Positions 1 through 64,000 of a DNA stretch of 64,000 bases are shown here, piece by piece. The translations under genes and the position numbers were made by a program. Source of the DNA: Salinibacterium sp. G-O1 (GTDB taxonomy: Bacteria; Actinomycetota; Actinomycetes; Actinomycetales; Microbacteriaceae); assembly GCF_030063305.1 (NCBI RefSeq), contig NZ_JASISV010000002.1, positions 620,001 to 684,000 of the forward strand, given 5' to 3'. A model generated the notes under the pieces. The model saw nothing but the letters and a program-made list of their open reading frames with translations. It was not told the DNA's origin and did no database searches. How positions within the stretch are numbered: position 1 is the stretch's first letter; the number at the start of each line of letters is the position of its first letter.

Positions 1-1508
1 TGCAGGAGGATGTCGACCTTCACGAGGTCGGCTTCCGCTTCGCCGCTGGGCTCATAGTCGAGACTTGCGTAGCCGGCCGTCTTGCTCTTCAACTGGTCGA
101 AGAAGTCGAAGACGATCTCGCCGAGCGGGATCGTGTACTTGATCTCGACGCGGTCTTCACCGAGGTAGTCCATGCCGATGAGGGTTCCGCGGCGGGACTG
201 GCACAGCTCCATGATGGTGCCGACGTAGTCCTTCGGAGCGAGGATGGCGGCGCGCACCATCGGCTCGCTGACGTGCGCGATCTTCGTGCCGGACGGGAAC
301 TCGCTGGGGTTGGTGACGGTGAAGTGCTTCTTGTCTTCGGTCATCACCTCGTAGGTCACGCTCGGGGCCGTTGAGATGAGGTCGAGCCCGAACTCGCGCT
401 CGAGCCGCTCGGTGACGATCTCAAGGTGGAGCAACCCGAGGAACCCGCAGCGGAAACCGAAACCGAGAGCTACGGAGGTCTCCGGCTCGTAGTTGAGCGA
501 AGCATCCGACAGTTTCAGCTTGTCGAGAGCCTCGCGCAGCACCGGGTAGTCGCTGCCGTCGATCGGGTACAGGCCCGAGAACACCATGGGCTTCGGGTCT
601 GTGTACCCCGCGAGCGCCGTGGTGGACGGACGCTGAGCGTTGGTGACAGTATCGCCGACCTTCGACTGGCGCACGTCTTTCACACCGGTGATCAAGTAGC
701 CGACCTCGCCAACACCGAGCCCCTTGGTCGGTGTCGGTTCCGGGCTCGAGACGCCGATTTCGAGAAGTTCGTGCACGGCACGGGTCGACATCATCTGGAT
801 GCGCTCGCGCGGGCTGAGGGTTCCGTCGATCATGCGCACGTAGGTGATCACGCCGCGGTACGAGTCGTAGACGGAGTCGAAAATCATGGCTCGGCTCGGA
901 GCGTTCGGGTCGCCCTGGGGCGGCGGGATCAGCTCAACCACCCGGTCGAGGAGTTCTTCGACGCCCATGCCGGTCTTGCCGCTGACACGCAGCACGTCTT
1001 CCGGCTTTCCGCCGATGAGGCTGGCGAGTTCCTTCGCGTACTTGTCAGGGTCGGCCGCCGGGAGGTCGATCTTGTTCAGCACCGGGATGATCGTGAGGTC
1101 GTTGTCGAGAGCCAGGTACAGGTTGGCGAGAGTCTGCGCCTCGATGCCCTGGGCGGCATCCACCAGCAGGATTGCACCCTCGCAGGCGGCAAGGCTGCGC
1201 GAAACCTCGTAGGTGAAGTCGACGTGGCCGGGAGTGTCGATCATGTTGAGCGCGTACGGCTTGCCGTCGAGGGCCCACGGCATACGCACGGCCTGGCTCT
1301 TGATCGTGATGCCGCGTTCGCGCTCGATGTCCATGCGGTCGAGGTACTGGGCGCGCATGTCGCGGTCGGAGACGACGCCGGTGATGCCAAGCATGCGGTC
1401 GGCGAGTGTCGATTTGCCGTGGTCGATGTGCGCGATGATGCAGAAGTTGCGGATGAACGCGGGGTCGGTGGAAGCCGGCTGCAACACCGTGGTGGCTTTG
1501 GGACTCAA
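1..1508 (-). CDS. lepA: Elongation factor 4 (LepA), C-terminus cut by window edge
   Basis: Translational GTPase that back-translocates or rescues stalled ribosomes. The visible 502 codons carry the G1 motif AHIDHGKST near residue 30, the DTPGH motif, NKID, and the LepA-specific stretch [14 protein letters not shown] near residue 360. E. coli LepA is about 600 residues, so roughly 100 C-terminal residues lie beyond base 1. I chose the TTG at 1508, which gives an N-terminus [15 protein letters not shown] with a GAGAGG ribosome binding site six bases upstream; an ATG a few bases earlier runs straight into TGA. A GTG nine residues... further in (before LQPAS) is an alternative. The family is certain, the start fairly sure. 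Confidence 0.96.
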
Positions 1509-1573
1509 CGCATACCTCTCGTGGACGGCCGGATGAGGCCGCCCACAAGTTTACGGACTCTGGCGGTGAACTC

Positions 1574-1876
1574 TCACCAGAAGAGGATTCCGGTGGCCGC
1601 GAACGGGATGAAGAGCAGCGCCAGCAGGCCTGTCCCGAGCAGTCCCGCCACGCTGAGCGATCCCGTGACGATGCCCCAGATCGCGAATTTTCCGCCCACT
1701 GCTTCCCTGCGCAGGGACAGGATGCCCAGCACCACCGCCGCGGCGCCCAGTACGACCTGGAAGCCCGTGAGGATCGATGAGAGGCCGAGGACGAAGCTGA
1801 CGATCGCCAGGGTGTTCGACTGGACGACCGGGGTGGGGGTGGTCGAGGTTTCCGGGGAGTTGGTGAGGGTTTCCAT
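1574..1876 (-). CDS. Small two-helix membrane protein, DUF4190-like
   Basis: A 100-residue protein with a polar Thr/Pro-rich N-terminus (about 20 residues) and two hydrophobic segments, roughly 22-53 and 66-98, separated by the short basic loop SLRREAVGGK. This matches the layout of DUF4190-type small actinobacterial membrane proteins, whose function is unknown. A TAGCCT hexamer (1888-1883) lies exactly six bases before the ATG, suggesting a leaderless transcript starting at the start codon. It sits 65 bases downstream of nothing on its own strand: lepA is the next gene in the same direction and may be partly read through. Confidence 0.75.
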   Translation of the reverse strand: METLTNSPETSTTPTPVVQSNTLAIVSFVLGLSSILTGFQVVLGAAAVVLGILSLRREAVGGKFAIWGIVTGSLSVAGLLGTGLLALLFIPFAATGILFW

Positions 1877-1916
1877 AGTTAGAGGCTAGGGAGACGGCTC
1901 TCGCGGAGGTATCCGG

Positions 1917-3068
1917 CTAACCCCCGGAAATGGGAGAGGGCAGCCGCCCCAACCCCTCGAGCAGCGGCGTCAGCTCGGAGGCCAGGCTCACCCTGATCCA
2001 TCCCTCACCAGACCGGCCAAAGGCACTGCCGGGCGCGACGGCGACACGGTCGCTCCTGAGGAAGTCCTCCGCCCAGGTCGCGACATCCCCCTCTGTGATG
2101 TGGCTCATGTCGATCCAGAGGTAGAAGGTTCCCCCGGGCGTCAGGTACCGGATGCCGCGGCTGTCGAGCAGCGCGGTCGCGGCGGCGAGGTTGCTGCGGT
2201 AGTGCTCACGGGCATCCGTCACGGCCTGCTGTGAACCCGTGATCGCGGCGACGCTGGCGAACTGTCCGGGCTCGCTTGCGCAACTGATCGAGGCCTCCTG
2301 GACTGTGCGCATGGTCTGCGCCAACCCAGGTGGCGTCACGAGGTAGCCGATCCTGACACCGGTCATGGCATAGGTCTTCGACAGGGAGAAGACCGAGAAC
2401 ACCCGGTCGTCGTTGTCGAGGCTCGCCATGCTCACGTGCGGTTCGGTCCAGGTGAAAGCCTCGTACACCTCGTCGCTGATCACCCACAGGTCGTGGCGTT
2501 TCGCAAAGTCGAGCAGCTGCTGAAGCAACTCCCGGGGGAACACCGTGCCCAGCGGGTTGGACGGGGAATTGACAATCAGCACGCGCGAACGGTCGGTGAC
2601 CAGAGTCTCAAGCTCGGCGATATCCGGCATGAACCCGGCATCCGCCCGCAACGGGTACGGCACGGCCGTGGCCCCCAGCATGTGGGCGTTCATGGTGAAG
2701 GTTGTGTAGCCGGGGTTTGGCAGCAGAACCTCGTCGCCCGGCGCGAGCGTTATCGCCATCGCCTGATGCAGCCCCTGGGTTGCGCCCACCGTGACCCACA
2801 CCTGCTCGGTGTCGACGTGAACGTCATTGTCGCGAGCCAGCTTCTCGACGATCGCGCGCCGCAGCGGTGCGATGCCGCCGTTGGCCGTGTAGTTGGTGGC
2901 ATCCCGGCGCCAGGCATCCGTGGCCGCGTCGGCGATGTGAGGCGCGACGGCAACGTCGGGCTCCCCCACGGCGAGCGAGATCACCTCATCCATCGTGAGA
3001 GCGATCTCGTGGATGCGGCGGATACCGCTGCCGGGAACTGCGGTGATGTGGGCGGCAATCGAAGGCAT
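1917..3068 (-). CDS. PLP-dependent class I/II aminotransferase
   Basis: Fold-type I aminotransferase of about 383 residues. Visible marks are the SPSNPLGT motif (PLP-binding Asn), DEVYEAF (Asp pairing with the pyridine nitrogen), the SLSKTYAMTG segment holding the Schiff-base lysine, and the C-terminal WIRVSL with the carboxylate-binding Arg. It is closest in style to aspartate/aromatic or N-acetyl-diaminopimelate-type aminotransferases; the substrate cannot be read from sequence. I chose ATG 3068 rather than GTG 3074 because TAGCCT (3080-3075) lies six bases before it, the leaderless pattern seen throughout this window. The gene is divergent from the hydrolase at 3094 with only 25 bases between the two starts. 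Confidence 0.9.
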   Translation of the reverse strand: MPSIAAHITAVPGSGIRRIHEIALTMDEVISLAVGEPDVAVAPHIADAATDAWRRDATNYTANGGIAPLRRAIVEKLARDNDVHVDTEQVWVTVGATQGLHQAMAITLAPGDEVLLPNPGYTTFTMNAHMLGATAVPYPLRADAGFMPDIAELETLVTDRSRVLIVNSPSNPLGTVFPRELLQQLLDFAKRHDLWVISDEVYEAFTWTEPHVSMASLDNDDRVFSVFSLSKTYAMTGVRIGYLVTPPGLAQTMRTVQEASISCASEPGQFASVAAITGSQQAVTDAREHYRSNLAAATALLDSRGIRYLTPGGTFYLWIDMSHITEGDVATWAEDFLRSDRVAVAPGSAFGRSGEGWIRVSLASELTPLLEGLGRLPSPISGG

Positions 3069-3093
3069 GGACACAGGCTATTACGCTCGAAGC

Positions 3094-3801
3094 ATGGTCT
3101 TCAGCGTCGTGCTCGTGCACGGACTCCGCACCTCCGCAACGATGTGGCGCGCCCAGGTCGAGGCGCTCGAGGCCGCAGGACACCAGGCCATCGCCGTCGA
3201 CCTCCCGGGGCACGGCACCCGGATGGACACCCGCTTCACGCTGGCTTCCGCCGTCGACACCATCGCGGCGGCCGTGGACTCGGCCGCGCACCCCACCCTG
3301 CTGTGCGGGTTCTCGCTCGGCGGGTACACGTCCATCCACTACGCGGGAAGCGGCGCGCGCCCGATCGTCGGACTCATCGCGGCGAGCTGCGGCACCCAGC
3401 CGAGCCGCGTCGTGCTCGACGCGTGGAGGGTTGCTGCGCGCGTCATCCATCGCCTGCCCGACCGCGGGCTCGCGCTCAACAACTGGGCCGTGCGCGCGGT
3501 GGTGAAAGATCCGGCGTACTCCGACGATGTGCTGCGCGGCGGCGTTGCACTCGAGGTGATGGACGATGCGCTGCGCGAGCTTCGGGCGCTGCATCCGGTC
3601 ACATCGCTGCAGCGCATCGACGTGCCCGTCACCCTGGTGAACGGAACGCTCGACCACTTCAGGCTTCAGGAACGCCGTTACCTCGCCGCGGCGCCCAACG
3701 CGCGGCTGCTTCACGTGCCCGGGGCAACCCACATGGTGTCGGTCACGAAACCGACCGAATTCACGCGGATACTGCTGGACACGCTGGCGCAATTGCCATA
3801 G
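3094..3801 (+). CDS. Alpha/beta hydrolase
   Basis: A 235-residue alpha/beta-hydrolase. The N-terminus [14 protein letters not shown] gives the HG oxyanion-hole motif, GFSLGG is the nucleophile elbow (catalytic Ser), and GATHMV near the C-terminus supplies the His. The acid is probably the Asp in GTLDHF. The substrate is unknown; it resembles esterase or carboxylesterase-like members. The open frame extends upstream into the neighbour, but ATG 3094 starts the conserved fold, and TACGCT (3082-3087) ends six bases before it, so I take the message as leaderless. It shares its short promoter region with the divergent aminotransferase. Confidence 0.85.
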
Positions 3802-3821
3802 CTCCACCGCGCTGGTATTGT
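3793..3821 (+). promoter_or_regulatory. Probable rpsT promoter
   Basis: TTGCCA (3793-3798) and TATTGT (3816-3821) are separated by exactly 17 bases and point toward rpsT. They match the sigma-70 consensus at 5/6 and 4/6. The implied start near 3828 would leave a leader of about 120 bases before rpsT, consistent with a regulated ribosomal protein gene. The -35 overlaps the end of the hydrolase gene. Confidence 0.55.
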
Positions 3822-3949
3822 TGCTCTTTGGCTTGCGCTGGTCTTCGACCATGCGAACGCAGCCGGGATCGAGCAGGTTCTGCTGTCTTAGGATGACAGA
3901 CTTCCCTCGGCTGCCCATAAACACTCAACGAACGAGAAGGTACAACAAC

Positions 3950-4210
3950 GTGGCAAACATCAAGTCGCAGATCAAGCGCATCCTGACCAACAAGAAGTCG
4001 CAGGACCGTAACCGCGCCGTCAAGAGCGAGGTCAAGACTGCTGTCCGTGCCGCCCGCACCGCCATCGCCACCGGCGACAAGGCCGCTGCAGCCGCATTGC
4101 TCGTCGTTGCCGGCAAGAAGCTCGACAAGGCTGCCGCCAAGGGCGTCATCCACAAGAACCAGGCTGCGAACAAGAAGTCGGCCATCGCCAAGCAGGTTGC
4201 TTCGCTGTAA
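3950..4210 (+). CDS. rpsT: 30S ribosomal protein S20
   Basis: An 86-residue, Lys/Ala-rich primary 16S rRNA-binding protein of the small subunit. The sequence [15 protein letters not shown] at the N-terminus and [17 protein letters not shown] at the C-terminus are typical of bS20, and the length fits the family. The start is GTG 3950 with GAGAAGG about ten bases upstream; the frame is open further upstream but that part is not S20. It is transcribed alone and is followed at once by a clear terminator. Its place beside holA is the usual actinobacterial arrangement. Confidence 0.97.
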
Positions 4211-4226
4211 CCCACATCTTCACTGA

Positions 4227-4255
4227 ATGCCCTCGCCTCACGGCGGGGGCATTTT
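4227..4255 (+). terminator. Rho-independent terminator of rpsT
   Basis: Arms ATGCCCTCGCC and GGCGGGGGCAT form an 11-bp stem (one T-G pair) around a four-base loop, followed by TTT. It begins 17 bases after the rpsT stop and lies before the convergent holA end. Confidence 0.85.
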
Positions 4256-4272
4256 GCGTTCGCGGGGCGCGG

Positions 4273-5271
4273 CTAGTAGCCGCGACCAGCGATCACGGTG
4301 ACCATGCGCTCGAGCGCGAACACTGGGTCGCGGCCGAGGCCCTTGATCTGGGCATCCGTTGCTGCGATGGCCTCGATGCAGTGGCCGAGCCCCTCGTCGT
4401 TCCAGCCCTGAAGGTCGCGGCGGGCCCTGTCGATCTGCCAGGGGGCGATGCCCAGCTTTGAGGCGAGCTGGCCGGCCGGACCGTTGGTGCCCGAGATCTT
4501 CGCCATCGTGCGGATTTTGGACGCGAAGGCGGCGACGATCGGCACCGGGTCGGCTCCGGACGACAGCGCGTGGCGCAGGAGCACCAGTGCCTCGCCGGTG
4601 CGGCCAGCGATCGCGGCATCCGCCACCTTGAATGCGTTGGTCTCGACACGGCCGGAGTAGTACCGCTCCACCGTCGCCTCGGTGATCTCGTCGCCATCGT
4701 CGGCGAGCAGCTGCTGGCAGGCCGACGCGAGCTCGGCCAGATCGTCAGAGAAGGCAGACACGAGCGCCCGGATGGCCCCACCCGTCACCCGCCGGCCTGC
4801 CGAGGCAAACTCCGAGGCGGCAAACTCTGTCTTCTCTGTTTCTTTCTTCAGCTCAAGACAGGTGATCTCGATGCCGCCACCTGCCCCGCCGCGGATGGCG
4901 TCGAGCAGTTTCTTGCCCCGGACGCCGCCAGCGTGCCGCAGCACCACGTACGTGGAGTCGGCAGGGCTTGCGAGGTAGGCGATCGTTTCGGTGATGAAGG
5001 CATCGGTGCACTTCTCGACGTTCACCACCCTGATCAGCCTGGGCTCGTTGAACAGCGAGGGGCTGGCGAGGGTGATCAGCTCGCCGGGCGAGTACTGGTC
5101 GGCCTCCAGATCATGGATCTCGAGGCTCGGGTCTTCGGCCTTCAGCAGCTCACGCAGGGTGCGGATCGCACGATCGGCCAGAAACCCCTCGGTGCCGCTG
5201 ACGAGAACCACCGGCGCCGGACGCACCTTGTTGAAGGCGAGCTGAGGTATCGAGACTTTGGAGGCTGCCAC
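4273..5271 (-). CDS. holA: DNA polymerase III subunit delta
   Basis: The 332-residue delta subunit of the clamp loader, which opens the beta clamp during loading at primer termini. The N-terminal PAPVVLVSGTEGFLADRAI segment and the C-terminal helical domain with SKLGIAPWQIDRARRD fit HolA, and the length is right. It has no functional Walker A, as expected for delta. The start is GTG 5271; TAGGCT (5283-5278) lies six bases before it, suggesting a leaderless message. It follows comEC by 40 bases in the same direction, so it may also be read as the last gene of the comEA-comEC unit. Confidence 0.93.
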   Translation of the reverse strand: MAASKVSIPQLAFNKVRPAPVVLVSGTEGFLADRAIRTLRELLKAEDPSLEIHDLEADQYSPGELITLASPSLFNEPRLIRVVNVEKCTDAFITETIAYLASPADSTYVVLRHAGGVRGKKLLDAIRGGAGGGIEITCLELKKETEKTEFAASEFASAGRRVTGGAIRALVSAFSDDLAELASACQQLLADDGDEITEATVERYYSGRVETNAFKVADAAIAGRTGEALVLLRHALSSGADPVPIVAAFASKIRTMAKISGTNGPAGQLASKLGIAPWQIDRARRDLQGWNDEGLGHCIEAIAATDAQIKGLGRDPVFALERMVTVIAGRGY

Positions 5272-5311
5272 CCGGCAAGCCTATTGCGCGCACCCGACAC
5301 CGCGGCACGGG

Positions 5312-7567
5312 TCAGCGTTCGGTCCAGACCGTCACCGCGCCCCCCTCCCCACCCGGCAACAGCAAAATGAGCCCGGCATTGTCCGTTCGCACCGCCGCGG
5401 TGTCGGTACTCGTCAGCAGGTCGAGAAGCTTCTCGGTCGGATGCCCGTAGCCGTTGTCAGCGCCGACACCGATGAGCCCGACCACGGCGTGGAGTCGCTC
5501 ATACATCCGCACACTCTGGTCGGCAGACCCGTGGTGGCTCACCTTGACGACGTCGACCTCACCGAGCGGGTTCGCAGCCAGCAGCCGGTCCTGCGCACTC
5601 TCGCCGAGATCCCCCAGAAATATCGAGCTGAAACATCCGGCGAGACAGTCGCCGACGGGTTCGAACTCGACCGTGACGCTGGCGGAGTTGCCGGGTTCGA
5701 TTCCCGCCAGGCGTACGGGCGGCCACAGCACGTGCCAGCGGAGCTCGCCCAGCATTCCGCTCGGACCCCTCGCGACCTGCTGCACGTCGGCGCCCGCCGC
5801 GCGAAGATCCGCGACGATGTCGTCGTCGCCCGGCCTGCCCACCGGGCCGACCAGGGCTCGATCGACGCGCCCGAGCACGGCACTTACTCCCCCGACATGA
5901 TCGTGGTCGTAGTGGGTGAGCACCAGCAGGTCGATCCGATCGATGCCGAGGTCGGCGAGACACGCGGCGAGAAGTTGTTCATCGGGGCCGGTGTCGATGA
6001 GCGCAACGACACCGGCGCTGCGCACAACGAAGGCATCACCCTGCCCCACATCGCACCCTGCGATCTGCCACTCTGCGGGCCGACCAAGCTGCTGCCCGAT
6101 CCGACCGCCGGCAGCCACGCCGACGTACCCCACCATGATCAGGATGAGCGCGGCGGCTGCCCACCGCCGCCAGCGGCGACTGCCGACCACCGCCCCCACT
6201 GCCAACGCGCTGACGGCAACCAGGAGTGCGACTCCCCCGGCGCCCGCCGGCCATGGCAGCTGCGCTCCCGGAGCCCCCGCGAAGAACGACGCGACTGCCG
6301 CGATCCAGAAGGAGGGAACCCAGGCGAGCAGACACAACAGCGTCCCCAGGGGCGGAACGAGCGCCAGCAGAACGCAGGCGGCGAGACCCACGACTGTCGC
6401 GATCGGTGCCGCTGGCGCCGCCAGGATGTTGGCGACGACCCCGTAGGCCGGCAACGATGCGTTGAGCAGCACGATGACCGGTTGGCAGGCGAGTTGGGCC
6501 GCGACCGGAACCGCGATCACCAACGCGAGCCAGCGGGGCAACCAGCGGCCGAGCACACCCGCGAGCGGCCCGGCAAGCAGCAGCAGCCCGGCCGTGGCGA
6601 GCACCGACAGAACGAAACCGTAATTTCGTGCGAGCCACGGGTCGAGCACCAGCAGCGACATTGTGGCGAGCGAGAGGATGGGCAGCCCCTGCACTGGTCT
6701 GCCGCCCGACAGCGCCAGAAGTACGAGCGCGGCCATCAACGCGGCACGCAGCACACTCGGCTCGGGAGTGACCAACACCACGAATCCGATCAGCGTTGCG
6801 ATCGAGACGCCGATCCGCAGCCAGCGAGGCAGCCCGAGCGCCGCACCCGCGAGCATCATCAGCCCGATCACGATCGCACAGTTCGCCCCGGAGACGGCGG
6901 TCAGGTGGCTGAGCGAACTCGATTTCATCGCCGAGTCGAGATCATCGGAGACCGCGGAGGTGTCGCCGATGGCGAGGCCCGCCAGCAGGTCACCACCGTC
7001 TCCGGGAAGTTCCTGCGTCGCCCGCAGAAACCCGGCGCGCAGCTCGTTCGCCCAGTCGAGGTACCAGGGCGGCGACTCGATCACGGTGGGTGGGTCATCC
7101 GGAAAGATGATGAACGCACGATCATCGCCAGCCTCCGTGGCCACCACGTACCCCGCCAGTGTGATCCGGGTGCCGATGCCGAGACGCTCAGCGAGGCCGT
7201 CGCCGTACACGAGAACCGGCACAGACACGACGGTCTGCGCCACGGACTCGAACCGCACCTCGAACGAGCCGCGGCCTGGGAACGCCGTCTGGGTGGTGGT
7301 GGCCACGGCGGTCACCGTGCGGTGCTGGCTCGCGGCATCCATCAGCACCTGTGGATGGCGCGCGGGCGCCTGCAGCGCGATCGACGTGCAGCAGAGGGCG
7401 ACAGCAGCAGCAGCCAGCGCCACGCGTGGACGCACCAGCACGAGAACGCCGGCGGCGATCCACGCCAGGACGAGTGCCGGAGTTGCCGCGAACGGCACCC
7501 CCACGACGATCGCTGCGGCCACCCAGCCCGCGGCTGCGGGGATCGCCAGCCGAAGATCGACTCTCAC
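5312..7567 (-). CDS. comEC: ComEC/Rec2 DNA-uptake channel
   Basis: A 751-residue membrane protein with many hydrophobic segments (two near residues 5-60, a block of about eight between 210 and 490) and a C-terminal metallo-beta-lactamase-like domain starting near residue 495. The competence-domain signature LSHLTAVSGANCAIVIG lies near 220 and the metal motif THYDHDHVGG near 550. ComEC passes single-stranded DNA across the membrane in natural transformation. Its start overlaps the comEA stop by four bases, so the two are translationally coupled. The other competence genes (comG-type pilus, dprA) are not in this window, so competence itself is inferred only. Confidence 0.93.
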   Translation of the reverse strand: MRVDLRLAIPAAAGWVAAAIVVGVPFAATPALVLAWIAAGVLVLVRPRVALAAAAVALCCTSIALQAPARHPQVLMDAASQHRTVTAVATTTQTAFPGRGSFEVRFESVAQTVVSVPVLVYGDGLAERLGIGTRITLAGYVVATEAGDDRAFIIFPDDPPTVIESPPWYLDWANELRAGFLRATQELPGDGGDLLAGLAIGDTSAVSDDLDSAMKSSSLSHLTAVSGANCAIVIGLMMLAGAALGLPRWLRIGVSIATLIGFVVLVTPEPSVLRAALMAALVLLALSGGRPVQGLPILSLATMSLLVLDPWLARNYGFVLSVLATAGLLLLAGPLAGVLGRWLPRWLALVIAVPVAAQLACQPVIVLLNASLPAYGVVANILAAPAAPIATVVGLAACVLLALVPPLGTLLCLLAWVPSFWIAAVASFFAGAPGAQLPWPAGAGGVALLVAVSALAVGAVVGSRRWRRWAAAALILIMVGYVGVAAGGRIGQQLGRPAEWQIAGCDVGQGDAFVVRSAGVVALIDTGPDEQLLAACLADLGIDRIDLLVLTHYDHDHVGGVSAVLGRVDRALVGPVGRPGDDDIVADLRAAGADVQQVARGPSGMLGELRWHVLWPPVRLAGIEPGNSASVTVEFEPVGDCLAGCFSSIFLGDLGESAQDRLLAANPLGEVDVVKVSHHGSADQSVRMYERLHAVVGLIGVGADNGYGHPTEKLLDLLTSTDTAAVRTDNAGLILLLPGGEGGAVTVWTER

Positions 7568-8163
7568 ACCGTGACCAGGTCACGCATGCCTTCGAACGTC
7601 TTTGCTCCCACTCCCGTCACGTTCATGAGGTCTTCGATCGCCGTGAACCTGCCATTCGCGGTGCGATAGGCGATGATGCGCGCGGCCATCGCCGGGCCGA
7701 CTTGTGGAAGCGTGTCGAGAGCGGCCTCATCCGCGGTGTTGATGTTGACCTTGCCGCCGGATGCTGCGCCCGGGCTTCCAGGCGCGGCATCGGGAATCTC
7801 CCCGACGATCGGCACCACGATCTGCTCGCCGTCCACGACGAATCGCGCCAGGTTCAGCTGGCGCTGATCGGCGGTCTCGAGGAAGCCGCCGGCCGCCGCG
7901 ACCGCGTCGATGGCGCGGTCGCCCTCTGAGAGCGAATACAGACCGGGACGCTCGACCGCCCCGAGAATGTGTACGAAGATCGCGCCACCCGTCGAGGCAC
8001 CGGGCGTTGCGGACGGGGTGCTGCGGACGACGTCGGACGTGCTCCCGTGGTCACCCAGCGCTGCCACGAGCACCGCACACCCGAGCGCGACCAGCACGAG
8101 CACCACCACGGCACCCACTGTGACGCGCAGGCGTGCCCGTCGCGGCTCCGGGATCTCATCCAC
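7564..8163 (-). CDS. comEA: ComEA family helix-hairpin-helix DNA receptor
   Basis: A 199-residue protein with one N-terminal membrane anchor (about 12-33), a linker, an SLBB-type domain around residues 63-120 (FVHILGAVERPGLYSL) and a C-terminal double helix-hairpin-helix from about 137 (VNINTADEAALDTLPQVGPAMAARI). This is the standard ComEA layout: a surface-tethered double-stranded DNA receptor delivering to ComEC, which follows with a four-base overlap. The GTG start at 8163 has TAGGTT (8175-8170) six bases upstream, suggesting a leaderless comEA-comEC message. Confidence 0.93.
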   Translation of the reverse strand: MDEIPEPRRARLRVTVGAVVVLVLVALGCAVLVAALGDHGSTSDVVRSTPSATPGASTGGAIFVHILGAVERPGLYSLSEGDRAIDAVAAAGGFLETADQRQLNLARFVVDGEQIVVPIVGEIPDAAPGSPGAASGGKVNINTADEAALDTLPQVGPAMAARIIAYRTANGRFTAIEDLMNVTGVGAKTFEGMRDLVTV

Positions 8164-8220
8164 GCAGGAAACCTACGCGGATGCTCCCGTCACTCGCAGA
8201 GCAGTGTCACTGCCCGTGGA

Positions 8221-10812
8221 CTACGCCGGCTTCGTGGCGATGTTGACGAGTCGAGGCGCACGCACGATCACGTTGACGATCTCGCGGTCGGCTGTCGCGC
8301 GAGCGACGGCCACGGATGCCCGTGCCAACGCTTCGAGCTCACTGCTCGAGATCTTCGGCGCCACCTCGATGCGGTCGCGCACCTTGCCGTCGACCTGGAT
8401 GATGGCAGTCACCGACTCCTCGACCAGCAGCGACGGGTCTGGCTTGCGCCAGCCTGCCAGGGCCACGGTCGGCTTGTAACCCAGCTTCTCCCACATCTCC
8501 TCAGCGGTGAACGGTGCGAACATGCTGAGCGCGATGGTGATGATCTCGACTGCTTCACGCACGGCCGCATCCCCGCCGCCCGCTCCGGTGTCGATCACCT
8601 TGCGAGTGGCGTTGGTCAGCTCCATGATGCGAGCAACCAGCACGTTGAACTTGAGGGTCTCTGCCAGAGCAGGGCCGTCGGCGAGGAAGCGGTGGGTCTG
8701 GCGGCGGAGTGCCGCATCCCCCGTCTTCCATTCGATCTCGGGAGCGCTCGTCACGTCGGTGGCAAGACGGAACGCACGCGCCAGGAACTTCGCCGACGCC
8801 GCGGGCGAGACGTCCTCCCAGTTGATGTTGTCTTCTGGTGGGCCAGCAAACGCGAGCGTGAGACGCAGCGCGTCGGCGCCGTGCTTATCCACCTCCGCAG
8901 TGAACGTCGTGCCCTTGGGGCTGCGCTTCGACATCTTCTTGCCCTCAGAGAGCACCATGCCCTGGTTGAGCAGCGCGCTGAAGGGCTCGGTGAAGCTCAC
9001 ATATCCGAGGTCGAAGAGCACCTTGGTGATGAAACGGGCATACAGCAGGTGCAGGATGGCGTGCTCGACGCCCCCGACGTACTGGTCGACCGGTGCCCAT
9101 TTTTCGGCCTCCGCGATGTCGAAAGCCTTGTCCGGGTCGTTCGCAGACAGGAACCGCAGGAAGTACCACGAGCTGTCAACGAAGGTGTCCATCGTGTCGG
9201 CGTCGCGCAGTGCCGGGCGGCCGTCGCGCGGGTCTGGCACGGTGATCCAGTCTTCCGCTGCGGCGAGCGGTGACTGGCCCTTCGGCTTGAGGTCGAGCCC
9301 ATCGGTCGGCGGCAGCACCACTGGCAGCTGGTCGAACGGCACGGCCATGAGCTCACCGTCGTCGCCGTGGATGATCGGGATGGGCGTGCCCCAGAAGCGC
9401 TGGCGTGAGATCAGCCAGTCGCGCAACCTGTAGGTCTTCGCGGCGCGGCCGGTGCCAGCCTTTTCGAGCTGCTCGATGATCTTCTTGATCGCGTTGCTCT
9501 TGCTCAGGCCGTCGAGGGGGCCGGAATTGATCATGCGCCCGTCGCCGACAAGCGCCTTCCCGGTGGCGGTGGGGTCGAGCGGCGGAAGGTCATCCGGCAG
9601 GATCGCCATGCCGTTCTCGTCGAGCTCGAGCACGGGGATCGCGCCGGTCATGGGAGCGTTGACGTCAAGCACGACCCGCACGGGCAGGTCGAACTTGATG
9701 GCGAAGTCGAGGTCGCGCTGGTCATGCGCCGGCACCGACATGACGGCGCCGTGGCCGTAGTCAGCCAACACGTAGTCAGCCGTCCAGATCGGGATGCGCT
9801 CGCCCGTGGCCGGGTTGATCGCGAAACGCTCGAGCGGGATGCCCGTCTTCTCGCGGGTCGCATCCTGACGCTCGATCTCGGTGTTCTTCTGCGCCTGCGC
9901 CAGGTAGGCCTTGAATGCTGCCTGCACCTCGGGGGTTGAGCCTGCGGCGAGTTCGGCCGCCAGATCGGAGTCGGGGGCGACGACCATGAACGTCACGCCG
10001 TGGAGGGTGTCGGGGCGGGTCGTGAAGACCGTGAGTTTGCCGTCCCTGCCCTCGATCTCGAAGTCGACGTCGGCGCCGATGGATCGTCCGATCCAATTGC
10101 GCTGCATCGACAGCACCTTTGAGGGCCACGAGCCCTCGAGCTGGTTCAGGTCATCGAGCAGCCGGTCGGCGTAGTCGGTGATCTTGAAGTACCACTGCGT
10201 CAGCTTCTTCTTGACGACGACGGCACCGGAGCGCTCTGACGTGCCATCCGGAAGCACCTGCTCGTTGGCGAGAACGGTCTGGTCTTTCGGGTCCCAGTTC
10301 ACCCAGCTCTCTTTGCGGTAGGCGAGACCCTTCTCGTAGAGCTTCAGGAACAGCCACTGGGTCCACTTGTAGTACTCGGGGTCGCTGGTGTGCAGCACCC
10401 GGCTCCAGTCGAACGAGACACCGTAGCGGCGCATGCTCGCCTTCTGCTGCGCGATGTTGTCGTAGGTCCAGCCGACGGGGTCGATGCCGCGCTCGATTGC
10501 CGCGTTCTCCGCGGGCAGGCCGAACGAGTCCCAGCCGATCGGGTGCAGGACGTTGAATCCACGCTGGCGCCAGTATCGGGCCGCGATGTCGCCGAAGGCG
10601 TACGCCTCGGCGTGGCCCATGTGCAGGTCGCCCGACGGGTACGGGAACATGTCGAGGATGTACTTGCGCGGCCGCTTGTCGGCCGGGTCATCCGTCGCAA
10701 ATGGCTTGAGTTTGTCCCAGACCGGCTGCCATTTGGCCTCGATGGCCGCAATGTTGTAGCCGTGGGTGTCGTCACGCTCGTCGCGGTGGTCCGTGTCGCG
10801 GGGCTCAGTCAC
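8221..10812 (-). CDS. leuS: Leucyl-tRNA synthetase
   Basis: An 863-residue class Ia synthetase that charges tRNA-Leu. The HIGH motif is HMGH (residues 64-67) in [17 protein letters not shown]. The large CP1 editing domain spans roughly 230-430, including [13 protein letters not shown] and the editing-pocket segment [12 protein letters not shown]. The second signature appears as KMSKR near 625-629 rather than KMSKS, followed by the anticodon-binding domain and a C-terminal domain ending in VNIVIRAP-like sequence. GTG at 10812 is the likely start, with AGTGAGAAG upstream. It stands between pabB and comEA in the same direction. Confidence 0.97.
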
Positions 10813-10895
10813 TTGCTTCTCACTTCATTTTGGGGCTGGGTGACGATCGCCGTTGATCGCGGGCGGTCGCGGCAGCGCGAACGACCCGGTCAAGG

Positions 10896-12254
10896 TTACC
10901 CGTTGTGAGTCGAAGCGTCGGGTTCGAGCGCGGGAGACGCCACCCCGAGCGCCGTCAACAACGCTGCTGCCTTCAGTTTTGTCTCGGCCAACTCTTCCTT
11001 GGGGATGGACAGCGCAGTGATTCCACCGCCGGTGCCGATCGTCGAACCCTCGCTGTCGATGACGATTGACCGGATGACCATCGCCAGGTCGACCGCCCCG
11101 TCGAAGCCGATGTAGCCGAAGGCGCCAGCGTAGATTCCGCGCGGGCGCTGTTCGAGTCGATCGAGGATTCTCGTCGCCGAAAGTTTCGGGGCTCCCGTCA
11201 TCGACCCGGCCGGAAAGCAGGCCGCGATCGCGTCGATGCTGGTCAGCCCTTCCGCGAGCTCACCGCTGACGGTGCTCACGAGCTGGTGCACCTGCGCATA
11301 GCTTTCCACGTCGAGCAGCCGATCGACGCCGACACTTCCCGAGATTGAGACCCTGCCGATGTCGTTGCGCATCAGGTCGACGATCATGACGTTCTCCGCG
11401 CGTTCCTTCACGCTGTCTTTCAGTTCGGCGCGAAGCCGCCAGTCGCGTGCCTCGGTGGTGCCCCGCGGCCGGGTTCCCTTGATCGGGCTGGTGGTCACGA
11501 GGCCCGCCGGCGACACCGTCAAAAATTGTTCGGGGCTGGCACTCAACAGCGACACCGCGCCCGCCCGCAGCAGGGCACCGTGGTGGGTGGGGCTCGATTC
11601 GCGCAGCGCGAGGTAGGTCGCGACGGGGTCTGGGGTGACGTCGACGCTGACTTCGGTGGTGAGGCACAGCAGGTACGCGTCGCCATCGACGATCGCCTTC
11701 TGGCTGGCCGCGATCATGTCGAGGTATTCCTCGTCGGTGTGCGCCCACGTCGTCACCGGCTGGGTCCGCTCGACCGGAGCGGATGCCCCGGTCGGCCTCG
11801 GCCCGGCCGCCAGTGCGGCGAGCGCGTCGTCACGCCACGCCTGGATGTCATCGAGCGCCATCGCCGTGACCACCCCAGTCGAGTGGTCGAACGCCAGCGC
11901 ACGCTCGATCCTCAGCCACGCGGCATCCGGATACCGCGATACACGATCCGCCGGCGTTCCCATCGTCTCTGCGCGCACCTCGTACCCGAGCCACCCGACC
12001 CAGCCGAGCGCGAAGCCGGGGGGCGCCTCGGACGTGTCGAGTTGCTCAGCCGCCAGCGCGTCACGAAGCCAGTCGAGAACCGCACCATCAAATTCGGTCA
12101 CGACCGTCGAGGCCACGCCAAGATAGCTCATCCCGGTGGTGGCACCCGGACCGCTGTCGAGCCAGAATGCGGCCTCCGAATCGCCGCACAGAGCCAGGTA
12201 GGCGGCGGCAGGATCGACCCACTTTCCAAGGGGAGCACACAGCACGCGGGGCAT
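10896..12254 (-). CDS. pabB: Aminodeoxychorismate synthase component I (PabB-like)
   Basis: A 452-residue chorismate-binding enzyme of the anthranilate/aminodeoxychorismate synthase component I family. The C-terminal chorismate domain carries SPEQFLTVSPAG, the PIKGTRPRG motif, and FPAGSMTGAPK, then GIYAGAFGYIGFDG. The PIKGT lysine is typical of PabB. The pairing with a divergent class IV aminotransferase (pabC-like) supports folate (p-aminobenzoate) rather than tryptophan synthesis. The amidotransferase PabA is not here. The ATG at 12254 has TAGTCT (12266-12261) six bases upstream; this hexamer overlaps the pabC start codon by one base. Confidence 0.85.
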   Translation of the reverse strand: MPRVLCAPLGKWVDPAAAYLALCGDSEAAFWLDSGPGATTGMSYLGVASTVVTEFDGAVLDWLRDALAAEQLDTSEAPPGFALGWVGWLGYEVRAETMGTPADRVSRYPDAAWLRIERALAFDHSTGVVTAMALDDIQAWRDDALAALAAGPRPTGASAPVERTQPVTTWAHTDEEYLDMIAASQKAIVDGDAYLLCLTTEVSVDVTPDPVATYLALRESSPTHHGALLRAGAVSLLSASPEQFLTVSPAGLVTTSPIKGTRPRGTTEARDWRLRAELKDSVKERAENVMIVDLMRNDIGRVSISGSVGVDRLLDVESYAQVHQLVSTVSGELAEGLTSIDAIAACFPAGSMTGAPKLSATRILDRLEQRPRGIYAGAFGYIGFDGAVDLAMVIRSIVIDSEGSTIGTGGGITALSIPKEELAETKLKAAALLTALGVASPALEPDASTHNG

Positions 12255-12268
12255 AACCTAAGACTATG
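12252..12268. promoter_or_regulatory. Eleven-base divergent pabB/pabC promoter region
   Basis: Only 11 bases lie between the pabB start (CAT, 12252-12254) and the pabC start (ATG, 12266-12268). Rightward, TAACCT (12254-12259) ends six bases before pabC; leftward, TAGTCT (12266-12261) ends six bases before pabB. Each -10-like hexamer therefore shares one base with the other gene's start codon, which implies two leaderless, mutually exclusive transcripts. Confidence 0.6.
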
Positions 12269-13021
12269 AGTGTCGCGTCGATCTTCCTGTGGAATGACGG
12301 CGAGCTTCACGCGCTCGGCGGCGAATGTGACATGACCGATTCCACGAACGTGGCCGCGGACTCCTGGCTCGTCAGCAATGGACGGGCGCTCGGCATTGGC
12401 CTGCACCGCGAGCGATTCCTGCACACCGCCCCCGACGCTGAAGAATTCTGGGATGCCGCGATCGCTGCGATTCCGTCACAGGGCGATTGGTTTCCCCGGG
12501 TCGAGAAGCACTCAGACGGCCGGTTGCTGTTTCGACTGCGCCCGGCCCCCGAGCGTCAGCGCTCCGCCGTGCTGGCGACGTGGACCGGCCCAGACCCCCG
12601 CACCCAGCCGACCGTGAAGGGGCCCGATCTGGCGGCGATGCTGCGCATCCGCACCGCGGTGCAGCCGCTGGGTGCCACCGAGGCCGTCATCCTCTCCGAG
12701 GACGGCTATGTCGTCGAGGGCGCGTATTCCGGACTGCTGTGGTGGCGCGGCGACATCCTGTGCGGGCCTCCCGCAGATCTGCCGCGCATCAACAGCGTCA
12801 CCACCCGAAGCGCGCTCACCCTCGCCGCCGCGCTGGGGCTCGACACTCACGAGGAAGCCGTGACCCCCCTCGAGCTCGACGGTACCGAGTTGTGGGCGCT
12901 GAGCGCCCTGCACGGCATCAGGATCGCCACGGGATGGGTCGACGGCCCCGAACTCGCCGAGAAACCGGGACGCCTGGCCACCTGGCGGGCTCGACTCGAC
13001 GCGCTACGCAGGGCCATCTAG
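12266..13021 (+). CDS. pabC: Class IV aminotransferase, probable 4-amino-4-deoxychorismate lyase
   Basis: A 251-residue fold-type IV PLP enzyme. The segment VVEGAYSGLLWWRGD is the family's E-x2-x-S-N/G motif, PRINSVTTRSALTLAAALG follows, and the PLP lysine is probably in TVKGPDLAAMLRIR. PabC removes pyruvate from aminodeoxychorismate to give p-aminobenzoate; the assignment rests on weak family features plus the divergent pabB neighbour. A D-amino-acid or branched-chain transaminase is the alternative. The message looks leaderless (TAACCT six bases before ATG). dedA begins three bases after its stop. Confidence 0.75.
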   Translation: MSVASIFLWNDGELHALGGECDMTDSTNVAADSWLVSNGRALGIGLHRERFLHTAPDAEEFWDAAIAAIPSQGDWFPRVEKHSDGRLLFRLRPAPERQRSAVLATWTGPDPRTQPTVKGPDLAAMLRIRTAVQPLGATEAVILSEDGYVVEGAYSGLLWWRGDILCGPPADLPRINSVTTRSALTLAAALGLDTHEEAVTPLELDGTELWALSALHGIRIATGWVDGPELAEKPGRLATWRARLDALRRAI

Positions 13022-13024
13022 CTC

Positions 13025-13753
13025 ATGCTTGAGGTCGTTTCGGCTGCCACCAACCCCATCGAGGGGTTCGGAGACCTGCTGAACGGCTGGGTGATGTGGA
13101 TTCTCTCGGTCGTCCAGTCGGTGGACCCCGTGCTTCGCGTCATCCTCGCGGGCATCGGGATCCTGCTGGAGACCTCGATTTTCATCGGCCTCATCATTCC
13201 GGGCGACACGATCGTGGTGGTCGCCGCCACAGCCACGGGCGGGCCGGTGGAGTATTTCGCGCTCGCGATCGCCGTGATCATCGGGGCGCTCTGCGGCGAA
13301 AGCATCGGGTTCCTGCTCGGTCGCTTCTTCGGCCCCCGGATCAGAGCATCCTGGCTCGGGCGTCGACTCGGCGAAGGCAATTGGGTGCGAGCCGAGAACT
13401 ACATCGACCGTCGGGGCGGCATCGCCGTCTTCATCTCGAGGTTCCTGCCCGTGCTGCACGCCCTCGTGCCGCTCACCGTCGGCATGAGCACCATGAGCTA
13501 CCGCAAATTCCTGGCCTGGACTTTTCCGGCGTCGACGATCTGGAGCTTCGCCTATGTCTCAGTCGGCACGTTCGCGGCCGACAGCTTCACCGCCCTGATC
13601 AACCGGCTGCATTACGCGGGCTACCTGTTCGTCGGCATCGTCGTGCTCTTCTCGATCCTCGTCGTCGTCATCAAGAAGGTCGTCGAACGCAACGAGGCCA
13701 GGCATATGGCCATGCCGGGTGACGGTGACGCGAACACGATTGAAGACGACTGA
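13025..13753 (+). CDS. DedA family membrane protein
   Basis: A 242-residue DedA/SNARE-associated (VTT-domain) protein. Hydrophobic segments lie near 17-45, 48-75, 140-165, 170-190 and 203-225. The motif FLGRFFGPRIRASWLG and the amphipathic re-entrant segment with FISRFLPVLHALVPLTVGMSTMSYRKF are characteristic. DedA proteins act in membrane lipid handling; several are flippases for undecaprenyl phosphate or phosphatidylethanolamine, but which lipid applies here is unknown. It starts three bases after pabC with no ribosome binding site of its own, so translation is probably coupled. Confidence 0.9.
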   Translation: MLEVVSAATNPIEGFGDLLNGWVMWILSVVQSVDPVLRVILAGIGILLETSIFIGLIIPGDTIVVVAATATGGPVEYFALAIAVIIGALCGESIGFLLGRFFGPRIRASWLGRRLGEGNWVRAENYIDRRGGIAVFISRFLPVLHALVPLTVGMSTMSYRKFLAWTFPASTIWSFAYVSVGTFAADSFTALINRLHYAGYLFVGIVVLFSILVVVIKKVVERNEARHMAMPGDGDANTIEDD

Positions 13754-13772
13754 TCAAGCGTCACTGGGTACG

Positions 13773-13810
13773 AAAACGGGGGCGGATGCCGCAGCATCCG
13801 CCCCCGTTTT
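13773..13810. terminator. Bidirectional terminator between dedA and the osmoprotectant operon
   Basis: A perfect 17-bp inverted repeat: 13773-13789 (AAAACGGGGGCGGATGC) and 13794-13810, with loop CGCA. It has A-run and T-run on the two sides, so it can stop transcription from both strands. It lies between the dedA stop and the convergent end of the opuCC-like gene, nine bases before the latter. Confidence 0.93.
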
Positions 13811-13819
13811 GTCGTGGTG

Positions 13820-14740
13820 TTACTTCAGGAGGTTGTTGTCGGTCAGCCACTTCGTCGCGATGTCGGCAGACGACTTCTGGTCGACGGTCGACTCGACGTT
13901 CAGAGCCACCAGGCCTTCCGCGGTTAGCTTGGCCTGCACCGCGTTGATGACATCCGCGATCGAATCCGCGATGTCGGCATTTACCAGCGGCACGACATTC
14001 GAGGCGAGGAAGAGACCTTCGGGGTCATCGAGCGTCACAAGATCCTCTGTCTGGATGCGGGGATCCGCACTGTAGACGTTGGCAATGTTGACGGTGCCAG
14101 CAACCAGGTCTTCGACAGTGGTGTCACCCGTGGCGGAGAAGCCCACGGTTGCACCGTAGGTCGAAAGTAGCCCGGCCGGACCATACGGACGCTCCTCGAG
14201 CTCGGCGTTGCCGCCGAGGGTGAGAGCCGTGGAGACGTTCTTCAGGTCGGCGAGGCTCTTCAGGTTGTTGTCTGCGGCAAACTTCGCCGTCACGTTGTAC
14301 GAGTCCTCGTCGGTCGCTGACGCCTGGTCGAGCACCGTGAGGCCATCGGGCAGCGCGCCAGCAAGGGCGGCATAGACGTCGTCGGAGGTCGTCGCCGTGG
14401 TCTCGGCGTCGTAGAACTGGAGGAGGTTGCCCGTGTATTCGGGGAAGAGGTCGACGTCGCCGTTTTCGAGGGACGGGAGGTAGGCGTCACGCTGACCGAT
14501 ATTGAACTGTCGGTCAACGGTGAATCCGGCGTTCTCGAGGGCCTGAGCGTAGATCTCGGCGATGATCTCGTTGGAGTAGTAGGCCTGCGATCCGACGGTG
14601 ATGGTCTCGCTGTCACCGGTTGAATCCGATCCTGTGCCGGAGTCCAATGGATCACCCGATGCGCACCCTGACAGGGCCAATGCCACCCCGACCGCGACCG
14701 CGCCAATGGCGAGCCGGCCCTTGTTCTTAGCTGTGAACAT
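13820..14740 (-). CDS. opuCC: Osmoprotectant ABC transporter, substrate-binding lipoprotein
   Basis: A 306-residue lipoprotein: signal peptide with lipobox ALSGC (Cys25), then an acidic Ser/Gly/Asp linker and an OpuAC-type substrate-binding domain starting ITVGSQAYYSNEIIAEIYAQ. It is the last gene of a four-gene unit coding ATPase, two permeases and this protein, the order of OpuC/ProU-like importers for glycine betaine, carnitine or choline. Which ligand is bound cannot be told. I chose ATG 14740 (MFTAKNKGR), with AAGGATAAAG just upstream; the open frame beyond that runs into the permease gene. It ends nine bases before a strong terminator. Confidence 0.9.
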   Translation of the reverse strand: MFTAKNKGRLAIGAVAVGVALALSGCASGDPLDSGTGSDSTGDSETITVGSQAYYSNEIIAEIYAQALENAGFTVDRQFNIGQRDAYLPSLENGDVDLFPEYTGNLLQFYDAETTATTSDDVYAALAGALPDGLTVLDQASATDEDSYNVTAKFAADNNLKSLADLKNVSTALTLGGNAELEERPYGPAGLLSTYGATVGFSATGDTTVEDLVAGTVNIANVYSADPRIQTEDLVTLDDPEGLFLASNVVPLVNADIADSIADVINAVQAKLTAEGLVALNVESTVDQKSSADIATKWLTDNNLLK

Positions 14741-14744
14741 TTCT

Positions 14745-15491
14745 TTATCCTTTTCCTTCTTGGAGGGAAGATCCCACCACCGCGCGGCGTCGGGATGACG
14801 TCGTGCGGATGTCCTGAGTGAGCCCCGCGGTGACACCACGCGGGACAACGAATCGCTGCAACAGGGCGAAGAGTCCGTCGAGGGCGAGCGCCAGCGCCAC
14901 GATGACGATCGCGGACCCGAGAATCATGTCGTACCTGCTGAGGGGAATGCCCTGGATGATGTACGTGCCGAGGCCACCGAGCGTGACGTAGGCCGCCAAA
15001 ACGACGGTCGCGACGATCTGCAGCGCACCCGCACGAATTCCTCCGATGAGCAGTGGCAGCCCGAGTGGCACCTCAACCTGCAACAGGATCTGCCACTCCG
15101 TCATTCCCACCGCGCGCGCCGCATCGATGGTTCTGCGATCGATCGCCTCCAACCCGGCATAGGCCCCGGCCAGGATCGACGGAATCCCGAGCAGCACGAA
15201 GGCGACTGTCGCGGCGAGCGGCTTCTGGGTGACGCCCATCACGAGCACCAGCAGCAGGATCAGACCAAAGGATGGCACGGCCCTCGCCGCGCCGGAGATG
15301 GCGATAGCGGCGTTACGCCCCTTGCCCGTGTGTCCAATGTAGAAGCCCAGCGGAACGGCGATCAGGCTCGCGATAAGTACGGAGATGAACGTGTAGTACA
15401 GGTGCAGGCCGATGGCCGCGGGTAGTGGCGACGACCCGGTGAGGCGGTCCGGCGAGAAGATCCAGGCGAAGGCTTCGGCGAGGAGGTTCAT
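14745..15491 (-). CDS. opuCD: Osmoprotectant ABC transporter permease (second)
   Basis: A 248-residue BPD-type permease with about five to six membrane helices and the ATPase-contact EAA loop around GLEAIDRRTIDAARAVGMTEWQILLQVEVPLGLPLL. It is the partner of the permease encoded just upstream. ATG 15491 (MNLLAEAFAW) overlaps the stop of the previous gene by four bases and fits the family length; the longer open frame in this register is spurious. The binding-protein gene follows after four bases. Confidence 0.9.
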   Translation of the reverse strand: MNLLAEAFAWIFSPDRLTGSSPLPAAIGLHLYYTFISVLIASLIAVPLGFYIGHTGKGRNAAIAISGAARAVPSFGLILLLVLVMGVTQKPLAATVAFVLLGIPSILAGAYAGLEAIDRRTIDAARAVGMTEWQILLQVEVPLGLPLLIGGIRAGALQIVATVVLAAYVTLGGLGTYIIQGIPLSRYDMILGSAIVIVALALALDGLFALLQRFVVPRGVTAGLTQDIRTTSSRRRAVVGSSLQEGKG

Positions 15492-16174
15492 TCTGGGCTC
15501 CCCCCTGCGGCGGCGAGCTGCTTGACCTCGGCTCGCATTGGTGTGCGGGGTGCCCACGGCATGAGTGCGCGGCCCGCGCGGGCCAGCAGGAAGTCGATCA
15601 GCAGCGCGATGACGACCACCATCACCAGGCCAGAAAGAATCTCTGGCACGATCCTGCGCTGCAGGCCGTTGGTGAAGAGGTAGCCGAGGCTCTGCACGCC
15701 GATGAGGATGCCGACGGTCGCGAGGCTGATGGTGCTGACGGCCGTGACCCTCAATCCGGCGAGGATGACCGGCCCGGCAAGGGGAAGCTCCACGGTCCAG
15801 AATCGACGCCATGAGCCATAGCCCATGGCCGTGGCCGCCTGCCGCACCGCCGGGTCGACCGATTGCAGCGCGTCTGCGATGGCTCTCGCCATGATGGCCA
15901 CCGCATAGATGGTCAGGGCGATGGTCAGGTTCAGCGGGCTGAGAAAGCTCGTGCCGAAAATCGTCGGCAAAATCGGCAACAGTGCCAGCGACGGGATCGT
16001 GTAGAGCAGACCGGCGAGCGTGAGCAGCAGCCCGCGGGTGAGCTTGAACCGATACGCCAGGTATCCGAGCGGCAGCGCGATGATCAGCCCGATGATGATC
16101 GGCGGGATGCTGAGCTTCAGGTGCTCAAGTGTCAGCTGGGCGATGAGGTCGAGGTTGTCGACGACCCAGTTCAC
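15488..16174 (-). CDS. opuCB: Osmoprotectant ABC transporter permease (first)
   Basis: A 228-residue permease with about five hydrophobic segments and the EAA-loop sequence QSVDPAVRQAATAMGYGSWRRFWTVELPLAGPVI. It overlaps both neighbours by four bases (ATPase upstream, second permease downstream), so the four proteins are likely made in step. Assigned to the OpuC/OsmU family by operon structure and by the IYAVAIMARAIADAL helix typical of these permeases. Confidence 0.9.
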   Translation of the reverse strand: MNWVVDNLDLIAQLTLEHLKLSIPPIIIGLIIALPLGYLAYRFKLTRGLLLTLAGLLYTIPSLALLPILPTIFGTSFLSPLNLTIALTIYAVAIMARAIADALQSVDPAVRQAATAMGYGSWRRFWTVELPLAGPVILAGLRVTAVSTISLATVGILIGVQSLGYLFTNGLQRRIVPEILSGLVMVVVIALLIDFLLARAGRALMPWAPRTPMRAEVKQLAAAGGSPE

Positions 16175-16995
16175 TCCCCCGGTCCGCCTGTCAGGACGCC
16201 CTGCGGCCTGCCCTCACTATCCACGAGGATCGAGCCGTGCTCGGTCTTGTGGATCGTCAGGGAGCGCTTGCCCTTGTCGGCTCCGATGAAGCTCGCGACG
16301 AAATCATTCGCCGGATTGGCCATAATTTCGCGCGGGCTGCCGATCTGGGCGATCTTTGCGCCCTTTTCCAGAATCACCACCTGGTCGCCCAGAAGGAAAG
16401 CCTCGTCGATGTCGTGGGTGACGAACACGACGGTCTTGTCGAGATCGCGCTGGAGCCGACTCGTTTCCTGCTGCAGCTCGGCCCGAACGATGGGATCCAC
16501 CGCGCCGAACGGTTCATCCATGAGCAAAATGTTGGGGTTCGCGGCGAGCCCGCGTGCGACCCCCACCCGCTGCTGCTGTCCGCCAGAGAGCTGGTTGGGG
16601 TAGCGGTTCGCCACCGACCTGTCGAGGCCCACGGTGTCGAGCAGTTCGAGGGCGTCTTCGCGGGCTTTCCGACGAGGAACGCCGTTGAGCGTGGGTACCG
16701 TCGCAACGTTGTCGATGACCTTGAAGTGCGGCAGCAATCCGGAGTTCTGCATGACGTACCCGATGCTGCGCCTCAGCGCCACCGGGTCTCGATCAAGGAT
16801 GCTGTCGCCGTCGATCTCGATGACGCCCGCGGTGGGGTCGACCATGCGATTGATCATCCGCAACAGCGTGGTCTTGCCGCTGCCCGACGAGCCCACCAGC
16901 ACCGTCGTCTTGCGTGAGGGTATGACGAGATTGAAGTCGTCTACCGCGACGGTTCCATCGGGGAAACGTTTGGAGACTCCACGAAATTCGATCAT
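16171..16995 (-). CDS. opuCA: Osmoprotectant ABC transporter, ATP-binding protein
   Basis: A 274-residue ABC ATPase. It has Walker A GSSGSGKTT (about 36-44), Q-loop VMQNSGLLPHFKV, signature LSGGQQQRVG, Walker B ILLMDEP and the H-loop VTHDIDEA. It is first in the transporter unit and overlaps the first permease by four bases. The C-terminal extension is short, so it lacks the paired CBS domains that sense ionic strength in OpuA/OpuCA of Firmicutes; osmotic control must come from elsewhere. The 145-base gap upstream separates it from a TetR gene read in the same direction. Confidence 0.92.
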   Translation of the reverse strand: MIEFRGVSKRFPDGTVAVDDFNLVIPSRKTTVLVGSSGSGKTTLLRMINRMVDPTAGVIEIDGDSILDRDPVALRRSIGYVMQNSGLLPHFKVIDNVATVPTLNGVPRRKAREDALELLDTVGLDRSVANRYPNQLSGGQQQRVGVARGLAANPNILLMDEPFGAVDPIVRAELQQETSRLQRDLDKTVVFVTHDIDEAFLLGDQVVILEKGAKIAQIGSPREIMANPANDFVASFIGADKGKRSLTIHKTEHGSILVDSEGRPQGVLTGGPGE

Positions 16996-17140
16996 CGACG
17001 GGGCTCATTCCTCGTGCGGCAGCACGGATCGACACTTGCCAGTACGTCCAGCTAACAGTACGCGGAGCCCTCGACATATTCGATCGTCGAAATGTTACGA
17101 CCCCTTGACAACCCGCCAGGGGGCGGTGATCCTGCCGGCG

Positions 17141-17797
17141 CTATGCCTTCATGTGTGGCTCGAGGATTCCGACGGCGAGGTCGTGAGCGGCCTTGAGGAA
17201 CGCCGGATCACCCTGCGGGTCGCGCGCGAAAGCCCTCGTTGACAGGGCATCCGAGACCTCTATCGCAGTCTCGAAGGCGAACCGCACCTCAGGGCCGTCG
17301 GCAAAGCCGAACCGAGACTGGATGTTGTCAAGCAGTCGGTTGGCAATGATCGAGTTGAACGTGTGCTCGTTCGCGGCTGGGCGCAGGTCGAGAACGTCAC
17401 CGTATCGCAGCCCCCGGAACGACGGCTCGGACCGATACGCCTCGATGAATGCGTCGAAAGCTGCCGAGGTTGCATCCCCCCAGGTGGCGTGACGTTCGTC
17501 CGAAATTTCTTCGCTCACCCTCGCGAGAATGCGCGTCATGTTGCGCGCGGCGAGCGCCTGCAACAGTGCGATGCGGTCGGGGAAGTAGCGATAAACCGTT
17601 CCGATGGAGGCACCGGCGCGTTCCGCGACCATGGCGGTGGTGAGTCTCTCGAATCCGATCTCGTCGACGACGACAGCGGCGGCGTCGAGCAGAGCGGTCA
17701 ACCGGGCGGTACTGCGGGCCTGTACCGGCTCGTTGCGCAGCCCACTCACGTGATCCTCGGCGTTGTGGATCTCCTGTGCTTGCACAGCTTTCCTCAT
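17141..17797 (-). CDS. TetR family transcriptional regulator
   Basis: A TetR-type repressor of about 218 residues. The helix-turn-helix is ERLTTAMVAERAGASIGTVYRYFPDRIALLQAL, with the conserved IGTVYRYF recognition helix, followed by an all-helical ligand domain. ATG 17797 gives MRKAVQAQE; GTG 17749 (VSGLRNEPVQ), in frame with GAGG nine bases upstream, is an equally reasonable start. TACACT about 13 bases before the ATG could be its -10. It lies just upstream of the osmoprotectant operon in the same direction and might control it or itself; no matching operator was found. Confidence 0.85.
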   Translation of the reverse strand: MRKAVQAQEIHNAEDHVSGLRNEPVQARSTARLTALLDAAAVVVDEIGFERLTTAMVAERAGASIGTVYRYFPDRIALLQALAARNMTRILARVSEEISDERHATWGDATSAAFDAFIEAYRSEPSFRGLRYGDVLDLRPAANEHTFNSIIANRLLDNIQSRFGFADGPEVRFAFETAIEVSDALSTRAFARDPQGDPAFLKAAHDLAVGILEPHMKA

Positions 17798-17908
17798 CTC
17801 TTCTGCAAAAAGTGTACTGCGCGCCCCGACGCGCCTTTCGGTTATACCGCAAGTTTCTATGAATTCCCGGGCCCCACACGGCGATAGCAGCGCTGGCACA
17901 ATGGATTC

Positions 17909-18640
17909 ATGTGCGGAAGATTCGTGGTTGCCGGAGCAACAGCAGACCTCGTCGAGATGTTCGACATAGATCTGGTCGCCCCAGGTCTTCCTGAGCCGTC
18001 GTTCAACATCGCCCCCACAGACCGGGTGAGCATCGTGATTGACACCATCGGCAAAGGCGCCGCGCCCGACGACGAACCCGTGCGCAGGATCGAAGCCGCG
18101 CGATGGGGACTTGTCCCGGTCTGGTCGAAAGACCCAAAGTCCGGCGCGAGTGCGATCAACGCCCGCATCGAAACCGCCGCCGAGAAATCGACCTTTGCCA
18201 CCGCCGTCAAGAAGCGCCGGGCCGTCATCCCCGCGACCGGCTATTACGAGTGGAAGACGATCGACGGCGTCAAGACCCCGCACTTCATCCACCTGCCCGA
18301 AGGCGAGCTGATGGTCTTCGCCGGTCTCTACGAGTGGTGGCGCGACCCGGCCGCCGCTGACGACTCACCAGACAAGTGGATGCTGTCGACCTCGATCCTC
18401 ACCCGGGATGCCACCGGTGAGCTGGCCGGCATCCATGACAGGATGCCCGTCTTTCTCTCCCCCGGGCTGCTGGACGAGTGGCTGGATCCGCACACGGAAG
18501 GATCCGAGGAGCTGCTGGACGAGATCTCGGCCGGGGGCGCCGAGGTGGCCGAGTTCGCCGAATTCCATGAGGTGGACAGGGCCGTCGGCAACGTTCGAAG
18601 CTCGGGGCCGTCGCTGATCGAACCGGTCAACGCCGCCTGA
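17909..18640 (+). CDS. SRAP domain protein (YedK/HMCES-like abasic site protease/crosslinker)
   Basis: A 243-residue SRAP protein. After Met removal, Cys2 (MCGRF) is the residue that forms the thiazolidine crosslink with abasic DNA. The other active-site residues are visible: Asn in SAINARIET, Glu in TGYYEWK and His in GIHDRMPVFL. Such proteins shield abasic sites in single-stranded DNA at forks. The start is fixed by the need for Cys2. CACAAT (17897-17902), preceded by TGG as an extended -10, ends six bases before the ATG, so the message is probably leaderless. No LexA box was seen upstream. Confidence 0.93.
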   Translation: MCGRFVVAGATADLVEMFDIDLVAPGLPEPSFNIAPTDRVSIVIDTIGKGAAPDDEPVRRIEAARWGLVPVWSKDPKSGASAINARIETAAEKSTFATAVKKRRAVIPATGYYEWKTIDGVKTPHFIHLPEGELMVFAGLYEWWRDPAAADDSPDKWMLSTSILTRDATGELAGIHDRMPVFLSPGLLDEWLDPHTEGSEELLDEISAGGAEVAEFAEFHEVDRAVGNVRSSGPSLIEPVNAA

Positions 18641-18680
18641 GCGCGACGGCTGGCCCGTCGCGCGAGATTAGGCTGGAGTC

Positions 18681-19745
18681 ATGGCATCCCCAGCGACGAC
18701 GCCCGCTTCGGACCCGGCGGGGCAGATTCTGCACCGCGCAGCCCGCGTCGAAGACACGTTCCATCGCTGGCGCGAACGCCGCGGACGCAAAAGAGGGCTC
18801 GTCACCACCATCGTTCCGTATGCCGGGTACGGCACAACCGAATGGGCTCGCATTCTGTGCCGCGTCGTGCTCGCCCGGCCGACAGAGGCGGCAAAACAGC
18901 GCGCCGACAAGGTTCGCGGCTGGCGCAGCTTTTTCAGCATCCCCGTCGAAGACATCGATGTGACGGTCGTTGTGGGCGGAGTCGAGCACGCCGTTCGGCC
19001 CACCCGCGGTGGAATCGTCGACGTGCGCCTCGACGCCCGACTGCCCCTGGGCTGGCAGGAGGTAACTCTCGATGCCGCAGACACCGAGTCGGTGACCGCG
19101 CCCGTCTTCGTGCTCGACCCGCGCGCGAGGTTCGGAATCATCTCCGACATTGACGACACCGTCATGGTCACAGCGCTCCCCCGACCCTTTCTCGCTGCCT
19201 GGAACACCTTCGTGCTCGACGAGCACGCGCGAACGCCCGTCGCGGGTATGGCAGTGCTCTACGACCGGCTGGCACGCATGCGGCCGGCCCCGCCGGTGAT
19301 CTACCTCTCCACAGGGGCGTGGAATGTGGCTCCGACGCTCACTCGCTTCCTCAGCAGGAACCTCTATCCGGCCGGGCCGATCCTGCTGACCGACTGGGGG
19401 CCGACCCACGATCGTTGGTTCCGCAGCGGCCAGGACCACAAACGCTCCAGCCTCGCCAGACTCGCCGAGGAGTTCCCCAGCGTGAAATGGTTGCTCATCG
19501 GCGACGATGGCCAGCACGACGAAGGGCTGTACGGCGAGTTCGCCGCGGCGCATCCGGACAACGTCGCCGGGGTCGCGATCCGGCAGCTGTCGACAGGCGA
19601 AGCGGTGCTCGCTGGCGGACGCAGCACGGCGGCCGAGCGCGAACTCAACTCCAACGCGCGCTGGTTCTACGCTCAGGATGGCGCCGGACTCGCGGCCGAG
19701 CTATCCGCGGCCGGCCTGCTGGTGGATGCGCCCAAGGACTTCTAA
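18681..19745 (+). CDS. App1-type phosphatidate phosphatase domain protein (DUF2183)
   Basis: A 354-residue protein of the App1/DUF2183 family. The HAD-like catalytic motif SDIDDTVMVT lies near residue 155, followed by YLSTGAWNV (motif II) and LIGDDGQHDEGLYGEFAAAHP (motif IV). The N-terminal ~130 residues form a beta-rich domain. Yeast App1 removes phosphate from phosphatidic acid; the bacterial substrate is unproven. TAGGCT (18669-18674) lies six bases before the ATG, so it looks leaderless. It overlaps the convergent dienelactone hydrolase gene by four bases. Confidence 0.88.
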   Translation: MASPATTPASDPAGQILHRAARVEDTFHRWRERRGRKRGLVTTIVPYAGYGTTEWARILCRVVLARPTEAAKQRADKVRGWRSFFSIPVEDIDVTVVVGGVEHAVRPTRGGIVDVRLDARLPLGWQEVTLDAADTESVTAPVFVLDPRARFGIISDIDDTVMVTALPRPFLAAWNTFVLDEHARTPVAGMAVLYDRLARMRPAPPVIYLSTGAWNVAPTLTRFLSRNLYPAGPILLTDWGPTHDRWFRSGQDHKRSSLARLAEEFPSVKWLLIGDDGQHDEGLYGEFAAAHPDNVAGVAIRQLSTGEAVLAGGRSTAAERELNSNARWFYAQDGAGLAAELSAAGLLVDAPKDF

Positions 19746-20494
19746 GACTTCAGCGACTGCAGGTGCTCGCGAAAGAACGAGTCGATGCGCGCCCAGGCGT
19801 CAGCCGCGGCATCCGGTGCCGGCTTCATGTTGATCACGCGGGCAAGTGGTCGGAACAGAGCGGGACCGGTTGCTGCCGAATTCATGAAAGCGTGACCAAC
19901 GCCCGGATACTCCTTGAGGTCGTGGATGACACCGTGGCGGGTGAGGGTCTTCTCGAGGGCCGCGGTGGCCCCCTTCAGGCTGGCATCCTTCGCACCGTAG
20001 CTTCCGACGACGGGACATGCCTGGCTGAGGGCGTCATCGGGATCACGCGGCAGCATGCCGTAATTGCTGGCGGCGGCGTCGAACCCCGACGACGAGGCCG
20101 TCATGAGCGCAAAGCCGCCGCCCATGCAAAACCCGAGCACGCCGACGGTGCCGAGCGCGTCGGGTCTGGCGAGAATCCACTGCCGCGCCGCCTCGATGTC
20201 TGCATACGCGCGACCGGTGCCGCTGCGCATCGCCCTCATCGTCGCAACGAGGCACCGTCGCGCCCCACCGTCGCTGTACAGGTCGGGCATGACGGCCAGA
20301 TACCCGAGGGATGCCAGGTGGGCCACCTGCTTGCGCATCTCGCTCTCAACACCGAAGGCTTCGTGGACGACCACCACCGCCGGCCACGGTCCGACGCCCG
20401 CCGGTACGCCCAGCACCGCCTTGAGGACCGGGCTGGCGCCATCCGGCTTCTGGTCGATGACAATATCGGTGACGATTGCGGGGCCGCGAGACAT
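19742..20494 (-). CDS. Dienelactone hydrolase family protein
   Basis: A 250-residue alpha/beta hydrolase. WPAVVVVHEAFGVESEMRK holds the oxyanion region with the DLH-type VHE, GFCMGGGFAL carries the catalytic Cys in place of Ser (G-x-C-x-G), GSYGAKDASL the Asp, and GVGHAFMN the His. This Cys nucleophile is typical of true carboxymethylenebutenolidase-type enzymes. No catabolic genes lie nearby, so a role in chlorocatechol breakdown is not supported. ATG 20494 starts the conserved sequence MSRGPAIVTDI; the longer frame upstream is antisense to the GH15 gene. Confidence 0.87.
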   Translation of the reverse strand: MSRGPAIVTDIVIDQKPDGASPVLKAVLGVPAGVGPWPAVVVVHEAFGVESEMRKQVAHLASLGYLAVMPDLYSDGGARRCLVATMRAMRSGTGRAYADIEAARQWILARPDALGTVGVLGFCMGGGFALMTASSSGFDAAASNYGMLPRDPDDALSQACPVVGSYGAKDASLKGATAALEKTLTRHGVIHDLKEYPGVGHAFMNSAATGPALFRPLARVINMKPAPDAAADAWARIDSFFREHLQSLKS

Positions 20495-20560
20495 AGTCAA
20501 GTGAACCACTGCCCGAGCGGTGCGCGCTGATAAAACTGTGCCCAGTGCCATGATGGAAAG

Positions 20561-22363
20561 ATGCCCCTGGCCATTGAGGACTATGCAGTCATCGGAGACA
20601 CCCACACCGCCGCGCTCGTGGGCCGCGACGGCAGCATCGACTGGCTCTGCTTTCCGCGCTACGACTCCCCCTCCGTCTTCGGCGCGCTGCTCGGCGACGA
20701 GAACCACGGGCGATGGCTGATAGCCCCATACGCGACGATCCACGGACATCACGGAGTCACGGCAACACGGCGCTACATCAAAAACACGTTCACCCTCGTT
20801 ACCCGGTGGGTCACCCCCACGGGCGAGGTGCAGGTGACCGACCTGATGCCCGTCGGAAATCGTCGCGCCGACATTGTGAGGAGGGTCAAAGGAATCAGCG
20901 GGTCGGTCGTGATGCATGTCGACCTGAGGTTCAGGTTCGACTACGCCAACGCCATCCCGTGGATTCGGCAGACCCCCGACATGGGGCACCACGAGCTTCT
21001 CGCCGTCGCCGGCCCCGATGCGATAGTCATTCGCGGCCCGAAGCTGCACGCGGAAGACCACAATCACGCCGCGCAGTTCACCGTCAATGCGGGGGAAACC
21101 GTCGACCAGACCCTGACGTGGTATCCCTCACACCGAGAGCCACCCACCGCCATGAGAGTCACCAGACGGATCAAGGAGACGAACGCGTGGTGGCAAAAAT
21201 GGACCTCGGGAGGATCCACTTCCACGGAATTCCCCGACGCGGTGCGCCGGTCGCTGCTTGTGCTGCGAGCGCTCACCCACGAAGACACCGGCGGCATCGT
21301 GGCCGCGGCGACCACCAGCCTTCCGGAAAGCTTTGGCGGCTCTCGCAACTGGGACTACCGCTACGTCTGGCTTCGCGACGCGTCGCTCACTCTGCACGTG
21401 CTGCTCGATCACGGCTTCGTGGGAGAGGCCGACACGTGGCGCAACTGGCTGCTGCGGGCAATCGCCGGCGACCCAGCGGATGTGCAAATCATGTACGGGC
21501 TGGCTGGTGAACGGCGGCTGCCCGAGTGGGAGGTTCCGAGCCTGCCCGGTTATCAGGGCGCCGAACCCGTGCGGGTGGGAAACGGGGCATTCACCCAGTA
21601 TCAGGGCGACGTCTTCGGCGAGGTAATGGTCGCGCTGCAGGCGGCCAGACGGCTCGGAAATGACGAACCCGACTTCTCCTGGCCCGTTCAGCGAGCGCTG
21701 ATGAGTTACGTCGAAGAAAACTGGCAACGCCCGGATCACGGCATCTGGGAAATCCGCGGTCCCGAGCGCAACTTCACACACGCGCGAGTAATGCTGTGGG
21801 CTGCGCTCGATTGCGCGATCTCCGCCGTGAACGACTTCGGGCTCAGCGGCCCCGTGCAGCGTTGGCAGAAGCTGCGAGAACAGATCAGGGACGAAATAGA
21901 GTCGAATGGTTTCGACAAGAAGCGCAACACCTACACGCAGTTTTACGGCAGCGCGGGGGTGGATGCCTCCCTGCTGCAGCTTGCGCAGGTCGGCTACATC
22001 GCCGCCGACGATCCGCGCATGCTCGGCACCGTTGCCGCGATCGAGGCCGAACTGCTCGAAGGTGGATTGCTGCTGAGGTATCGCAGTGAGACCGGCGTTG
22101 ACGGGCTGCCCGCCGGCGAGCATCCGTTCCTCGCATGTTCGTTCTGGCTGGTTGAGCAATATGCCATGTCGAATCGTCTCGACGATGCCAGGGCACTGAT
22201 GACACGGCTCGTATCGTTCTCCAACGATGTGGGACTTCTCAGCGAGGAATACGACGTGGGCAACATGCGACAGGCGGGCAACACTCCCCAGGCGCTGACC
22301 CACCTCACCCTCGTGCGAGCGGCTGATGCAATCGCCAGAGCCACGAAGCGAGACACGCCGTAG
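20561..22363 (+). CDS. Glycoside hydrolase family 15 protein (glucoamylase/trehalase-like)
   Basis: A 600-residue GH15 enzyme. The N-terminal AIEDYAVIGDTHTAALVGRDGSIDWLCFPRYDSPSVF is the start of the beta-sandwich domain, and GSRNWDYRYVWLRDASLTLHVLL opens the (alpha/alpha)6 barrel. HGIWEIRG and GLLSEEYD are near the expected acid and base glutamates. Actinobacterial members include trehalases and glucoamylases that act in the cytosol; no signal peptide is present here. GGAAAG directly precedes the ATG; CATGAT six bases before it could instead be a weak -10. Confidence 0.92.
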   Translation: MPLAIEDYAVIGDTHTAALVGRDGSIDWLCFPRYDSPSVFGALLGDENHGRWLIAPYATIHGHHGVTATRRYIKNTFTLVTRWVTPTGEVQVTDLMPVGNRRADIVRRVKGISGSVVMHVDLRFRFDYANAIPWIRQTPDMGHHELLAVAGPDAIVIRGPKLHAEDHNHAAQFTVNAGETVDQTLTWYPSHREPPTAMRVTRRIKETNAWWQKWTSGGSTSTEFPDAVRRSLLVLRALTHEDTGGIVAAATTSLPESFGGSRNWDYRYVWLRDASLTLHVLLDHGFVGEADTWRNWLLRAIAGDPADVQIMYGLAGERRLPEWEVPSLPGYQGAEPVRVGNGAFTQYQGDVFGEVMVALQAARRLGNDEPDFSWPVQRALMSYVEENWQRPDHGIWEIRGPERNFTHARVMLWAALDCAISAVNDFGLSGPVQRWQKLREQIRDEIESNGFDKKRNTYTQFYGSAGVDASLLQLAQVGYIAADDPRMLGTVAAIEAELLEGGLLLRYRSETGVDGLPAGEHPFLACSFWLVEQYAMSNRLDDARALMTRLVSFSNDVGLLSEEYDVGNMRQAGNTPQALTHLTLVRAADAIARATKRDTP

Positions 22364-22371
22364 CGTCGAAC

Positions 22372-22400
22372 TTGACGCTGCGCCAGCGCACTGATACTTT
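22372..22400 (+). promoter_or_regulatory. Probable promoter upstream of a structured leader
   Basis: TTGACG (22372-22377) and TACTTT (22395-22400) stand 17 bases apart, with a TGA just before the -10. They point right, starting nine bases after the GH15 stop. The predicted start near 22407 would produce a transcript beginning with the folded region described next. Confidence 0.5.
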
Positions 22401-22408
22401 TTGATCGC

Positions 22409-22605
22409 TGGCCGGTGTGTCCTCCCTTTGGAGGACATCGCAAGCTCAGATCCGAACCCGACGGATCTGGTTCCTGACCCCCCCTCATGGAACACAGCAC
22501 ATGCTCGACCCGTGCTCGTGATCCTCGTTGGCGCAGTGGCATTTGGTGGTTCGCTTACCCGCCCACCAGCTGCCCCGCCGACGAGGATCGAGCGCTGGGC
22601 GGCCA
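22409..22605 (+). ncRNA. Candidate structured RNA or 5' leader
   Basis: About 197 bases between GH15 and the next hydrolase contain several stacked inverted repeats, all on the same strand: TGTCCTCC/GGAGGACA (22418-22437), CAGATCCG/CGGATCTG (22447-22469), GTTCC/GGAAC around a C7 loop (near 22470-22492), and a 14-bp arm pair 22520-22533 with 22576-22589 (one wobble) enclosing TGGTGG/CCACCA. TGGCCG (22409-22414) and CGGCCA (22600-22605) could close the whole. I do not recognise a known family: it does not fit SRP RNA, RNase P RNA, tmRNA or a riboswitch I know. It could be a leader controlling the hydrolase 40 bases downstream or an independent RNA. Confidence 0.45.
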
Positions 22606-22645
22606 CAATTCCCGTCGCGAAAGCCCGGCGCTACGAAGTACCACC

Positions 22646-23596
22646 ATGCTTCCCGTTCGCACTTCTCTCCCGACCGCGGGCCGCTATGCCCCGCACCCTC
22701 TGGTCGACGATGAGGCGGTCTTCCGCCTTGAGCGCACTGCCGTCCGGGGAGAGCCAGGTGTCATAGTCGCGCGGCACCTGCCCGAGCGGGAGTCAGAGCA
22801 GGCAACCCTGTTCCTGCACGGTGCCGCCGGTTCCTGGAGCACGTGGACCCCCCTGCTGCTCGCTGCCCTCGACACCGGTGACGCGCTGCCCGATCCGGTG
22901 CTCTTAGACCTGCCGGGCTGGGGTGCCGGCACCCTCAACGAGACGTCGGATGCCACATCAATCGACGCCGTCTGTGAGCTGATACGTGCCGCCGCGCTCC
23001 ACCTCGGTTACACGCGATGGCACATCGTGGGCCATTCGATGGGAGGGTTCATCGCCATGCACATGGCGGCGCGCTGGCCCGAGGAAGTGCTCTCGGTGGT
23101 GTCGGTGTCTGGCACGACCTGGTCGGTCATCGACAGCGTCAGGCACCCGGTGCGAAACTTCCGCGCCGTTCCCGGGTTCGTCATGCTTTGGCGCGTCATG
23201 GCGGTGCTCTCTGCCCTCGGAACCGCCGGCCTGGCGCTCGTGCGAGGCATGCGTGACGTGGGCCTCCTGCGTGCCGCGGCGTTTCCCCTGTTTCGGCGAC
23301 CGTTCCGCATCGACGCGAGCGTGATCGATGCCCTGTCGCGCGAGGTTCGGCCTCGAGCATTCCTAGCCGCGGTGTCCATGACCCGGGATTACGGCCCCAA
23401 CGGCGTTTGGGCATCCATCGCCTGCCCGGTCACGGCACTCAAGGGCGATCGGGATGTCTTCGTGCGGGACTCCGACCTGGAGCGGCTCACACGGCTGCTT
23501 CCGGCGTCGCGCACCCAGGTGATCGCCGACTGTGGCCACTTCGCGAACGTCGAGAGGCCGGACGCGGTGCTCGCCGCGATCATCGCTACTCGATGA
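22646..23596 (+). CDS. Alpha/beta hydrolase
   Basis: A 316-residue alpha/beta hydrolase. ATLFLHGAAGSWSTW gives the HG oxyanion motif, VGHSMGGFIAMHMA the Ser elbow, KGDRDVFV the acid and DCGHFANVERPD the His. The relatively long cap region (about 170-240) is hydrophobic and Arg-rich. Substrate unknown. I chose ATG 22646 (MLPVRTSLPTAGRY), because the upstream open frame runs through the folded leader and has no family character. It ends inside the end of the convergent nagZ gene (11-base overlap). Confidence 0.82.
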   Translation: MLPVRTSLPTAGRYAPHPLVDDEAVFRLERTAVRGEPGVIVARHLPERESEQATLFLHGAAGSWSTWTPLLLAALDTGDALPDPVLLDLPGWGAGTLNETSDATSIDAVCELIRAAALHLGYTRWHIVGHSMGGFIAMHMAARWPEEVLSVVSVSGTTWSVIDSVRHPVRNFRAVPGFVMLWRVMAVLSALGTAGLALVRGMRDVGLLRAAAFPLFRRPFRIDASVIDALSREVRPRAFLAAVSMTRDYGPNGVWASIACPVTALKGDRDVFVRDSDLERLTRLLPASRTQVIADCGHFANVERPDAVLAAIIATR

Positions 23597-24785
23597 TCGC
23601 CTGGCACTCCGCGAGGCAGCGCACGAATCGGCCGGTTTCGCCCGACAGCGTACGGCGAGTCACGAGCAGCTTGTGGGCGGCCGAGTCGATAGTCGCGGCC
23701 GGAATGGTCCCGGCATCCACGGCCGCATGCACGGCCGCGACAACGGCGGGGATATCGACCTGCTGCACGTACAGGAGCATCGTGTTGCCGGCTTCGACCG
23801 CCATCACCGCGTTCTGCGCCTGATCCGCATATTCGGGCCGGCCCGAATTTTCGAGCATGTTCATATCGTCGGTGATGGTGATGCCATCGAAGCCGAGCTC
23901 GTCGCTCAGAATCTCGTGCCAACGCGATGACAAGGTCGCAGGAACCGCGTCGACGGCATCGAACTGGAGATGGCCGAACATCACCAGCTCGGCGCCAGCG
24001 TCGACCCCGGCCTGGAAGGGGGACGCATGCTCGTCCTGCCACTGCTGAAGCGACAACCCGGTCTGCGGCACACTCGAGTGCGAGTCACCGGGCGCTGCAC
24101 CGTGGCCCGGGAAGTGCTTGAGCGTCGACAGCACCTCGCCACGCTCACCGGCGACGGCCGCCGCCACCCGTGCCCCGGCATCCTGAGCGTTCGACCCCAG
24201 CGAACGGTCGAAGAGAAACGATCCGGGGTCGCCCACCACGTCGGCAACGATGCCGAAGTTCACAGAAATTCCCGAAGACTCGAGCAGTGCGCCGCGCGCC
24301 GCGAAGGCCCTCTCGGCCTCCGCCGGCGGCAGGTTGCGCAATTCGATGGCGGATGGCGCAGTGTCTGACTGGATGCGGCGCACAATTCCGCCCTCCTGGT
24401 CGATCGCCAGAAGCAGGGGCAATCCGTCCTCGCCCGCCATCACGGAGGTCATTGCCGCGAGAGCTTCGGGCCCCTCCGGGATGTTGTCGCCCATCAGGAT
24501 GAGCCCGCCAAGACCGTTGCCGGCGGCGTACTGTGCGTTACCCGCGCCGTCGAGGCCACCCTGGTGCGCCATGATCATCGACTCGATCTTCTCGTCGAGA
24601 GTCATGGTGCTGAGTCGATCATCCGCGTATTGCTGTATCGGGTCGACGGGAGGAGGTGTCGGTCTCGGCGTCGACACGGGCGCTGGAGTTGGGTCTGGCG
24701 ATGCCGAGCATCCGGCGAATAGCGGGGTGACCAGCAGCAACGCCGCCGAGACACCCAGGGCACGCCATCGCGAGGCTCGCATCAT
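23586..24785 (-). CDS. Glycoside hydrolase family 3 lipoprotein, probable beta-N-acetylhexosaminidase (NagZ-like)
   Basis: A 399-residue GH3 single-domain enzyme exported as a lipoprotein: the signal peptide ends LFAGC, followed by a Pro/Thr linker. LKHFPGHGAAPGDSHSSVP is the NagZ signature with the His/Asp that replace the usual acid/base, and FDGITITDDMNM holds the catalytic Asp. NagZ-type enzymes release GlcNAc from muropeptides in cell-wall turnover. A cell-surface lipoprotein form is common in Gram-positives. It starts five bases after the gene upstream, probably one operon. Confidence 0.9.
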   Translation of the reverse strand: MMRASRWRALGVSAALLLVTPLFAGCSASPDPTPAPVSTPRPTPPPVDPIQQYADDRLSTMTLDEKIESMIMAHQGGLDGAGNAQYAAGNGLGGLILMGDNIPEGPEALAAMTSVMAGEDGLPLLLAIDQEGGIVRRIQSDTAPSAIELRNLPPAEAERAFAARGALLESSGISVNFGIVADVVGDPGSFLFDRSLGSNAQDAGARVAAAVAGERGEVLSTLKHFPGHGAAPGDSHSSVPQTGLSLQQWQDEHASPFQAGVDAGAELVMFGHLQFDAVDAVPATLSSRWHEILSDELGFDGITITDDMNMLENSGRPEYADQAQNAVMAVEAGNTMLLYVQQVDIPAVVAAVHAAVDAGTIPAATIDSAAHKLLVTRRTLSGETGRFVRCLAECQAIIE

Positions 24786-24790
24786 GGCTC

Positions 24791-25288
24791 TTACCCTGTG
24801 GCGCTTGAGCCGAGCCAGCTGAGGGAGGCGAACTGCTCGGGGGTGAGCCCATAGTCTTCGGTGGAATGCGCGATGATGGCCCTGATCTCGGGCACCGACG
24901 AACCCTCCCGCACGATGACGGCGACGCCGGCCGGGTTGCCGAGCGACTTCGCGAAGTGGATGGCAGCGATCGAGCCATCGTCACTGGCCCCTGCGACGTA
25001 CCACCGGCTCGTGATGAGCTTCAGCAGGCCGGCGCCCCGCCAGACGAACGCTTCCCCGTCGAACGTGTCGCGACCGAGAATGTGCTTGAGCGCACCTGCT
25101 CGCTTGCCCCGGCCTTCCGTGTAGCCCATGTCGTCAGACAGCACGAGCGGGTCGCGAGACAGCACACCGTATTCGAAGCGCGGTTCGTTCCGCTCCCCTG
25201 ACAGCCACATGGGGAAATTTGTCGCGGCAACGATCCATGATCCTGGAAGCAGGTCGGCCATGGCCTGTTCATCGAGTGGCGCGCGCAT
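24791..25288 (-). CDS. Uncharacterised protein, possibly lipocalin-like
   Basis: A 165-residue soluble protein with no signal peptide or membrane segment. GSWIVAATNFPMWLSG at the N-terminus, FEYGVLSRDPLVLSDDMGY and SRWYVAGASDDGSIAAIHF suggest an all-beta barrel like small lipocalins, but I cannot place it in a family with confidence. ATG 25288 is preferred to GTG 25291 because TAGTTT (25300-25295) lies six bases before it, again leaderless. It is followed after five bases by the nagZ-like gene, so it may serve cell-wall or envelope metabolism. Confidence 0.7.
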   Translation of the reverse strand: MRAPLDEQAMADLLPGSWIVAATNFPMWLSGERNEPRFEYGVLSRDPLVLSDDMGYTEGRGKRAGALKHILGRDTFDGEAFVWRGAGLLKLITSRWYVAGASDDGSIAAIHFAKSLGNPAGVAVIVREGSSVPEIRAIIAHSTEDYGLTPEQFASLSWLGSSATG

Positions 25289-25348
25289 CACACCAAACTA
25301 CCTCGCGCGGCGACGGTCGGCTCCCACGTGGACGAATACGATGACAGG

Positions 25349-26179
25349 ATGCTACGCACAGCGAGCGCGCTGGCGCGATCAACGCACCCGGGACCAACCG
25401 TCGCGGTCACCGCGATTACCGTCATCCTCGGCGCCGGAGTGGGCCTCTCGCCGGGCCAACTGCTCGTCCTCGGCCTCGCGTTCCTGCTCGGGCAGGCGTC
25501 GGTGGGATTGTCGAACGATTGGATCGACGCCGACCGCGACCGAGCCGTCGCCCGCACCGACAAGCCCGTCGCGGCGGGGCAGCTCGATGACGCCGTCGCC
25601 CGCAACGCCGCAATAATCGCCGCGATCGCCGCCGTTGCTCTCACCCTGCTGCTCGGCCCCGCAGCAACCGTCGCCCACGCAGCCTTCATCGGGTCAGCCT
25701 GGGCCTACAACGTCGGGTTGAAGTCGACATGGTTGTCTGCGCTGCCGTACGTGGTGAGCTTCGGACTGCTGCCGCTCATCGTCACGCTGGCTCGGAGCGA
25801 ACCGGCCCTCGCGTCGCCGTGGGCTCTGATCGCCGGGTCCCTCTTGGGGGTGTCTGCGCACTTCGCCAACGTGCTTCCCGACCTCGACGACGACAGGGCC
25901 ACCGGAGTACGGGGGCTGCCCCACCGCCTGGGCCGCAGAACGAGCGGGTTTGTCATTGCGGGATCTCTGGCTGCGGCATCCACCAGCATTGTGGTGGGGC
26001 CGGGGCCAGGGCCAGCGTTCCTCTACGTCGGGTTGGCGCTCAGTGTCGCGTTGGCGGCGCTGTGCGCGGTGCTGCTCGCGCGCGCCGAACCCACCAGGCT
26101 CATCTTCCGGCTGATCATCGCCGGTGCCCTGGTCAACGTGCTGCTGCTGGCGCTGTCTGGCGAGCGGCTGCTGGCTTAG
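25349..26179 (+). CDS. UbiA family prenyltransferase
   Basis: A 276-residue integral membrane prenyltransferase with about eight to nine helices. The two Asp-rich metal/diphosphate motifs are NDWIDADRD and NVLPDLDDDRATG. UbiA proteins attach a prenyl chain to an aromatic or other acceptor (menaquinone, tocopherol, lipid sugar precursors); the acceptor is unknown, and no menaquinone genes are beside it. The open frame begins at GTG 25328, but TACGAT (25337-25342) ends six bases before ATG 25349, which I take as the true leaderless start. It overlaps the convergent MFS gene by four bases. Confidence 0.88.
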   Translation: MLRTASALARSTHPGPTVAVTAITVILGAGVGLSPGQLLVLGLAFLLGQASVGLSNDWIDADRDRAVARTDKPVAAGQLDDAVARNAAIIAAIAAVALTLLLGPAATVAHAAFIGSAWAYNVGLKSTWLSALPYVVSFGLLPLIVTLARSEPALASPWALIAGSLLGVSAHFANVLPDLDDDRATGVRGLPHRLGRRTSGFVIAGSLAAASTSIVVGPGPGPAFLYVGLALSVALAALCAVLLARAEPTRLIFRLIIAGALVNVLLLALSGERLLA

Positions 26180-27576
26180 GCGTTGGAGGCGTCGCGCTCG
26201 GCCTTGGTCGGATTGCGAATGCCGAAGAACGAGGCGATCCCACCCAGGAAGAGCAGCACGGCCGTAACCACGAGAACGCGGTGGAAGCTTTCGACGTCGA
26301 GCTCCCCAGCGACGATCACACCGACCATGGCGATGGCGACGAGCCCTGCCACTCGGGCGACGGCGTTGTTGGTGGCCGAACCGATGCCGGCCTGTTGCGC
26401 GGGAATCGAGCCGAGGATCGCCGAGGTCAGCGGCGCCACCGTCACCGAAACGCCGAGCGCGAAGACCAGGATTCCGGGCAGCACGTTCCACCAGTAGTCC
26501 ACGGTTTCGCCCATGGTGAGCAGCAGCAAATAGCCGATCCCCGCCAGGATCGGGCCGACCGTCATGAACAGGCGCGGCCCGTACTTTCCGCTGAGCGAAC
26601 CGAACAACCCGGAGAGGAAGACGTTGCCGAGCGATACCGGCAGGAACGCGAGCGCTGCGATCGTGGCCGGGTAACCCGCGACCTGCTGCAGGAAAATCAC
26701 CACGATGAATCCACCGATGGACAGAGCCGCGTAGATGAACAGCGTGGCGAGGTTTCCCCACGCGAAGTTTCGGCTGCGGAAGATCCCGAGCGGCAACATC
26801 GGCGACTTCGCGCGCGATTCCCACCACAGGAAGGCGGCGAACGAGAGCACGCCAAGCCCGGCCGGCAGGAAGATCCTCGGATCGCCCCAGCCGAAGTTGG
26901 CCTGCTCGATGAGGGCGAAGACGGGCCCGCCGAGCCCGAGTATCCCCAGCCCTGCCCCGATGAAGTCGACCCTGATTCCTTCGGCCCTGACATCCTTGTG
27001 CTTCAACACGACGAGCAGCACGAGCGTGATGGCGATCGGAAGCACGTTGATGGCGAAGACGAGGCGCCACGAGAGGTAGTCGACGAAGAGCCCGCCGATG
27101 AGTGGCCCGGCCAGGAACGATGCGCTGGTCCAGGCCGTCCAGGTGCCGATCGCCTTCGCCTGCGCGGCACCCCGGAAGGTCGAGATGATGAGCGCCAGCG
27201 AACTCGGCACCAGCAACGCGCCCGCGATGCCCTGCAGCGCCCGCAGCACGATGACCAGTTCGGCAGTTGGCGCGATCACGATGAGCACCGAGGCCACCCC
27301 GAAAGCGATGAGGCCGGTTCTGAGCACGACGACTCGGCCAAACACGTCTGACAGAGACCCCGCGAGCAGGATGAGCGAACCGAGGGTGATCAGGTAGGCG
27401 TCGACCACCCATTGCTGGGTGCTCAGCCCTCCCCCAAGCTCCTCGCTGATCTTCGGCAGCGCGACGTTGATCACCGACCCGTCGAGAAACGCAACGAACG
27501 AGGCGAGGATGGCGATGATCAGGATGAGGCGCTGTTCGCGGGTCATCGACTGTCGAGTGGCGGTGGCTGATGTCAC
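26176..27576 (-). CDS. MFS drug exporter, DHA2 (EmrB/QacA) type
   Basis: About 466 residues with 12-14 membrane helices. The N-terminal helix 1 motif ILASFVAFLDGSVINVALPKI is typical of 14-helix drug:proton antiporters (motif D1), followed by QQWVVDAYLITLGSLILLAGSLSDVFGRVVVL (motif A region) and GIAGALLVPSSLALI (motif C-like). The start is uncertain: GTG 27576 has TTGAAT six bases upstream, ATG 27546 (MTREQRLI) is a shorter choice with no visible ribosome binding site. No adjacent regulator was found. Substrate unknown. Confidence 0.88.
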   Translation of the reverse strand: MTSATATRQSMTREQRLILIIAILASFVAFLDGSVINVALPKISEELGGGLSTQQWVVDAYLITLGSLILLAGSLSDVFGRVVVLRTGLIAFGVASVLIVIAPTAELVIVLRALQGIAGALLVPSSLALIISTFRGAAQAKAIGTWTAWTSASFLAGPLIGGLFVDYLSWRLVFAINVLPIAITLVLLVVLKHKDVRAEGIRVDFIGAGLGILGLGGPVFALIEQANFGWGDPRIFLPAGLGVLSFAAFLWWESRAKSPMLPLGIFRSRNFAWGNLATLFIYAALSIGGFIVVIFLQQVAGYPATIAALAFLPVSLGNVFLSGLFGSLSGKYGPRLFMTVGPILAGIGYLLLLTMGETVDYWWNVLPGILVFALGVSVTVAPLTSAILGSIPAQQAGIGSATNNAVARVAGLVAIAMVGVIVAGELDVESFHRVLVVTAVLLFLGGIASFFGIRNPTKAERDASNA

Positions 27577-27664
27577 TGCTTTATTCAACACCCCGAAGCA
27601 ACGTTTACCCGGCATCTGGGTCGGCGAGCATTGCACCGGTGTGCGGGGGCGGCACAATGGACGA

Positions 27665-28897
27665 GTGAACATCGGAACCAACTGGGCCAAGTACCACACC
27701 TATCGCGCCAGCACCCTGCACGAGCCCCGCACCATCGAGGAACTTCAGGATGTCGTCTCGACCGCTCCGAAGATTCGCGCACTGGGCAGCCGGCATTCCT
27801 TCAACGATCTGGCTGACTCCGCCGAGCTGGTCAGTCTCGCGGCGCTCGATCCGGCGATCGTCATCGATGATGAGTCCGAGACCGTGTCGTTTTCGGCGGG
27901 ACTTCGCTACGGCGAACTCGGTGTGGTTTTGCAGGAGGCGGGCTGGGCGCTGCGCAATCTCGCCTCGCTCCCCCACATTTCGGTCGCTGGCGCCATCGCC
28001 ACCAGCACCCACGGCTCAGGCGTAAACAACGGCACCCTCGCCCGCGCTGTCACCGCGCTCGAGATCGTCACGGCGTCCGGTGAACTACGCGCCATCGGTC
28101 CCGTCGACCCCGAGTTCGACGGGGCGGTCGTCTCGCTCGGCGCGCTCGGGATCGTCTCGAGGATCACCCTCGACATCGAGCCGACCTACGAGGTGAGACA
28201 GGATGTGTTCTCCGGTCTCAGCTGGAATTCGCTCATCGACAACTACGACGGAATCGTGTCACGCGCGTATAGCGCCAGCATCTTCACCAACTGGGTGGAT
28301 GACGCGGTGGGCGACGTGTGGCTGAAATCCCGCATCACCGACCGCAAGCCGCCACAGGAGCTTTATGGCGCGGCGAAAGCGGCGACCGATGTGCACCCTC
28401 TCCCCGGCGTATCGGCCAGCAGCACCACGCCTCAGAGTGGAGTTGCAGGGCCCTGGATCGACAGGCTGCCCCACTTCAGAATGGACTTCACGCCCAGCAA
28501 CGGCGAAGAGCTTCAGAGCGAGTACATCGTGCCGCGCCAGCATGCTGTCGCGGCCATCCTCGCCGTTCGGGCGCTCGGCGAACGCATCGCGCCCCACCTG
28601 CAGATCACCGAACTGCGCACGATGGCGGCAGACTCGCTGTGGCTCAGCGGGGCGTACGAGACCGACGCCGTCGGCATCCACTTCACCTGGAAGTTCGAGC
28701 CCGCGGAGGTGCTGGCGCTATTGCCGCTGATCGAAGACACTCTCGCGCCGTTCGACGCACGACCGCACTGGGGCAAGCTGTTCCACACGGTTCGCCGGGA
28801 GCTGTACCCCAGGCTGCCCGATTTCGTGGCGCTGGCCGACGAGCTCGACCCGAGCGGCAAATTCCGCAACGACTACCTCGAGCGAAACGTCTTCTAG
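27665..28897 (+). CDS. FAD-dependent alditol (xylitol/sorbitol) oxidase
   Basis: A 410-residue VAO-family flavoprotein. RALGSRHSFNDLADS holds the His that binds FAD covalently in AldO/XyoA, LASLPHISVAGAIATSTHGSG is the FAD-binding domain, and the C-terminal HWGKLFHT is the alditol-oxidase signature. Length and motifs agree with Streptomyces alditol oxidase, which oxidises the terminal carbon of polyols and makes hydrogen peroxide. It lacks a signal peptide. GTG 27665 is chosen because CACAAT (27653-27658) ends six bases before it and because the protein then starts where homologues do. It overlaps the convergent helicase gene by four bases. Confidence 0.9.
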   Translation: MNIGTNWAKYHTYRASTLHEPRTIEELQDVVSTAPKIRALGSRHSFNDLADSAELVSLAALDPAIVIDDESETVSFSAGLRYGELGVVLQEAGWALRNLASLPHISVAGAIATSTHGSGVNNGTLARAVTALEIVTASGELRAIGPVDPEFDGAVVSLGALGIVSRITLDIEPTYEVRQDVFSGLSWNSLIDNYDGIVSRAYSASIFTNWVDDAVGDVWLKSRITDRKPPQELYGAAKAATDVHPLPGVSASSTTPQSGVAGPWIDRLPHFRMDFTPSNGEELQSEYIVPRQHAVAAILAVRALGERIAPHLQITELRTMAADSLWLSGAYETDAVGIHFTWKFEPAEVLALLPLIEDTLAPFDARPHWGKLFHTVRRELYPRLPDFVALADELDPSGKFRNDYLERNVF

Positions 28898-31437
28898 CCG
28901 ATCATCCCGATCGAGGTCACTCGCACCACGGCGAGGCCCTGCTCGGCAGACTCCGCCAGGTCGATGGTCGCGCTGATACCCCAGTCGTGATCGCCGGCCG
29001 GGTCGTCGAAGATCTGCCTGACGGTCCACTGCTGGGCGCCCTCCGTGATCATGATCATCGCGGGGCCGCGCGCGTTGCCGCCGAAGCCGAGGGTGTCGTG
29101 CTCGTCGAAGTACGCATCCATCGCGTCGGCCCAGGCATCTGCCGCGAAACCGGATGCCGCATCCAGTTCGCCCAGTTCCTCCCAGTTCTCGAGCGCCGCC
29201 AGTTGCACGCGGCGGAACATCTCGTTACGAACGAGCACGCGAAAGGCTCGCGGATTCGCGAGCACGCTGGGCGGAGCCGGGGGCACGACCGGCGCTGTGG
29301 GGTCGGCGGACGGGTTGATCATCGCCTCCCACTCGTCGAGCAGGCTCGAGTCGACCTGCCGCACGAGCTCGCCCAGCCACTCGATGACGTCGAGCAGCTC
29401 CTCGGTCTTGGCCTCATCCGGGATCGTCTGGCGGGCCGCGCGATACGCGTCGGAGAGGTAACGCAGCACGAGACCCTCGCGAGGGGCGAGCTGGTAGAAG
29501 CCGGTGAAGTCGGCGAAGGTCATCGCGCGCTCGTACATGTCACGCACTACGGACTTCGGGCTGAGCGCGAAGTCTCCGATCCACGGCTGGGTCGCGGAAT
29601 ACTGCTCGAAGGAGGCATCCAGCAACTCTTCGAGGGGCTTGGGCCAAGTGACCTGCTCGAGCAGCTCCATGCGCTGGTCGTACTCGATGCCCTCGGCTTT
29701 CATCGCCGCGACGGCCTCCCCGCGTGCCATGAATTGTTGCTGCTGCAGCACGGGTCGCGGGTCGTCGAGCGTCGATTCGAGAATGGAGATCATGTCGAGG
29801 GGGTAGGTCGGAGACTCGGGGTCGAGCAGCTCGAAGACAGCGAGAGCGAACGGTGAGAGCGGCTGGTTCAGGGCGAAGTTCGGCTGCAGGTCGACGGTCA
29901 GCCTGATCTCGATATTCTCGTCGAGCGTTTCGACGAGTTCTCCGTCATACATCGCCATGACCGGCACGGTGATCTGCTCGACCACACCAGCGGCGCGCAG
30001 GGTGCGGTAGATCGCCAGCGCCTGACGCGCCAGAGCGAGCTTGCCGTTCCACGTCTCGTGACTTCCGAAAATCAGGTCGCGCATGTTGCCGAAGGCATCG
30101 CCCCCGCGGCCGACCACATTCAGGATCATCGAGTGGCTGACTTTCATGTGGCTGGTCAGCAGTTCCGGCTCTGCCGCGATGAGCCGCTCGAAACTCGGCT
30201 GCCCCCACGAGACGAAGCCTTCTGGCGCCTTCTTGCGCACGATCTTGCGCACCTTCTTCGGGTCGTCCCCCGCCTTCGCGACCAGACGCGCGTTCTCGGC
30301 CTCGTGGTCCGGGGCTTCGGCGACGACGGTGCCGGCGGTGTCGTACCCCGCACGCCCGGCCCGACCCGCGATCTGGTGGAATTCGCGGGCGCTCAGCTGG
30401 CGCATCCGGGTGCCGTCGTATTTGGTGAGGGCCGTCAACAGCACCGTGCGAATGGGCACGTTGATGCCCACCCCGAGGGTGTCGGTTCCGCAGATCACGC
30501 GCAGCAGGCCGCGCTGGGCGAGTTGCTCGACCAGGCGGCGATATTTGGGCAGCATGCCGGCGTGATGCACCCCGATACCGGATCGGATGAGGCGGCTCAG
30601 GGTCTGCCCGAAGCGCGTGGTGAAGCGGAATCCGCCGATCGCCTCCGCGATCTCGTCGCGCTGCTCCCGGCTGATGACCTTGATGCTCGTCATCGCCTGA
30701 GCTCGCTCGAGCGCTGAGGCCTGCGAGAAGTGCACGATGTAGATGGGCGACTGCGCGGTGGACAGAAGCTCCTCCACGGTCTCATGCACGGGAGTCATGA
30801 CGTAGGAGTAGTGCAGCGGCACGGGTCGGTCGACGCCGGTGATCAGGGCGGTCTCGCGACCGGTGCGCTTCGTGAGGTCGTCGGCGATCGGCCGCATGTC
30901 GCCGAGGGTCGCAGACATCAGGATGAACTGCACGCGCGGGAGGGTCAGCAGCGGCACCTGCCACGCCCAGCCGCGGTCGGGGTCAGCGTAGAAATGGAAC
31001 TCGTCCATCACGACCTGGTCGACCTCGGCGTCAGCACCCTGCCGGAGCGCGATGTTCGCGAGGATCTCGGCCGTGCAGCAGATGATCGGGGCATCCGGGT
31101 TAACGCTGGAATCCCCCGTGACCATGCCCACGTTCTCTGCGCCGAAGATGTCGACGAGCGCGAAGAACTTCTCGCTCACCAGCGCCTTGATCGGGGCCGT
31201 GTAGAACGTGCGTTTGCCCTGCGCGAGCGCCGTGAAATGCGCGGCGATGGCGACGAGCGACTTTCCGGTTCCCGTCGGGGTGCTCAGGATGATGTTGGCG
31301 CCGGAGACGATCTCGATGAGAGCCTCGTCCTGCGCGGGATACAACGGCAGCCCGCGGCCCTCGGCCCATCCCGCGAACGCTGTGTACGCGGCATCCGGTT
31401 CGAATGGTCTCGGCGCGAGGTCGAGGAGTGATGCCAT
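28894..31437 (-). CDS. DEAD/DEAH-box superfamily 2 helicase with DUF3516
   Basis: An 847-residue Ski2-like helicase. Motifs in order: Walker A STPTGTGKS (about 52-60), APIKALVSEKF (Ia), DEFHFY (II, DEFH rather than DEVH), MSATLGD (III), then the second RecA domain ending HQIAGRAGRAGYD (VI). The C-terminal third (about 440-847) is the DUF3516 region. Mycobacterial homologues are annotated as RNA helicases; the target is unknown. TACGGT lies six bases before the ATG and GGTGGAGG could also act as a ribosome binding site. Palindromic repeats lie just upstream. Confidence 0.92.
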   Translation of the reverse strand: MASLLDLAPRPFEPDAAYTAFAGWAEGRGLPLYPAQDEALIEIVSGANIILSTPTGTGKSLVAIAAHFTALAQGKRTFYTAPIKALVSEKFFALVDIFGAENVGMVTGDSSVNPDAPIICCTAEILANIALRQGADAEVDQVVMDEFHFYADPDRGWAWQVPLLTLPRVQFILMSATLGDMRPIADDLTKRTGRETALITGVDRPVPLHYSYVMTPVHETVEELLSTAQSPIYIVHFSQASALERAQAMTSIKVISREQRDEIAEAIGGFRFTTRFGQTLSRLIRSGIGVHHAGMLPKYRRLVEQLAQRGLLRVICGTDTLGVGINVPIRTVLLTALTKYDGTRMRQLSAREFHQIAGRAGRAGYDTAGTVVAEAPDHEAENARLVAKAGDDPKKVRKIVRKKAPEGFVSWGQPSFERLIAAEPELLTSHMKVSHSMILNVVGRGGDAFGNMRDLIFGSHETWNGKLALARQALAIYRTLRAAGVVEQITVPVMAMYDGELVETLDENIEIRLTVDLQPNFALNQPLSPFALAVFELLDPESPTYPLDMISILESTLDDPRPVLQQQQFMARGEAVAAMKAEGIEYDQRMELLEQVTWPKPLEELLDASFEQYSATQPWIGDFALSPKSVVRDMYERAMTFADFTGFYQLAPREGLVLRYLSDAYRAARQTIPDEAKTEELLDVIEWLGELVRQVDSSLLDEWEAMINPSADPTAPVVPPAPPSVLANPRAFRVLVRNEMFRRVQLAALENWEELGELDAASGFAADAWADAMDAYFDEHDTLGFGGNARGPAMIMITEGAQQWTVRQIFDDPAGDHDWGISATIDLAESAEQGLAVVRVTSIGMIG

Positions 31438-31522
31438 GCCTCCACCGTAACTTGCGCAGGGCGCTGCCAGCCGCCGTCAGGGCGCGCGGCTGCCTGGCCC
31501 CGCTCCCCGTGGCCCCTCTCCT

Positions 31523-31579
31523 CGAACTGCGGCATATCGCGGCATCCTGCGGGCCGGCCGGACGATATGGCGCAGTTCG
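31523..31579. repeat. Palindromic repeat element, copy 1
   Basis: Arms CGAACTGCGGCATATCG (31523-31539) and CGATATGGCGCAGTTCG (31563-31579) are inverted repeats (16 of 17 pairs) around a 23-base GC-rich middle. The second copy begins 116 bases later. The layout is that of REP-like palindromic units. Confidence 0.85.
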
Positions 31580-31638
31580 CGCTCGATTCTCCACCGCGGC
31601 GGGCGCCGCGCGTCTGCGACGGTCGGCGCCGGCCGCGT

Positions 31639-31695
31639 CGAACTGCGGCATATCGTGGGCGCGGGCAGGCCGCCTCCGCGATCTGGCGCAGTTCG
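31639..31695. repeat. Palindromic repeat element, copy 2
   Basis: Same length (57 bases) and same arms as copy 1: CGAACTGCGGCATATCG (31639-31655) and CGATCTGGCGCAGTTCG (31679-31695), with a different middle. Conserved arms with a divergent loop suggest selection on, or recent spread of, the arms. Confidence 0.85.
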
Positions 31696-31737
31696 TGGGA
31701 TGAACGGATGCGTGGTGGCGGCGCGCGCCCGCGGCCC

Positions 31738-32670
31738 TCAGGCGGTGTGCTCGGCCGCAACCCGGGCGTACACGGTCTCGACGTAGGCCCAGAATCCGTT
31801 GACGTCGAGTTCGGTGGCGACCAGCGCGTTGGGCCTCGGCGCGTCAAAATCGACGACGGTCATGCCGGTCGTGAACTCGCCGGTCGTCTCGATATCGACC
31901 CTCGCCAGCCGGGTCTGGAACAGGTCGGGACGGGCCACATACGCGACGGCGCACACATCGTGGACGGCCTGGCCGTCCCAATCGGGCACATTGGGGTTGA
32001 AATAGAACGTCGCCAGCGGCACGATCAACTCGTCGGCGAGGGCGCCGAGTTTCTTCAGCCGGTCGATCACAATCGAGTTCGCCTGAGCCTGAAGCGTGAG
32101 GTCGAGACCGATCATGGTGACCCGCCAGTCGGCGTCGAACACGATCCTGGCAGCCTCCGGGTCTGCCCAGATGTTGAACTCCGCGGCGGCGGTGGCGTTG
32201 CCCCTCGTGTACGAGCCGCCCATGATCGTGAACGACGCGGCCCAGCGGGCGATCGCCGGCTCCTTCTCCAGGGCGAGCGCGATGTTGGTGAGGGGCCCGG
32301 TCGCCACCAGATGGATCGCGCTCGGGGTCGCCCGAAGAGTCTCGATGATGAAGTCGACCGCGTGGATGCCCGAGACCTTCAGTGTCGCGTCGGGAAGCGT
32401 CACGCGGCCGAGGCCACTGTCCCCGTGCACATGGGCGGCGTCGCGGAGCTTGCGCGTGAGCGGCTCGGCCGCGCCTGCGGAGACGGGAACCGACGGAAAC
32501 TTCAGGTATTCGCGCAACTGGAGAGCGTTCCTGGTGGTGTTCTGCAACTTCACGTTGCCACCAACGGTGGTGACACCGACGAGTTCGATGTCGGGATCCC
32601 CGTGGGCCAGCAGCAGCGCGAGCGCATCGTCGAGCCCTGGATCACAGTCGATAAGCATCTTGTACGGCAT
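31738..32670 (-). CDS. Inosine-uridine preferring nucleoside hydrolase
   Basis: A 310-residue nucleoside hydrolase that splits the N-glycosidic bond of ribonucleosides for salvage. The N-terminal calcium-binding motif is LIDCDPGLDDALALLLA, followed by TVGGNV, VATGPLTNIALAL and FTIMGGSYTRGN; FNIWADPEAA completes the pocket. Purine or pyrimidine preference cannot be told. TAGCCT (32682-32677) lies six bases before the ATG, indicating a leaderless message. It is divergent from the zinc-ribbon SDR gene. Confidence 0.92.
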   Translation of the reverse strand: MPYKMLIDCDPGLDDALALLLAHGDPDIELVGVTTVGGNVKLQNTTRNALQLREYLKFPSVPVSAGAAEPLTRKLRDAAHVHGDSGLGRVTLPDATLKVSGIHAVDFIIETLRATPSAIHLVATGPLTNIALALEKEPAIARWAASFTIMGGSYTRGNATAAAEFNIWADPEAARIVFDADWRVTMIGLDLTLQAQANSIVIDRLKKLGALADELIVPLATFYFNPNVPDWDGQAVHDVCAVAYVARPDLFQTRLARVDIETTGEFTTGMTVVDFDAPRPNALVATELDVNGFWAYVETVYARVAAEHTA

Positions 32671-32737
32671 GGTTCGAGGCTACTGCTTCGCCACACCCCG
32701 CGGCCCGGCGCCGTCAACCGAAGCCGTAGAATCTCGT

Positions 32738-34204
32738 GTGACCTTCGAGACTTCAGAACCCAGCGGCATCGACCCCGCCGACCTCGACGTCGTGCTCAAA
32801 GTGCTCTCGCAGATGGCCGAGGTTGACGAAGAACATCCCGACTTCATCACGGTGCGCCGGGCGACGGCAAAGATGTTCAAGGCCGTCAAGAAAGAGCGTC
32901 GACTCGAGAAGCGTGCCGTCATCGCCGACGCCGACCGCAGCGTGATCGCCGCAACGGCCACGGGTGCGCCGGATCGCATCGACGACGAGACCCGGGGCAT
33001 CCCGATCAGCACGGCCACTACCGCGCCGACCGCGGGCACCCTCATCAAGGCGCGCGCCTGCTACATCTGCAAGAAGCCGTACACGGTCGTTGACGCGTTC
33101 TACCACCAGCTCTGCCCGGACTGCGCCGCAATGAGCCACGCCAAGCGCGATGCTCGCACCGACCTCACCGGCAAGCGGGCGCTGCTCACCGGCGGCCGCG
33201 CGAAAATCGGCATGTACATCGCGCTTCGGCTGCTGCGCGACGGCGCCCACACGACCATCACCACGCGCTTCCCCCGCGACGCGGTGCGCAGGTTCACGAG
33301 CCTGCCCGACTCGTCAGAGTGGATCCACCGGCTCAAGGTGGTCGGCATCGACCTTCGCGACCCGGCGCAGGTGATCGGTCTGGCTGAGGATGTCGCGGCC
33401 GCCGGCCCCCTCGACATCCTGATCAACAACGCCACCCAGACCGTGCGCCGCTCCCCCGGCGCGTACCAGCCGCTGGTGGATGCCGAGCTGGCGCCGCTGC
33501 CGGGCGGACCGCTTCCCGAGCTGGTCACCTTCGGGCACACCAACGACCAGCATCCGCAGGCCCTCGCGCGCTCCGTGTCGGCCCACCCGATCCTCGCGGC
33601 CGCGGCGGCCAGGGCCGACGAGCTCACTGAGCAGGCGATGGCCCCAGGCTCGAGTTCGCTCGAGCGGCTCGCAGCAGGGACCGCGATCGACGCCGGCGGG
33701 TTGCTTCCGGACCTGCACGAGGTCAATTCCTGGACTCAGCATGTCAACGAGGTCGACCCTCTCGAGATGCTTGAGGTGCAACTGGCGAACACCACCGCCC
33801 CGTTCATCCTGATCTCGAAGCTCAGGCCGTCGATGGCCGCAAGCGAAGCTCACCGCAAGTACGTGGTGAATGTCAGCGCGATGGAGGGTGTGTTTGGGCG
33901 CGGGTACAAGGGACCGGGGCATCCACACACCAACATGGCCAAGGCAGCCGTGAACATGCTCACCCGCACCAGCGCGCGCGAGATGTTCGAGAGCGACCGG
34001 ATTCTCATGACGAGTGTCGACACCGGTTGGATCACGGACGAACGTCCCCACCCGACGAAGGTGCGACTGGCCGAGGAGGGTTTTCACGCCCCGCTCGACC
34101 TCGTCGACGGAGCGGCCCGCGTCTACGACCCGATCGTGCGCGGCGAGGCCGGCGACGACCTGTTCGGCATCTTCCTCAAAGACTACGCACCCGGATCGTG
34201 GTAG
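32738..34204 (+). CDS. SDR-type oxidoreductase with N-terminal zinc ribbon
   Basis: A 488-residue protein. The first 100 residues are helical and charged; a zinc ribbon follows (C108-x2-C111, C126-x2-C129), then a Rossmann domain with LLTGGRAKIGMYIALRLL (151-168) and LINNAT. The catalytic Ser is plausible in VVNVSAMEG, but the usual Tyr of Y-x3-K is replaced: the sequence is T398-N-M-A-K402. A long insert (about 255-320) is Ala/Glu-rich. It is probably an atypical or non-catalytic SDR. GTG 32738 is chosen because TAGAAT (32727-32732) ends five bases before it. Confidence 0.8.
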   Translation: MTFETSEPSGIDPADLDVVLKVLSQMAEVDEEHPDFITVRRATAKMFKAVKKERRLEKRAVIADADRSVIAATATGAPDRIDDETRGIPISTATTAPTAGTLIKARACYICKKPYTVVDAFYHQLCPDCAAMSHAKRDARTDLTGKRALLTGGRAKIGMYIALRLLRDGAHTTITTRFPRDAVRRFTSLPDSSEWIHRLKVVGIDLRDPAQVIGLAEDVAAAGPLDILINNATQTVRRSPGAYQPLVDAELAPLPGGPLPELVTFGHTNDQHPQALARSVSAHPILAAAAARADELTEQAMAPGSSSLERLAAGTAIDAGGLLPDLHEVNSWTQHVNEVDPLEMLEVQLANTTAPFILISKLRPSMAASEAHRKYVVNVSAMEGVFGRGYKGPGHPHTNMAKAAVNMLTRTSAREMFESDRILMTSVDTGWITDERPHPTKVRLAEEGFHAPLDLVDGAARVYDPIVRGEAGDDLFGIFLKDYAPGSW

Positions 34205-34398
34205 CGATTCCGACCCCCGGCATGCGGGTTGTCGTGCGCTACCGGCTACCCACCGGGCAGGCAACCGATGCGCTCGGGATGCTCGTCAGCGCCGATGAGA
34301 CAACACTCGTCGTCGACGGCAAGCGTGGGCTCGAGCGCATTGACGTGAGCTCGATCATCGCCGCGAAAGAGGTACCGCCGGCGCCCACACCGCGCTAG
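34198..34398 (+). CDS. Small SH3-like beta domain protein (Rv0428c N-terminal type)
   Basis: A 66-residue protein, GMRVVVRYRLPTGQATDALGMLVSADETTLVVDGK... in outline: two beta-hairpins and the ending IIAAKEVPPAPTPR. In other actinobacteria this sequence type is the N-terminal SH3-like domain of larger GNAT acetyltransferases (Rv0428c-like); here it stands alone. GTG 34198 overlaps the stop of the SDR gene, so it is likely translated from the same message. It ends four bases into the convergent DUF1353 gene. Recognition is from memory of the family and moderate. Confidence 0.65.
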   Translation: MVAIPTPGMRVVVRYRLPTGQATDALGMLVSADETTLVVDGKRGLERIDVSSIIAAKEVPPAPTPR

Positions 34399-35171
34399 CT
34401 GGCGACTCTCTGGATGTTCTTCACGTCGGTCGGTCCGACGACGGGCGAGCCCTTGTGCTTGGGCAGGTCGATGATCGCCCAGACGAGGTTTTCGATCGCG
34501 AAATAGGGCAGGTACGCCGCAAGCTGCAACACGGCAACCGGGAGCATGAGGGCTCCCGCGTAGCTCGCCCACACCAGTAGCGCCCAATGCCGGCCCGTGA
34601 CGGCGCTCGTCGCCAACGGCAGTGCGATCAACGCGGCTGCCGCGGGCGTGCCGGTGAGCGCGAGGACCGTGCCGACGACCACGAGAGCGATGCCGAGGAT
34701 CCCGAGCGCCAACATGCCGATGAGCCGGGCGATCGAGTGCTTCTGGTAGCGCTCGAACGAGACGAAGGTCCACATCAGCCAGGCACGGAACGGCGCCACC
34801 CCGAGTTCACGAAGTCCGAGGCGGAACAACCGATCCACGCGTTCCCGCTCGGCAAGAGCCTCCACCTCGGGAACGTCGAGCTGCCGAATCCTCCAGCACT
34901 CGCTGTCGTGCACAATCGCGGGCGCGGTCTGCCTGCCATACGACGCGATGAGGCTCCAGAAAATGACGGGGACCGACGCGAGGTCCGTGCGATTACCCGG
35001 TTCCGGCTGCAGGTCGGGAACGTGCGCCTCCGCCCACGTGACCACCTCCGGCGAGATGCCAGCCTCGTAATAACCGATGCGTTCGCGAAGCTGGAACGTT
35101 GGTGCGTACAGCGGAACCTGGCCCAGTTCGACGGTTCTGAGCAGCCCTCCCGCACTATCGATAAATGGCAT
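34395..35171 (-). CDS. DUF1353 protein with C-terminal membrane segments
   Basis: A 258-residue protein. The DUF1353 core is NRTDLASVPVIFWSLIASYG followed by APAIVHDSECW near residues 60-95, a fold often found in phage and plasmid genes and of unknown function. After a helical stretch, three hydrophobic segments follow (about 155-180, 183-215, 218-235), so the protein is membrane-bound. GAGGGAG about nine bases before the ATG is a good ribosome binding site. No phage gene is nearby. Confidence 0.75.
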   Translation of the reverse strand: MPFIDSAGGLLRTVELGQVPLYAPTFQLRERIGYYEAGISPEVVTWAEAHVPDLQPEPGNRTDLASVPVIFWSLIASYGRQTAPAIVHDSECWRIRQLDVPEVEALAERERVDRLFRLGLRELGVAPFRAWLMWTFVSFERYQKHSIARLIGMLALGILGIALVVVGTVLALTGTPAAAALIALPLATSAVTGRHWALLVWASYAGALMLPVAVLQLAAYLPYFAIENLVWAIIDLPKHKGSPVVGPTDVKNIQRVAS

Positions 35172-35312
35172 GTCGCTCCCTCATCGCTGGTATCTCTGCA
35201 GTCGCACGTACCTCGCAGGGTACCGCTGTGGTTGTCCGGGCGCACCCGGCCATTCGGGCCTGCCGCCCTATCATGGGGGTGTTGGCCACGAGACGATCTG
35301 AGGTGATGGCGT

Positions 35313-35882
35313 ATGACCGGAACCTCACCGGTTCGTGCGCCGCGGCATCCAGAGGTCGACGGCCGCATTTTTGACGCGGCGCTCGACATTCTTCGCAAGC
35401 GTGGTCCGCTGGCGGTGAGCATCGAGTCGGTCGCGGCGGCGTCCGGTGTGGCGAAGACGACTATCTACCGACGCTTTGAGAACCGGGAATCCCTCCTCAC
35501 CGCCGCTATCAACACAGCCGCAACGGCTGTCGTGTTTCCTCCCGGACTCACCGCCAAAGATTCGCTGCGCTGGGTTCTTCGGCATGCCAGCGACACCATC
35601 GAGAATGTCGTTGGCAGGGGCACGGTCGCGGCCGTCATCATGAACGAAGATCCCCACTTCACCCAGTTGCTGCTGGGGATGATCCGCGGCTCGACCGCGG
35701 CGCTACGGGATGACCTCCGCGAACGGGCCATCGCCGGCGAAATCAACCGCGAGGTCGACATCGAACTGGCCATGAGCATCCTGCTCGGCGTCGTCGTCGC
35801 AGAACTCATCCGGGGCCGCACGACCGACGAAGCGTGGGTCGACTCAGTTCTTGTCCTGCTCTGGCCCGCTTTCGCGGTGTGA
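35313..35882 (+). CDS. TetR family transcriptional regulator
   Basis: A 189-residue TetR-type regulator. The helix-turn-helix is VSIESVAAASGVAKTTIYRRFENRESLLTAAI, followed by a short ligand-binding domain. TGAGGTGATG upstream of the ATG supplies a ribosome binding site. It is convergent with the alkyl-DHAP-synthase-like gene and stands at the left border of the proposed ether-lipid cluster, so it is a candidate regulator of that cluster; the 19-bp palindrome at 39153-39171 would be a suitable target, but no copy of it is seen at this gene's own promoter. Confidence 0.88.
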   Translation: MTGTSPVRAPRHPEVDGRIFDAALDILRKRGPLAVSIESVAAASGVAKTTIYRRFENRESLLTAAINTAATAVVFPPGLTAKDSLRWVLRHASDTIENVVGRGTVAAVIMNEDPHFTQLLLGMIRGSTAALRDDLRERAIAGEINREVDIELAMSILLGVVVAELIRGRTTDEAWVDSVLVLLWPAFAV

Positions 35883-35937
35883 AGGAGAGGCAAGAGCCAA
35901 CGGCCGGCGCGCTCGCAGGCAGACCGGCCGTTGATGG

Positions 35938-37626
35938 TCAGCTCGGGATGATCTTGCCCGGGTTGAAGTTCTTGTTGGGGTCGGCGCTGTCGAACAGGCC
36001 CGCCATGATCTTCACGCCCTCAGCAGAGATGTCCTCGGTGATCCAGGGTGAGTGCTCCAGCCCCACACCGTGGTGGTGCGAGATCGTGGCGTGATTGTCG
36101 ACGAAGGCCTGCTGAATGGCGTTCTTGACGAGGTTGTATTCCGCGATCGGATCGTCGCCGAAGGTGAACGCGAACGTGAAGTACAGGCACGCTCCCGAGT
36201 GATACGAGTGCGACATGTGGCTCATGATCCAGCCATCGTTGCCGAGCTGCTTGTAGGCACCGTGGGCAGCCGCGTAGACCGCTTCGTGCACACCCACGAG
36301 CTTCGACCACGGTGCAGCCGTCTCGGAAACATCGCCAGCAGCTCCCATGTCGAGCAGGAAGTCGCGCAGGTACGGGGTGTCGAACTTCTTCTGGTCGTAC
36401 AGGATGCCGGGGCCGGTGCCAACGCCCATTCCGCCGTGCTTCTTGACGATGTCGTCGACGAGCGACTTCTGGTGCTTGGCATGTGAGACGCTGCCCTCGA
36501 AACCGATGAAAGACAGGCAGATGTCGTCGAGGTTCCAGCCCTTGGCCTTCATGATGCCTGGCAACGCTGACTCCGCCATGAACTTCGAGACGCCCTTGCG
36601 GTCTTTCGAGGTGGCCAGAGAGAACGAGGTTTCGCGCGAATCAGAGATTCTCGTGATCGAGGGCGCGGCATCCGACTCGCTGATCGCCTGCATGGTGGCG
36701 ATGCCCGTCTTCCAGTTGGGGAAGAAGTAGGCGTAGACGTCACGTTTGGCCGGGATGCGGTGAACCTGCACGGTCACCTCGGTGATCACACCGAGCCTGC
36801 CCTCGCTTCCGAGGATCATCTCGCGCACGCTGGGACCGCTCGACGTCGACGGGAGCGGGCGCAGCACGAGCACGCCACCGGGGCGCACCACGCGCATTCC
36901 GCGGGCGATGTCGGCGATGTCGCCGTACTTGTCTGACTGCATTCCGGATGACCGGGTCGCGACCCAGCCGCCGACCGTCGAGTGCGTGAAGCTGTCGGGG
37001 AAGTGACCGATGGTCCACCCCTGCTGGTTCAACTGTTCTTCGAGGTCGGGGCCCTGCGATCCGGCCTGGATGCGCGCGAGTCCGGAATCGGTGTCGATGT
37101 CGATGACCCTGCGCAGACGCCCGAGGTCGAGCGACACGATCGTGCGGGTCTCGCCGGGAATCGGCTCAAGGGTGCCGGCGATGTTGCTGCCGCCGCCGAA
37201 CGGGATGATCACCGCGTTAGCTGCGACCGCGGCATCCACCACCGCCTGGATTTCGGCCTCGTCAGCCGGGTAGATCACGACGTCGGGGCTGCGGAGGATG
37301 GCGTTGCCGCGAACCCGGATCAGGTCTCGGATGCTCTTGCCGTAGGTGTGCACGACGCGGGCCATGTCGTCGGTGGTGACGTTGTCGGATCCCACAATCG
37401 CGGTCAGCGCCTCGGTGAACTCGGCCGTGGCATTGCTCGCTGGAACATTCAGATCCTCGAACGATGGCTCACTGGCACGCTCGGCCGTATCGAGATCAAG
37501 CCCGACGGCGAACTTGACGAACGGTGCGAACCCTGGCTTGTCTTCGTGGTGGAACCCCACACCGTCGACTCCCCAACCCCACCACTTCATGTGGCGCACT
37601 GAGCTTCGGTCTGCAGCCTCGTTCAT
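35938..37626 (-). CDS. FAD-binding oxidase, alkyldihydroxyacetonephosphate synthase-like
   Basis: A 562-residue VAO-family flavoprotein. The FAD domain has VIIPFGGGSNIAGTLEP and HFPDSFTHSTVGGWVATRSSGMQS; the cap carries ACLYFTFAFTFGDDP; the motif ATISHHHGVGLEH near residue 515 matches the His triplet of AGPS, and it ends DPNKNFNPGKIIPS. AGPS swaps the acyl group of acyl-DHAP for a fatty alcohol, making the ether bond. Related FAD oxidases (D-lactate or glycolate dehydrogenases) lack that His triplet. It is last in a unit with a PlsC acyltransferase and an SDR, each overlapping by four bases. The assignment is good, the reaction inferred. Confidence 0.85.
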   Translation of the reverse strand: MNEAADRSSVRHMKWWGWGVDGVGFHHEDKPGFAPFVKFAVGLDLDTAERASEPSFEDLNVPASNATAEFTEALTAIVGSDNVTTDDMARVVHTYGKSIRDLIRVRGNAILRSPDVVIYPADEAEIQAVVDAAVAANAVIIPFGGGSNIAGTLEPIPGETRTIVSLDLGRLRRVIDIDTDSGLARIQAGSQGPDLEEQLNQQGWTIGHFPDSFTHSTVGGWVATRSSGMQSDKYGDIADIARGMRVVRPGGVLVLRPLPSTSSGPSVREMILGSEGRLGVITEVTVQVHRIPAKRDVYAYFFPNWKTGIATMQAISESDAAPSITRISDSRETSFSLATSKDRKGVSKFMAESALPGIMKAKGWNLDDICLSFIGFEGSVSHAKHQKSLVDDIVKKHGGMGVGTGPGILYDQKKFDTPYLRDFLLDMGAAGDVSETAAPWSKLVGVHEAVYAAAHGAYKQLGNDGWIMSHMSHSYHSGACLYFTFAFTFGDDPIAEYNLVKNAIQQAFVDNHATISHHHGVGLEHSPWITEDISAEGVKIMAGLFDSADPNKNFNPGKIIPS

Positions 37627-38318
37627 CTATTTCCCTTCTGAGAGCGCACCGGCATCGGTTGCACAGTTTCATGCAGGCGACGAACCTCGCCTGAGAGTCG
37701 CAGGGAGAACTGCTCGGCAGTCTCTCCCGGTTCGGGCAGCATCGGAGCGCCAAACACAATGGTTACAGGATGCCGACCGCGAAGGGGCCAGTTGACCCCA
37801 CGCGGCATTGCCGCGCTCGCGCCGACGAGCGCTATCGGCAGGCACGGCACCTTGGTCGCGATGGCAAGGGCGGCGGCGCCCGGCTTGAAAGAGCCCATCT
37901 CGCCGTATTTCGAGCGGCCACCCTCCGGAAAAATCAGCAGGGGCACGCCGCGTTCGAGCAACGCCCGTGACGACCCCGATCGTTTGCCCTCGGAGTTGCG
38001 CTCAATCGCGAAGGCATTGAAAAAGAGTGTGGTCAGCCATTTGCGCCACTGCACGTCGAAGAAGTAGTCGGCCGCGGCGCCGGCGGCGATGTAGCGCGAG
38101 AGCCGTCTCGGGAGGCCGCCGATGACCAGCGGCGCATCCAGATGGCTCGAATGATTCGCGATGGCGATGTACGGCGCATCGAGACCTTTGATGGCCGCCT
38201 CGCCCACGATCGTCACCCGCACCAGTCGCCAGACCACCGGTTTGAGAATTCCACGCTGCGCGACGAAGCGAACTCCAGCAACACCGGAGGAGGTGAAGCG
38301 ATCCATCGACGAACTCAC
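37623..38318 (-). CDS. 1-acylglycerol-3-phosphate acyltransferase (PlsC family)
   Basis: A 231-residue acyltransferase. ANHSSHLDAPLVIGG contains the NH-x4-D catalytic motif (His, Asp), and LLIFPEGGRSKYG the glycerol-phosphate-binding EGGR motif. It likely adds an acyl chain to lysophosphatidate, 1-alkylglycerol-3-phosphate or DHAP. It lies between the SDR and AGPS-like genes with four-base overlaps on both sides (GTGA and ATGA), so it probably acts on the same lipid. GTG 38318 is the start given by the overlap. Confidence 0.9.
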   Translation of the reverse strand: MSSSMDRFTSSGVAGVRFVAQRGILKPVVWRLVRVTIVGEAAIKGLDAPYIAIANHSSHLDAPLVIGGLPRRLSRYIAAGAAADYFFDVQWRKWLTTLFFNAFAIERNSEGKRSGSSRALLERGVPLLIFPEGGRSKYGEMGSFKPGAAALAIATKVPCLPIALVGASAAMPRGVNWPLRGRHPVTIVFGAPMLPEPGETAEQFSLRLSGEVRRLHETVQPMPVRSQKGNR

Positions 38319-39139
38319 TGGTTTTCGGCCTTCATGTCGTTATGTTCGGAGCCCTCACCCTGATGGGGTGCGTCAGATCGGCTTGAAGAAATTTTCGACG
38401 ACACCCAGTGAATCGACGCCCGGGGAGCATGTCGGGCAAACCAGGAGAGCAGTCGGTAGCGAACAGTCGGTATGGAGATCACCTTGCGACGATCAACGTC
38501 GCGAAGGGCGGCCGCTACGAGACGATCGGCGTCGATCCACATTGCTTCGGGAATCGAACTTGTGCGGATGCCGGCACGGCTGTGGAACTCGGTCTCAACC
38601 CATCCGGGCATGAGCGATGTCGCGGTGACCCCGGTCCCACGGAGTTCAACGGCCAGGCCCTCACTGTACGAGTTGACCCACGCCTTGATGGCGGAATACG
38701 ACCCCATGGTGATCAGTCCCGCGACGCTGCCGACGTTGAGGATGTTGCCGTGTCCGCGAGACCGCATAGAGCGTCCCGCCGCTGCACCGAGAATCAGCAC
38801 AGCCCGACACATAACGTCCATGGCATATTCATGGGACGACGTGTCAGCGTCGAGCAATTTCGTGTGCACGCCGAAGCCGGCGTTGTTGACGAGGAAGTCG
38901 ATCGGTCGCGATTCGTCGAGCAACCGCTCCGCCACGCGCGCCACATCGGCGCGCACGGCGAGGTCGGCGCTGAGCGTCTCGACGGTGATGCCTGAACGGG
39001 CATGTAACTCAGCCGCGACGGTGGCAAGCCGTGCTTCGTTGCGGGCAACAAGGACGATGTCGAAGCCTCTGGCGGCCAGTTGTCGGGCGAATGCGGCACC
39101 GATGCCGGATGTGCCGCCCGTGATGAGAGCCGTTGCCAT
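38315..39139 (-). CDS. Short-chain dehydrogenase, candidate acyl/alkyl-DHAP reductase
   Basis: A 274-residue classical SDR. ALITGGTSGIGAAFARQLA is the NADP(H)-binding start, VNNAGFGV follows, and the catalytic S-Y-K set is visible (Ser in GSVAGLI, Tyr and Lys in SYSAIKAW). Similar SDRs reduce 1-acyl- or 1-alkyl-DHAP; that role fits its position as first gene before PlsC and AGPS-like genes but is inferred. ATG 39139 is preferred to TTG 39145; TAATGT (39152-39147) lies seven bases before it and directly abuts the 19-bp palindrome, a likely operator. Confidence 0.87.
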   Translation of the reverse strand: MATALITGGTSGIGAAFARQLAARGFDIVLVARNEARLATVAAELHARSGITVETLSADLAVRADVARVAERLLDESRPIDFLVNNAGFGVHTKLLDADTSSHEYAMDVMCRAVLILGAAAGRSMRSRGHGNILNVGSVAGLITMGSYSAIKAWVNSYSEGLAVELRGTGVTATSLMPGWVETEFHSRAGIRTSSIPEAMWIDADRLVAAALRDVDRRKVISIPTVRYRLLSWFARHAPRASIHWVSSKISSSRSDAPHQGEGSEHNDMKAENQ

Positions 39140-39152
39140 GCCCAATACATTA

Positions 39153-39171
39153 CGCTACGGGTCCCGTAGCG
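39153..39171. promoter_or_regulatory. Perfect 19-bp palindrome between divergent lipid genes
   Basis: CGCTACGGGTCCCGTAGCG has nine-base arms around a central T. It directly adjoins the -10-like TAATGT of the leftward SDR unit and lies upstream of TACACT (39181-39186), a possible -10 for the rightward unit. Its position and symmetry are those of a TetR- or GntR-type operator able to control both units at once. Confidence 0.65.
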
Positions 39172-39222
39172 ACTGGCTAGTACACTTGACGGGATTGGTC
39201 CCGCGCTTTGGAGGTAGTTCGC

Positions 39223-40041
39223 ATGCCGGAACGTAAAGAGGCTCCCGCGGATGGGGAGGTCGACATGATGCACTTCCCGGCTCCCGAATTTGATGTTCGC
39301 GAGTATGCGCGGAGTGCTGCGGCCAGCCACCGGGACGAGCTCGGGCTCGATCACTACAAGACCAATCCCCTGACCGCCGAAACTCTCCGCCTGCTCAGGT
39401 ATCTGCAGATCATCGAGCGTGCCACGATGACCCACCTACGCGGAGTGCTCGTCACTGCCACTCACAAAGACGCTCGCATCACCGCATTCCTCACCACCTG
39501 GGCGTTCGAAAAATACTGGATTGCTGACGCGTTCGAGCAGATCGGTCTCGCACACCAGCCAGAGGGAACCGACGTCGACCGCGCGCCATTCATCACCCCT
39601 CCGGAACGCACCATCCGCGAAGCGATCTACGCCAACATCGTCGGGCTTCCCATGATCGCCGTGCACATGACGCTCGGCACGATCGACACCTGGTTGAGCC
39701 AGGCAGCGTATCGACGACTCATCGCCCTCGAGCCACACCCACAACTGACGAAGACGATCGAGCGGTTCCTTGAGTTGAAGGAGCGCCAGCTGGCCTTCTT
39801 CGAGCCGCAGTCACGGTACCGCCTGACCGAATCGGCTCAGGCTCGAAAAATCACGAAGCGTCGGCTGACAAAGACCCCGTGGCCGATCGGCGCGATGGCG
39901 GAACCGCCGCACGAAACCGAATTCTTTTTCCAGCGGCTCTTCGGATCCGCTCGAGAACTCGTCAGCGAGATCGACTCTCGTATTGACTCCCTCCCCGGCC
40001 AGTCCGGGCTATCACTAATCGGAAAGGCCGCCAGGCTGTGA
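39223..40041 (+). CDS. Degenerate ferritin-like protein, paralogue of 42516-43316
   Basis: A 272-residue helical protein clearly related over its length to the di-iron ferritin-like protein two genes downstream (shared pattern TNPL-x-E/P-TL, THKDARITAFLTTW, AVHMTLG, AFF). Of the six iron ligands in the paralogue, only the first (Glu65) remains: the others are Lys97, Ile100, Thr156, Lys186 and Gln189. It therefore probably binds no iron and may act as a partner or regulatory subunit. ATG 39223 has GGAGG eight bases upstream; the longer TTG start at 39208 overlaps that site. It overlaps the reductase gene by four bases (GTGA). Confidence 0.8.
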   Translation: MPERKEAPADGEVDMMHFPAPEFDVREYARSAAASHRDELGLDHYKTNPLTAETLRLLRYLQIIERATMTHLRGVLVTATHKDARITAFLTTWAFEKYWIADAFEQIGLAHQPEGTDVDRAPFITPPERTIREAIYANIVGLPMIAVHMTLGTIDTWLSQAAYRRLIALEPHPQLTKTIERFLELKERQLAFFEPQSRYRLTESAQARKITKRRLTKTPWPIGAMAEPPHETEFFFQRLFGSARELVSEIDSRIDSLPGQSGLSLIGKAARL

Positions 40042-42497
40042 CTGACACACCCAAGACGACCGCACGTTCATCCACGCCTGCGGCAAAGAAGCCTGCGGTC
40101 AAGACACCCAAGTCCTCGGCAGCGGCCAAGGTTCCTGCTGCCCGCAAGCCGCGCGCGACCCCCGCGACAACGGCGCCTGCGGGAGTGCTCACCAATGAGC
40201 ACGTCTTCATCACCGGTGGCACTGGCTTCGTGGGCCAGGCATTGCTCGAACGACTGTTGTCGTCGCATCCTGACACTCGCATGACCGTGCTGGTGCGAGG
40301 AAAAGGCAGCCTGTCCGGGCAGGCACGCCTCGCGGGCCTGCTGCGCAAGCCTGTGTTCAAAAACTGGATCGAATCCGTCGGCGAGGAAGAGGCACATCGC
40401 CAGTTCGCCAGCCGTGTGACAGCGCACGAGGGCAGCCTCGGCGCTGTGGGAACCCTTCCGGATGACATCGACGTCGTCATCCACAGCGCATCGACGGTGT
40501 CATTCGACCCGCCGATCGACGAAGCCTTCGACACCAACGTCGGTGGCGCGCACGGTGTGTATGGCGCTTTGCTCGCGAGCAAGAGCACCCCACACGTTGT
40601 GCACATCTCGACGGCCTACGTCGGCGGAATTCGCAAGGGCATCGCCCCCGAGGCATCCCTCACGCACAACGTCGACTGGCGCGCCGAGTACGAGGCAGCG
40701 AAGTCCGCCCGAATCCGCGTCGAACTGGAGTCTCGCCAGCCCGAAGCCCTGCGTGCCCAGCTCAACGCCGCCAAAGCCCGCCACGGCAAGACCGGCCCCC
40801 AGGCCGTCGCAGGGTTCGCCGAAGCCGCCCGCACAGCGTGGGTTCGCGAACGTCTCGTCGATTACGGCCGCACTCGCGCCGAAAGCCTCGGCTGGACAGA
40901 CGTTTACACCCTCACGAAGGCCTTCGCCGAGCGCGCCGCCGAGGAGCTGTGGGCCCAGTCCGGCCACCGCCTGTCGATCGTTCGCCCGTCGATCATCGAG
41001 AGCTCACTGCACCACCCGTTCCCGGGCTGGATCGACGGCTACAAGGTCGCCGACCCCCTGATCATCGCCTACGGTCGCGGCCAGCTGCCCGACTTCCCCG
41101 GCCTGCCCGACTCGATTCTCGACGTCATCCCGGTCGACTTCGTCGTCAATGCCGCACTGGCCGTGGCCGCGCGCGACGCCAAGCCGAACGAGCCGAAGTA
41201 TTACCACGTGAGCTCAGGTGCGAGTAATCCGCTTCCGTTCCACCGCATGTACGAGAACGTGAACCGATACTTCACCGACAACCCGCTACCGGACGGCACG
41301 GGCCACATCACCGTTCCGCTGTGGAGATTCCCCGGCGGTGTTCGCGTCGAGAACGCCCTCGCTCGCAAAGAGAAGCAGGCAGCGTCGGCCGAGCGGCTCA
41401 TCGAACATCTGCCCACCACTCCCCGCACCCGCACGTGGCTCGATACCGTCACCAAGGGCAAGCACGGCCTGCAGAAGCTTCGCGCGTTCACGGAGCTGTA
41501 CCGCGCGTATGTGCAGACCGAGATCATCTTCGACGACACCAATACCCGCGCACTGTTCCTCTCCCTCCCGGAAGAGGTTCAGAAGACCGAGGGATTCGAC
41601 GTCACCGAGATCGACTGGGAGGACTACTTCCAGAAGGTGCACTTCCCGGCCGTCACGACGCTCACCCGCGCGTTCGGCAAGCGTCCGGCGGCTAAGGAGC
41701 GCGCCACGCGCGCCCTGCCGCACCGCACCGACGTTGTGGCCATCTTCGACCTCGAAGGCACAGTCCTGGAGTCGAACCTGGTCAAGCAGTACCTCCAGCT
41801 GTGGTCGGGAAGCGTGCCGCGCAAGCGGGTCGCCCACGACCTCGCCAACTTCGCGTTCTCCCTGCCGAAGTACCTCAAGGCTGAGCGCCGCGACCGCGGT
41901 GAATTCATCCGCACCTTCATGCGTCGCTACAAGGGCTTCAAGGTCAGCGAGATTCAGGGCCTGGTCAGCGGAAGCTTCGGTCGCGCGATGTTGAGGCGAG
42001 CCTTGCCGGATGCCCTCAAGCGGGTGCAGGCACACCGCGACGCCGGACACCGCACGGTCCTCGTCACGGGCACCATCGACCTCATGGTCGAGCCATTCCT
42101 GCCGTACTTCGACGAGGTCGTCGCCGGAAGCATGCATGAGCGCGACGGAGTGCTCACCGGATTCCTCGCCGACCCGCCCCTCGTCGACGAGGCCCGCGCC
42201 GCATGGTTGCGTCACTACGCCGCGAAGAACGGCTTCGACCTCGAGCACTCCTACGGCTACGGCGACAGTCACGCCGACCTCGTGTGGCTGCAGCTTCTGG
42301 GCAACCCGAGCGTCGTGAATCCCGACATCAGCCTGTATCGGCACGCGATGGAGAAGCACTGGAACGTGCTCGACTGGAAACGTGGTCCCGCGACATCCAA
42401 GCCGATCCTGCCTATGCCTACGAACAACACAGCAGCACCCGAAGCGGCTGCATCCCACGCACAGAACAGCACGGAAGGAGTCGGGTCGGCCTCCTAG
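40038..42497 (+). CDS. Fatty acyl-CoA reductase fused to a HAD-IB phosphatase
   Basis: An 819-residue two-domain protein. Residues 1-50 form a Lys/Ala/Pro/Thr-rich tail. The reductase domain (about 52-545) has the NAD(P) motif VFITGGTGFVGQALLERLL (56-74), HSASTVSFD, and Y290-TLT-K294, as in FAR/male-sterility reductases that turn acyl-CoA into fatty alcohol or aldehyde. The C-terminal HAD domain (about 565-790) has FDLEGTVL (D571, E573, T575), VLVTGTID and GYGDSHADLVWL. The general acid Asp of D-x-D is Glu here, so phosphatase activity is uncertain. Fusions of this kind are known in actinobacteria as FAR-HAD proteins. GTG start by overlap with the preceding gene. Confidence 0.88.
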   Translation: MTDTPKTTARSSTPAAKKPAVKTPKSSAAAKVPAARKPRATPATTAPAGVLTNEHVFITGGTGFVGQALLERLLSSHPDTRMTVLVRGKGSLSGQARLAGLLRKPVFKNWIESVGEEEAHRQFASRVTAHEGSLGAVGTLPDDIDVVIHSASTVSFDPPIDEAFDTNVGGAHGVYGALLASKSTPHVVHISTAYVGGIRKGIAPEASLTHNVDWRAEYEAAKSARIRVELESRQPEALRAQLNAAKARHGKTGPQAVAGFAEAARTAWVRERLVDYGRTRAESLGWTDVYTLTKAFAERAAEELWAQSGHRLSIVRPSIIESSLHHPFPGWIDGYKVADPLIIAYGRGQLPDFPGLPDSILDVIPVDFVVNAALAVAARDAKPNEPKYYHVSSGASNPLPFHRMYENVNRYFTDNPLPDGTGHITVPLWRFPGGVRVENALARKEKQAASAERLIEHLPTTPRTRTWLDTVTKGKHGLQKLRAFTELYRAYVQTEIIFDDTNTRALFLSLPEEVQKTEGFDVTEIDWEDYFQKVHFPAVTTLTRAFGKRPAAKERATRALPHRTDVVAIFDLEGTVLESNLVKQYLQLWSGSVPRKRVAHDLANFAFSLPKYLKAERRDRGEFIRTFMRRYKGFKVSEIQGLVSGSFGRAMLRRALPDALKRVQAHRDAGHRTVLVTGTIDLMVEPFLPYFDEVVAGSMHERDGVLTGFLADPPLVDEARAAWLRHYAAKNGFDLEHSYGYGDSHADLVWLQLLGNPSVVNPDISLYRHAMEKHWNVLDWKRGPATSKPILPMPTNNTAAPEAAASHAQNSTEGVGSAS

Positions 42498-42515
42498 GCC
42501 AGCCCGCGGCATCCC

Positions 42516-43316
42516 ATGGCATTTGATATCGACAAATACACCTCAACCTCGAAGAAGGTTGTCTGGGGCGACCTCGACTTCGACCAGTTCAAGTCCAACC
42601 CGCTTCCCGAGAGCACGCTTCGCAGCCTCAGGTACATGGCCGATATCGAGTACCACACGGTGTGCTACCTGCGTGATCTGCTCGTCACGCCCTCCCACAA
42701 GGAGGCGGACGTCAGCGCGTTCATGACCATGTGGAACCGTGAGGAGTTCTGGCACGGCGAGGCCCTGTCGGCGGTGCTGGCCGCCCACGGCGTCACGCTC
42801 GACTTCGACCAGCTCAAGGCGACCAGGCTCAAGCTGGGCTGGAAGGATCGCCTCGACCCGATCAAACAGTCGCTGCTCGGCAACATCGTGGGTAAAGACT
42901 TCATCGCCGTGCACATGATCTGGGGGGCCGCCAACGAGTGGTCGGCTGTGGCCGCCTACAACCGGATGGCAGAGCTCGAGCAGCACCCCGTGCTGGCAGA
43001 GCTGCTGCGCCGCATCGCCAAGCAGGAGGCCCGCCACGTCGCGTTCTACGCCACCCAGGCGAGGGAGCGTCTCGGCAAGAGCAAGAAGGCCCAGGTGCTC
43101 GCGCGCTTCGCGCTGAAGAATGCGTGGGGTCCCGTCGGCTCGAGCGTGATGGAGCCAGCAGAGGTCACCCACGTGATGGGTCACATCTTCGCCGGCCCCG
43201 AGGGCTTGCGTGAAATTCGCAAACTGGACGAGCACATCTCTCGCATGCCAGGCCTCGAGGGCCTGACTATTGTCGAGAATTCGCTCCGCAACAAGTACGG
43301 CTACATCGCGGCCTGA
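42516..43316 (+). CDS. Ferritin-like di-iron protein
   Basis: A 266-residue helical protein with a complete four-helix-bundle di-iron ligand set: Glu45, E77-x2-H80, Glu141 and E171-x2-H174 (in EEFWHGE and QEARHVAFY). This is the pattern of acyl-ACP desaturases, ribonucleotide reductase R2 and aldehyde-deformylating oxygenase. Beside a fatty acyl reductase, a lipid desaturase or fatty aldehyde/alcohol oxygenase is the attractive guess, but it is inference. It begins 18 bases after the reductase gene with no strong ribosome binding site and is the last gene of the rightward unit. Confidence 0.82.
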   Translation: MAFDIDKYTSTSKKVVWGDLDFDQFKSNPLPESTLRSLRYMADIEYHTVCYLRDLLVTPSHKEADVSAFMTMWNREEFWHGEALSAVLAAHGVTLDFDQLKATRLKLGWKDRLDPIKQSLLGNIVGKDFIAVHMIWGAANEWSAVAAYNRMAELEQHPVLAELLRRIAKQEARHVAFYATQARERLGKSKKAQVLARFALKNAWGPVGSSVMEPAEVTHVMGHIFAGPEGLREIRKLDEHISRMPGLEGLTIVENSLRNKYGYIAA

Positions 43317-43431
43317 TATTTTTTCGCGTTTGGCGTCATAACTGCGCCGATCGGCAGTCTCTTCTTACAAGCAGCTACCCATTGCTTGTGCTCGGTTACC
43401 CGTCGAGCACGGTTGAGACGAATGGATAAAG

Positions 43432-43995
43432 ATGTCTACCACCGCGATTGTCACCGAAATTGAGACCCGACTCCTGCAGAATGCGGGCAAGGGAGACGCT
43501 GCAGCCTTCAACGATCTTTTCAGCCGGATGAACTCGCGAGTGCTCGGTCTCGTCGTTCGAGTCCTCCGTGATCGCTCGCAGGCTGAGGAGGTCACCCAGG
43601 AGGTGTTCCTCGAGATCTGGCAGCAGGCCGGCCAGTTCGACGCGTCACGGGGCAGCGCCGTCGGGTGGATGCTGCGCAAGGCGCACAGCCGCGCGGTCGA
43701 CCGGGTTCGGGCGGCCGAGTCGAGCACCGTGCGCGACTGGCAGCTGGGCATCCGCGATCTCATCGAGACCCAGGATGAGACTGAGGATGTCGTCTCGCTG
43801 CGCATCCAGAGCGTGAGGATCGCCCAGGCGATGCACTGCCTGCCGGAGCTTCAGCGCGAGGCGATCGATCTCACCCACCTGCAGGGTCTGACTCAGACGG
43901 CTGCGGCCGAGTTGCTCGCCGTGCCGCTGGGAACCGTCAAGACCCGCGTTCGCACCGGCCTGGCCCGTCTGCGCAAGGAGCTTGAGGCGGCCTAG
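43432..43995 (+). CDS. ECF sigma factor (SigK-like)
   Basis: A 187-residue ECF sigma-70. Region 2 is FNDLFSRMNSRVLGLVVRVLRDRSQAEEVTQEVFLEIW and region 4 is LPELQREAIDLTHLQGLTQTAAAELLAVPLGTVKTRVRTGLARLRKEL. The sequence style (SRGSAVGWMLRKAHSRAVDRVR) is that of the SigK group. SigK genes normally sit beside a membrane anti-sigma (RskA), but the next gene is a convergent DUF2130 gene three bases away. Position directly after the lipid genes, same direction, suggests it may control them or respond to membrane state. Confidence 0.88.
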   Translation: MSTTAIVTEIETRLLQNAGKGDAAAFNDLFSRMNSRVLGLVVRVLRDRSQAEEVTQEVFLEIWQQAGQFDASRGSAVGWMLRKAHSRAVDRVRAAESSTVRDWQLGIRDLIETQDETEDVVSLRIQSVRIAQAMHCLPELQREAIDLTHLQGLTQTAAAELLAVPLGTVKTRVRTGLARLRKELEAA

Positions 43996-43997
43996 CC

Positions 43998-45320
43998 TCA
44001 GTCCACGTCTGCATACACGTCGCTGCCGATGTCGGCGAACTTCTCCGCCATGGTCGGGTTTCCTCGTGTGAGTGACTTGATGGTGAGGGTGTCTGCCTTG
44101 TCGTTGGCCAACCGGAGGTTGTTGGCGGACTTCAGAAGGTTCTCTTTGGTCTTCTCAAGGTCTTTGATCGCCTCGTCGATTCGTTTGATCGCCTCCTGAA
44201 ACTGGTCTGACGCCAGAGTGTAGTTTCGGGAAAAGCCTTCTTTGAACGTCTGGAGCTTGCCCTCGAACTTCGTGATGTCGACGTTCTGCTCGCGGACGCG
44301 GGCCAACTCCGTCTTCACCTGCATCGTGCTGAACGCCGCGTTGCGCAGGAGCGTGATGATCGGGATGAAGAACTGGGGCCGCACCACGTACATCTTCGGG
44401 TAGCGGTGCGAGACGTCGACGATTCCGCCGTTGTAGAGCTCGCTATCCGGCTCGAGCAGCGACACGAGCACGGCGTACTCGCAGCCCTTCTCGGAGCGGT
44501 CTTTGTCGAGTTCCCTCAGGAAGTCCTCGTTCTTCTTCTTCGAGGCCGTCGCGTCATTCTCGTTCTTCATCTCGAACATCACGGAGATGATTTCTACCTT
44601 GTGGCTGTCATGCTCCCGGAAGATGAAGTCGCCCTTGCTGCCGAGATTCGCGTCGTTGTCCTTCTCGAAATACGCGCCGGGGAAGGCCGCAGCACGGATC
44701 CGGTTGAATTCCATCTCACAGTGCTGTTCGAGCGATTCGCCGACCATTTTCGTCGACAGCCGCGCCTTGAAATCTTTGTACGACGAGATGGTGTCGTTGA
44801 GCAGCTTGACCTCGGTGCCGTGCTGCTCGCGCAGCGTGGATTCGAGCAGCTTCTGCTCCGTCTCCTTTGCCTGGAGGCTTCGTGACAGGTCGTCGCGTTC
44901 TTTCTCGACGACGCTCACAGCCTCGGTGATCTCCAGTTTCTTTGCGATGGTGCTCGCGTCGAGTTTGGCCCTGAGCGTCTGGATCTCGGTGTCTTTCGCC
45001 GCAGAGGTCTTCTGCAGCTCGTTAGCGAGCTTCGCCTCGGCCAGCTCGACGGCAGACCGCTTCTCTTGCTGCGCCTGCTGGAGCTTCGCCTTCAGCTCCT
45101 GGAGCTCGGCTTCCTTCGTCGCGGCCGCCTTCTGCAACTCGCTGGCAACCTTCGTCTCGGCGAGCTCGACAGCATTGCGCTTGTCTTGCTCGGCAAGTTC
45201 CAGCCGCTCGTGCATCTCCTGCTGGAATTCGCTGTCGCGAACCTGTTTCACGATGTCTGCGTAGCCGGCCTCGTCGACCTTGAATGCCTTACCGCAGTGT
45301 GGACACGTGATCTCGTGCAC
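43998..45320 (-). CDS. DUF2130 coiled-coil protein with N-terminal zinc ribbon
   Basis: A 440-residue protein. The N-terminus [12 protein letters not shown] is half of a zinc ribbon. Residues 25-165 form a long coiled coil with internal near-repeats (AVELAE[27 protein letters not shown] and a second diverged copy). The DUF2130 domain (about 190-370) has [41 protein letters not shown], a pattern of acidic and Lys residues resembling a PD-(D/E)XK nuclease-like core. Function unknown; a nuclease-like role is inference only. Transcribed alone. Confidence 0.85.
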
Positions 45321-45452
45321 GACGTAACCCTCCCCAGCCCTGTTCGATCATGAGCTTGTGCCCACGATCGACTAGTGCCTAACACGACCGTAACCGGCTC
45401 TACCGACATGCCGGTCGGGGATCGCCGAGGCATCCCGTCACCCTCTTTAGAT

Positions 45453-45468
45453 TCGAACAAACCTTCGA
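45453..45468. promoter_or_regulatory. LexA/SOS-box-like operator
   Basis: TCGAACAAACCTTCGA agrees with the actinobacterial SOS box (TCGAAC-N4-GTTCGA) at 11 of 12 defined positions, and lies inside a longer perfect 7-bp arm pair ATTCGAA/TTCGAAT. TACGAT (45476-45481) eight bases later could be the -10, placing the box between -35 and -10 of the gene at 45509, a repressing position. Confidence 0.6.
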
Positions 45469-45508
45469 ATGAGAATACGATGGTGCCGATCGGGATGGAG
45501 GCAGCGGG

Positions 45509-45820
45509 ATGGGCACGAACAAGCGCTATGCCACCGCGATCGACAAGCGCATGTCGGAGCAGGTCACGGAGTTGGCAATGCGCGATCAGCCTCACGGCCT
45601 CACCGACGAGGAACTCAGCCTGGACACGCTCGAACTCACCCGCGTGCCTGTCGCCATACCCGTCACCGCCTGGGTGCGTTTCGGCCCAGGCAACGTTCCC
45701 GTGCATGTTGCCGGAGAGCTGGTGGCATACACCGCAACCGCAGTCGCGGTGAGGTGGCGCGGCCCCAACGGCGTGCAGAGGTGCTGGGTCTGGGCCTCAG
45801 CGGTAAACCGAGTTCAGTGA
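45509..45820 (+). CDS. Conserved small actinobacterial protein, possibly SOS-controlled
   Basis: A 103-residue soluble protein. The N-terminal half is helical and charged (TNKRYATAIDKRMSEQV); the C-terminal half is beta-rich (PVTAWVRFGPGNVPVHVAG, VAVRWRGPNGVQRCWVWASAV). Similar small proteins occur across actinobacteria without a known function. GGAGG eight bases before the ATG is a strong ribosome binding site. A LexA-like operator about 40 bases upstream suggests induction by DNA damage. Confidence 0.75.
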   Translation: MGTNKRYATAIDKRMSEQVTELAMRDQPHGLTDEELSLDTLELTRVPVAIPVTAWVRFGPGNVPVHVAGELVAYTATAVAVRWRGPNGVQRCWVWASAVNRVQ

Positions 45821-45887
45821 GGCACGCACGCCGCAGTTGGGACTTCGGTCCTTGTCGCCGTTGCCGCTCCCGTGAAACGCTCAATTT

Positions 45888-46283
45888 GTGCTGATTGTCG
45901 CAATCGTTCTGATCACCGCCGCCCTCATCTTTTACACAATTGGCGTGTGGGCGGAACGCATCCGCAAAGACCTACGCCCCTGGCACGCGGTGTTCTTCGG
46001 GTTTGGCCTCATCAGCGACATCACCGCGACGCTGATGATGACCCGGATCGCTGCTGCCAGCACCAACAGCGACACGGGATTCGCCGCAGCACTCGGCGCG
46101 GTCATGGCCGTCACCGGCACCGTCGCCATTCTGCTCATGGCCGTCCACCTCGTTTGGGCGGTGGTCGTGCTCGTCAGGAACCGCGAGAACGAACGCCACA
46201 ACTTCCACCGGTTCTCTATTGTCGTCTGGGCCATCTGGCTCATCCCGTACCTCGCCGGAGCGATCGGCGCCAACATCCGCTAG
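45888..46283 (+). CDS. Four-helix membrane protein, HsmA/TIGR03987 type
   Basis: A 131-residue membrane protein with four hydrophobic segments (about 2-20, 31-50, 64-92, 108-128). The motif WHAVFFGFGLISDITATLMM and the ending HRFSIVVWAIWLIPYLAG fit the HsmA-like family (TIGR03987), function unknown. It begins with GTG 45888; there is no clear ribosome binding site. It is followed eight bases after its stop by a strong terminator. Confidence 0.78.
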   Translation: MLIVAIVLITAALIFYTIGVWAERIRKDLRPWHAVFFGFGLISDITATLMMTRIAAASTNSDTGFAAALGAVMAVTGTVAILLMAVHLVWAVVVLVRNRENERHNFHRFSIVVWAIWLIPYLAGAIGANIR

Positions 46284-46290
46284 GGAAACG

Positions 46291-46328
46291 AAAAAGCCCC
46301 GGAACCATTAGGATTCCGGGGCTTTTTT
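46291..46328 (+). terminator. Rho-independent terminator
   Basis: Arms AAAAAGCCCCGGAA (46291-46304) and TTCCGGGGCTTTTTT (46314-46328) form a 14-bp perfect stem with a nine-base loop and a six-T tail. It ends transcription of the membrane-protein gene just upstream. Confidence 0.95.
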
Positions 46329-46348
46329 GTGGATCCAAGGGGATTCGA
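46329..46348. repeat. Duplicated 3' end of tRNA-Ala
   Basis: The 20 bases GTGGATCCAAGGGGATTCGA recur identically at 46462-46481 within tRNA-Ala (complement of the T-arm and acceptor stem), 133 bases apart. A further inverted copy of part of it (CTTGGATCCACAAA) lies at 46390-46403. The fragment cannot make a tRNA by itself. Such short duplications often mark where an element once integrated into a tRNA 3' end. Confidence 0.75.
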
Positions 46349-46427
46349 CGCCCCACCGGTGTCGCCACCACGTCGCGGTTCTCAAAACACTTGGATCCAC
46401 AAATGAAAACGCCGCTGATTAACCAAA

Positions 46428-46455
46428 GAACGCCGCCCATCACTGGGCGGCGTTC
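46428..46455 (-). terminator. Terminator of tRNA-Ala
   Basis: A perfect 12-bp inverted repeat GAACGCCGCCCA/TGGGCGGCGTTC with a four-base loop. On the minus strand it begins five bases after the tRNA CCA end and is followed by TTTGGTT. Confidence 0.8.
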
Positions 46456-46459
46456 TCAT

Positions 46460-46536
46460 TGGTGGATCCAAGGGGATTCGAACCCCTGACCCCCTGCATG
46501 CCATGCAGGTGCGCTACCGGGCTGCGCCATGGACCC
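46460..46536 (-). tRNA. tRNA-Ala (anticodon GGC)
   Basis: Cloverleaf on the minus strand. Acceptor GGGTCCA pairs with TGGATCC (one G-T pair), discriminator A, and the CCA end is encoded (46460-46462). The anticodon arm is CCTGC-ATGGCAT-GCAGG, giving anticodon GGC, which reads GCC/GCU alanine codons. The T-arm is GGGGTTCGAATCCCC and the D-arm GCGC-AGCCCGGTA-GCGC. No intron or mismatch of concern. Confidence 0.96.
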
Positions 46537-46650
46537 AAGCCTTCCCGCACGCGAGAAGACAACTTGACAAGGATACTACATAGGAGACGGGTGGTTGAAC
46601 CGCAGCGGGATGTCGCCACGGTTCAACCACCGATCACTGTTTGGTGCGTG

Positions 46651-47487
46651 CTAGGAAACCGGTACGACGAGCCCGCCCCAGGTGTCCTGCTCGAACTGGG
46701 CAACCTCGGGCGAGGTGAGCAGCTCGTACAGCTTCTGGATGCGCGCGTCACCCTTCAGCTCGGGACGCGTCGCGAGGATGTTGAAGTACGGGCTGGAGTC
46801 ACCCTCGATCAGGATGGCCTGGTCGGACGTGAGGCCGGCGGGCAGTGCGAACGAGATCGTGACGAACGCGGCATCCACATCGGGAAGCGCCTGCGGCAGA
46901 GTGGCGTTCTCGATCTCGACGAACTCGAACTTCTTGGGGTTGTCGGTGATGTCGTTCAGCGTGGTGGCGCCGTCGGCAATCGAGATCAGCCCTTCATCAG
47001 CGAGCAGACCAAGGGCACGGCCCTCGTTGGTCGGGTCGTTCGGGACGGCGATCTTCGCCCCGCTCTTCAGGTCGCTGAGGCTCGTTACCTTGTCGCTGTA
47101 GAAGGCGGCGCTCGGCAGGTAGGCCTCGCCAATGCTGATCAGGTCGCTACCCGTCGAGTCGTTGTAGTTCGCCAGGAAGGTCGCGTTTTGGAACAGATTC
47201 GCGTCGATCGACCCGTCGCTCAGCCCGATGTTGGGGGTGTTGTAGTCGGTGAACTCCTGGAACACGATCTCGAGGCCGGCGTCTGCAGCCAGGTTGTCCT
47301 GCACGAACTTCAGGATGTCGCCCGCCGGAGTCGCCAGCGCACCAACGGTGATCACGCCGAGGCTGCCATCGGCGGCCGCGGTCGAGTCGGCAGCGGGGGT
47401 CGAGGCGCAGCCGGACAGGCCGAGGGCAACGACGGCAGCGGAGGCGGCAATCGCGAGGCGTGCGCGTCGGGGGAAAGTGAATCGCAT
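46651..47487 (-). CDS. metQ: Methionine ABC transporter, substrate-binding lipoprotein
   Basis: A 278-residue NlpA/MetQ-family lipoprotein. The signal peptide ends LGLSGC, followed by a short Ala/Thr/Asp linker. GVITVGALATPAGDILKFV, FTDYNTPNIGLSDGSIDANLFQN and IAVPNDPTNEGRALGLL are family hallmarks. It delivers methionine to the MetI/MetN complex encoded upstream. ATG 47487 is chosen with AGAGAGA in front; the longer frame overlaps the permease gene. Third gene of metN-metI-metQ. Confidence 0.92.
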   Translation of the reverse strand: MRFTFPRRARLAIAASAAVVALGLSGCASTPAADSTAAADGSLGVITVGALATPAGDILKFVQDNLAADAGLEIVFQEFTDYNTPNIGLSDGSIDANLFQNATFLANYNDSTGSDLISIGEAYLPSAAFYSDKVTSLSDLKSGAKIAVPNDPTNEGRALGLLADEGLISIADGATTLNDITDNPKKFEFVEIENATLPQALPDVDAAFVTISFALPAGLTSDQAILIEGDSSPYFNILATRPELKGDARIQKLYELLTSPEVAQFEQDTWGGLVVPVS

Positions 47488-47533
47488 GGTGTGTCTCTCT
47501 CTTGGGTGTGGCTGTGGTGCGCAGACCGGTGAA

Positions 47534-48301
47534 TCAGGCGCGCGTGCGGATGCTGCGGAAAAGTGAACGGTTGGTGGCATCCACTCTCGAAATATCGACG
47601 GACCGCCGGGCAAACCGGCGAGCGAAGTAGGTGGCGACGGCCTGCAGAATCATCACGATCACGAAGGTGATGATGATGACGGCGGTCATATGGATGACGC
47701 TGTACCTCTGGTAGCCGTAGCGGATGGCGACGTCACCCAGCCCGCCGCCAGCAACGGTTCCCACCATCGCCGAGAAGTTGATGATCGAGGTGACGGTGGT
47801 CGACAGGCCCAGGATGATGGACGACAGCGCCTCCGGCACCTGCACCTTCGAGACGACATGCCATCGGGTGGCGCCGAGCGAATCCGCCGCCTCGATCAGG
47901 CCAGAGTCGACCTCCTTGATCGAAATTTCGACCATGCGCGCGAAGAACGGGATCGCGACGACCGACAACGGCACAATCGCCGCGGTCGAGCCGATGAAGG
48001 TGCCGACCACGAGTCGCGTGAACGGGATGAGCGCCACCATAAGGATGATGAACGGCACGGAGCGACCGAGGTTGACGATGAAGTCGAGCACGCGGTTGAT
48101 CACAACGCCGACGGCCCGCGAGCCGAACGGTCGCTCGAACACTCCCCCAGCCTCGGTTCCGACCAGGATGACGCCGATCGGGAGCCCGACGATGACGGTG
48201 ACGAGCAGCGCAACGCCGACCATGTAGAGGGTCTGGCCGGTACCGGCGAGCAGCACCTGGAACAGTCCCTCCCAGAAGCCCGGAGCATTCGGATCGATCA
48301 T
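47534..48301 (-). CDS. metI: Methionine ABC transporter permease
   Basis: A 255-residue permease with five to six membrane helices. The EAA loop is DSGLIEAADSLGATRWHVVSKVQVPEALSSI, and SAMVGTVAGGGLGDVAIRYGYQRY is the MetI-specific C-terminal motif. Its start overlaps the metN stop by four bases. Imports methionine with MetN and MetQ. Confidence 0.93.
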   Translation of the reverse strand: MIDPNAPGFWEGLFQVLLAGTGQTLYMVGVALLVTVIVGLPIGVILVGTEAGGVFERPFGSRAVGVVINRVLDFIVNLGRSVPFIILMVALIPFTRLVVGTFIGSTAAIVPLSVVAIPFFARMVEISIKEVDSGLIEAADSLGATRWHVVSKVQVPEALSSIILGLSTTVTSIINFSAMVGTVAGGGLGDVAIRYGYQRYSVIHMTAVIIITFVIVMILQAVATYFARRFARRSVDISRVDATNRSLFRSIRTRA

Positions 48302-49281
48302 TCGACGACCTCCACGAGCAGGTCCCGCGAACGAAGGTCGGCGATCGCCGCCGCATTCGCCTCGGGCGAGCCTGGCAGCTCAAGTCGGGTGCGACCGGCC
48401 TGGCTGCCGCCAATCGTCTCGATGACGGCGCCGAGGATGCTGACGTCGAGCCCGTGCGTCCTCGCGAGCTGCGAGATCACGGGTCGGTCTGCCGTGCCGC
48501 CGCTGAACGTGATGTCGATGACCGTGCCGCCGGAGCGTGGCGCAACCGGGCCGAGCGGGAAGAGGTCGCGTGCCAGCCGCGAACCAGGCCGCGAGATGAG
48601 GTCGACGAGTCTGCCGGTCTCGACGATGCGTCCCTGCTCGAGAAGTGCGGCCGAGCTGCAGATCGTCTTGACGACGTCCATCTCGTGGGTGATGAGAAGG
48701 ACGGTCAGGCCAAGCTCCGCGTTGATGGTCTTCACCAGTTCGAGGATGGAGCGCGTGGTTTCAGGATCGAGCGCTGAGGTCGCCTCGTCGGAGAGCAACA
48801 CATCGGGCTTCGATGCCAGCGCACGCGCGATGCCAACGCGCTGCTTTTGGCCGCCAGACAATTGCGACGGGTACGAGCCCGACTTGTCCGAGAGGCCCAC
48901 GAGATCGAGAATTTCGGATGATCGCCGTGAGCGCTCCTTCGAGTCGACCCCCGCGATTTCGAGCCCCAGCTCGACGTTGCCGCGCACGGTGCGGCTCGAC
49001 AGCAGGTTGAAGTGCTGGAAGATCATGCCGATACTGCGACGGGCGGCGCGCAGCTCTGACACGGAAAGGTCGGTGAGCGTGCGGCCCGCAACATGGACCG
49101 AGCCCGAGTCCGGGCGCTCCAGCATGTTGACCGTGCGGATCAGCGTGCTCTTGCCTGCGCCGCTCTGCCCGACGACTCCGAAAATCTCGCCAGCCGCGAC
49201 ATCCAGGCTCACATCATCGAGCGCGCGCACCGGATTGTCGGCGCGCCCAAAAGACCTGCTGACGTGCTGGAGTTGAATCAT
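48298..49281 (-). CDS. metN: Methionine ABC transporter, ATP-binding protein
   Basis: A 327-residue ABC ATPase. It has Walker A GQSGAGKSTLI, signature LSGGQKQRVG, Walker B DVLLSDEATSALDP and H-loop ITHEMDV. A C-terminal NIL-type domain (about 255-327, with ITFSGGTADRPVISQLAR) is the methionine-sensing regulatory domain seen in MetN. ATG 49281 (MIQLQHVSRSF) matches the family start; the GTG at 49311 lies inside an 8-bp palindrome and is less likely. Confidence 0.93.
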   Translation of the reverse strand: MIQLQHVSRSFGRADNPVRALDDVSLDVAAGEIFGVVGQSGAGKSTLIRTVNMLERPDSGSVHVAGRTLTDLSVSELRAARRSIGMIFQHFNLLSSRTVRGNVELGLEIAGVDSKERSRRSSEILDLVGLSDKSGSYPSQLSGGQKQRVGIARALASKPDVLLSDEATSALDPETTRSILELVKTINAELGLTVLLITHEMDVVKTICSSAALLEQGRIVETGRLVDLISRPGSRLARDLFPLGPVAPRSGGTVIDITFSGGTADRPVISQLARTHGLDVSILGAVIETIGGSQAGRTRLELPGSPEANAAAIADLRSRDLLVEVVE

Positions 49282-49293
49282 CCCTGTTCCCGG

Positions 49294-49316
49294 GTCGTGT
49301 GTGAAAGTCACACGAC
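49294..49316. promoter_or_regulatory. Palindrome upstream of metN
   Basis: GTCGTGTG (49294-49301) and CACACGAC (49309-49316) form a perfect 8-bp inverted repeat around seven bases, ending 13 bases before the metN ATG. It may be an operator or a leader hairpin of the met operon. I saw no S-box or other known methionine riboswitch. Confidence 0.4.
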
Positions 49317-49388
49317 AGCGGGCGACGAAGTATCAAGTCTCGCCGAAAGCGCTGTGCGGGGCGAACTCGTTACAGAATGTTGCGGCGA

Positions 49389-49766
49389 CTACTCCGCGGT
49401 GTTCGCCGTGGGCAGTTCGAGCGGGATCGCCGGGCAGTCTTTCCACAGTCGCTCGAGCGAGTAGTACAGGCGGTCTTCCTCATGAAAGACATGCACGATG
49501 ACGTCGCCGAAGTCGAGCAGGATCCAGCGCCCCTCGGCGCGACCCTCCCGGCGAAGAGTCTTGGCACCGGCTTCGAGCATCTTGTCTTCGATTTCGCCGG
49601 CGATAGCCTGCACGTTGCGCTCATTGCGCCCCGTCACGAGCAGGAAGATGTCGGTGAGTGGAAGGGGGCCGGAAACGTCGAGAGCGACGAGGTCTTCGCC
49701 CTGTTTCGCGTCTGCGGCGAGAGCCGCGACGTTGAGAAGTTCGCGGGCGCGCGAAGTGGCAGTCAC
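49389..49766 (-). CDS. rsfS: Ribosomal silencing factor RsfS
   Basis: A 125-residue RsfS/Iojap protein that binds uL14 on the 50S subunit and blocks subunit joining in stationary phase. LVALDVSGPLPLTDIFLLVTGRNERNVQAIAGEIED and GRWILLDFGDVIVHVFHEEDRLYYSLERLWKD are the family core, and length fits. GTG start with AAGGA just upstream. Last gene of the nadD block. Confidence 0.95.
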   Translation of the reverse strand: MTATSRARELLNVAALAADAKQGEDLVALDVSGPLPLTDIFLLVTGRNERNVQAIAGEIEDKMLEAGAKTLRREGRAEGRWILLDFGDVIVHVFHEEDRLYYSLERLWKDCPAIPLELPTANTAE

Positions 49767-49805
49767 ATGATCCTTAGTGGGAGATGAATAAGCAAGGGAG
49801 GAAAA

Positions 49806-51662
49806 TCAAAAAACGTTGAAGGCGAACGCCGCCACCAACAGGCCGGCGACGACAACGGCAAGCGACGACGCCGCAATGAGGAGTCCGGTGAGGGCTTTCG
49901 TGCCCTTGGGCTTCTGGGTATGAGTAACACCATTCGCAGAAGTGTGGGTGCTCACCGCACGGATGGCGCGCACCGGCGACGAGTCTGTAGAAATGATCTC
50001 AGCATCGCCGAGGTCGAACAGCGCGTCCATGCTATCGCCGTCGAACCGATCGGACTGTCCGGTCGATGACAACGTGCGAGGCAGGTCGATCGAGCCGGTG
50101 ATCATGATCTCGCCGGTGCCGGTGAGCGGCCCACGAATGTCTGCACCATCCGGGACGGACGGCAAAACCAGCGCATTAGTGGTGAGGATGCCGCTGCCGA
50201 TGGTGCGACTGATGTTGCCCTCGGACGGGGCATCTTCGTCGACCTCGCCCTGTGCAGACCAGTGGCCCATGGGCGGAGTCCAGCTCGACTCAGACGCGGG
50301 TGACGCGGCAGGCTTCGGTTCGACCTCTGAGACGAGGCTGTCGACAGACTCCTTGGTCATGGAGTCGAAGTCGGCGCTGGCATCCGTCACCGCAGCGCTT
50401 GCCTCCGCCGGAGCTTCCGCTGGAGCCAGTGGATCGACCAGATCGGCGGGCGCTGTGGCATCGTCGTCGGCCGGGGGGACGTATGGGGGCGGAAGGAGGT
50501 TTGTCGCAGCCGCCTGCGGCAGCGCGGGAGGAACCTGGAACAGAGCGTCAAAGGGACTCAGGGCAGGCGCCGCGAAAGCAACCTCGTCAACTGCAGCTGC
50601 GTCGTCTGCAGCTGCCTCTTCGCTGCTACCGACGGCGACGGTCGGCTCGACCAGTGTCGGAGGAGCCTCGGTGCTTTCGGCTACCGGCTCGTCGGCGTCG
50701 GCGCTGTCAACGACGGCAGGCTCACTGTCAACCGCGAGCTCCTTGTCGTTGTCATCGTCGAAGTCTGTCTCGACGAACACTGCCGCTGCGGCTCCGGTGA
50801 GCGAGCCATCTGGCCCGAACTCCGGCAACTGCGGTGCTGGCTGCGACGCAGCAGCACGCTGCGCCTCCAGTGCGCGCAGCTCACGACGGGTCATGGTGTG
50901 CTCGGGGAACGGGAGCTCCCCTGGTTCCGACGCGGCTTCGTCGCGCACGGGCTCTGGCTCCGGAGTTGCCTCGGGCGCTGGCTCGTCGGGTGCGGCGAAC
51001 GCCATCGCCGAGGCGGGAGAAACCGATGGCACGATCGTGTCTTGCAGGGCCGACTCGGGAACAAAGAACTGCGGGCGTGACGTCACAACAGGCGCATCAC
51101 TCATCGATGGTGGCCTGAACGACGACACCGTAGCGGCATCGTCAACCGCGTCGGCTCCCTCGCGGGCGGGCTGGGCTGCGGGTTGTGGCATCCATTGAGC
51201 ACCGGGCTGTGGAGCAGAGCGCCGACCCTCAGGGCTGAAGTCGCGCACGCGGTATGCGGGGCGGTCAACCTGCTGGATGGCCTGCGTGGGAGGCAGATCG
51301 TCAGACTGCTCGCTCGCTGCCGCAGGGTCAGTTTCTGCCTTCTCGGCAACGCGAGGCGCACGATTCGTGAAAGTCGGCCCGTCGTAGCTGGGAACGGGAA
51401 TTCTTTGCGGGAGGCGAATTTCGACGGTCTCCGTTACAGCGGCCGGCGAGCCTGCTGGCGCCGCAGCGCGACGACCACGGGGAGCTGCAGACACTGGGGC
51501 AGCCGTGCTGGCATCGGTCTGCGATGAGTCGCCGTCGACGGAGTAGACCTGGGGACCATCGGGTTGCTCGTCTGTGAACTCCGCCTGGCCTGGGCCTTCC
51601 TGGCGCTCGCTCTGGCGAGCCGCGCGCCGAGATTGCGGCTGCGATTCGTGGAAAGTCGTCAT
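49806..51662 (-). CDS. Large low-complexity protein with one C-terminal membrane anchor
   Basis: A 618-residue protein between nadD and rsfS. Residues 1-470 are acidic and rich in Ala, Pro, Glu, Ser and Val, probably disordered. Around 510-590 lies a more ordered segment ([34 protein letters not shown]). The C-terminus has a basic stretch and one membrane helix (about 591-616) with almost nothing after it. This is a tail-anchored-like layout with a long cytosolic part. No family recognised. ATG 51662 overlaps the nadD stop by four bases; the longer frame is antisense-free but overlaps nadD. Confidence 0.75.
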
Positions 51663-52294
51663 GAAATACTCCGATACAAATGGTGCTTGGCGATGTACTG
51701 AACCACACCATCCGGAACCAAATACCAGACCGGGAAGCCCCCGCTTACCCGGTTTCGGCAATCCGTTGATGAGATAGCCAGCGCAGGCACTTCCAACGAG
51801 CTTACGCCTTGCTCTGGTAAACCGCTAATAGTCAGCGGATGACCAGGCCGTGATACAGCCACGAAATGTGCGAGTGACCACACCTCTTCTACATCTTTCC
51901 ATTCCAGAATCTGTGCAACAGCGTCTGCGCCGGTGATGAAGAAGAGGTCTGCGTCCGGTCGCGCCTTGCGAATATCGCGCAGCGTATCGATCGTGTAGGT
52001 CGGCCCGGAGCGATCGATATCGACCCTGCTTACCGTAAACCGTGGATTCGCGGCCGTCGCGATGACCGTCATGAGGTAGCGGTGTTCACCCTCAGTTACC
52101 GTCTTCTTCATCCACGGTTTTCCCGTGGGTGCGAAGATGACCTCATCGAGGTCGAACTGCTGCTGCACTTCACTCGCAGCAACGAGGTGGCCGTTGTGGA
52201 TGGGATCAAAAGTGCCGCCCATAACGCCGACGCGCGCCCGTCGAGGAGCTTCAGAATCGAGGCCTGATTCGCCCATCGAAGCTGGTTCGGCCAT
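51659..52294 (-). CDS. nadD: Nicotinate-nucleotide adenylyltransferase
   Basis: A 211-residue NadD that makes deamido-NAD from nicotinate mononucleotide and [22 protein letters not shown] carries the GTFDPxHxGH nucleotide-binding motif and [11 protein letters not shown] the ISST-x2-R motif. The first ~18 residues are a charged extension, so a later start is possible. It overlaps the next gene by four bases. Confidence 0.95.
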
Positions 52295-52309
52295 TGAAGC
52301 TCGAGAGCC

Positions 52310-52513
52310 CTAGTGTCCGGCGCCGTGCGTGTCGCTGGACTTGCTGGGGCCCTGGCCCTGGCGGTTCGCTACATCGCGAAAGCTCCACACCACGAATCCG
52401 AGAGCCACGAAGATCGCGACCGCAACGCCAGCGAAAGCCAGCGGGGGCATGAGAAGTGGTGCGAGTTCATGGAGTTCCTCGGTGCTAGCAGCGAGGGTGA
52501 CGAGCAGCGACAT
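52310..52513 (-). CDS. Small single-span membrane protein
   Basis: A 67-residue protein: short polar N-terminus (MSLLVTLAASTEELHE), one hydrophobic span (about 24-43) with WSFRDV after it, and a polar Gly/Ser/His tail. ATG 52513 is the likely start; an upstream Met would lengthen it by 22 residues into the proA-nadD gap. Similar short proteins sit at this position between proA and nadD in related genomes as I recall them; function unknown. Confidence 0.65.
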   Translation of the reverse strand: MSLLVTLAASTEELHELAPLLMPPLAFAGVAVAIFVALGFVVWSFRDVANRQGQGPSKSSDTHGAGH

Positions 52514-52542
52514 TTTTCTCCATTCGGGGGTGCTGTTAAATA

Positions 52543-53805
52543 CTAGCTGCGAACGTGACCGGAACCGCGCACGACCCACTTTGTACTGGTGAGTTCCGGC
52601 AATCCCATGGGGCCTCTCGCGTGAAGCTTCTGGGTCGAGATGCCCACCTCAGCACCGAAGCCGAACTCGCCACCATCGGTGAAGCGCGTCGAGGCGTTCA
52701 CCATGACGACCGCGGAATCCACTTCGGCAAGAAACCGTTCGGCCCTCGCAACATCGTTGGTGAGAATCGATTCGGTGTGATGAGTCGAGTACGTGCGAAT
52801 GTGGTCGATCGCCTGGTCAAGGTCGTCGACCACGCGCACAGCGAGATCGAGGCTCATGTATTCGGTAGCCCAGTCGTCAGCCGTGGCCGCGACGGCATCC
52901 GGAAACAGCGCCAGCGTGCGCTCGTCAGCATGGATCGTCACACCGGATGCCCGCAGCCTCGCGAGCACCGGCGGAAGCAGTGTTGCCGCGGAACCCTGGT
53001 GCACAAGCAGCGTTTCGAGAGCGTTGCAGACGCTCGGGCGTTGCACCTTCGAATTGTGGACGATCTCGACGGCCTGATCCAGGTCGGCGGATTCATCGAG
53101 GAAGATGTGGACGATCCCGGCTCCGGTCTCGATGACGGGAACTGTCGACTCAGCGACGACGGTGTTGATGAGGTTGGCGCTGCCCCGAGGGATCAGAACG
53201 TCGACGAAACCGCGGGCGCGCATGAGTTGCTGCGCGCCATCGCGCCCGAACTCGTCGATGGTCTGCACGGCCTCGACAGGGAGCCCTGACGCGAGAAGCG
53301 CGGACTGGATCACCTCGACGAGCACCCTGTTCGTGTCTTCGGCAGCTGAGCCACCTCTCAGCACCACCGCGTTGCCGCTCTTGAGCGTCAGGGCAGCGAT
53401 GTCGATCGTCACGTTTGGGCGCGCTTCGTAAATCGCGCCGACTACGCCGAAGGGCACGCGGATCTGGGTGAGTTTGAGGCCGTTCTCCAGCGTCGATCCG
53501 CGCACGACATCGCCTACCGGGTCAGGCAGCGCGACGATCTGCTGCACGGCGTCCGCGAGCGACGCCAGACGTTTGTCGTCGAGGCGGAGGCGATCCTGCA
53601 GTCCCTCGGTCATGCCGTTTTCCCGCCCGCGGGCGACATCCAGCTCGTTCGCCTCGAGGATGCGTGCCGAGTTGCTCACCACCGCGTCGGCGATGAGGGT
53701 GAGCGCAGCATTCTTCTGGCTTGTCGTTGCCACGGCGAGAGCGCGCGCGGCATCGCGGGCGGCTTCGAGCTTGTCAGCGAGCAGGGGTGTGAGGGTCTCG
53801 GCCAT
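52543..53805 (-). CDS. proA: Gamma-glutamyl phosphate reductase
   Basis: A 420-residue ALDH-superfamily enzyme for the second step of proline synthesis. VPFGVVGAIYEARPNVTIDIAAL and RGGSAAEDTNR are cofactor-side motifs, and QRPSVCNALETLLVH carries the catalytic Cys. FTDGGEFGFGAEVGISTQKLHARGPMGL is the C-terminal signature. It follows proB on the same strand, but 211 bases holding a palindromic repeat separate them. Confidence 0.96.
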   Translation of the reverse strand: MAETLTPLLADKLEAARDAARALAVATTSQKNAALTLIADAVVSNSARILEANELDVARGRENGMTEGLQDRLRLDDKRLASLADAVQQIVALPDPVGDVVRGSTLENGLKLTQIRVPFGVVGAIYEARPNVTIDIAALTLKSGNAVVLRGGSAAEDTNRVLVEVIQSALLASGLPVEAVQTIDEFGRDGAQQLMRARGFVDVLIPRGSANLINTVVAESTVPVIETGAGIVHIFLDESADLDQAVEIVHNSKVQRPSVCNALETLLVHQGSAATLLPPVLARLRASGVTIHADERTLALFPDAVAATADDWATEYMSLDLAVRVVDDLDQAIDHIRTYSTHHTESILTNDVARAERFLAEVDSAVVMVNASTRFTDGGEFGFGAEVGISTQKLHARGPMGLPELTSTKWVVRGSGHVRS

Positions 53806-53879
53806 GGCTGAAGTTTATCCGCGCCGTGACGCACGCTCACGCCGGGGCGGCTCCCGCGCCGTCCCGAGAGCCAGCACCG

Positions 53880-53973
53880 TTGGAAATTCAGGAAACTGGC
53901 GCGACCGCTCGGCGAGATCCGCGCCCCCGTCCCAGCGACGCTGCGGACGGATGCGGATTTCCTGAATTTCCGA
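53880..53973. repeat. Palindromic repeat element between proB and proA
   Basis: GGAAATTCAGGAAA (53882-53895) and TTTCCTGAATTTCC (53958-53971) are perfect 14-bp inverted arms, extended by a T-G and a T-A pair outside, around a 62-base GC-rich middle. The AT-rich arms stand out from the local base composition. It is unrelated in sequence to the 57-base palindromes near 31.6 kb but similar in design. Confidence 0.8.
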
Positions 53974-54016
53974 AGGTTGGGGCGGGCGGGCGCGCGGATG
54001 CGGGCGCGCCGGGGTG

Positions 54017-54805
54017 CTAGGACGCCGGGTCGAACCAGGTGCCGAGGTCGACACCGATGAGTGCGTCCGAGACGCTTCCCGTGGAGGCGAGCAGCACGGG
54101 GATTCCCGCTGTTGCTGCCAGCTTGGCTGCCGCAACCTTGGTTCCAGCGCCGCCGGTTCCGACCCCGGCCGAACCGATGTCGCCGAACGTCACCCCGGCG
54201 AGGTCGTCCGCGAAGTCGACGTGGTCGATCTTGAGGGCACCGGGCTCGCCGGGCGGCCGGGTGTACAACGCGTCGATGTCGCTCAACAGCACAAGCACGT
54301 CGGCCTGAACCAGAATTGACACGAGCGCCGCGAGCCGGTCGTTGTCGCCAAACCGGATCTCGTGCGTGGCGACGGTGTCGTTCTCGTTGACGATCGGCAG
54401 GATGCGCAACCCCAGCAGCCTCTCCATGGCACGCTGCGCATTGCTGCGGTGAGTGGGGTTCTCCATGTCGCCCGCCGTCAGCAGAATCTGCCCGGCAACC
54501 ACCGAGTAGCGCGACAGGCTTTCCTGGTAGCGGTAGATGAGCACGTTCTGCCCGACCGCCGCGGCGGCCTGCTGGGTCGCGAGGTCGGTGGGCCTGCCAT
54601 CCAGCTTCAGGTACGGGATGCCCGTGGCGATCGCCCCGGACGACACCAGTATTACTTCGCAGCCTCGAGCGTGCGCCGCCGCGAGGGCGTCGACGAGTGG
54701 CGCGATCTGGCCCACGTTCGGCCCGCTGACCGACGACGAGCCCACCTTCACGACTATGCGTCGTGCTGTGGCCAGGTCGGCCCGGGACCGGACGGTACTA
54801 GTCAC
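54017..54805 (-). CDS. proB: Glutamate 5-kinase (without PUA domain)
   Basis: A 262-residue amino-acid kinase catalysing the first, feedback-controlled step of proline synthesis. [50 protein letters not shown] and [15 protein letters not shown] are the substrate and ATP motifs. It ends after the kinase domain, so the C-terminal PUA domain of E. coli ProB is missing. GTG 54805 overlaps the obgE stop (GTGACTAG), giving coupling. Longer starts (ATG 54835) are possible. Confidence 0.93.
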
Positions 54806-56381
54806 TGAACTGCTCGGACTCGTCGGAGCCGTCATCAGACGAATCCTTTTTCGCGCCGCGATCCTTGTCGATGGCGAAACCTTCGTCGTCGACCCAGATG
54901 CCGGCGGTGCGCTCGGCCTGGAGTTCGGCGCGGGCGGCGCTCTTGGCATCCATGCGCTCGAGGTAGGTCTGGCGGCGCTTGCGGTTGGTCTCTCGCTTGT
55001 TGTCGTCGAGCCTCGAGTCGGTGCCGCGCGGGCTGGTGATGAGTTCGGCGGTTGACGACAGCGTCGGCTCCCAGTCGAATACCACTCCCCCGCCGGCGCC
55101 GATCATGACGGTCGAGCCGGGCACGGCACCCGCCTTGAAGAGGTCGTCTTCGACGCCCAGTTTCGCGAGACGGTCTGCGAGGAATCCCACGGCTTCTTCG
55201 TTGGCGAAGTCGGTCTGTGCCACCCAGCGCTCGGGCTTGGCACCGATGACCCTGTAGACGTTGCCGAACGTTCCGCCCTCAACCTTGACGACGAAGTCTT
55301 TCTCGTTGACGGCACGCGGACGAATGATGATGCGCTGCTTCGTGGGTTCGAGAACCCGTGCAGCACGATCCGCTTCGACGAGCGCAGCCAGTGCGAACGA
55401 CAGTTCCCGCAGTCCGGCACGCGACACAGCGGATACCTCGAACACGCGATAGCCGCGCCCCTCGAGCTCAGCGGTGACGAAGTCGGCCAGTTCGCGCCCC
55501 TCGGGCACGTCGATCTTGTTGAGTGCGATGAGCTGCTCGCGTTCAAGCAGGGGCAGCTGGCCCTCGGGCACAGGATAGGCGGCAAGTTCGGCGAGGATGA
55601 TGTCGAGGTCGCTGATCGGGTCACGACCGGGCTCGAGTGTTGCGCAGTCGAGAACGTGCAGCAGTGCGGTGCAGCGCTCAACGTGACGCAGGAACTCCAG
55701 TCCGAGGCCCTTGCCCTCGCTGGCGCCCTCGATGAGGCCGGGGACGTCTGCGATTGTGTAGCGCGTCTCACCAGACTCGACGACGCCGAGGTTCGGGTGA
55801 AGGGTTGTGAACGGGTAGTCGGCGATCTTCGGCTTGGCCGCGCTCATGGCGGCAACCAGGCTCGACTTGCCCGCTGACGGGTAACCGACGAGCGCGACAT
55901 CCGCGACAGTCTTCAGCTCGAGGAAGACATCGCCTTCGAACCCGGGCGTACCAAGAAGGGCAAATCCGGGCGCCTTGCGCTTGGTGGTGGCGAGCGCCGC
56001 GTTTCCGAGGCCACCCTGCCCGCCCTGAGCGACGACCAGCCGAAGGCCGGGCGCGTCCATGTCGAGAAGCTGGTTACCCTCGGCGTCTTTTACGACGGTG
56101 CCGACGGGAACCATCAGCAGCATCTCTTCGCCGGATGTTCCGCTCTTGTGGTCGCCCTGTCCAGGCTGGCCGTGATCTGATCTGCGGTGTGGCGCGCGGT
56201 GGAAGCCCAACAGCGTCGTTGTGCCGGAATCGCTCAGAAGCACGATGTCGCCACCGTCGCCGCCGTTGCCACCGTCCGGGCCAGCCAGAGGCTTGAACTT
56301 CTCACGCTTTACCGAAACACAACCGTTGCCGCCGTGCCCCGCCCGAAGGTGGAGGGTGACCTGGTCGACGAATGACGCCAT
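54798..56381 (-). CDS. obgE: GTPase Obg/CgtA
   Basis: A 527-residue ribosome-assembly GTPase. The glycine-rich Obg fold occupies about 1-158 ([28 protein letters not shown]), the G domain about 159-330 ([37 protein letters not shown]), and the OCT domain follows to about 430. A highly charged tail of about 60 residues ([17 protein letters not shown] end) is typical of actinobacteria. Located after rpmA with a UUCG hairpin in between. Confidence 0.96.
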
Positions 56382-56406
56382 GGCACTCTCCGTTCTTTGT
56401 TAACGA

Positions 56407-56434
56407 ATGATGGCGAGCCGAAGCCCGCCATCAT
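56407..56434 (-). promoter_or_regulatory. UUCG-capped hairpin in the rpmA-obgE gap
   Basis: On the minus strand the arms ATGATGGCGGGC and GCTCGCCATCAT form a 12-bp stem (one G-U) closed by a TTCG tetraloop. No T-run follows. It may lower read-through from rplU-rpmA into obgE or protect the mRNA end. It lies 26 bases before the obgE start. Confidence 0.55.
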
Positions 56435-56502
56435 GGTGAAACCTGGGCCCCCGCTGGGCAGTCCGGGCCGTTCAGAGAACAGATCGGCGGGTCAGAAGGG
56501 GA

Positions 56503-56757
56503 TTAATCTGCTGTGACGATGTTGATGACCTTGCGGCCACCCTTTGCGCCGAACTCGACCGCGCCTGCGGCCAGTGCGAACAGCGTGTCGTCTCCGCCAC
56601 GGCCAACGTTGGCGCCGGGGTGGAAGTGGGTTCCGCGCTGGCGGACGATGATCTCGCCTGCGCCGACAACCTGGCCGCCGAAGCGCTTGACGCCGAGGCG
56701 CTGTGCGTTCGAGTCGCGACCGTTACGAGTGGAGCTTGCGCCCTTTTTGTGTGCCAT
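56503..56757 (-). CDS. rpmA: 50S ribosomal protein L27
   Basis: An 84-residue bL27. [20 protein letters not shown] is the conserved N-terminus reaching the peptidyl-transferase centre, and [15 protein letters not shown] follows. There is no N-terminal cleavable extension as found in Firmicutes. Second gene of rplU-rpmA, 11 bases after rplU. Confidence 0.97.
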
Positions 56758-56768
56758 TAGTCGACTCC

Positions 56769-57077
56769 CTACGCGATGCTGGTGATCTTGATACGAGTCT
56801 GCTCCTGGCGGTGGCCCTGGCGCTTCTTGTATCCGGTCTTGTTCTTGAACTTCTGGATGACGATCTTGGGGCCACGGAGGTCGTTGAGCACCTCGGCGAC
56901 GACCTTGACCTTGGCCAGGTCCTTCGCACCGTGGGTGATCTTCTCACCGTCGACAAGCAGCACGGGTACGAGCTCGACGTTGCCGTTCTCGTCACCCTTG
57001 ATGCGGTCGAGAACGACGATCGTGCCGACCTCTACCTTTTCCTGGCGCCCACCGGCGCGCACAACTGCGTAAACCAC
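56769..57077 (-). CDS. rplU: 50S ribosomal protein L21
   Basis: A 102-residue bL21. [17 protein letters not shown] at the N-terminus and [22 protein letters not shown] at the C-terminus are diagnostic. First gene of the rplU-rpmA pair, with a promoter about 130 bases upstream. Confidence 0.97.
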
Positions 57078-57208
57078 TTGGTTTCCCTACCTATTTTGTC
57101 GAACCGACCGGATATCCGGTGCGCTCGAACGAATCAATGCAATGAATCAAAACTGTTGGAAGCTGTTGGTGTTCAAAGCGGGCTTGGCCCAGCAGACACC
57201 AAGGGTCA

Positions 57209-57237
57209 ACAGTACCCGACAGTGTCGGAGCGGTCAA
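57209..57237 (-). promoter_or_regulatory. Probable rplU promoter
   Basis: On the minus strand TTGACC (57237-57232) and TACTGT (57214-57209) are 17 bases apart. The implied start near 57202 gives a leader of about 125 bases, in which the 14-bp palindrome ACCGGATATCCGGT (57107-57120) lies 30 bases before the rplU start. Confidence 0.55.
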
Positions 57238-57270
57238 ACCCAATACGCCCCGAAAGGCGTGTCCCCAACA

Positions 57271-57840
57271 CTACAGGTCGATCATGCCCTCGAGTGGCCG
57301 CCTAGGAGGGTGATTCTTACGCCAAATCCATAGCAGGATTCCCGCCAGAACCCCCAGGGGCAGTCGCATGACAAACCCGCTGATTGCCTCGGCCAGCGCA
57401 ACCAGCAGGCCCCGCCCCGCCCCACCGCCGTCGAACTGCGGAAAGGGAAACGAGTTTCCGAAGAAGGAGGTTCCCAGGGTGAACGCGCCCACGATCACGA
57501 GCACGGCGCTGACGATAAACACGAGGGTCGATGCGATACCCGTTGCCAGTATCGCGCGCGTGATCACGTGCGGCACTCTCAGCTCTTCAGCGATCGGCGC
57601 CACGAGCCAGAGGCTGAGAAAGAATCCGATCCCGAAGGGAACGGCCTGCACGAGCACGTAACCAAACGACAGCAGGTATTGGGTCGGCTGCATCTGCCCG
57701 CCAACGGCCAGAAAAACTGTCGCGGCCTGCACGATGCCCTGCGCGACAAGCATCATCGCGACGGCTATGCCGGTGACACCGGAGACGAAAGCGCCGTGTC
57801 TGCTCAGCATCTGCTTCACGGTGATCGCCATGGCCCCCAT
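57271..57840 (-). CDS. Membrane protein, four helices, function unknown
   Basis: A 189-residue protein with four hydrophobic segments: about 17-45, 52-80, 92-120 and 145-180. A Gly/Phe/Pro loop (FGNSFPFPQFDGGGAGRG) precedes the last. I do not recognise a family. ATG 57840 (MGAM) or ATG 57831 are both possible. Divergent from the DUF4031 gene, 20 bases apart. Confidence 0.7.
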   Translation of the reverse strand: MGAMAITVKQMLSRHGAFVSGVTGIAVAMMLVAQGIVQAATVFLAVGGQMQPTQYLLSFGYVLVQAVPFGIGFFLSLWLVAPIAEELRVPHVITRAILATGIASTLVFIVSAVLVIVGAFTLGTSFFGNSFPFPQFDGGGAGRGLLVALAEAISGFVMRLPLGVLAGILLWIWRKNHPPRRPLEGMIDL

Positions 57841-57860
57841 GCTAGCCGTAGAATTTTTGG

Positions 57861-58124
57861 ATGACAGTGTTGATCGATCAGGCGATCTGGCCAGCGCACG
57901 ACACGGTCTGGGCCCACATTGTGAGCGACACGTCTCTGGATGAGTTGCACGAGTTCGCAGCATCCGCTGGACTCCCCCGCCGCGCCTTCGACCTCGACCA
58001 TTACGACGTTCCGGCGCGGATGTGGACCGAACTCGTCGCTCGGGGGGCCGAACCGGTCAGCGTGCGGGAGTTCGTGCGCAGGTTGGAGAGCAGCGGCCTG
58101 CGGGTGCGCCAGCGGGACCGCTAG
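57861..58124 (+). CDS. DUF4031 protein
   Basis: An 87-residue protein with the pattern VLIDQAIWPAHDTVWAHIVSDTSLDELHEFA, then LPRRAFDLDHYDVPARMW. These conserved Asp/His residues are typical of DUF4031, a small family of unknown function. TAGAAT (57849-57854) lies six bases before the ATG, so it is leaderless. Its stop lies three bases before the end of the convergent zinc-ribbon gene. Confidence 0.85.
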   Translation: MTVLIDQAIWPAHDTVWAHIVSDTSLDELHEFAASAGLPRRAFDLDHYDVPARMWTELVARGAEPVSVREFVRRLESSGLRVRQRDR

Positions 58125-58127
58125 CGA

Positions 58128-58301
58128 CTAGCTGCGGTTGAAGATTCGCGACAGCAGGCTCGGCTTCGCTGTCGACTTCTCGCCCTCGTGACCGCGGCAG
58201 CGATTATTGCTCGGCACTGACCGCATCACCTGATCGACGTGTTGCCCACATCCAGCCCAGGTCGTTTTCCCGCACTTCTTACACGTGACAGCTCTACACA
58301 T
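58128..58301 (-). CDS. 57-residue zinc-ribbon protein
   Basis: A short gene found by reading the minus strand. The protein starts MCRAVTCKKCGKTTWAGCG and has C7-x2-C10, C18, H21, C35 and H38 as likely zinc ligands (QHVDQVMRSVP and RCRGHEGEK follow). Similar tiny proteins with this N-terminus are widespread in actinobacteria; function unknown. AAGGAG five bases before the ATG is one of the best ribosome binding sites in the window. Its promoter region contains the CstR-type operator of the divergent sulfur operon. Confidence 0.85.
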   Translation of the reverse strand: MCRAVTCKKCGKTTWAGCGQHVDQVMRSVPSNNRCRGHEGEKSTAKPSLLSRIFNRS

Positions 58302-58333
58302 TTAATTCTCCTTCGCTCGTTGGGACATTGATT

Positions 58334-58355
58334 ACTATACCCCCCGGGGTATAGT
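58334..58355. promoter_or_regulatory. CstR/CsoR-type operator over a leaderless promoter
   Basis: Ten-base perfect arms ACTATACCCC and GGGGTATAGT around CC. The TACCCC/GGGGTA core is the operator of CsoR/CstR repressors, and a CstR gene is in the operon. TATAGT (58350-58355) in its right arm is the -10, with TTGATT (58328-58333) 16 bases upstream; the start codon ATG follows the -10 by six bases, so repressor binding would cover the whole promoter. Confidence 0.85.
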
Positions 58356-58361
58356 GGGTTC

Positions 58362-60310
<1,949 letters not shown>

Positions 60311-60327
60311 ACCGCGTCGGTTAACTG

Positions 60328-60366
60328 CCGAACGCCGGGCATCCTCGCGGACGACCCGGCGTTCGG
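60328..60366. terminator. Hairpin between the cstR-like gene and rne
   Basis: CCGAACGCCGGG (60328-60339) and CCCGGCGTTCGG (60355-60366) form a perfect 12-bp stem with a 15-base loop, between two convergent genes. No T-run follows on either strand, so it is a weak or Rho-aided terminator at best. Confidence 0.55.
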
Positions 60367-60372
60367 AACGAG

Positions 60373-62964
60373 CTAAGCCTTGTTGTCGTCCGTCGTGATG
60401 ATCGGCGACGATACGCGGCGCGACACGCGTGAGCGTCCCTGGCCGGGCTGCTTGGGCGCGGGAAGCGCATCCAGGACTGAGTCGAGGATCTGCTCGGCGT
60501 CATGGGTCGAGATCTTTCGAGGCGCCCGAGAGTTCTTCTTCACGGGGATATCGAGGATCGCAACAGCCGCTTCAGCGGCAGCAACCGAAACCTCTTCAAC
60601 CTTCGACGGAGCCTCAGCGGCCTCCGGCTGCGCGGGCGCGGCCTGCTGAACCGGAATCTCGGTGGTGTGGGTCACAGTGCTCGCCGCTACCCTCGCGAGA
60701 GCATTCCGAACATCCTCCGTGATGGCATGCGTGCCAGCACTGCCCATTCCGTTCTTGACCGAGGTGGATGGGGAAGACTGGCCGCCGCCGTTTCCGCCTC
60801 CGTTGCCGCCGTTGTTGTTGTTGCCACCACCGTTGCCGCCTCCGCTGTTGCGGTTGCGACCTCGACGGCTGTTGCCGTCGGCTGCGGGCTGAGCCGTCTG
60901 CTGCTGCTGACGGTTCTTGGTGACGGGGTCGTGGTGCACAACGACACCGCGTCCGGAGCAGACCTCACAGGGCTCACTGAACGTCTCGAGAAGTCCGAGT
61001 CCCAGCTTCTTCCTGGTCATCTGCACCAGACCGAGGCTGGTGACCTCAGCCACCTGATGCTTCGTCCGGTCGCGGCTGAGGCACTCGACGAGACGACGCA
61101 ACACGAGGTCGCGGTTCGACTCGAGCACCATGTCGATGAAGTCGACGACGATGATGCCACCGATGTCTCGCAGCCTGAGCTGGCGAACGATCTCCTCGGC
61201 CGCCTCGATGTTGTTCTTGGTGACGGTCTCTTCGAGGTTTCCACCCGAGCCGACGAACTTGCCGGTGTTGACGTCAACGACCGTCATGGCCTCGGTGCGG
61301 TCGATGACGAGCGAGCCACCCGACGGCAGCCACACCTTGCGGTCGAGGGCTTTCTCGATCTGCTCGGTGATGCGGAACTTGTCGAAGGAGTCGACGTTCG
61401 TGTCGTCATAGCTCTCGACGCGTTCGGAGAGGTCGGGAGCAACCGCGTTCAGGTAGCCCTCGATCGTGCCCTTCGCGTCGAGGCCATCGACAACAAGCTT
61501 CTGGAAGTCCTCGTTGAAGACGTCACGAACGATCTTGATCAACAGGTCTGGCTCAGAGTGCAGCAGCGCCGGAGCCTGCTGTGTCTCGACCTGGCGGCTG
61601 ATCTCGGCCCACTGGCTCGTGAGGCGCTGTACGTCGAGGGTGAGCTGCTCTTCTGTCGCGCCTTCGGCCGCCGTGCGCACGATCACGCCGACGTTCTCGG
61701 GAAGCACCTCTTTCAGGATCTTCTTGAGGCGCGCGCGCTCGGTGTCTGGCAGCTTGCGGCTGATGCCGCTCATCGAACCGTTGGGTACGTAGACCAGGTA
61801 GCGACCCGGGAGGCTCACCTGGCTGGTCAGACGGGCACCCTTGTGTCCAACCGGGTCTTTGGTGACCTGCACCAGAACCCGGTCACCGGGCTTGAGTGCG
61901 AGCTCAATGCGGCGAGCCTGGGTCTTGCCTTCGCCCGACTCGAGCGCAGCGGCATCCCAGTCGACCTCGCCTGAGTACAGCACGGCGTTGCGGCCGCGAC
62001 CGATGTCGACGAACGCAGCCTCCATGCTCGGCAGCACGTTCTGCACGCGGCCGAGGTAGACGTTGCCGATGAGGCTGGCGTCTGCGGCCTTGGCCACATA
62101 GTGCTCGACGAGCACGTTGTCTTCGAGCACAGCGATCTGGATGCGGTCGAACTTCGAACGCACGACCATCATGCGGTCTACGCTCTCGCGGCGGGCGAGG
62201 AATTCGCTTTCGGTGACCACGGGGCGGCGGCGGCCGGCGTCGCGACCATCGCGACGGCGCTGCTTCTTCGCCTCGAGTCGCGTCGAGCCCTTGATGCGTG
62301 TGGGCTCGTTGCTGACGACCGGCTCGGGGCGCGGCTGGCGCACACGCACGACGGTGTTGGGCGCCTCATCGCCGGGACGGGCTTCCTCACCCGGGCGACG
62401 ACGTGAGCGGCGGCGAACTGTGCCGGCCTCATCGGGGTTGTCCTGGTTGTTCTGGTCACCGCGGGTGTTGCCACCGTCGCGGCTGTTCTCGCGGCCCTGG
62501 TCGCGTGCGTTCTTCTCACGTGGTTCACGATCGGCACGGGCGTTGCTCTCGCGGCCGGGGGCGCGCTCGGGCATCGGGGGAAGGTCCGGTGCCTGGAACA
62601 GCAGGGACGTGCTCGGGCGCGCTGGGGCCTTCTTCGCTGGCGCTGTCGTGGCAACAGGGGCGTCGGCATCAGCCGCGGCTGGAGCCTGTGCGGCCTTGCG
62701 TGGGGGGTTGCGCTTCACCGGCGGCTGGTCGGAGGCTGGCTTCTCGGCGGCATCCTGCTGCGTGACCTGAGGCTTTTCGGCGGGCGCTGCGTCGGCCTTC
62801 GGCTCGGCAACCACTCGTGGAGCCTGGCTTTGCGCAGCCGGCGCCGCGGGAGTTTCGTCCGGCGTCGGGACCGCAGCCGCAGCATCCCGTGCTGCCTTGC
62901 GGCCACCGAACAGGCGACTTCTCTTCTTCGGACCGTCTGCGTTGTTGTCGTGTGTATTCACCAT
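60373..62964 (-). CDS. rne: Ribonuclease E/G
   Basis: An 863-residue RNase E/G-type endoribonuclease for mRNA decay and rRNA processing. The N-terminal ~260 residues are disordered and rich in Ala, Pro, Arg and Glu. The S1 domain follows (about 285-370, GNVYLGRVQNVLPSMEAAFVDIG). Catalytic Asp residues are in VVDVNTGKF and GGIIVVDFIDMVLE, and the zinc-link Cys pair in CEVCSGRG. The C-terminal tail is also disordered, with long Gly/Asn runs (about 715-745). This reversed scaffold layout, with an N-terminal extension, is the actinobacterial type. Confidence 0.95.
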   Translation of the reverse strand: MVNTHDNNADGPKKRSRLFGGRKAARDAAAAVPTPDETPAAPAAQSQAPRVVAEPKADAAPAEKPQVTQQDAAEKPASDQPPVKRNPPRKAAQAPAAADADAPVATTAPAKKAPARPSTSLLFQAPDLPPMPERAPGRESNARADREPREKNARDQGRENSRDGGNTRGDQNNQDNPDEAGTVRRRSRRRPGEEARPGDEAPNTVVRVRQPRPEPVVSNEPTRIKGSTRLEAKKQRRRDGRDAGRRRPVVTESEFLARRESVDRMMVVRSKFDRIQIAVLEDNVLVEHYVAKAADASLIGNVYLGRVQNVLPSMEAAFVDIGRGRNAVLYSGEVDWDAAALESGEGKTQARRIELALKPGDRVLVQVTKDPVGHKGARLTSQVSLPGRYLVYVPNGSMSGISRKLPDTERARLKKILKEVLPENVGVIVRTAAEGATEEQLTLDVQRLTSQWAEISRQVETQQAPALLHSEPDLLIKIVRDVFNEDFQKLVVDGLDAKGTIEGYLNAVAPDLSERVESYDDTNVDSFDKFRITEQIEKALDRKVWLPSGGSLVIDRTEAMTVVDVNTGKFVGSGGNLEETVTKNNIEAAEEIVRQLRLRDIGGIIVVDFIDMVLESNRDLVLRRLVECLSRDRTKHQVAEVTSLGLVQMTRKKLGLGLLETFSEPCEVCSGRGVVVHHDPVTKNRQQQQTAQPAADGNSRRGRNRNSGGGNGGGNNNNGGNGGGNGGGQSSPSTSVKNGMGSAGTHAITEDVRNALARVAASTVTHTTEIPVQQAAPAQPEAAEAPSKVEEVSVAAAEAAVAILDIPVKKNSRAPRKISTHDAEQILDSVLDALPAPKQPGQGRSRVSRRVSSPIITTDDNKA

Positions 62965-63348
62965 TGCTGGCGTACTCCTAGCCCGGGTGGGCGACCGCGC
63001 CGCTCACCGGGTACTCTCTCGTGCGCTATCCCCGCATGTGTGCGGAGGACTGCTGCTAATTCTTCAGGTCATGCAGCGGGCCTGCCCCCGGGAGGGCTGC
63101 TCGCGCTGCATCAATGCTTTTGTCACTAAGACATTTGTCAAACTCAAGCTTGTTGTCACTATTGAACGGAACTTGCTATCCGCCTCGGTCAGTTCGTCGC
63201 ATACCTAGCGTTGGACTGCATTCCTGGCCCGGTTTCATGCCCGGTAAATCTGTATTAGGTGCCACGTCGAGCGCGGCTCGGGTGACTTGTCTCGATTATC
63301 GCATGCATTCTCAGTTAGAGGCTATTTGGCGCATGGGATAATCCGAAC
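62965..63348 (-). promoter_or_regulatory. 384-base upstream region of rne
   Basis: No gene is visible. It is less GC-rich than the flanks. On the minus strand, a TTGACA (63141-63136) exactly matches a -35, but no clear -10 follows. A hairpin with 8-bp arms ATGCAGCG (63071-63078) and CGCTGCAT (63104-63111) lies about 110 bases before the rne start. A long structured leader is known to serve self-control of RNase E in other bacteria; that role here is inference. The VKOR promoter occupies the right end. Confidence 0.5.
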
Positions 63349-63942
63349 ATGACTCAGGCACTGGCCACTCGCCGCTCGCTTCCCCTGGCCATCGTGCTCA
63401 TCGTCACCGGGGTGATCGGGTGGCTCGCATCGCTCGCGCTGTTGCTCGACAAGCTTGCCGTGCTGGTGAATCCGGAGGTCGACCTCGACTGCAACCTCAG
63501 CGTGATCGTGCAGTGCGGCAAGAACCTGGACTCATGGCAGGGTGCGATCCTCGGCTTCCCCAACCCGATCCTGGGAGTGGCGGGCTTCGTCGCCCCCATC
63601 GCGGTCGGGGTGGCGCTGCTTGCCGGAGCGGGCTTCGCACGATGGTTCTGGATCGCCCTGAACGTCGGGGTACTGGGGGCATTCGGTCTCTGCCTCTGGC
63701 TGGCGTATCAGAGCATCTTCGCCCTCAGCACGCTGTGCCCGTGGTGCATGATCGTCTGGTCGGCCACCATCCCGCTGTTCTGGACGCTGACACTCTTCAA
63801 TGCCCGGGCGGGCATATTCGGTGCGAGGATGTCGCGGGCCGGGGCCGCGCTGTACACCTGGGTCCCGGCGATCACTGTCGCCAGCTACCTCGTGATCGCG
63901 ATCGTCGCCCAGCTGAGACTCGACGTACTGGCCACGCTGTAA
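63349..63942 (+). CDS. Vitamin K epoxide reductase family protein
   Basis: A 197-residue membrane protein with five helices. LDCNLSVIVQCGKN supplies the loop Cys pair, and TLCPWCMIVW the active-site C-x2-C near the membrane face, as in bacterial VKOR. These proteins use menaquinone to reoxidise DsbA-like thiol oxidases for disulfide formation outside the cell. The usual fused thioredoxin domain is absent. GATAAT (63337-63342) lies six bases before the ATG, so the message is leaderless. Confidence 0.92.
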   Translation: MTQALATRRSLPLAIVLIVTGVIGWLASLALLLDKLAVLVNPEVDLDCNLSVIVQCGKNLDSWQGAILGFPNPILGVAGFVAPIAVGVALLAGAGFARWFWIALNVGVLGAFGLCLWLAYQSIFALSTLCPWCMIVWSATIPLFWTLTLFNARAGIFGARMSRAGAALYTWVPAITVASYLVIAIVAQLRLDVLATL

Positions 63943-64000
63943 CGCTGCGGAATCTACCGCCGGATCGTGGGCCGACGACGCCCGGCGCAGGCCGGACGCC

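Follow-up and report, generated by a model that had tools for sequence, protein, structure and literature searches.

A six-gene block conserved among actinobacteria of soil and water as a candidate aerobic pathway to ether lipids and, possibly, plasmalogens

Reports of branched dimethyl acetals in Subtercola, which is aerobic, go back to 2000 (Mannisto et al., cited by PMC5945732 and PMC7472656). Dimethyl acetals are the marker of vinyl-ether lipids. According to a 2022 review, plasmalogens in aerobic bacteria are a myxobacterial exception, and true CarF outside myxobacteria is reported only from Leptospira (PMC9131029). Homologues of alkyl-dihydroxyacetonephosphate synthase (AGPS) have already been reported in actinobacterial MAGs from the Black Sea (PMC11868695). 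Among the matches listed in openly licensed literature, we found no gene assignment for the dimethyl acetals of Microbacteriaceae and no ferritin-like protein linked to vinyl-ether synthesis. The window analysed here, a stretch of 64,000 nt from Salinibacterium sp. G-O1, holds six genes that raise the question of whether an aerobic actinobacterium could build ether lipids with them and finish these lipids as plasmalogens.

Gene order and protein families

Six ORFs were verified at positions 35938-43316 of the window, arranged in two divergent, tightly packed units (Table 1). AGPS and PlsC, PlsC and SDR, and FerA and FAR-HAD each overlap by 4 bases, and a gap of 18 bases separates FAR-HAD from FerB, so that each unit looks like one operon. 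An earlier note on this DNA had read the left unit as an SDR, a PlsC and an AGPS-like protein and the right one as a FAR-HAD between two ferritin-like proteins, a layout with which the ORFs and family searches against Pfam and NCBIfam, run on nine proteins (the block and its flanks), agree.

Table 1. Features of the block and its regulator (window positions)
Feature	Position	Strand	Basis
TetR-family regulator	35313..35882	+	Pfam TetR_N 43.7 bits; adjoins the left unit and is convergent with it
AGPS-like flavoprotein (alkyl-dihydroxyacetonephosphate synthase)	35938..37626	-	FAD_binding_4 and FAD-oxidase_C
PlsC-type acyltransferase (proposed acyl-DHAP or sn-2)	37623..38318	-	Pfam Acyltransferase 64.7 bits
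Short-chain dehydrogenase SDR (proposed alkyl/acyl-DHAP reductase)	38315..39145	-	adh_short 138 bits
Palindrome CGCTACGGGTCCCGTAGCG, candidate TetR operator	39153..39171	.	Between the divergent units
FerA, FerB paralogue without the two ExxH motifs	39208..40041	+	34% identical to FerB over 248 aa
FAR-HAD, fatty acyl-CoA reductase fused to a HAD domain	40038..42497	+	NAD_binding_4 157.5, HAD 111.7, Sterile 37.6 bits
FerB, di-iron carboxylate type, proposed desaturase	42516..43316	+	Ligand columns and predicted fold

By its sequence, the flavoprotein is a member of the AGPS family, and acyl-for-alkyl exchange on DHAP is predicted for it. In phmmer searches it matched the AGPS of Dictyostelium (2uuu, E 8e-117) and that of peroxisomes (4bby, E 2e-83). 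The scores of the AGPS structures are 394 and 284 bits and that of D-lactate dehydrogenase is 77 bits (E 1e-20), which rules out a lactate/glycolate dehydrogenase. The earlier note had left its AGPS call to fall if the homologues proved to be such dehydrogenases; it holds, as does the HHH motif on which it leaned, found at residues 517-519 and kept in all 112 aligned rows. At least 97% of rows also keep R326 and R421. The 4bby chain has R419 and R515 at these places, which we take to be substrate-binding arginines.

The remaining core proteins keep the following residues in at least 97% of their rows: H56, S58, H59, L60 and D61 together with F130, P131, E132 and G133 in PlsC (110 rows), Y150 and K154 in SDR (109 rows), and Y290 and K294 in FAR-HAD (105 rows). 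The best NCBIfam model for SDR was mycolate reductase, at 164 bits and thus below its cut-off of 380 bits. In FAR-HAD, both NAD_binding_4 and the C-terminal Sterile domain scored above their cut-offs. Its membership of the HAD profile is clear, but in place of the phosphatase catalytic motif DxDxT it carries DxEGT (97 of 105 rows; among the variants listed, FDLDGT occurs in 2).

The picture of two ferritin-like proteins needs one correction: a full di-iron ligand set is present in FerB alone, and both ExxH motifs are gone from FerA. Residues E45, E76, E77, H80, E141, E171 and H174 of FerB are invariant in 57 of 57 rows; in a recount on distinct sequences the full set was absent from 2 of 106 rows (L049 and L050), which are probably not FerB, since they come from weak matches. 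In the corresponding columns of FerA (98 of 100 distinct rows, the badly cut L062 and L064 being left out), E77 is replaced by K/R in 95 rows, H80 by I/L/V/M in 96 and E171 by K/R in 94, while E45 persists in all 98, E141 in 68 and H174 in 72. FerA rows form one group on the FerA/FerB tree with 100/100 support. With both motifs lost, FerA is ruled out as another complete di-iron protein, and judging by these columns catalysis is probably possible in FerB alone.

Family and fold searches place FerB only loosely. It gave a weak Rubrerythrin match at the Pfam cut-off and an FA_desaturase_2 score of 21.3 bits, below the cut-off of 22.7, while FerA had no FA_desaturase_2 match and no Pfam or NCBIfam match at E 0.001. 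The best PDB match to the predicted FerB fold, itself weak, was the acyl-ACP desaturase 7t63 (E 9e-4, TM 0.59, 13% identity), the only one of 430 fold matches below 0.001; another acyl-ACP desaturase, 1za0, matched at E 4e-3. The earlier suggestion that a di-iron protein might desaturate the ether chain is consistent with this match and with the dimethyl acetals of block-bearing Subtercola strains; the role would probably fall to FerB only. The earlier note did not remark on the lost ExxH motifs of the partner FerA, on the TetR/operator pair or on the lack of CarF.

Conservation of the block and its company

The six-gene block is conserved in soil and water actinobacteria. The search for it across Microbacteriaceae that the earlier note had proposed was positive: the named loci came from the best 80 of 308 relatives, and 66 of these 80 have the complete set of six in one place, so the block is no chance neighbourhood. 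Three loci (L039, L043 and L044) have the six genes all in one direction and in a different order. Within the genus, full-length FerB, AGPS and FAR-HAD occur in one and the same set of 20 out of 27 genomes.

Co-occurrence was counted on 149 relatives, which overlap with the 80 named loci, from sets hand-picked from homologue tables. Genomes with weak or fragmentary matches only were left out of the FerB set (8 of 53), those whose sole AGPS match was a distant one (about 35% identity) out of the AGPS set (7 of 56), and those with a fragment or HAD-part match only out of the FAR-HAD set (3 of 59). On this footing, and with kinship ignored, 41 genomes have close homologues of both FerB and AGPS, 4 of FerB only, 8 of AGPS only and 96 of neither. 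AGPS is always accompanied by FAR-HAD (49 of 49 genomes, close AGPS only), and FAR-HAD was found without close AGPS in 7 of the 149 relatives, two of which have a distant one.

The core and the FerA/FerB pair can also be found apart. A close FerB is missing from eight of the 49 core genomes. Two genomes (G117 and G148) keep FAR-HAD, SDR, PlsC and AGPS together without FerAB, and two others (G100 and G133) keep the same four together with FerAB at a separate locus. In Kineococcus radiotolerans and three further genomes (G103, G114 and G145), AGPS and FAR-HAD lie at separate places, and no obvious substitute desaturase was seen next to them, ORF starts being judged by eye. K. radiotolerans (G135) gave no FerB match even at E 1. 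Conversely, eight Agromyces/Leifsonia-type genomes (G051, G083 and the six Agromyces/Leifsonia genomes G156-G161) have FerAB but neither AGPS nor FAR-HAD, and G387 has FerAB but no AGPS. The sampled FerAB-only rows nest inside block-bearing rows in both the A and B parts of the tree, so the FerAB-only state looks derived. In the phylum as a whole, only 5 of 23 FerB genomes, that of the window included, have an AGPS match at E 1e-60, and the neighbourhoods of the lone FerB homologues showed no shared theme by eye.

One clade has, along with the block, a gene for a TetR protein and a palindromic operator. The palindrome is a single site in the window and reads on both strands. Among divergent loci with a short gap, it was found in all 38 distinct loci that have a relative of this TetR (at least 44.5% identical), in 0 of 38 without one, in neither of the 2 whose TetR is more distant and in 2 of 11 in which AGPS sits close to the edge of the locus sequence. 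Both the operator pattern and the 44.5% limit were chosen after inspecting the loci, so these counts describe a pattern and are no blind test.

Lipid records exist for several block-bearing species. Subtercola vilae DB165, whose genome (L116) has all six genes, contains 17.0% i-16:0 dimethyl acetal, and iso-C16:0 and anteiso-C15:0 dimethyl acetals at 3-17% peak area each are given for S. vilae, S. lobariae and S. boreus (PMC5945732). The S. lobariae genome and two S. boreus genomes likewise have all six genes, the latter from strains P27479 and P27444 and the published S. boreus profile from another strain. In Kineococcus rubinsiae, with 2.9% dimethyl acetal, a peak called "C14:0 2-OH" was identified by GC-MS as anteiso-C15:0 dimethyl acetal (PMC7472656). 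The block suggests that "C14:0 2-OH" in some Microbacteriaceae descriptions is the same compound, and because of such peaks plasmalogens in aerobes may be under-reported. Frondihabitans is said to have 14:0 2-OH but no dimethyl acetals (PMC5945732), and the description of S. endophyticus gives no 14:0 2-OH peak (PMC9287328).

A candidate pathway and its rivals

On sequence grounds, the core genes very likely make ether lipids. DHAP would be acylated by PlsC or by a housekeeping acyltransferase, FAR-HAD would reduce acyl-CoA to fatty alcohol, AGPS would swap the acyl chain for this alcohol to give 1-alkyl-DHAP, and SDR would reduce the product to 1-alkyl-glycerol-3-phosphate, from which sn-2 acylation and ordinary head-group enzymes would yield a plasmanyl lipid. 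FerA/FerB may then convert the alkyl ether to a vinyl ether by placing a double bond at 1'-2', in the role of the unrelated membrane enzyme CarF/PEDS1. FerB would hold a di-iron site bridged by carboxylates, of the type seen in soluble acyl-ACP desaturases, with FerA as its non-catalytic structural or docking partner. TetR, in its one clade, would bind the palindrome between the units and repress both.

That the block as a whole is an aerobic ether-lipid pathway ending in plasmalogens, with FerA/FerB as the vinyl-ether-forming desaturase, appears to us an evenly balanced proposition. It is favoured by the identity of AGPS, the co-occurrence of the genes, the dimethyl acetals of Subtercola, the ligands and fold of FerB and the lack of PF10520 (CarF/PEDS1 membrane desaturase). 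The PF10520 profile was matched in 0 of 149 relatives, as in none of the control genomes of that search, and in 0 of 6 Subtercola/Agreia genomes, and a CarF hidden elsewhere in the genome was rejected on these counts. In a search of 296 phylum genomes run as a control, PF10520 was found in 12. Eleven of these belong to one family and are absent from the AGPS matches of the phylum search, so PF10520 alone is no marker of plasmalogen synthesis; in one locus (L241) the gene adjoins a FAR and the end of an AGPS.

Against the plasmalogen reading stand the genomes with FerAB but no core and those with the core but no close FerB, among them K. radiotolerans, though its congener K. rubinsiae has dimethyl acetal. 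The scarcity of AGPS among the FerB genomes of the phylum, the weak fold match of FerB, the ligand positions that FerA retains, the peak missing in S. endophyticus and the PF10520 genomes without AGPS count on the same side. Taken by itself, the role of FerA/FerB as a soluble vinyl-ether-forming desaturase is close to an even call, if anything a little under it. A soluble enzyme must, moreover, either reach a membrane lipid or use an earlier intermediate.

The foremost rival, which we consider unlikely though deserving of weight, is that the core makes saturated 1-O-alkyl lipids, that FerAB performs some other oxidation (in-chain desaturation or hydroxylation, or the handling of stray fatty aldehyde) and that the Subtercola dimethyl acetals come from elsewhere. 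The Agromyces/Leifsonia-type genomes with FerAB only, the lone FerB homologues in other actinobacterial lineages and the core genomes without close FerB are all as this would have it, but the nesting described above makes the free state look derived, and the block-bearing strains have branched dimethyl acetals (PMC5945732) and gave no PF10520 match. Quite improbable is an origin of these acetals in the anaerobic reductive route (PlsA/PlsR), with the output of the block limited to alkyl ethers or fatty alcohol: some Actinomycetales are reported to have pls genes, but descriptions of the route come from anaerobes and some facultative anaerobes (PMC9702350), and no such profile was matched by the nine window proteins. 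Still less probable are fatty alcohols for wax esters or glycolipids, with the flavoprotein as an alkyl-transfer or dehydrogenase paralogue acting on another substrate, since, clear as FAR-HAD is as a fatty acyl reductase that sometimes occurs without close AGPS, the flavoprotein is far nearer AGPS than any dehydrogenase, conserves HHH and both arginines, and has no wax-ester synthase profile beside it among the nine proteins scanned.

Comparison with known systems

Among the closest known systems is the aerobic plasmalogen synthesis of Myxococcus xanthus, which uses CarF. This aerobe makes branched-chain ether lipids and, like the block, has AGPS, an acyltransferase and an NAD-dependent oxidoreductase in one operon (MXAN_1676-1674); its elb operon encodes ElbD, with a FAR domain, and the HAD protein ElbB (PMC9131029). 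The window differs in having one divergent block, a FerA/FerB pair and no PF10520 match, and in a FAR fused to HAD rather than to ACS/ACP. FAR, AGPS, SDR and acyltransferase also match in kind the mammalian peroxisomal pathway (FAR1, GNPAT, AGPS, SDR reductase, PEDS1/TMEM189), and the window AGPS aligns with the mammalian one over almost its whole length. Unlike in mammals, the window block has a single acyltransferase; a second one is present in seven Subtercola loci and one Phytoactinopolyspora locus among the best 80 of 308 relatives.

For the predicted FerB fold, the nearest, though weak, matches are soluble acyl-ACP desaturases, including M. tuberculosis DesA2, with which FerB has the ligand pattern E..ExxH..E..ExxH in common; DesA1/DesA2 are likewise a paralogue pair. 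Identity to these desaturases is 13-17% only, and FerB, unlike them, is tied to ether-lipid genes. The R2-like ligand-binding oxidases (R2lox), also of ferritin-like fold, gave the best FerA matches (E 0.01) and are among the top FerB matches, but FerA differs from them in lacking both ExxH motifs, and TM-scores by query length are about 0.4-0.6.

The block offers a named, testable gene set for the dimethyl acetals of Subtercola, and it carries the prediction of a desaturase unrelated to CarF/PEDS1. We tentatively suggest, at somewhat less than even confidence, that FerA/FerB is a second, unrelated aerobic solution to the vinyl ether, a di-iron heteromer of one catalytic subunit and one without ExxH acting on a 1-O-alkyl glycerolipid or on some soluble alkyl intermediate, and that many aerobic Actinomycetota may be plasmalogen producers. 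Mammalian PEDS1 is a histidine-rich membrane protein, whereas FerB is of the soluble carboxylate di-iron type; where animals and myxobacteria finish plasmalogens with a membrane enzyme, the block has FerA/FerB in that place.

Composition and predicted control of the block

The six genes of the earlier note are all present as open reading frames at the coordinates it gave, arranged in two divergent units. The identities it had taken from motifs for the flavoprotein, the acyltransferase (PlsC), the SDR and FAR-HAD, a fatty acyl-CoA reductase fused to a HAD domain, agree with Pfam and NCBIfam.

Features of the block and its surroundings, in window coordinates
Feature	Position	Strand	Remarks
SDR-like protein gene	33053-34204		Not a block member; N-terminal zinc-ribbon-like stretch by eye
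TetR gene	35313-35882		Beyond AGPS
Six-gene block	35938-43316		Two divergent units
Left unit: SDR, PlsC, AGPS, in that order		minus	Adjacent genes overlap by 4 bases
Putative operator CGCTACGGGTCCCGTAGCG	39153-39171		Divergent promoter region
FerA	39208-40041	plus	First gene of right unit
FAR-HAD	40038-42497	plus	4-base overlap with FerA
FerB	42516-43316	plus	After an 18-base gap
ECF sigma factor gene	43432-43995		Just downstream of FerB; SigK-like, 198.7 bits to PRK09646, below its cut-off

Among all PDB sequences, the flavoprotein best matches the AGPS of Dictyostelium (E 8e-117) and a peroxisomal AGPS (E 2e-83), and the next family, D-lactate dehydrogenase, follows at E 1e-20, which rules out the lactate or glycolate dehydrogenase reading. 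The AGPS alignment covers the HHH loop, and the HHH motif, reported earlier from the window alone, is present in 112 of 112 aligned rows; the two arginines that correspond in the alignment to R419 and R515 in the 4bby chain are conserved as well. We take this loop and these arginines to be catalytically important in AGPS. Judged by sequence, the window flavoprotein is an AGPS.

As previously noted, no dedicated DHAP acyltransferase was identified in the block, leaving PlsC as the candidate, which may acylate DHAP, the sn-2 position or both. A second PlsC-like gene, expected if two acylations are needed, lies between FAR-HAD and FerB in seven Subtercola loci and between FerA and FAR-HAD in a Phytoactinopolyspora locus (L113). 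Subtercola blocks thus have two extra genes (L116:7402-9102, L139:7596-9859 and the corresponding position of further Subtercola loci; see also L180:4980-7516): besides the PlsC-like gene there is one that by eye resembles a LarA/DUF2088-type protein, and a similar pair adjoins FAR-HAD in genome G111. Of 105 FAR-HAD rows, 97 have DxEGT rather than DxDGT as the HAD motif (in the window, FDLEGT in place of FDLDGT at residues 570-575), which suggests that this domain may not be an ordinary phosphatase. Taken together, FAR-HAD, AGPS, SDR and PlsC very probably make ether lipids.

With up to three mismatches allowed, the window contains this putative operator just once. Across 89 distinct intergenic regions, with at most one arm mismatch allowed, it was found in all 38 loci with a window-type TetR, in none of 38 without that TetR, in neither of two with a more distant TetR, and in 2 of 11 where AGPS lies near the stretch end and TetR is out of view; none of 1780 shuffled regions reached a match. 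The pattern and the TetR identity limit were chosen after viewing the loci, which are related. This distribution points to a likely TetR control of the whole block in one clade, a control that appears to be absent in other clades that still retain the block. The ECF sigma factor gene adjoins the block in Salinibacterium xinjiangense too (L079, 74% identical), and the SDR-like protein outside the block is 70-97% conserved where found and lies near the block in several relatives.

Conservation of the block across relatives

The block is a conserved unit. Within the genus, full-length FerB was found in 20 of the 27 genomes searched, and AGPS and FAR-HAD in those same 20. Five showed no match to FerB, AGPS or FAR-HAD, and a fragmented assembly (G019) holds pieces of FerB and FAR-HAD. 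The remaining genome, G012, has a 38-residue FerB remnant, 63% identical (G012:C1:2663298-2663411), and no AGPS or FAR-HAD match, probably a sign of block loss.

Close homologues in 149 relatives were distributed as FerB with AGPS in 41 genomes, FerB only in 4, AGPS only in 8 and neither in 96, and close AGPS was accompanied by FAR-HAD in 49 of 49 genomes; these counts ignore kinship and come from hand-picked sets, with 8 FerB, 7 AGPS and 3 FAR-HAD genomes left out as weak or distant. The search for the six-gene block proposed earlier gave a positive result, with all six genes within the locus in 66 of the best 80 of 308 FerB relatives in named genomes. Ten of these 80 loci hold two of the six genes: FerA and FerB in eight, FAR-HAD and FerB on one cut contig, and FerB with a generic SDR in one. 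FerB stands alone in the other four, all Jiangella. AGPS and FAR-HAD lie elsewhere in the genome in the four Jiangella, in Naasia lichenicola and in the genome of L108. Three loci (L039, L043, L044) have the block genes all in one direction and in a different order, and a Streptomyces megaplasmid carries the block. Just downstream of that copy, a gene that is transposase-like by eye (L033:11235-11954) may point to transfer.

Dimethyl acetals in block-bearing lineages

Vinyl-ether lipids (plasmalogens) yield dimethyl acetals on acid methanolysis, as is established and also stated in PMC7472656. According to PMC5945732, Subtercola vilae DB165 contains 17.0% iso-C16:0 dimethyl acetal, dimethyl acetals are tabulated for S. 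frigoramans, S. boreus and S. lobariae, and Agreia has up to 4% of one. The six genes are complete in strain DB165, S. lobariae, two S. boreus genomes and Agreia sp. Leaf210.

In Kineococcus rubinsiae, the MIDI peak named C14:0 2-OH was identified by GC-MS as anteiso-C15:0 dimethyl acetal (PMC7472656). For this peak, a separate study gives 15.6% for S. vilae and 10.4% for S. boreus (PMC9287328), and 4.2% is given for Glaciihabitans tibetensis (PMC7033078), a genome of which (L129) has all six genes; Frigoribacterium adelgis D8 and F. faeni are reported to show it together with an aldehyde/dimethyl acetal peak (PMC12823222), and the block is present in two MAGs labelled Frigoribacterium. Against the link, the peak is given as just a trace in Lacisediminihabitans profunda (PMC7033078), although two genomes labelled Lacisediminihabitans nevertheless carry the block, and as undetected in S. 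endophyticus (PMC9287328), whose genome lies outside the compared set.

FerA, FerB and the proposed vinyl-ether step

Of the two ferritin-like proteins that the earlier note placed on either side of FAR-HAD, FerB alone carries a complete set of di-iron ligands. The pattern E, ExxH, E, ExxH is that of the ligands of carboxylate di-iron enzymes. In FerB, E45, E76, E77, H80, E141, E171 and H174 are invariant in 57 of 57 rows, and all seven positions are kept in 104 of 106 distinct rows of a wider set, the two exceptions (L049, L050) coming from weak matches. FerA has lost the two ExxH motifs but retains single ligand positions: among 98 distinct rows with letters in those columns, K replaces E77 in 90 rows and R does so in 5, H80 gives way to I, L, V or M in 96, and E171 to K in 84 and to R in 10, while E45 is retained in 98, E141 in 68 and H174 in 72. 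FerA forms one group on the tree (support 100/100), and the persistence of the Glu-to-Lys replacement in most rows suggests a subunit that is kept for a non-catalytic purpose and not a decaying gene.

Profile matches of FerB are weak, reaching the cut-off for rubrerythrin and falling short of it for PF03405, a fatty acid desaturase family, and FerA has no Pfam or NCBIfam match at E 0.001. The predicted FerB model (pLDDT 86) best matches a plant delta-6 acyl-ACP desaturase (E 9e-4, TM 0.59), followed by R2lox and then DesA2, and the FerA model (pLDDT 88) best matches R2lox (E 0.01). By these matches FerB falls within the soluble desaturase/R2 part of the ferritin-like fold, with no firm assignment to a single family. 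A soluble FerA/FerB pair would have to reach a membrane lipid, or else its substrate may be an intermediate of greater solubility from earlier in the pathway.

Several observations stand against the pair as plasmalogen desaturase. Two Microbacteriaceae genomes (G051, G083), and six further ones found via pair-only loci labelled Agromyces or Leifsonia, keep FerA and FerB but have neither AGPS nor FAR-HAD; a seventh such locus, known at locus level, is Glaciibacter flavus, and G387 has the pair without AGPS. The pair can thus be useful without AGPS. Since the sampled pair-only members adjoin block-bearing ones on the A and B sides of the tree alike, the simplest account is that the core four genes were lost and the role of the pair changed. 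In the rest of the phylum, most FerB homologues stand on their own, and AGPS at E 1e-60 was found in 5 of 23 genomes with FerB, four of these being distant AGPS. Because Kineococcus radiotolerans has AGPS and FAR-HAD while FerB was not found in it, and K. rubinsiae, another species, contains dimethyl acetal (PMC7472656), there may be another dimethyl acetal route in Kineococcus. The best-supported overall reading is still that the block makes plasmalogens with FerA/FerB as the vinyl-ether-forming desaturase, for which we put the chances at about even.

Animals and myxobacteria form the vinyl ether with the membrane desaturase CarF/PEDS1 (PF10520). PF10520 was found in none of the 149 relatives and in none of six Subtercola/Agreia genomes; the search does work, since 12 of the 296 genomes sampled across the phylum gave a match. 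A single family accounts for eleven of these 12, and all eleven are missing from the AGPS matches, whose sample may differ, which suggests that PF10520 does something different in them or works with other genes. The twelfth (G292) encodes a 271-residue PF10520 protein (164 bits, L241:2903-3718) whose gene adjoins both FAR and the C-terminal stretch of an AGPS that contains SHHHGVG. A 2022 review states that, beyond the myxobacteria, true CarF had been reported from Leptospira alone (PMC9131029). Within the phylum, one lineage thus pairs FAR and AGPS with a CarF-like gene and another pairs them with FerA/FerB, and this comparison, which rests on one small contig, offers a direct hint that FerA/FerB may fill the CarF slot.
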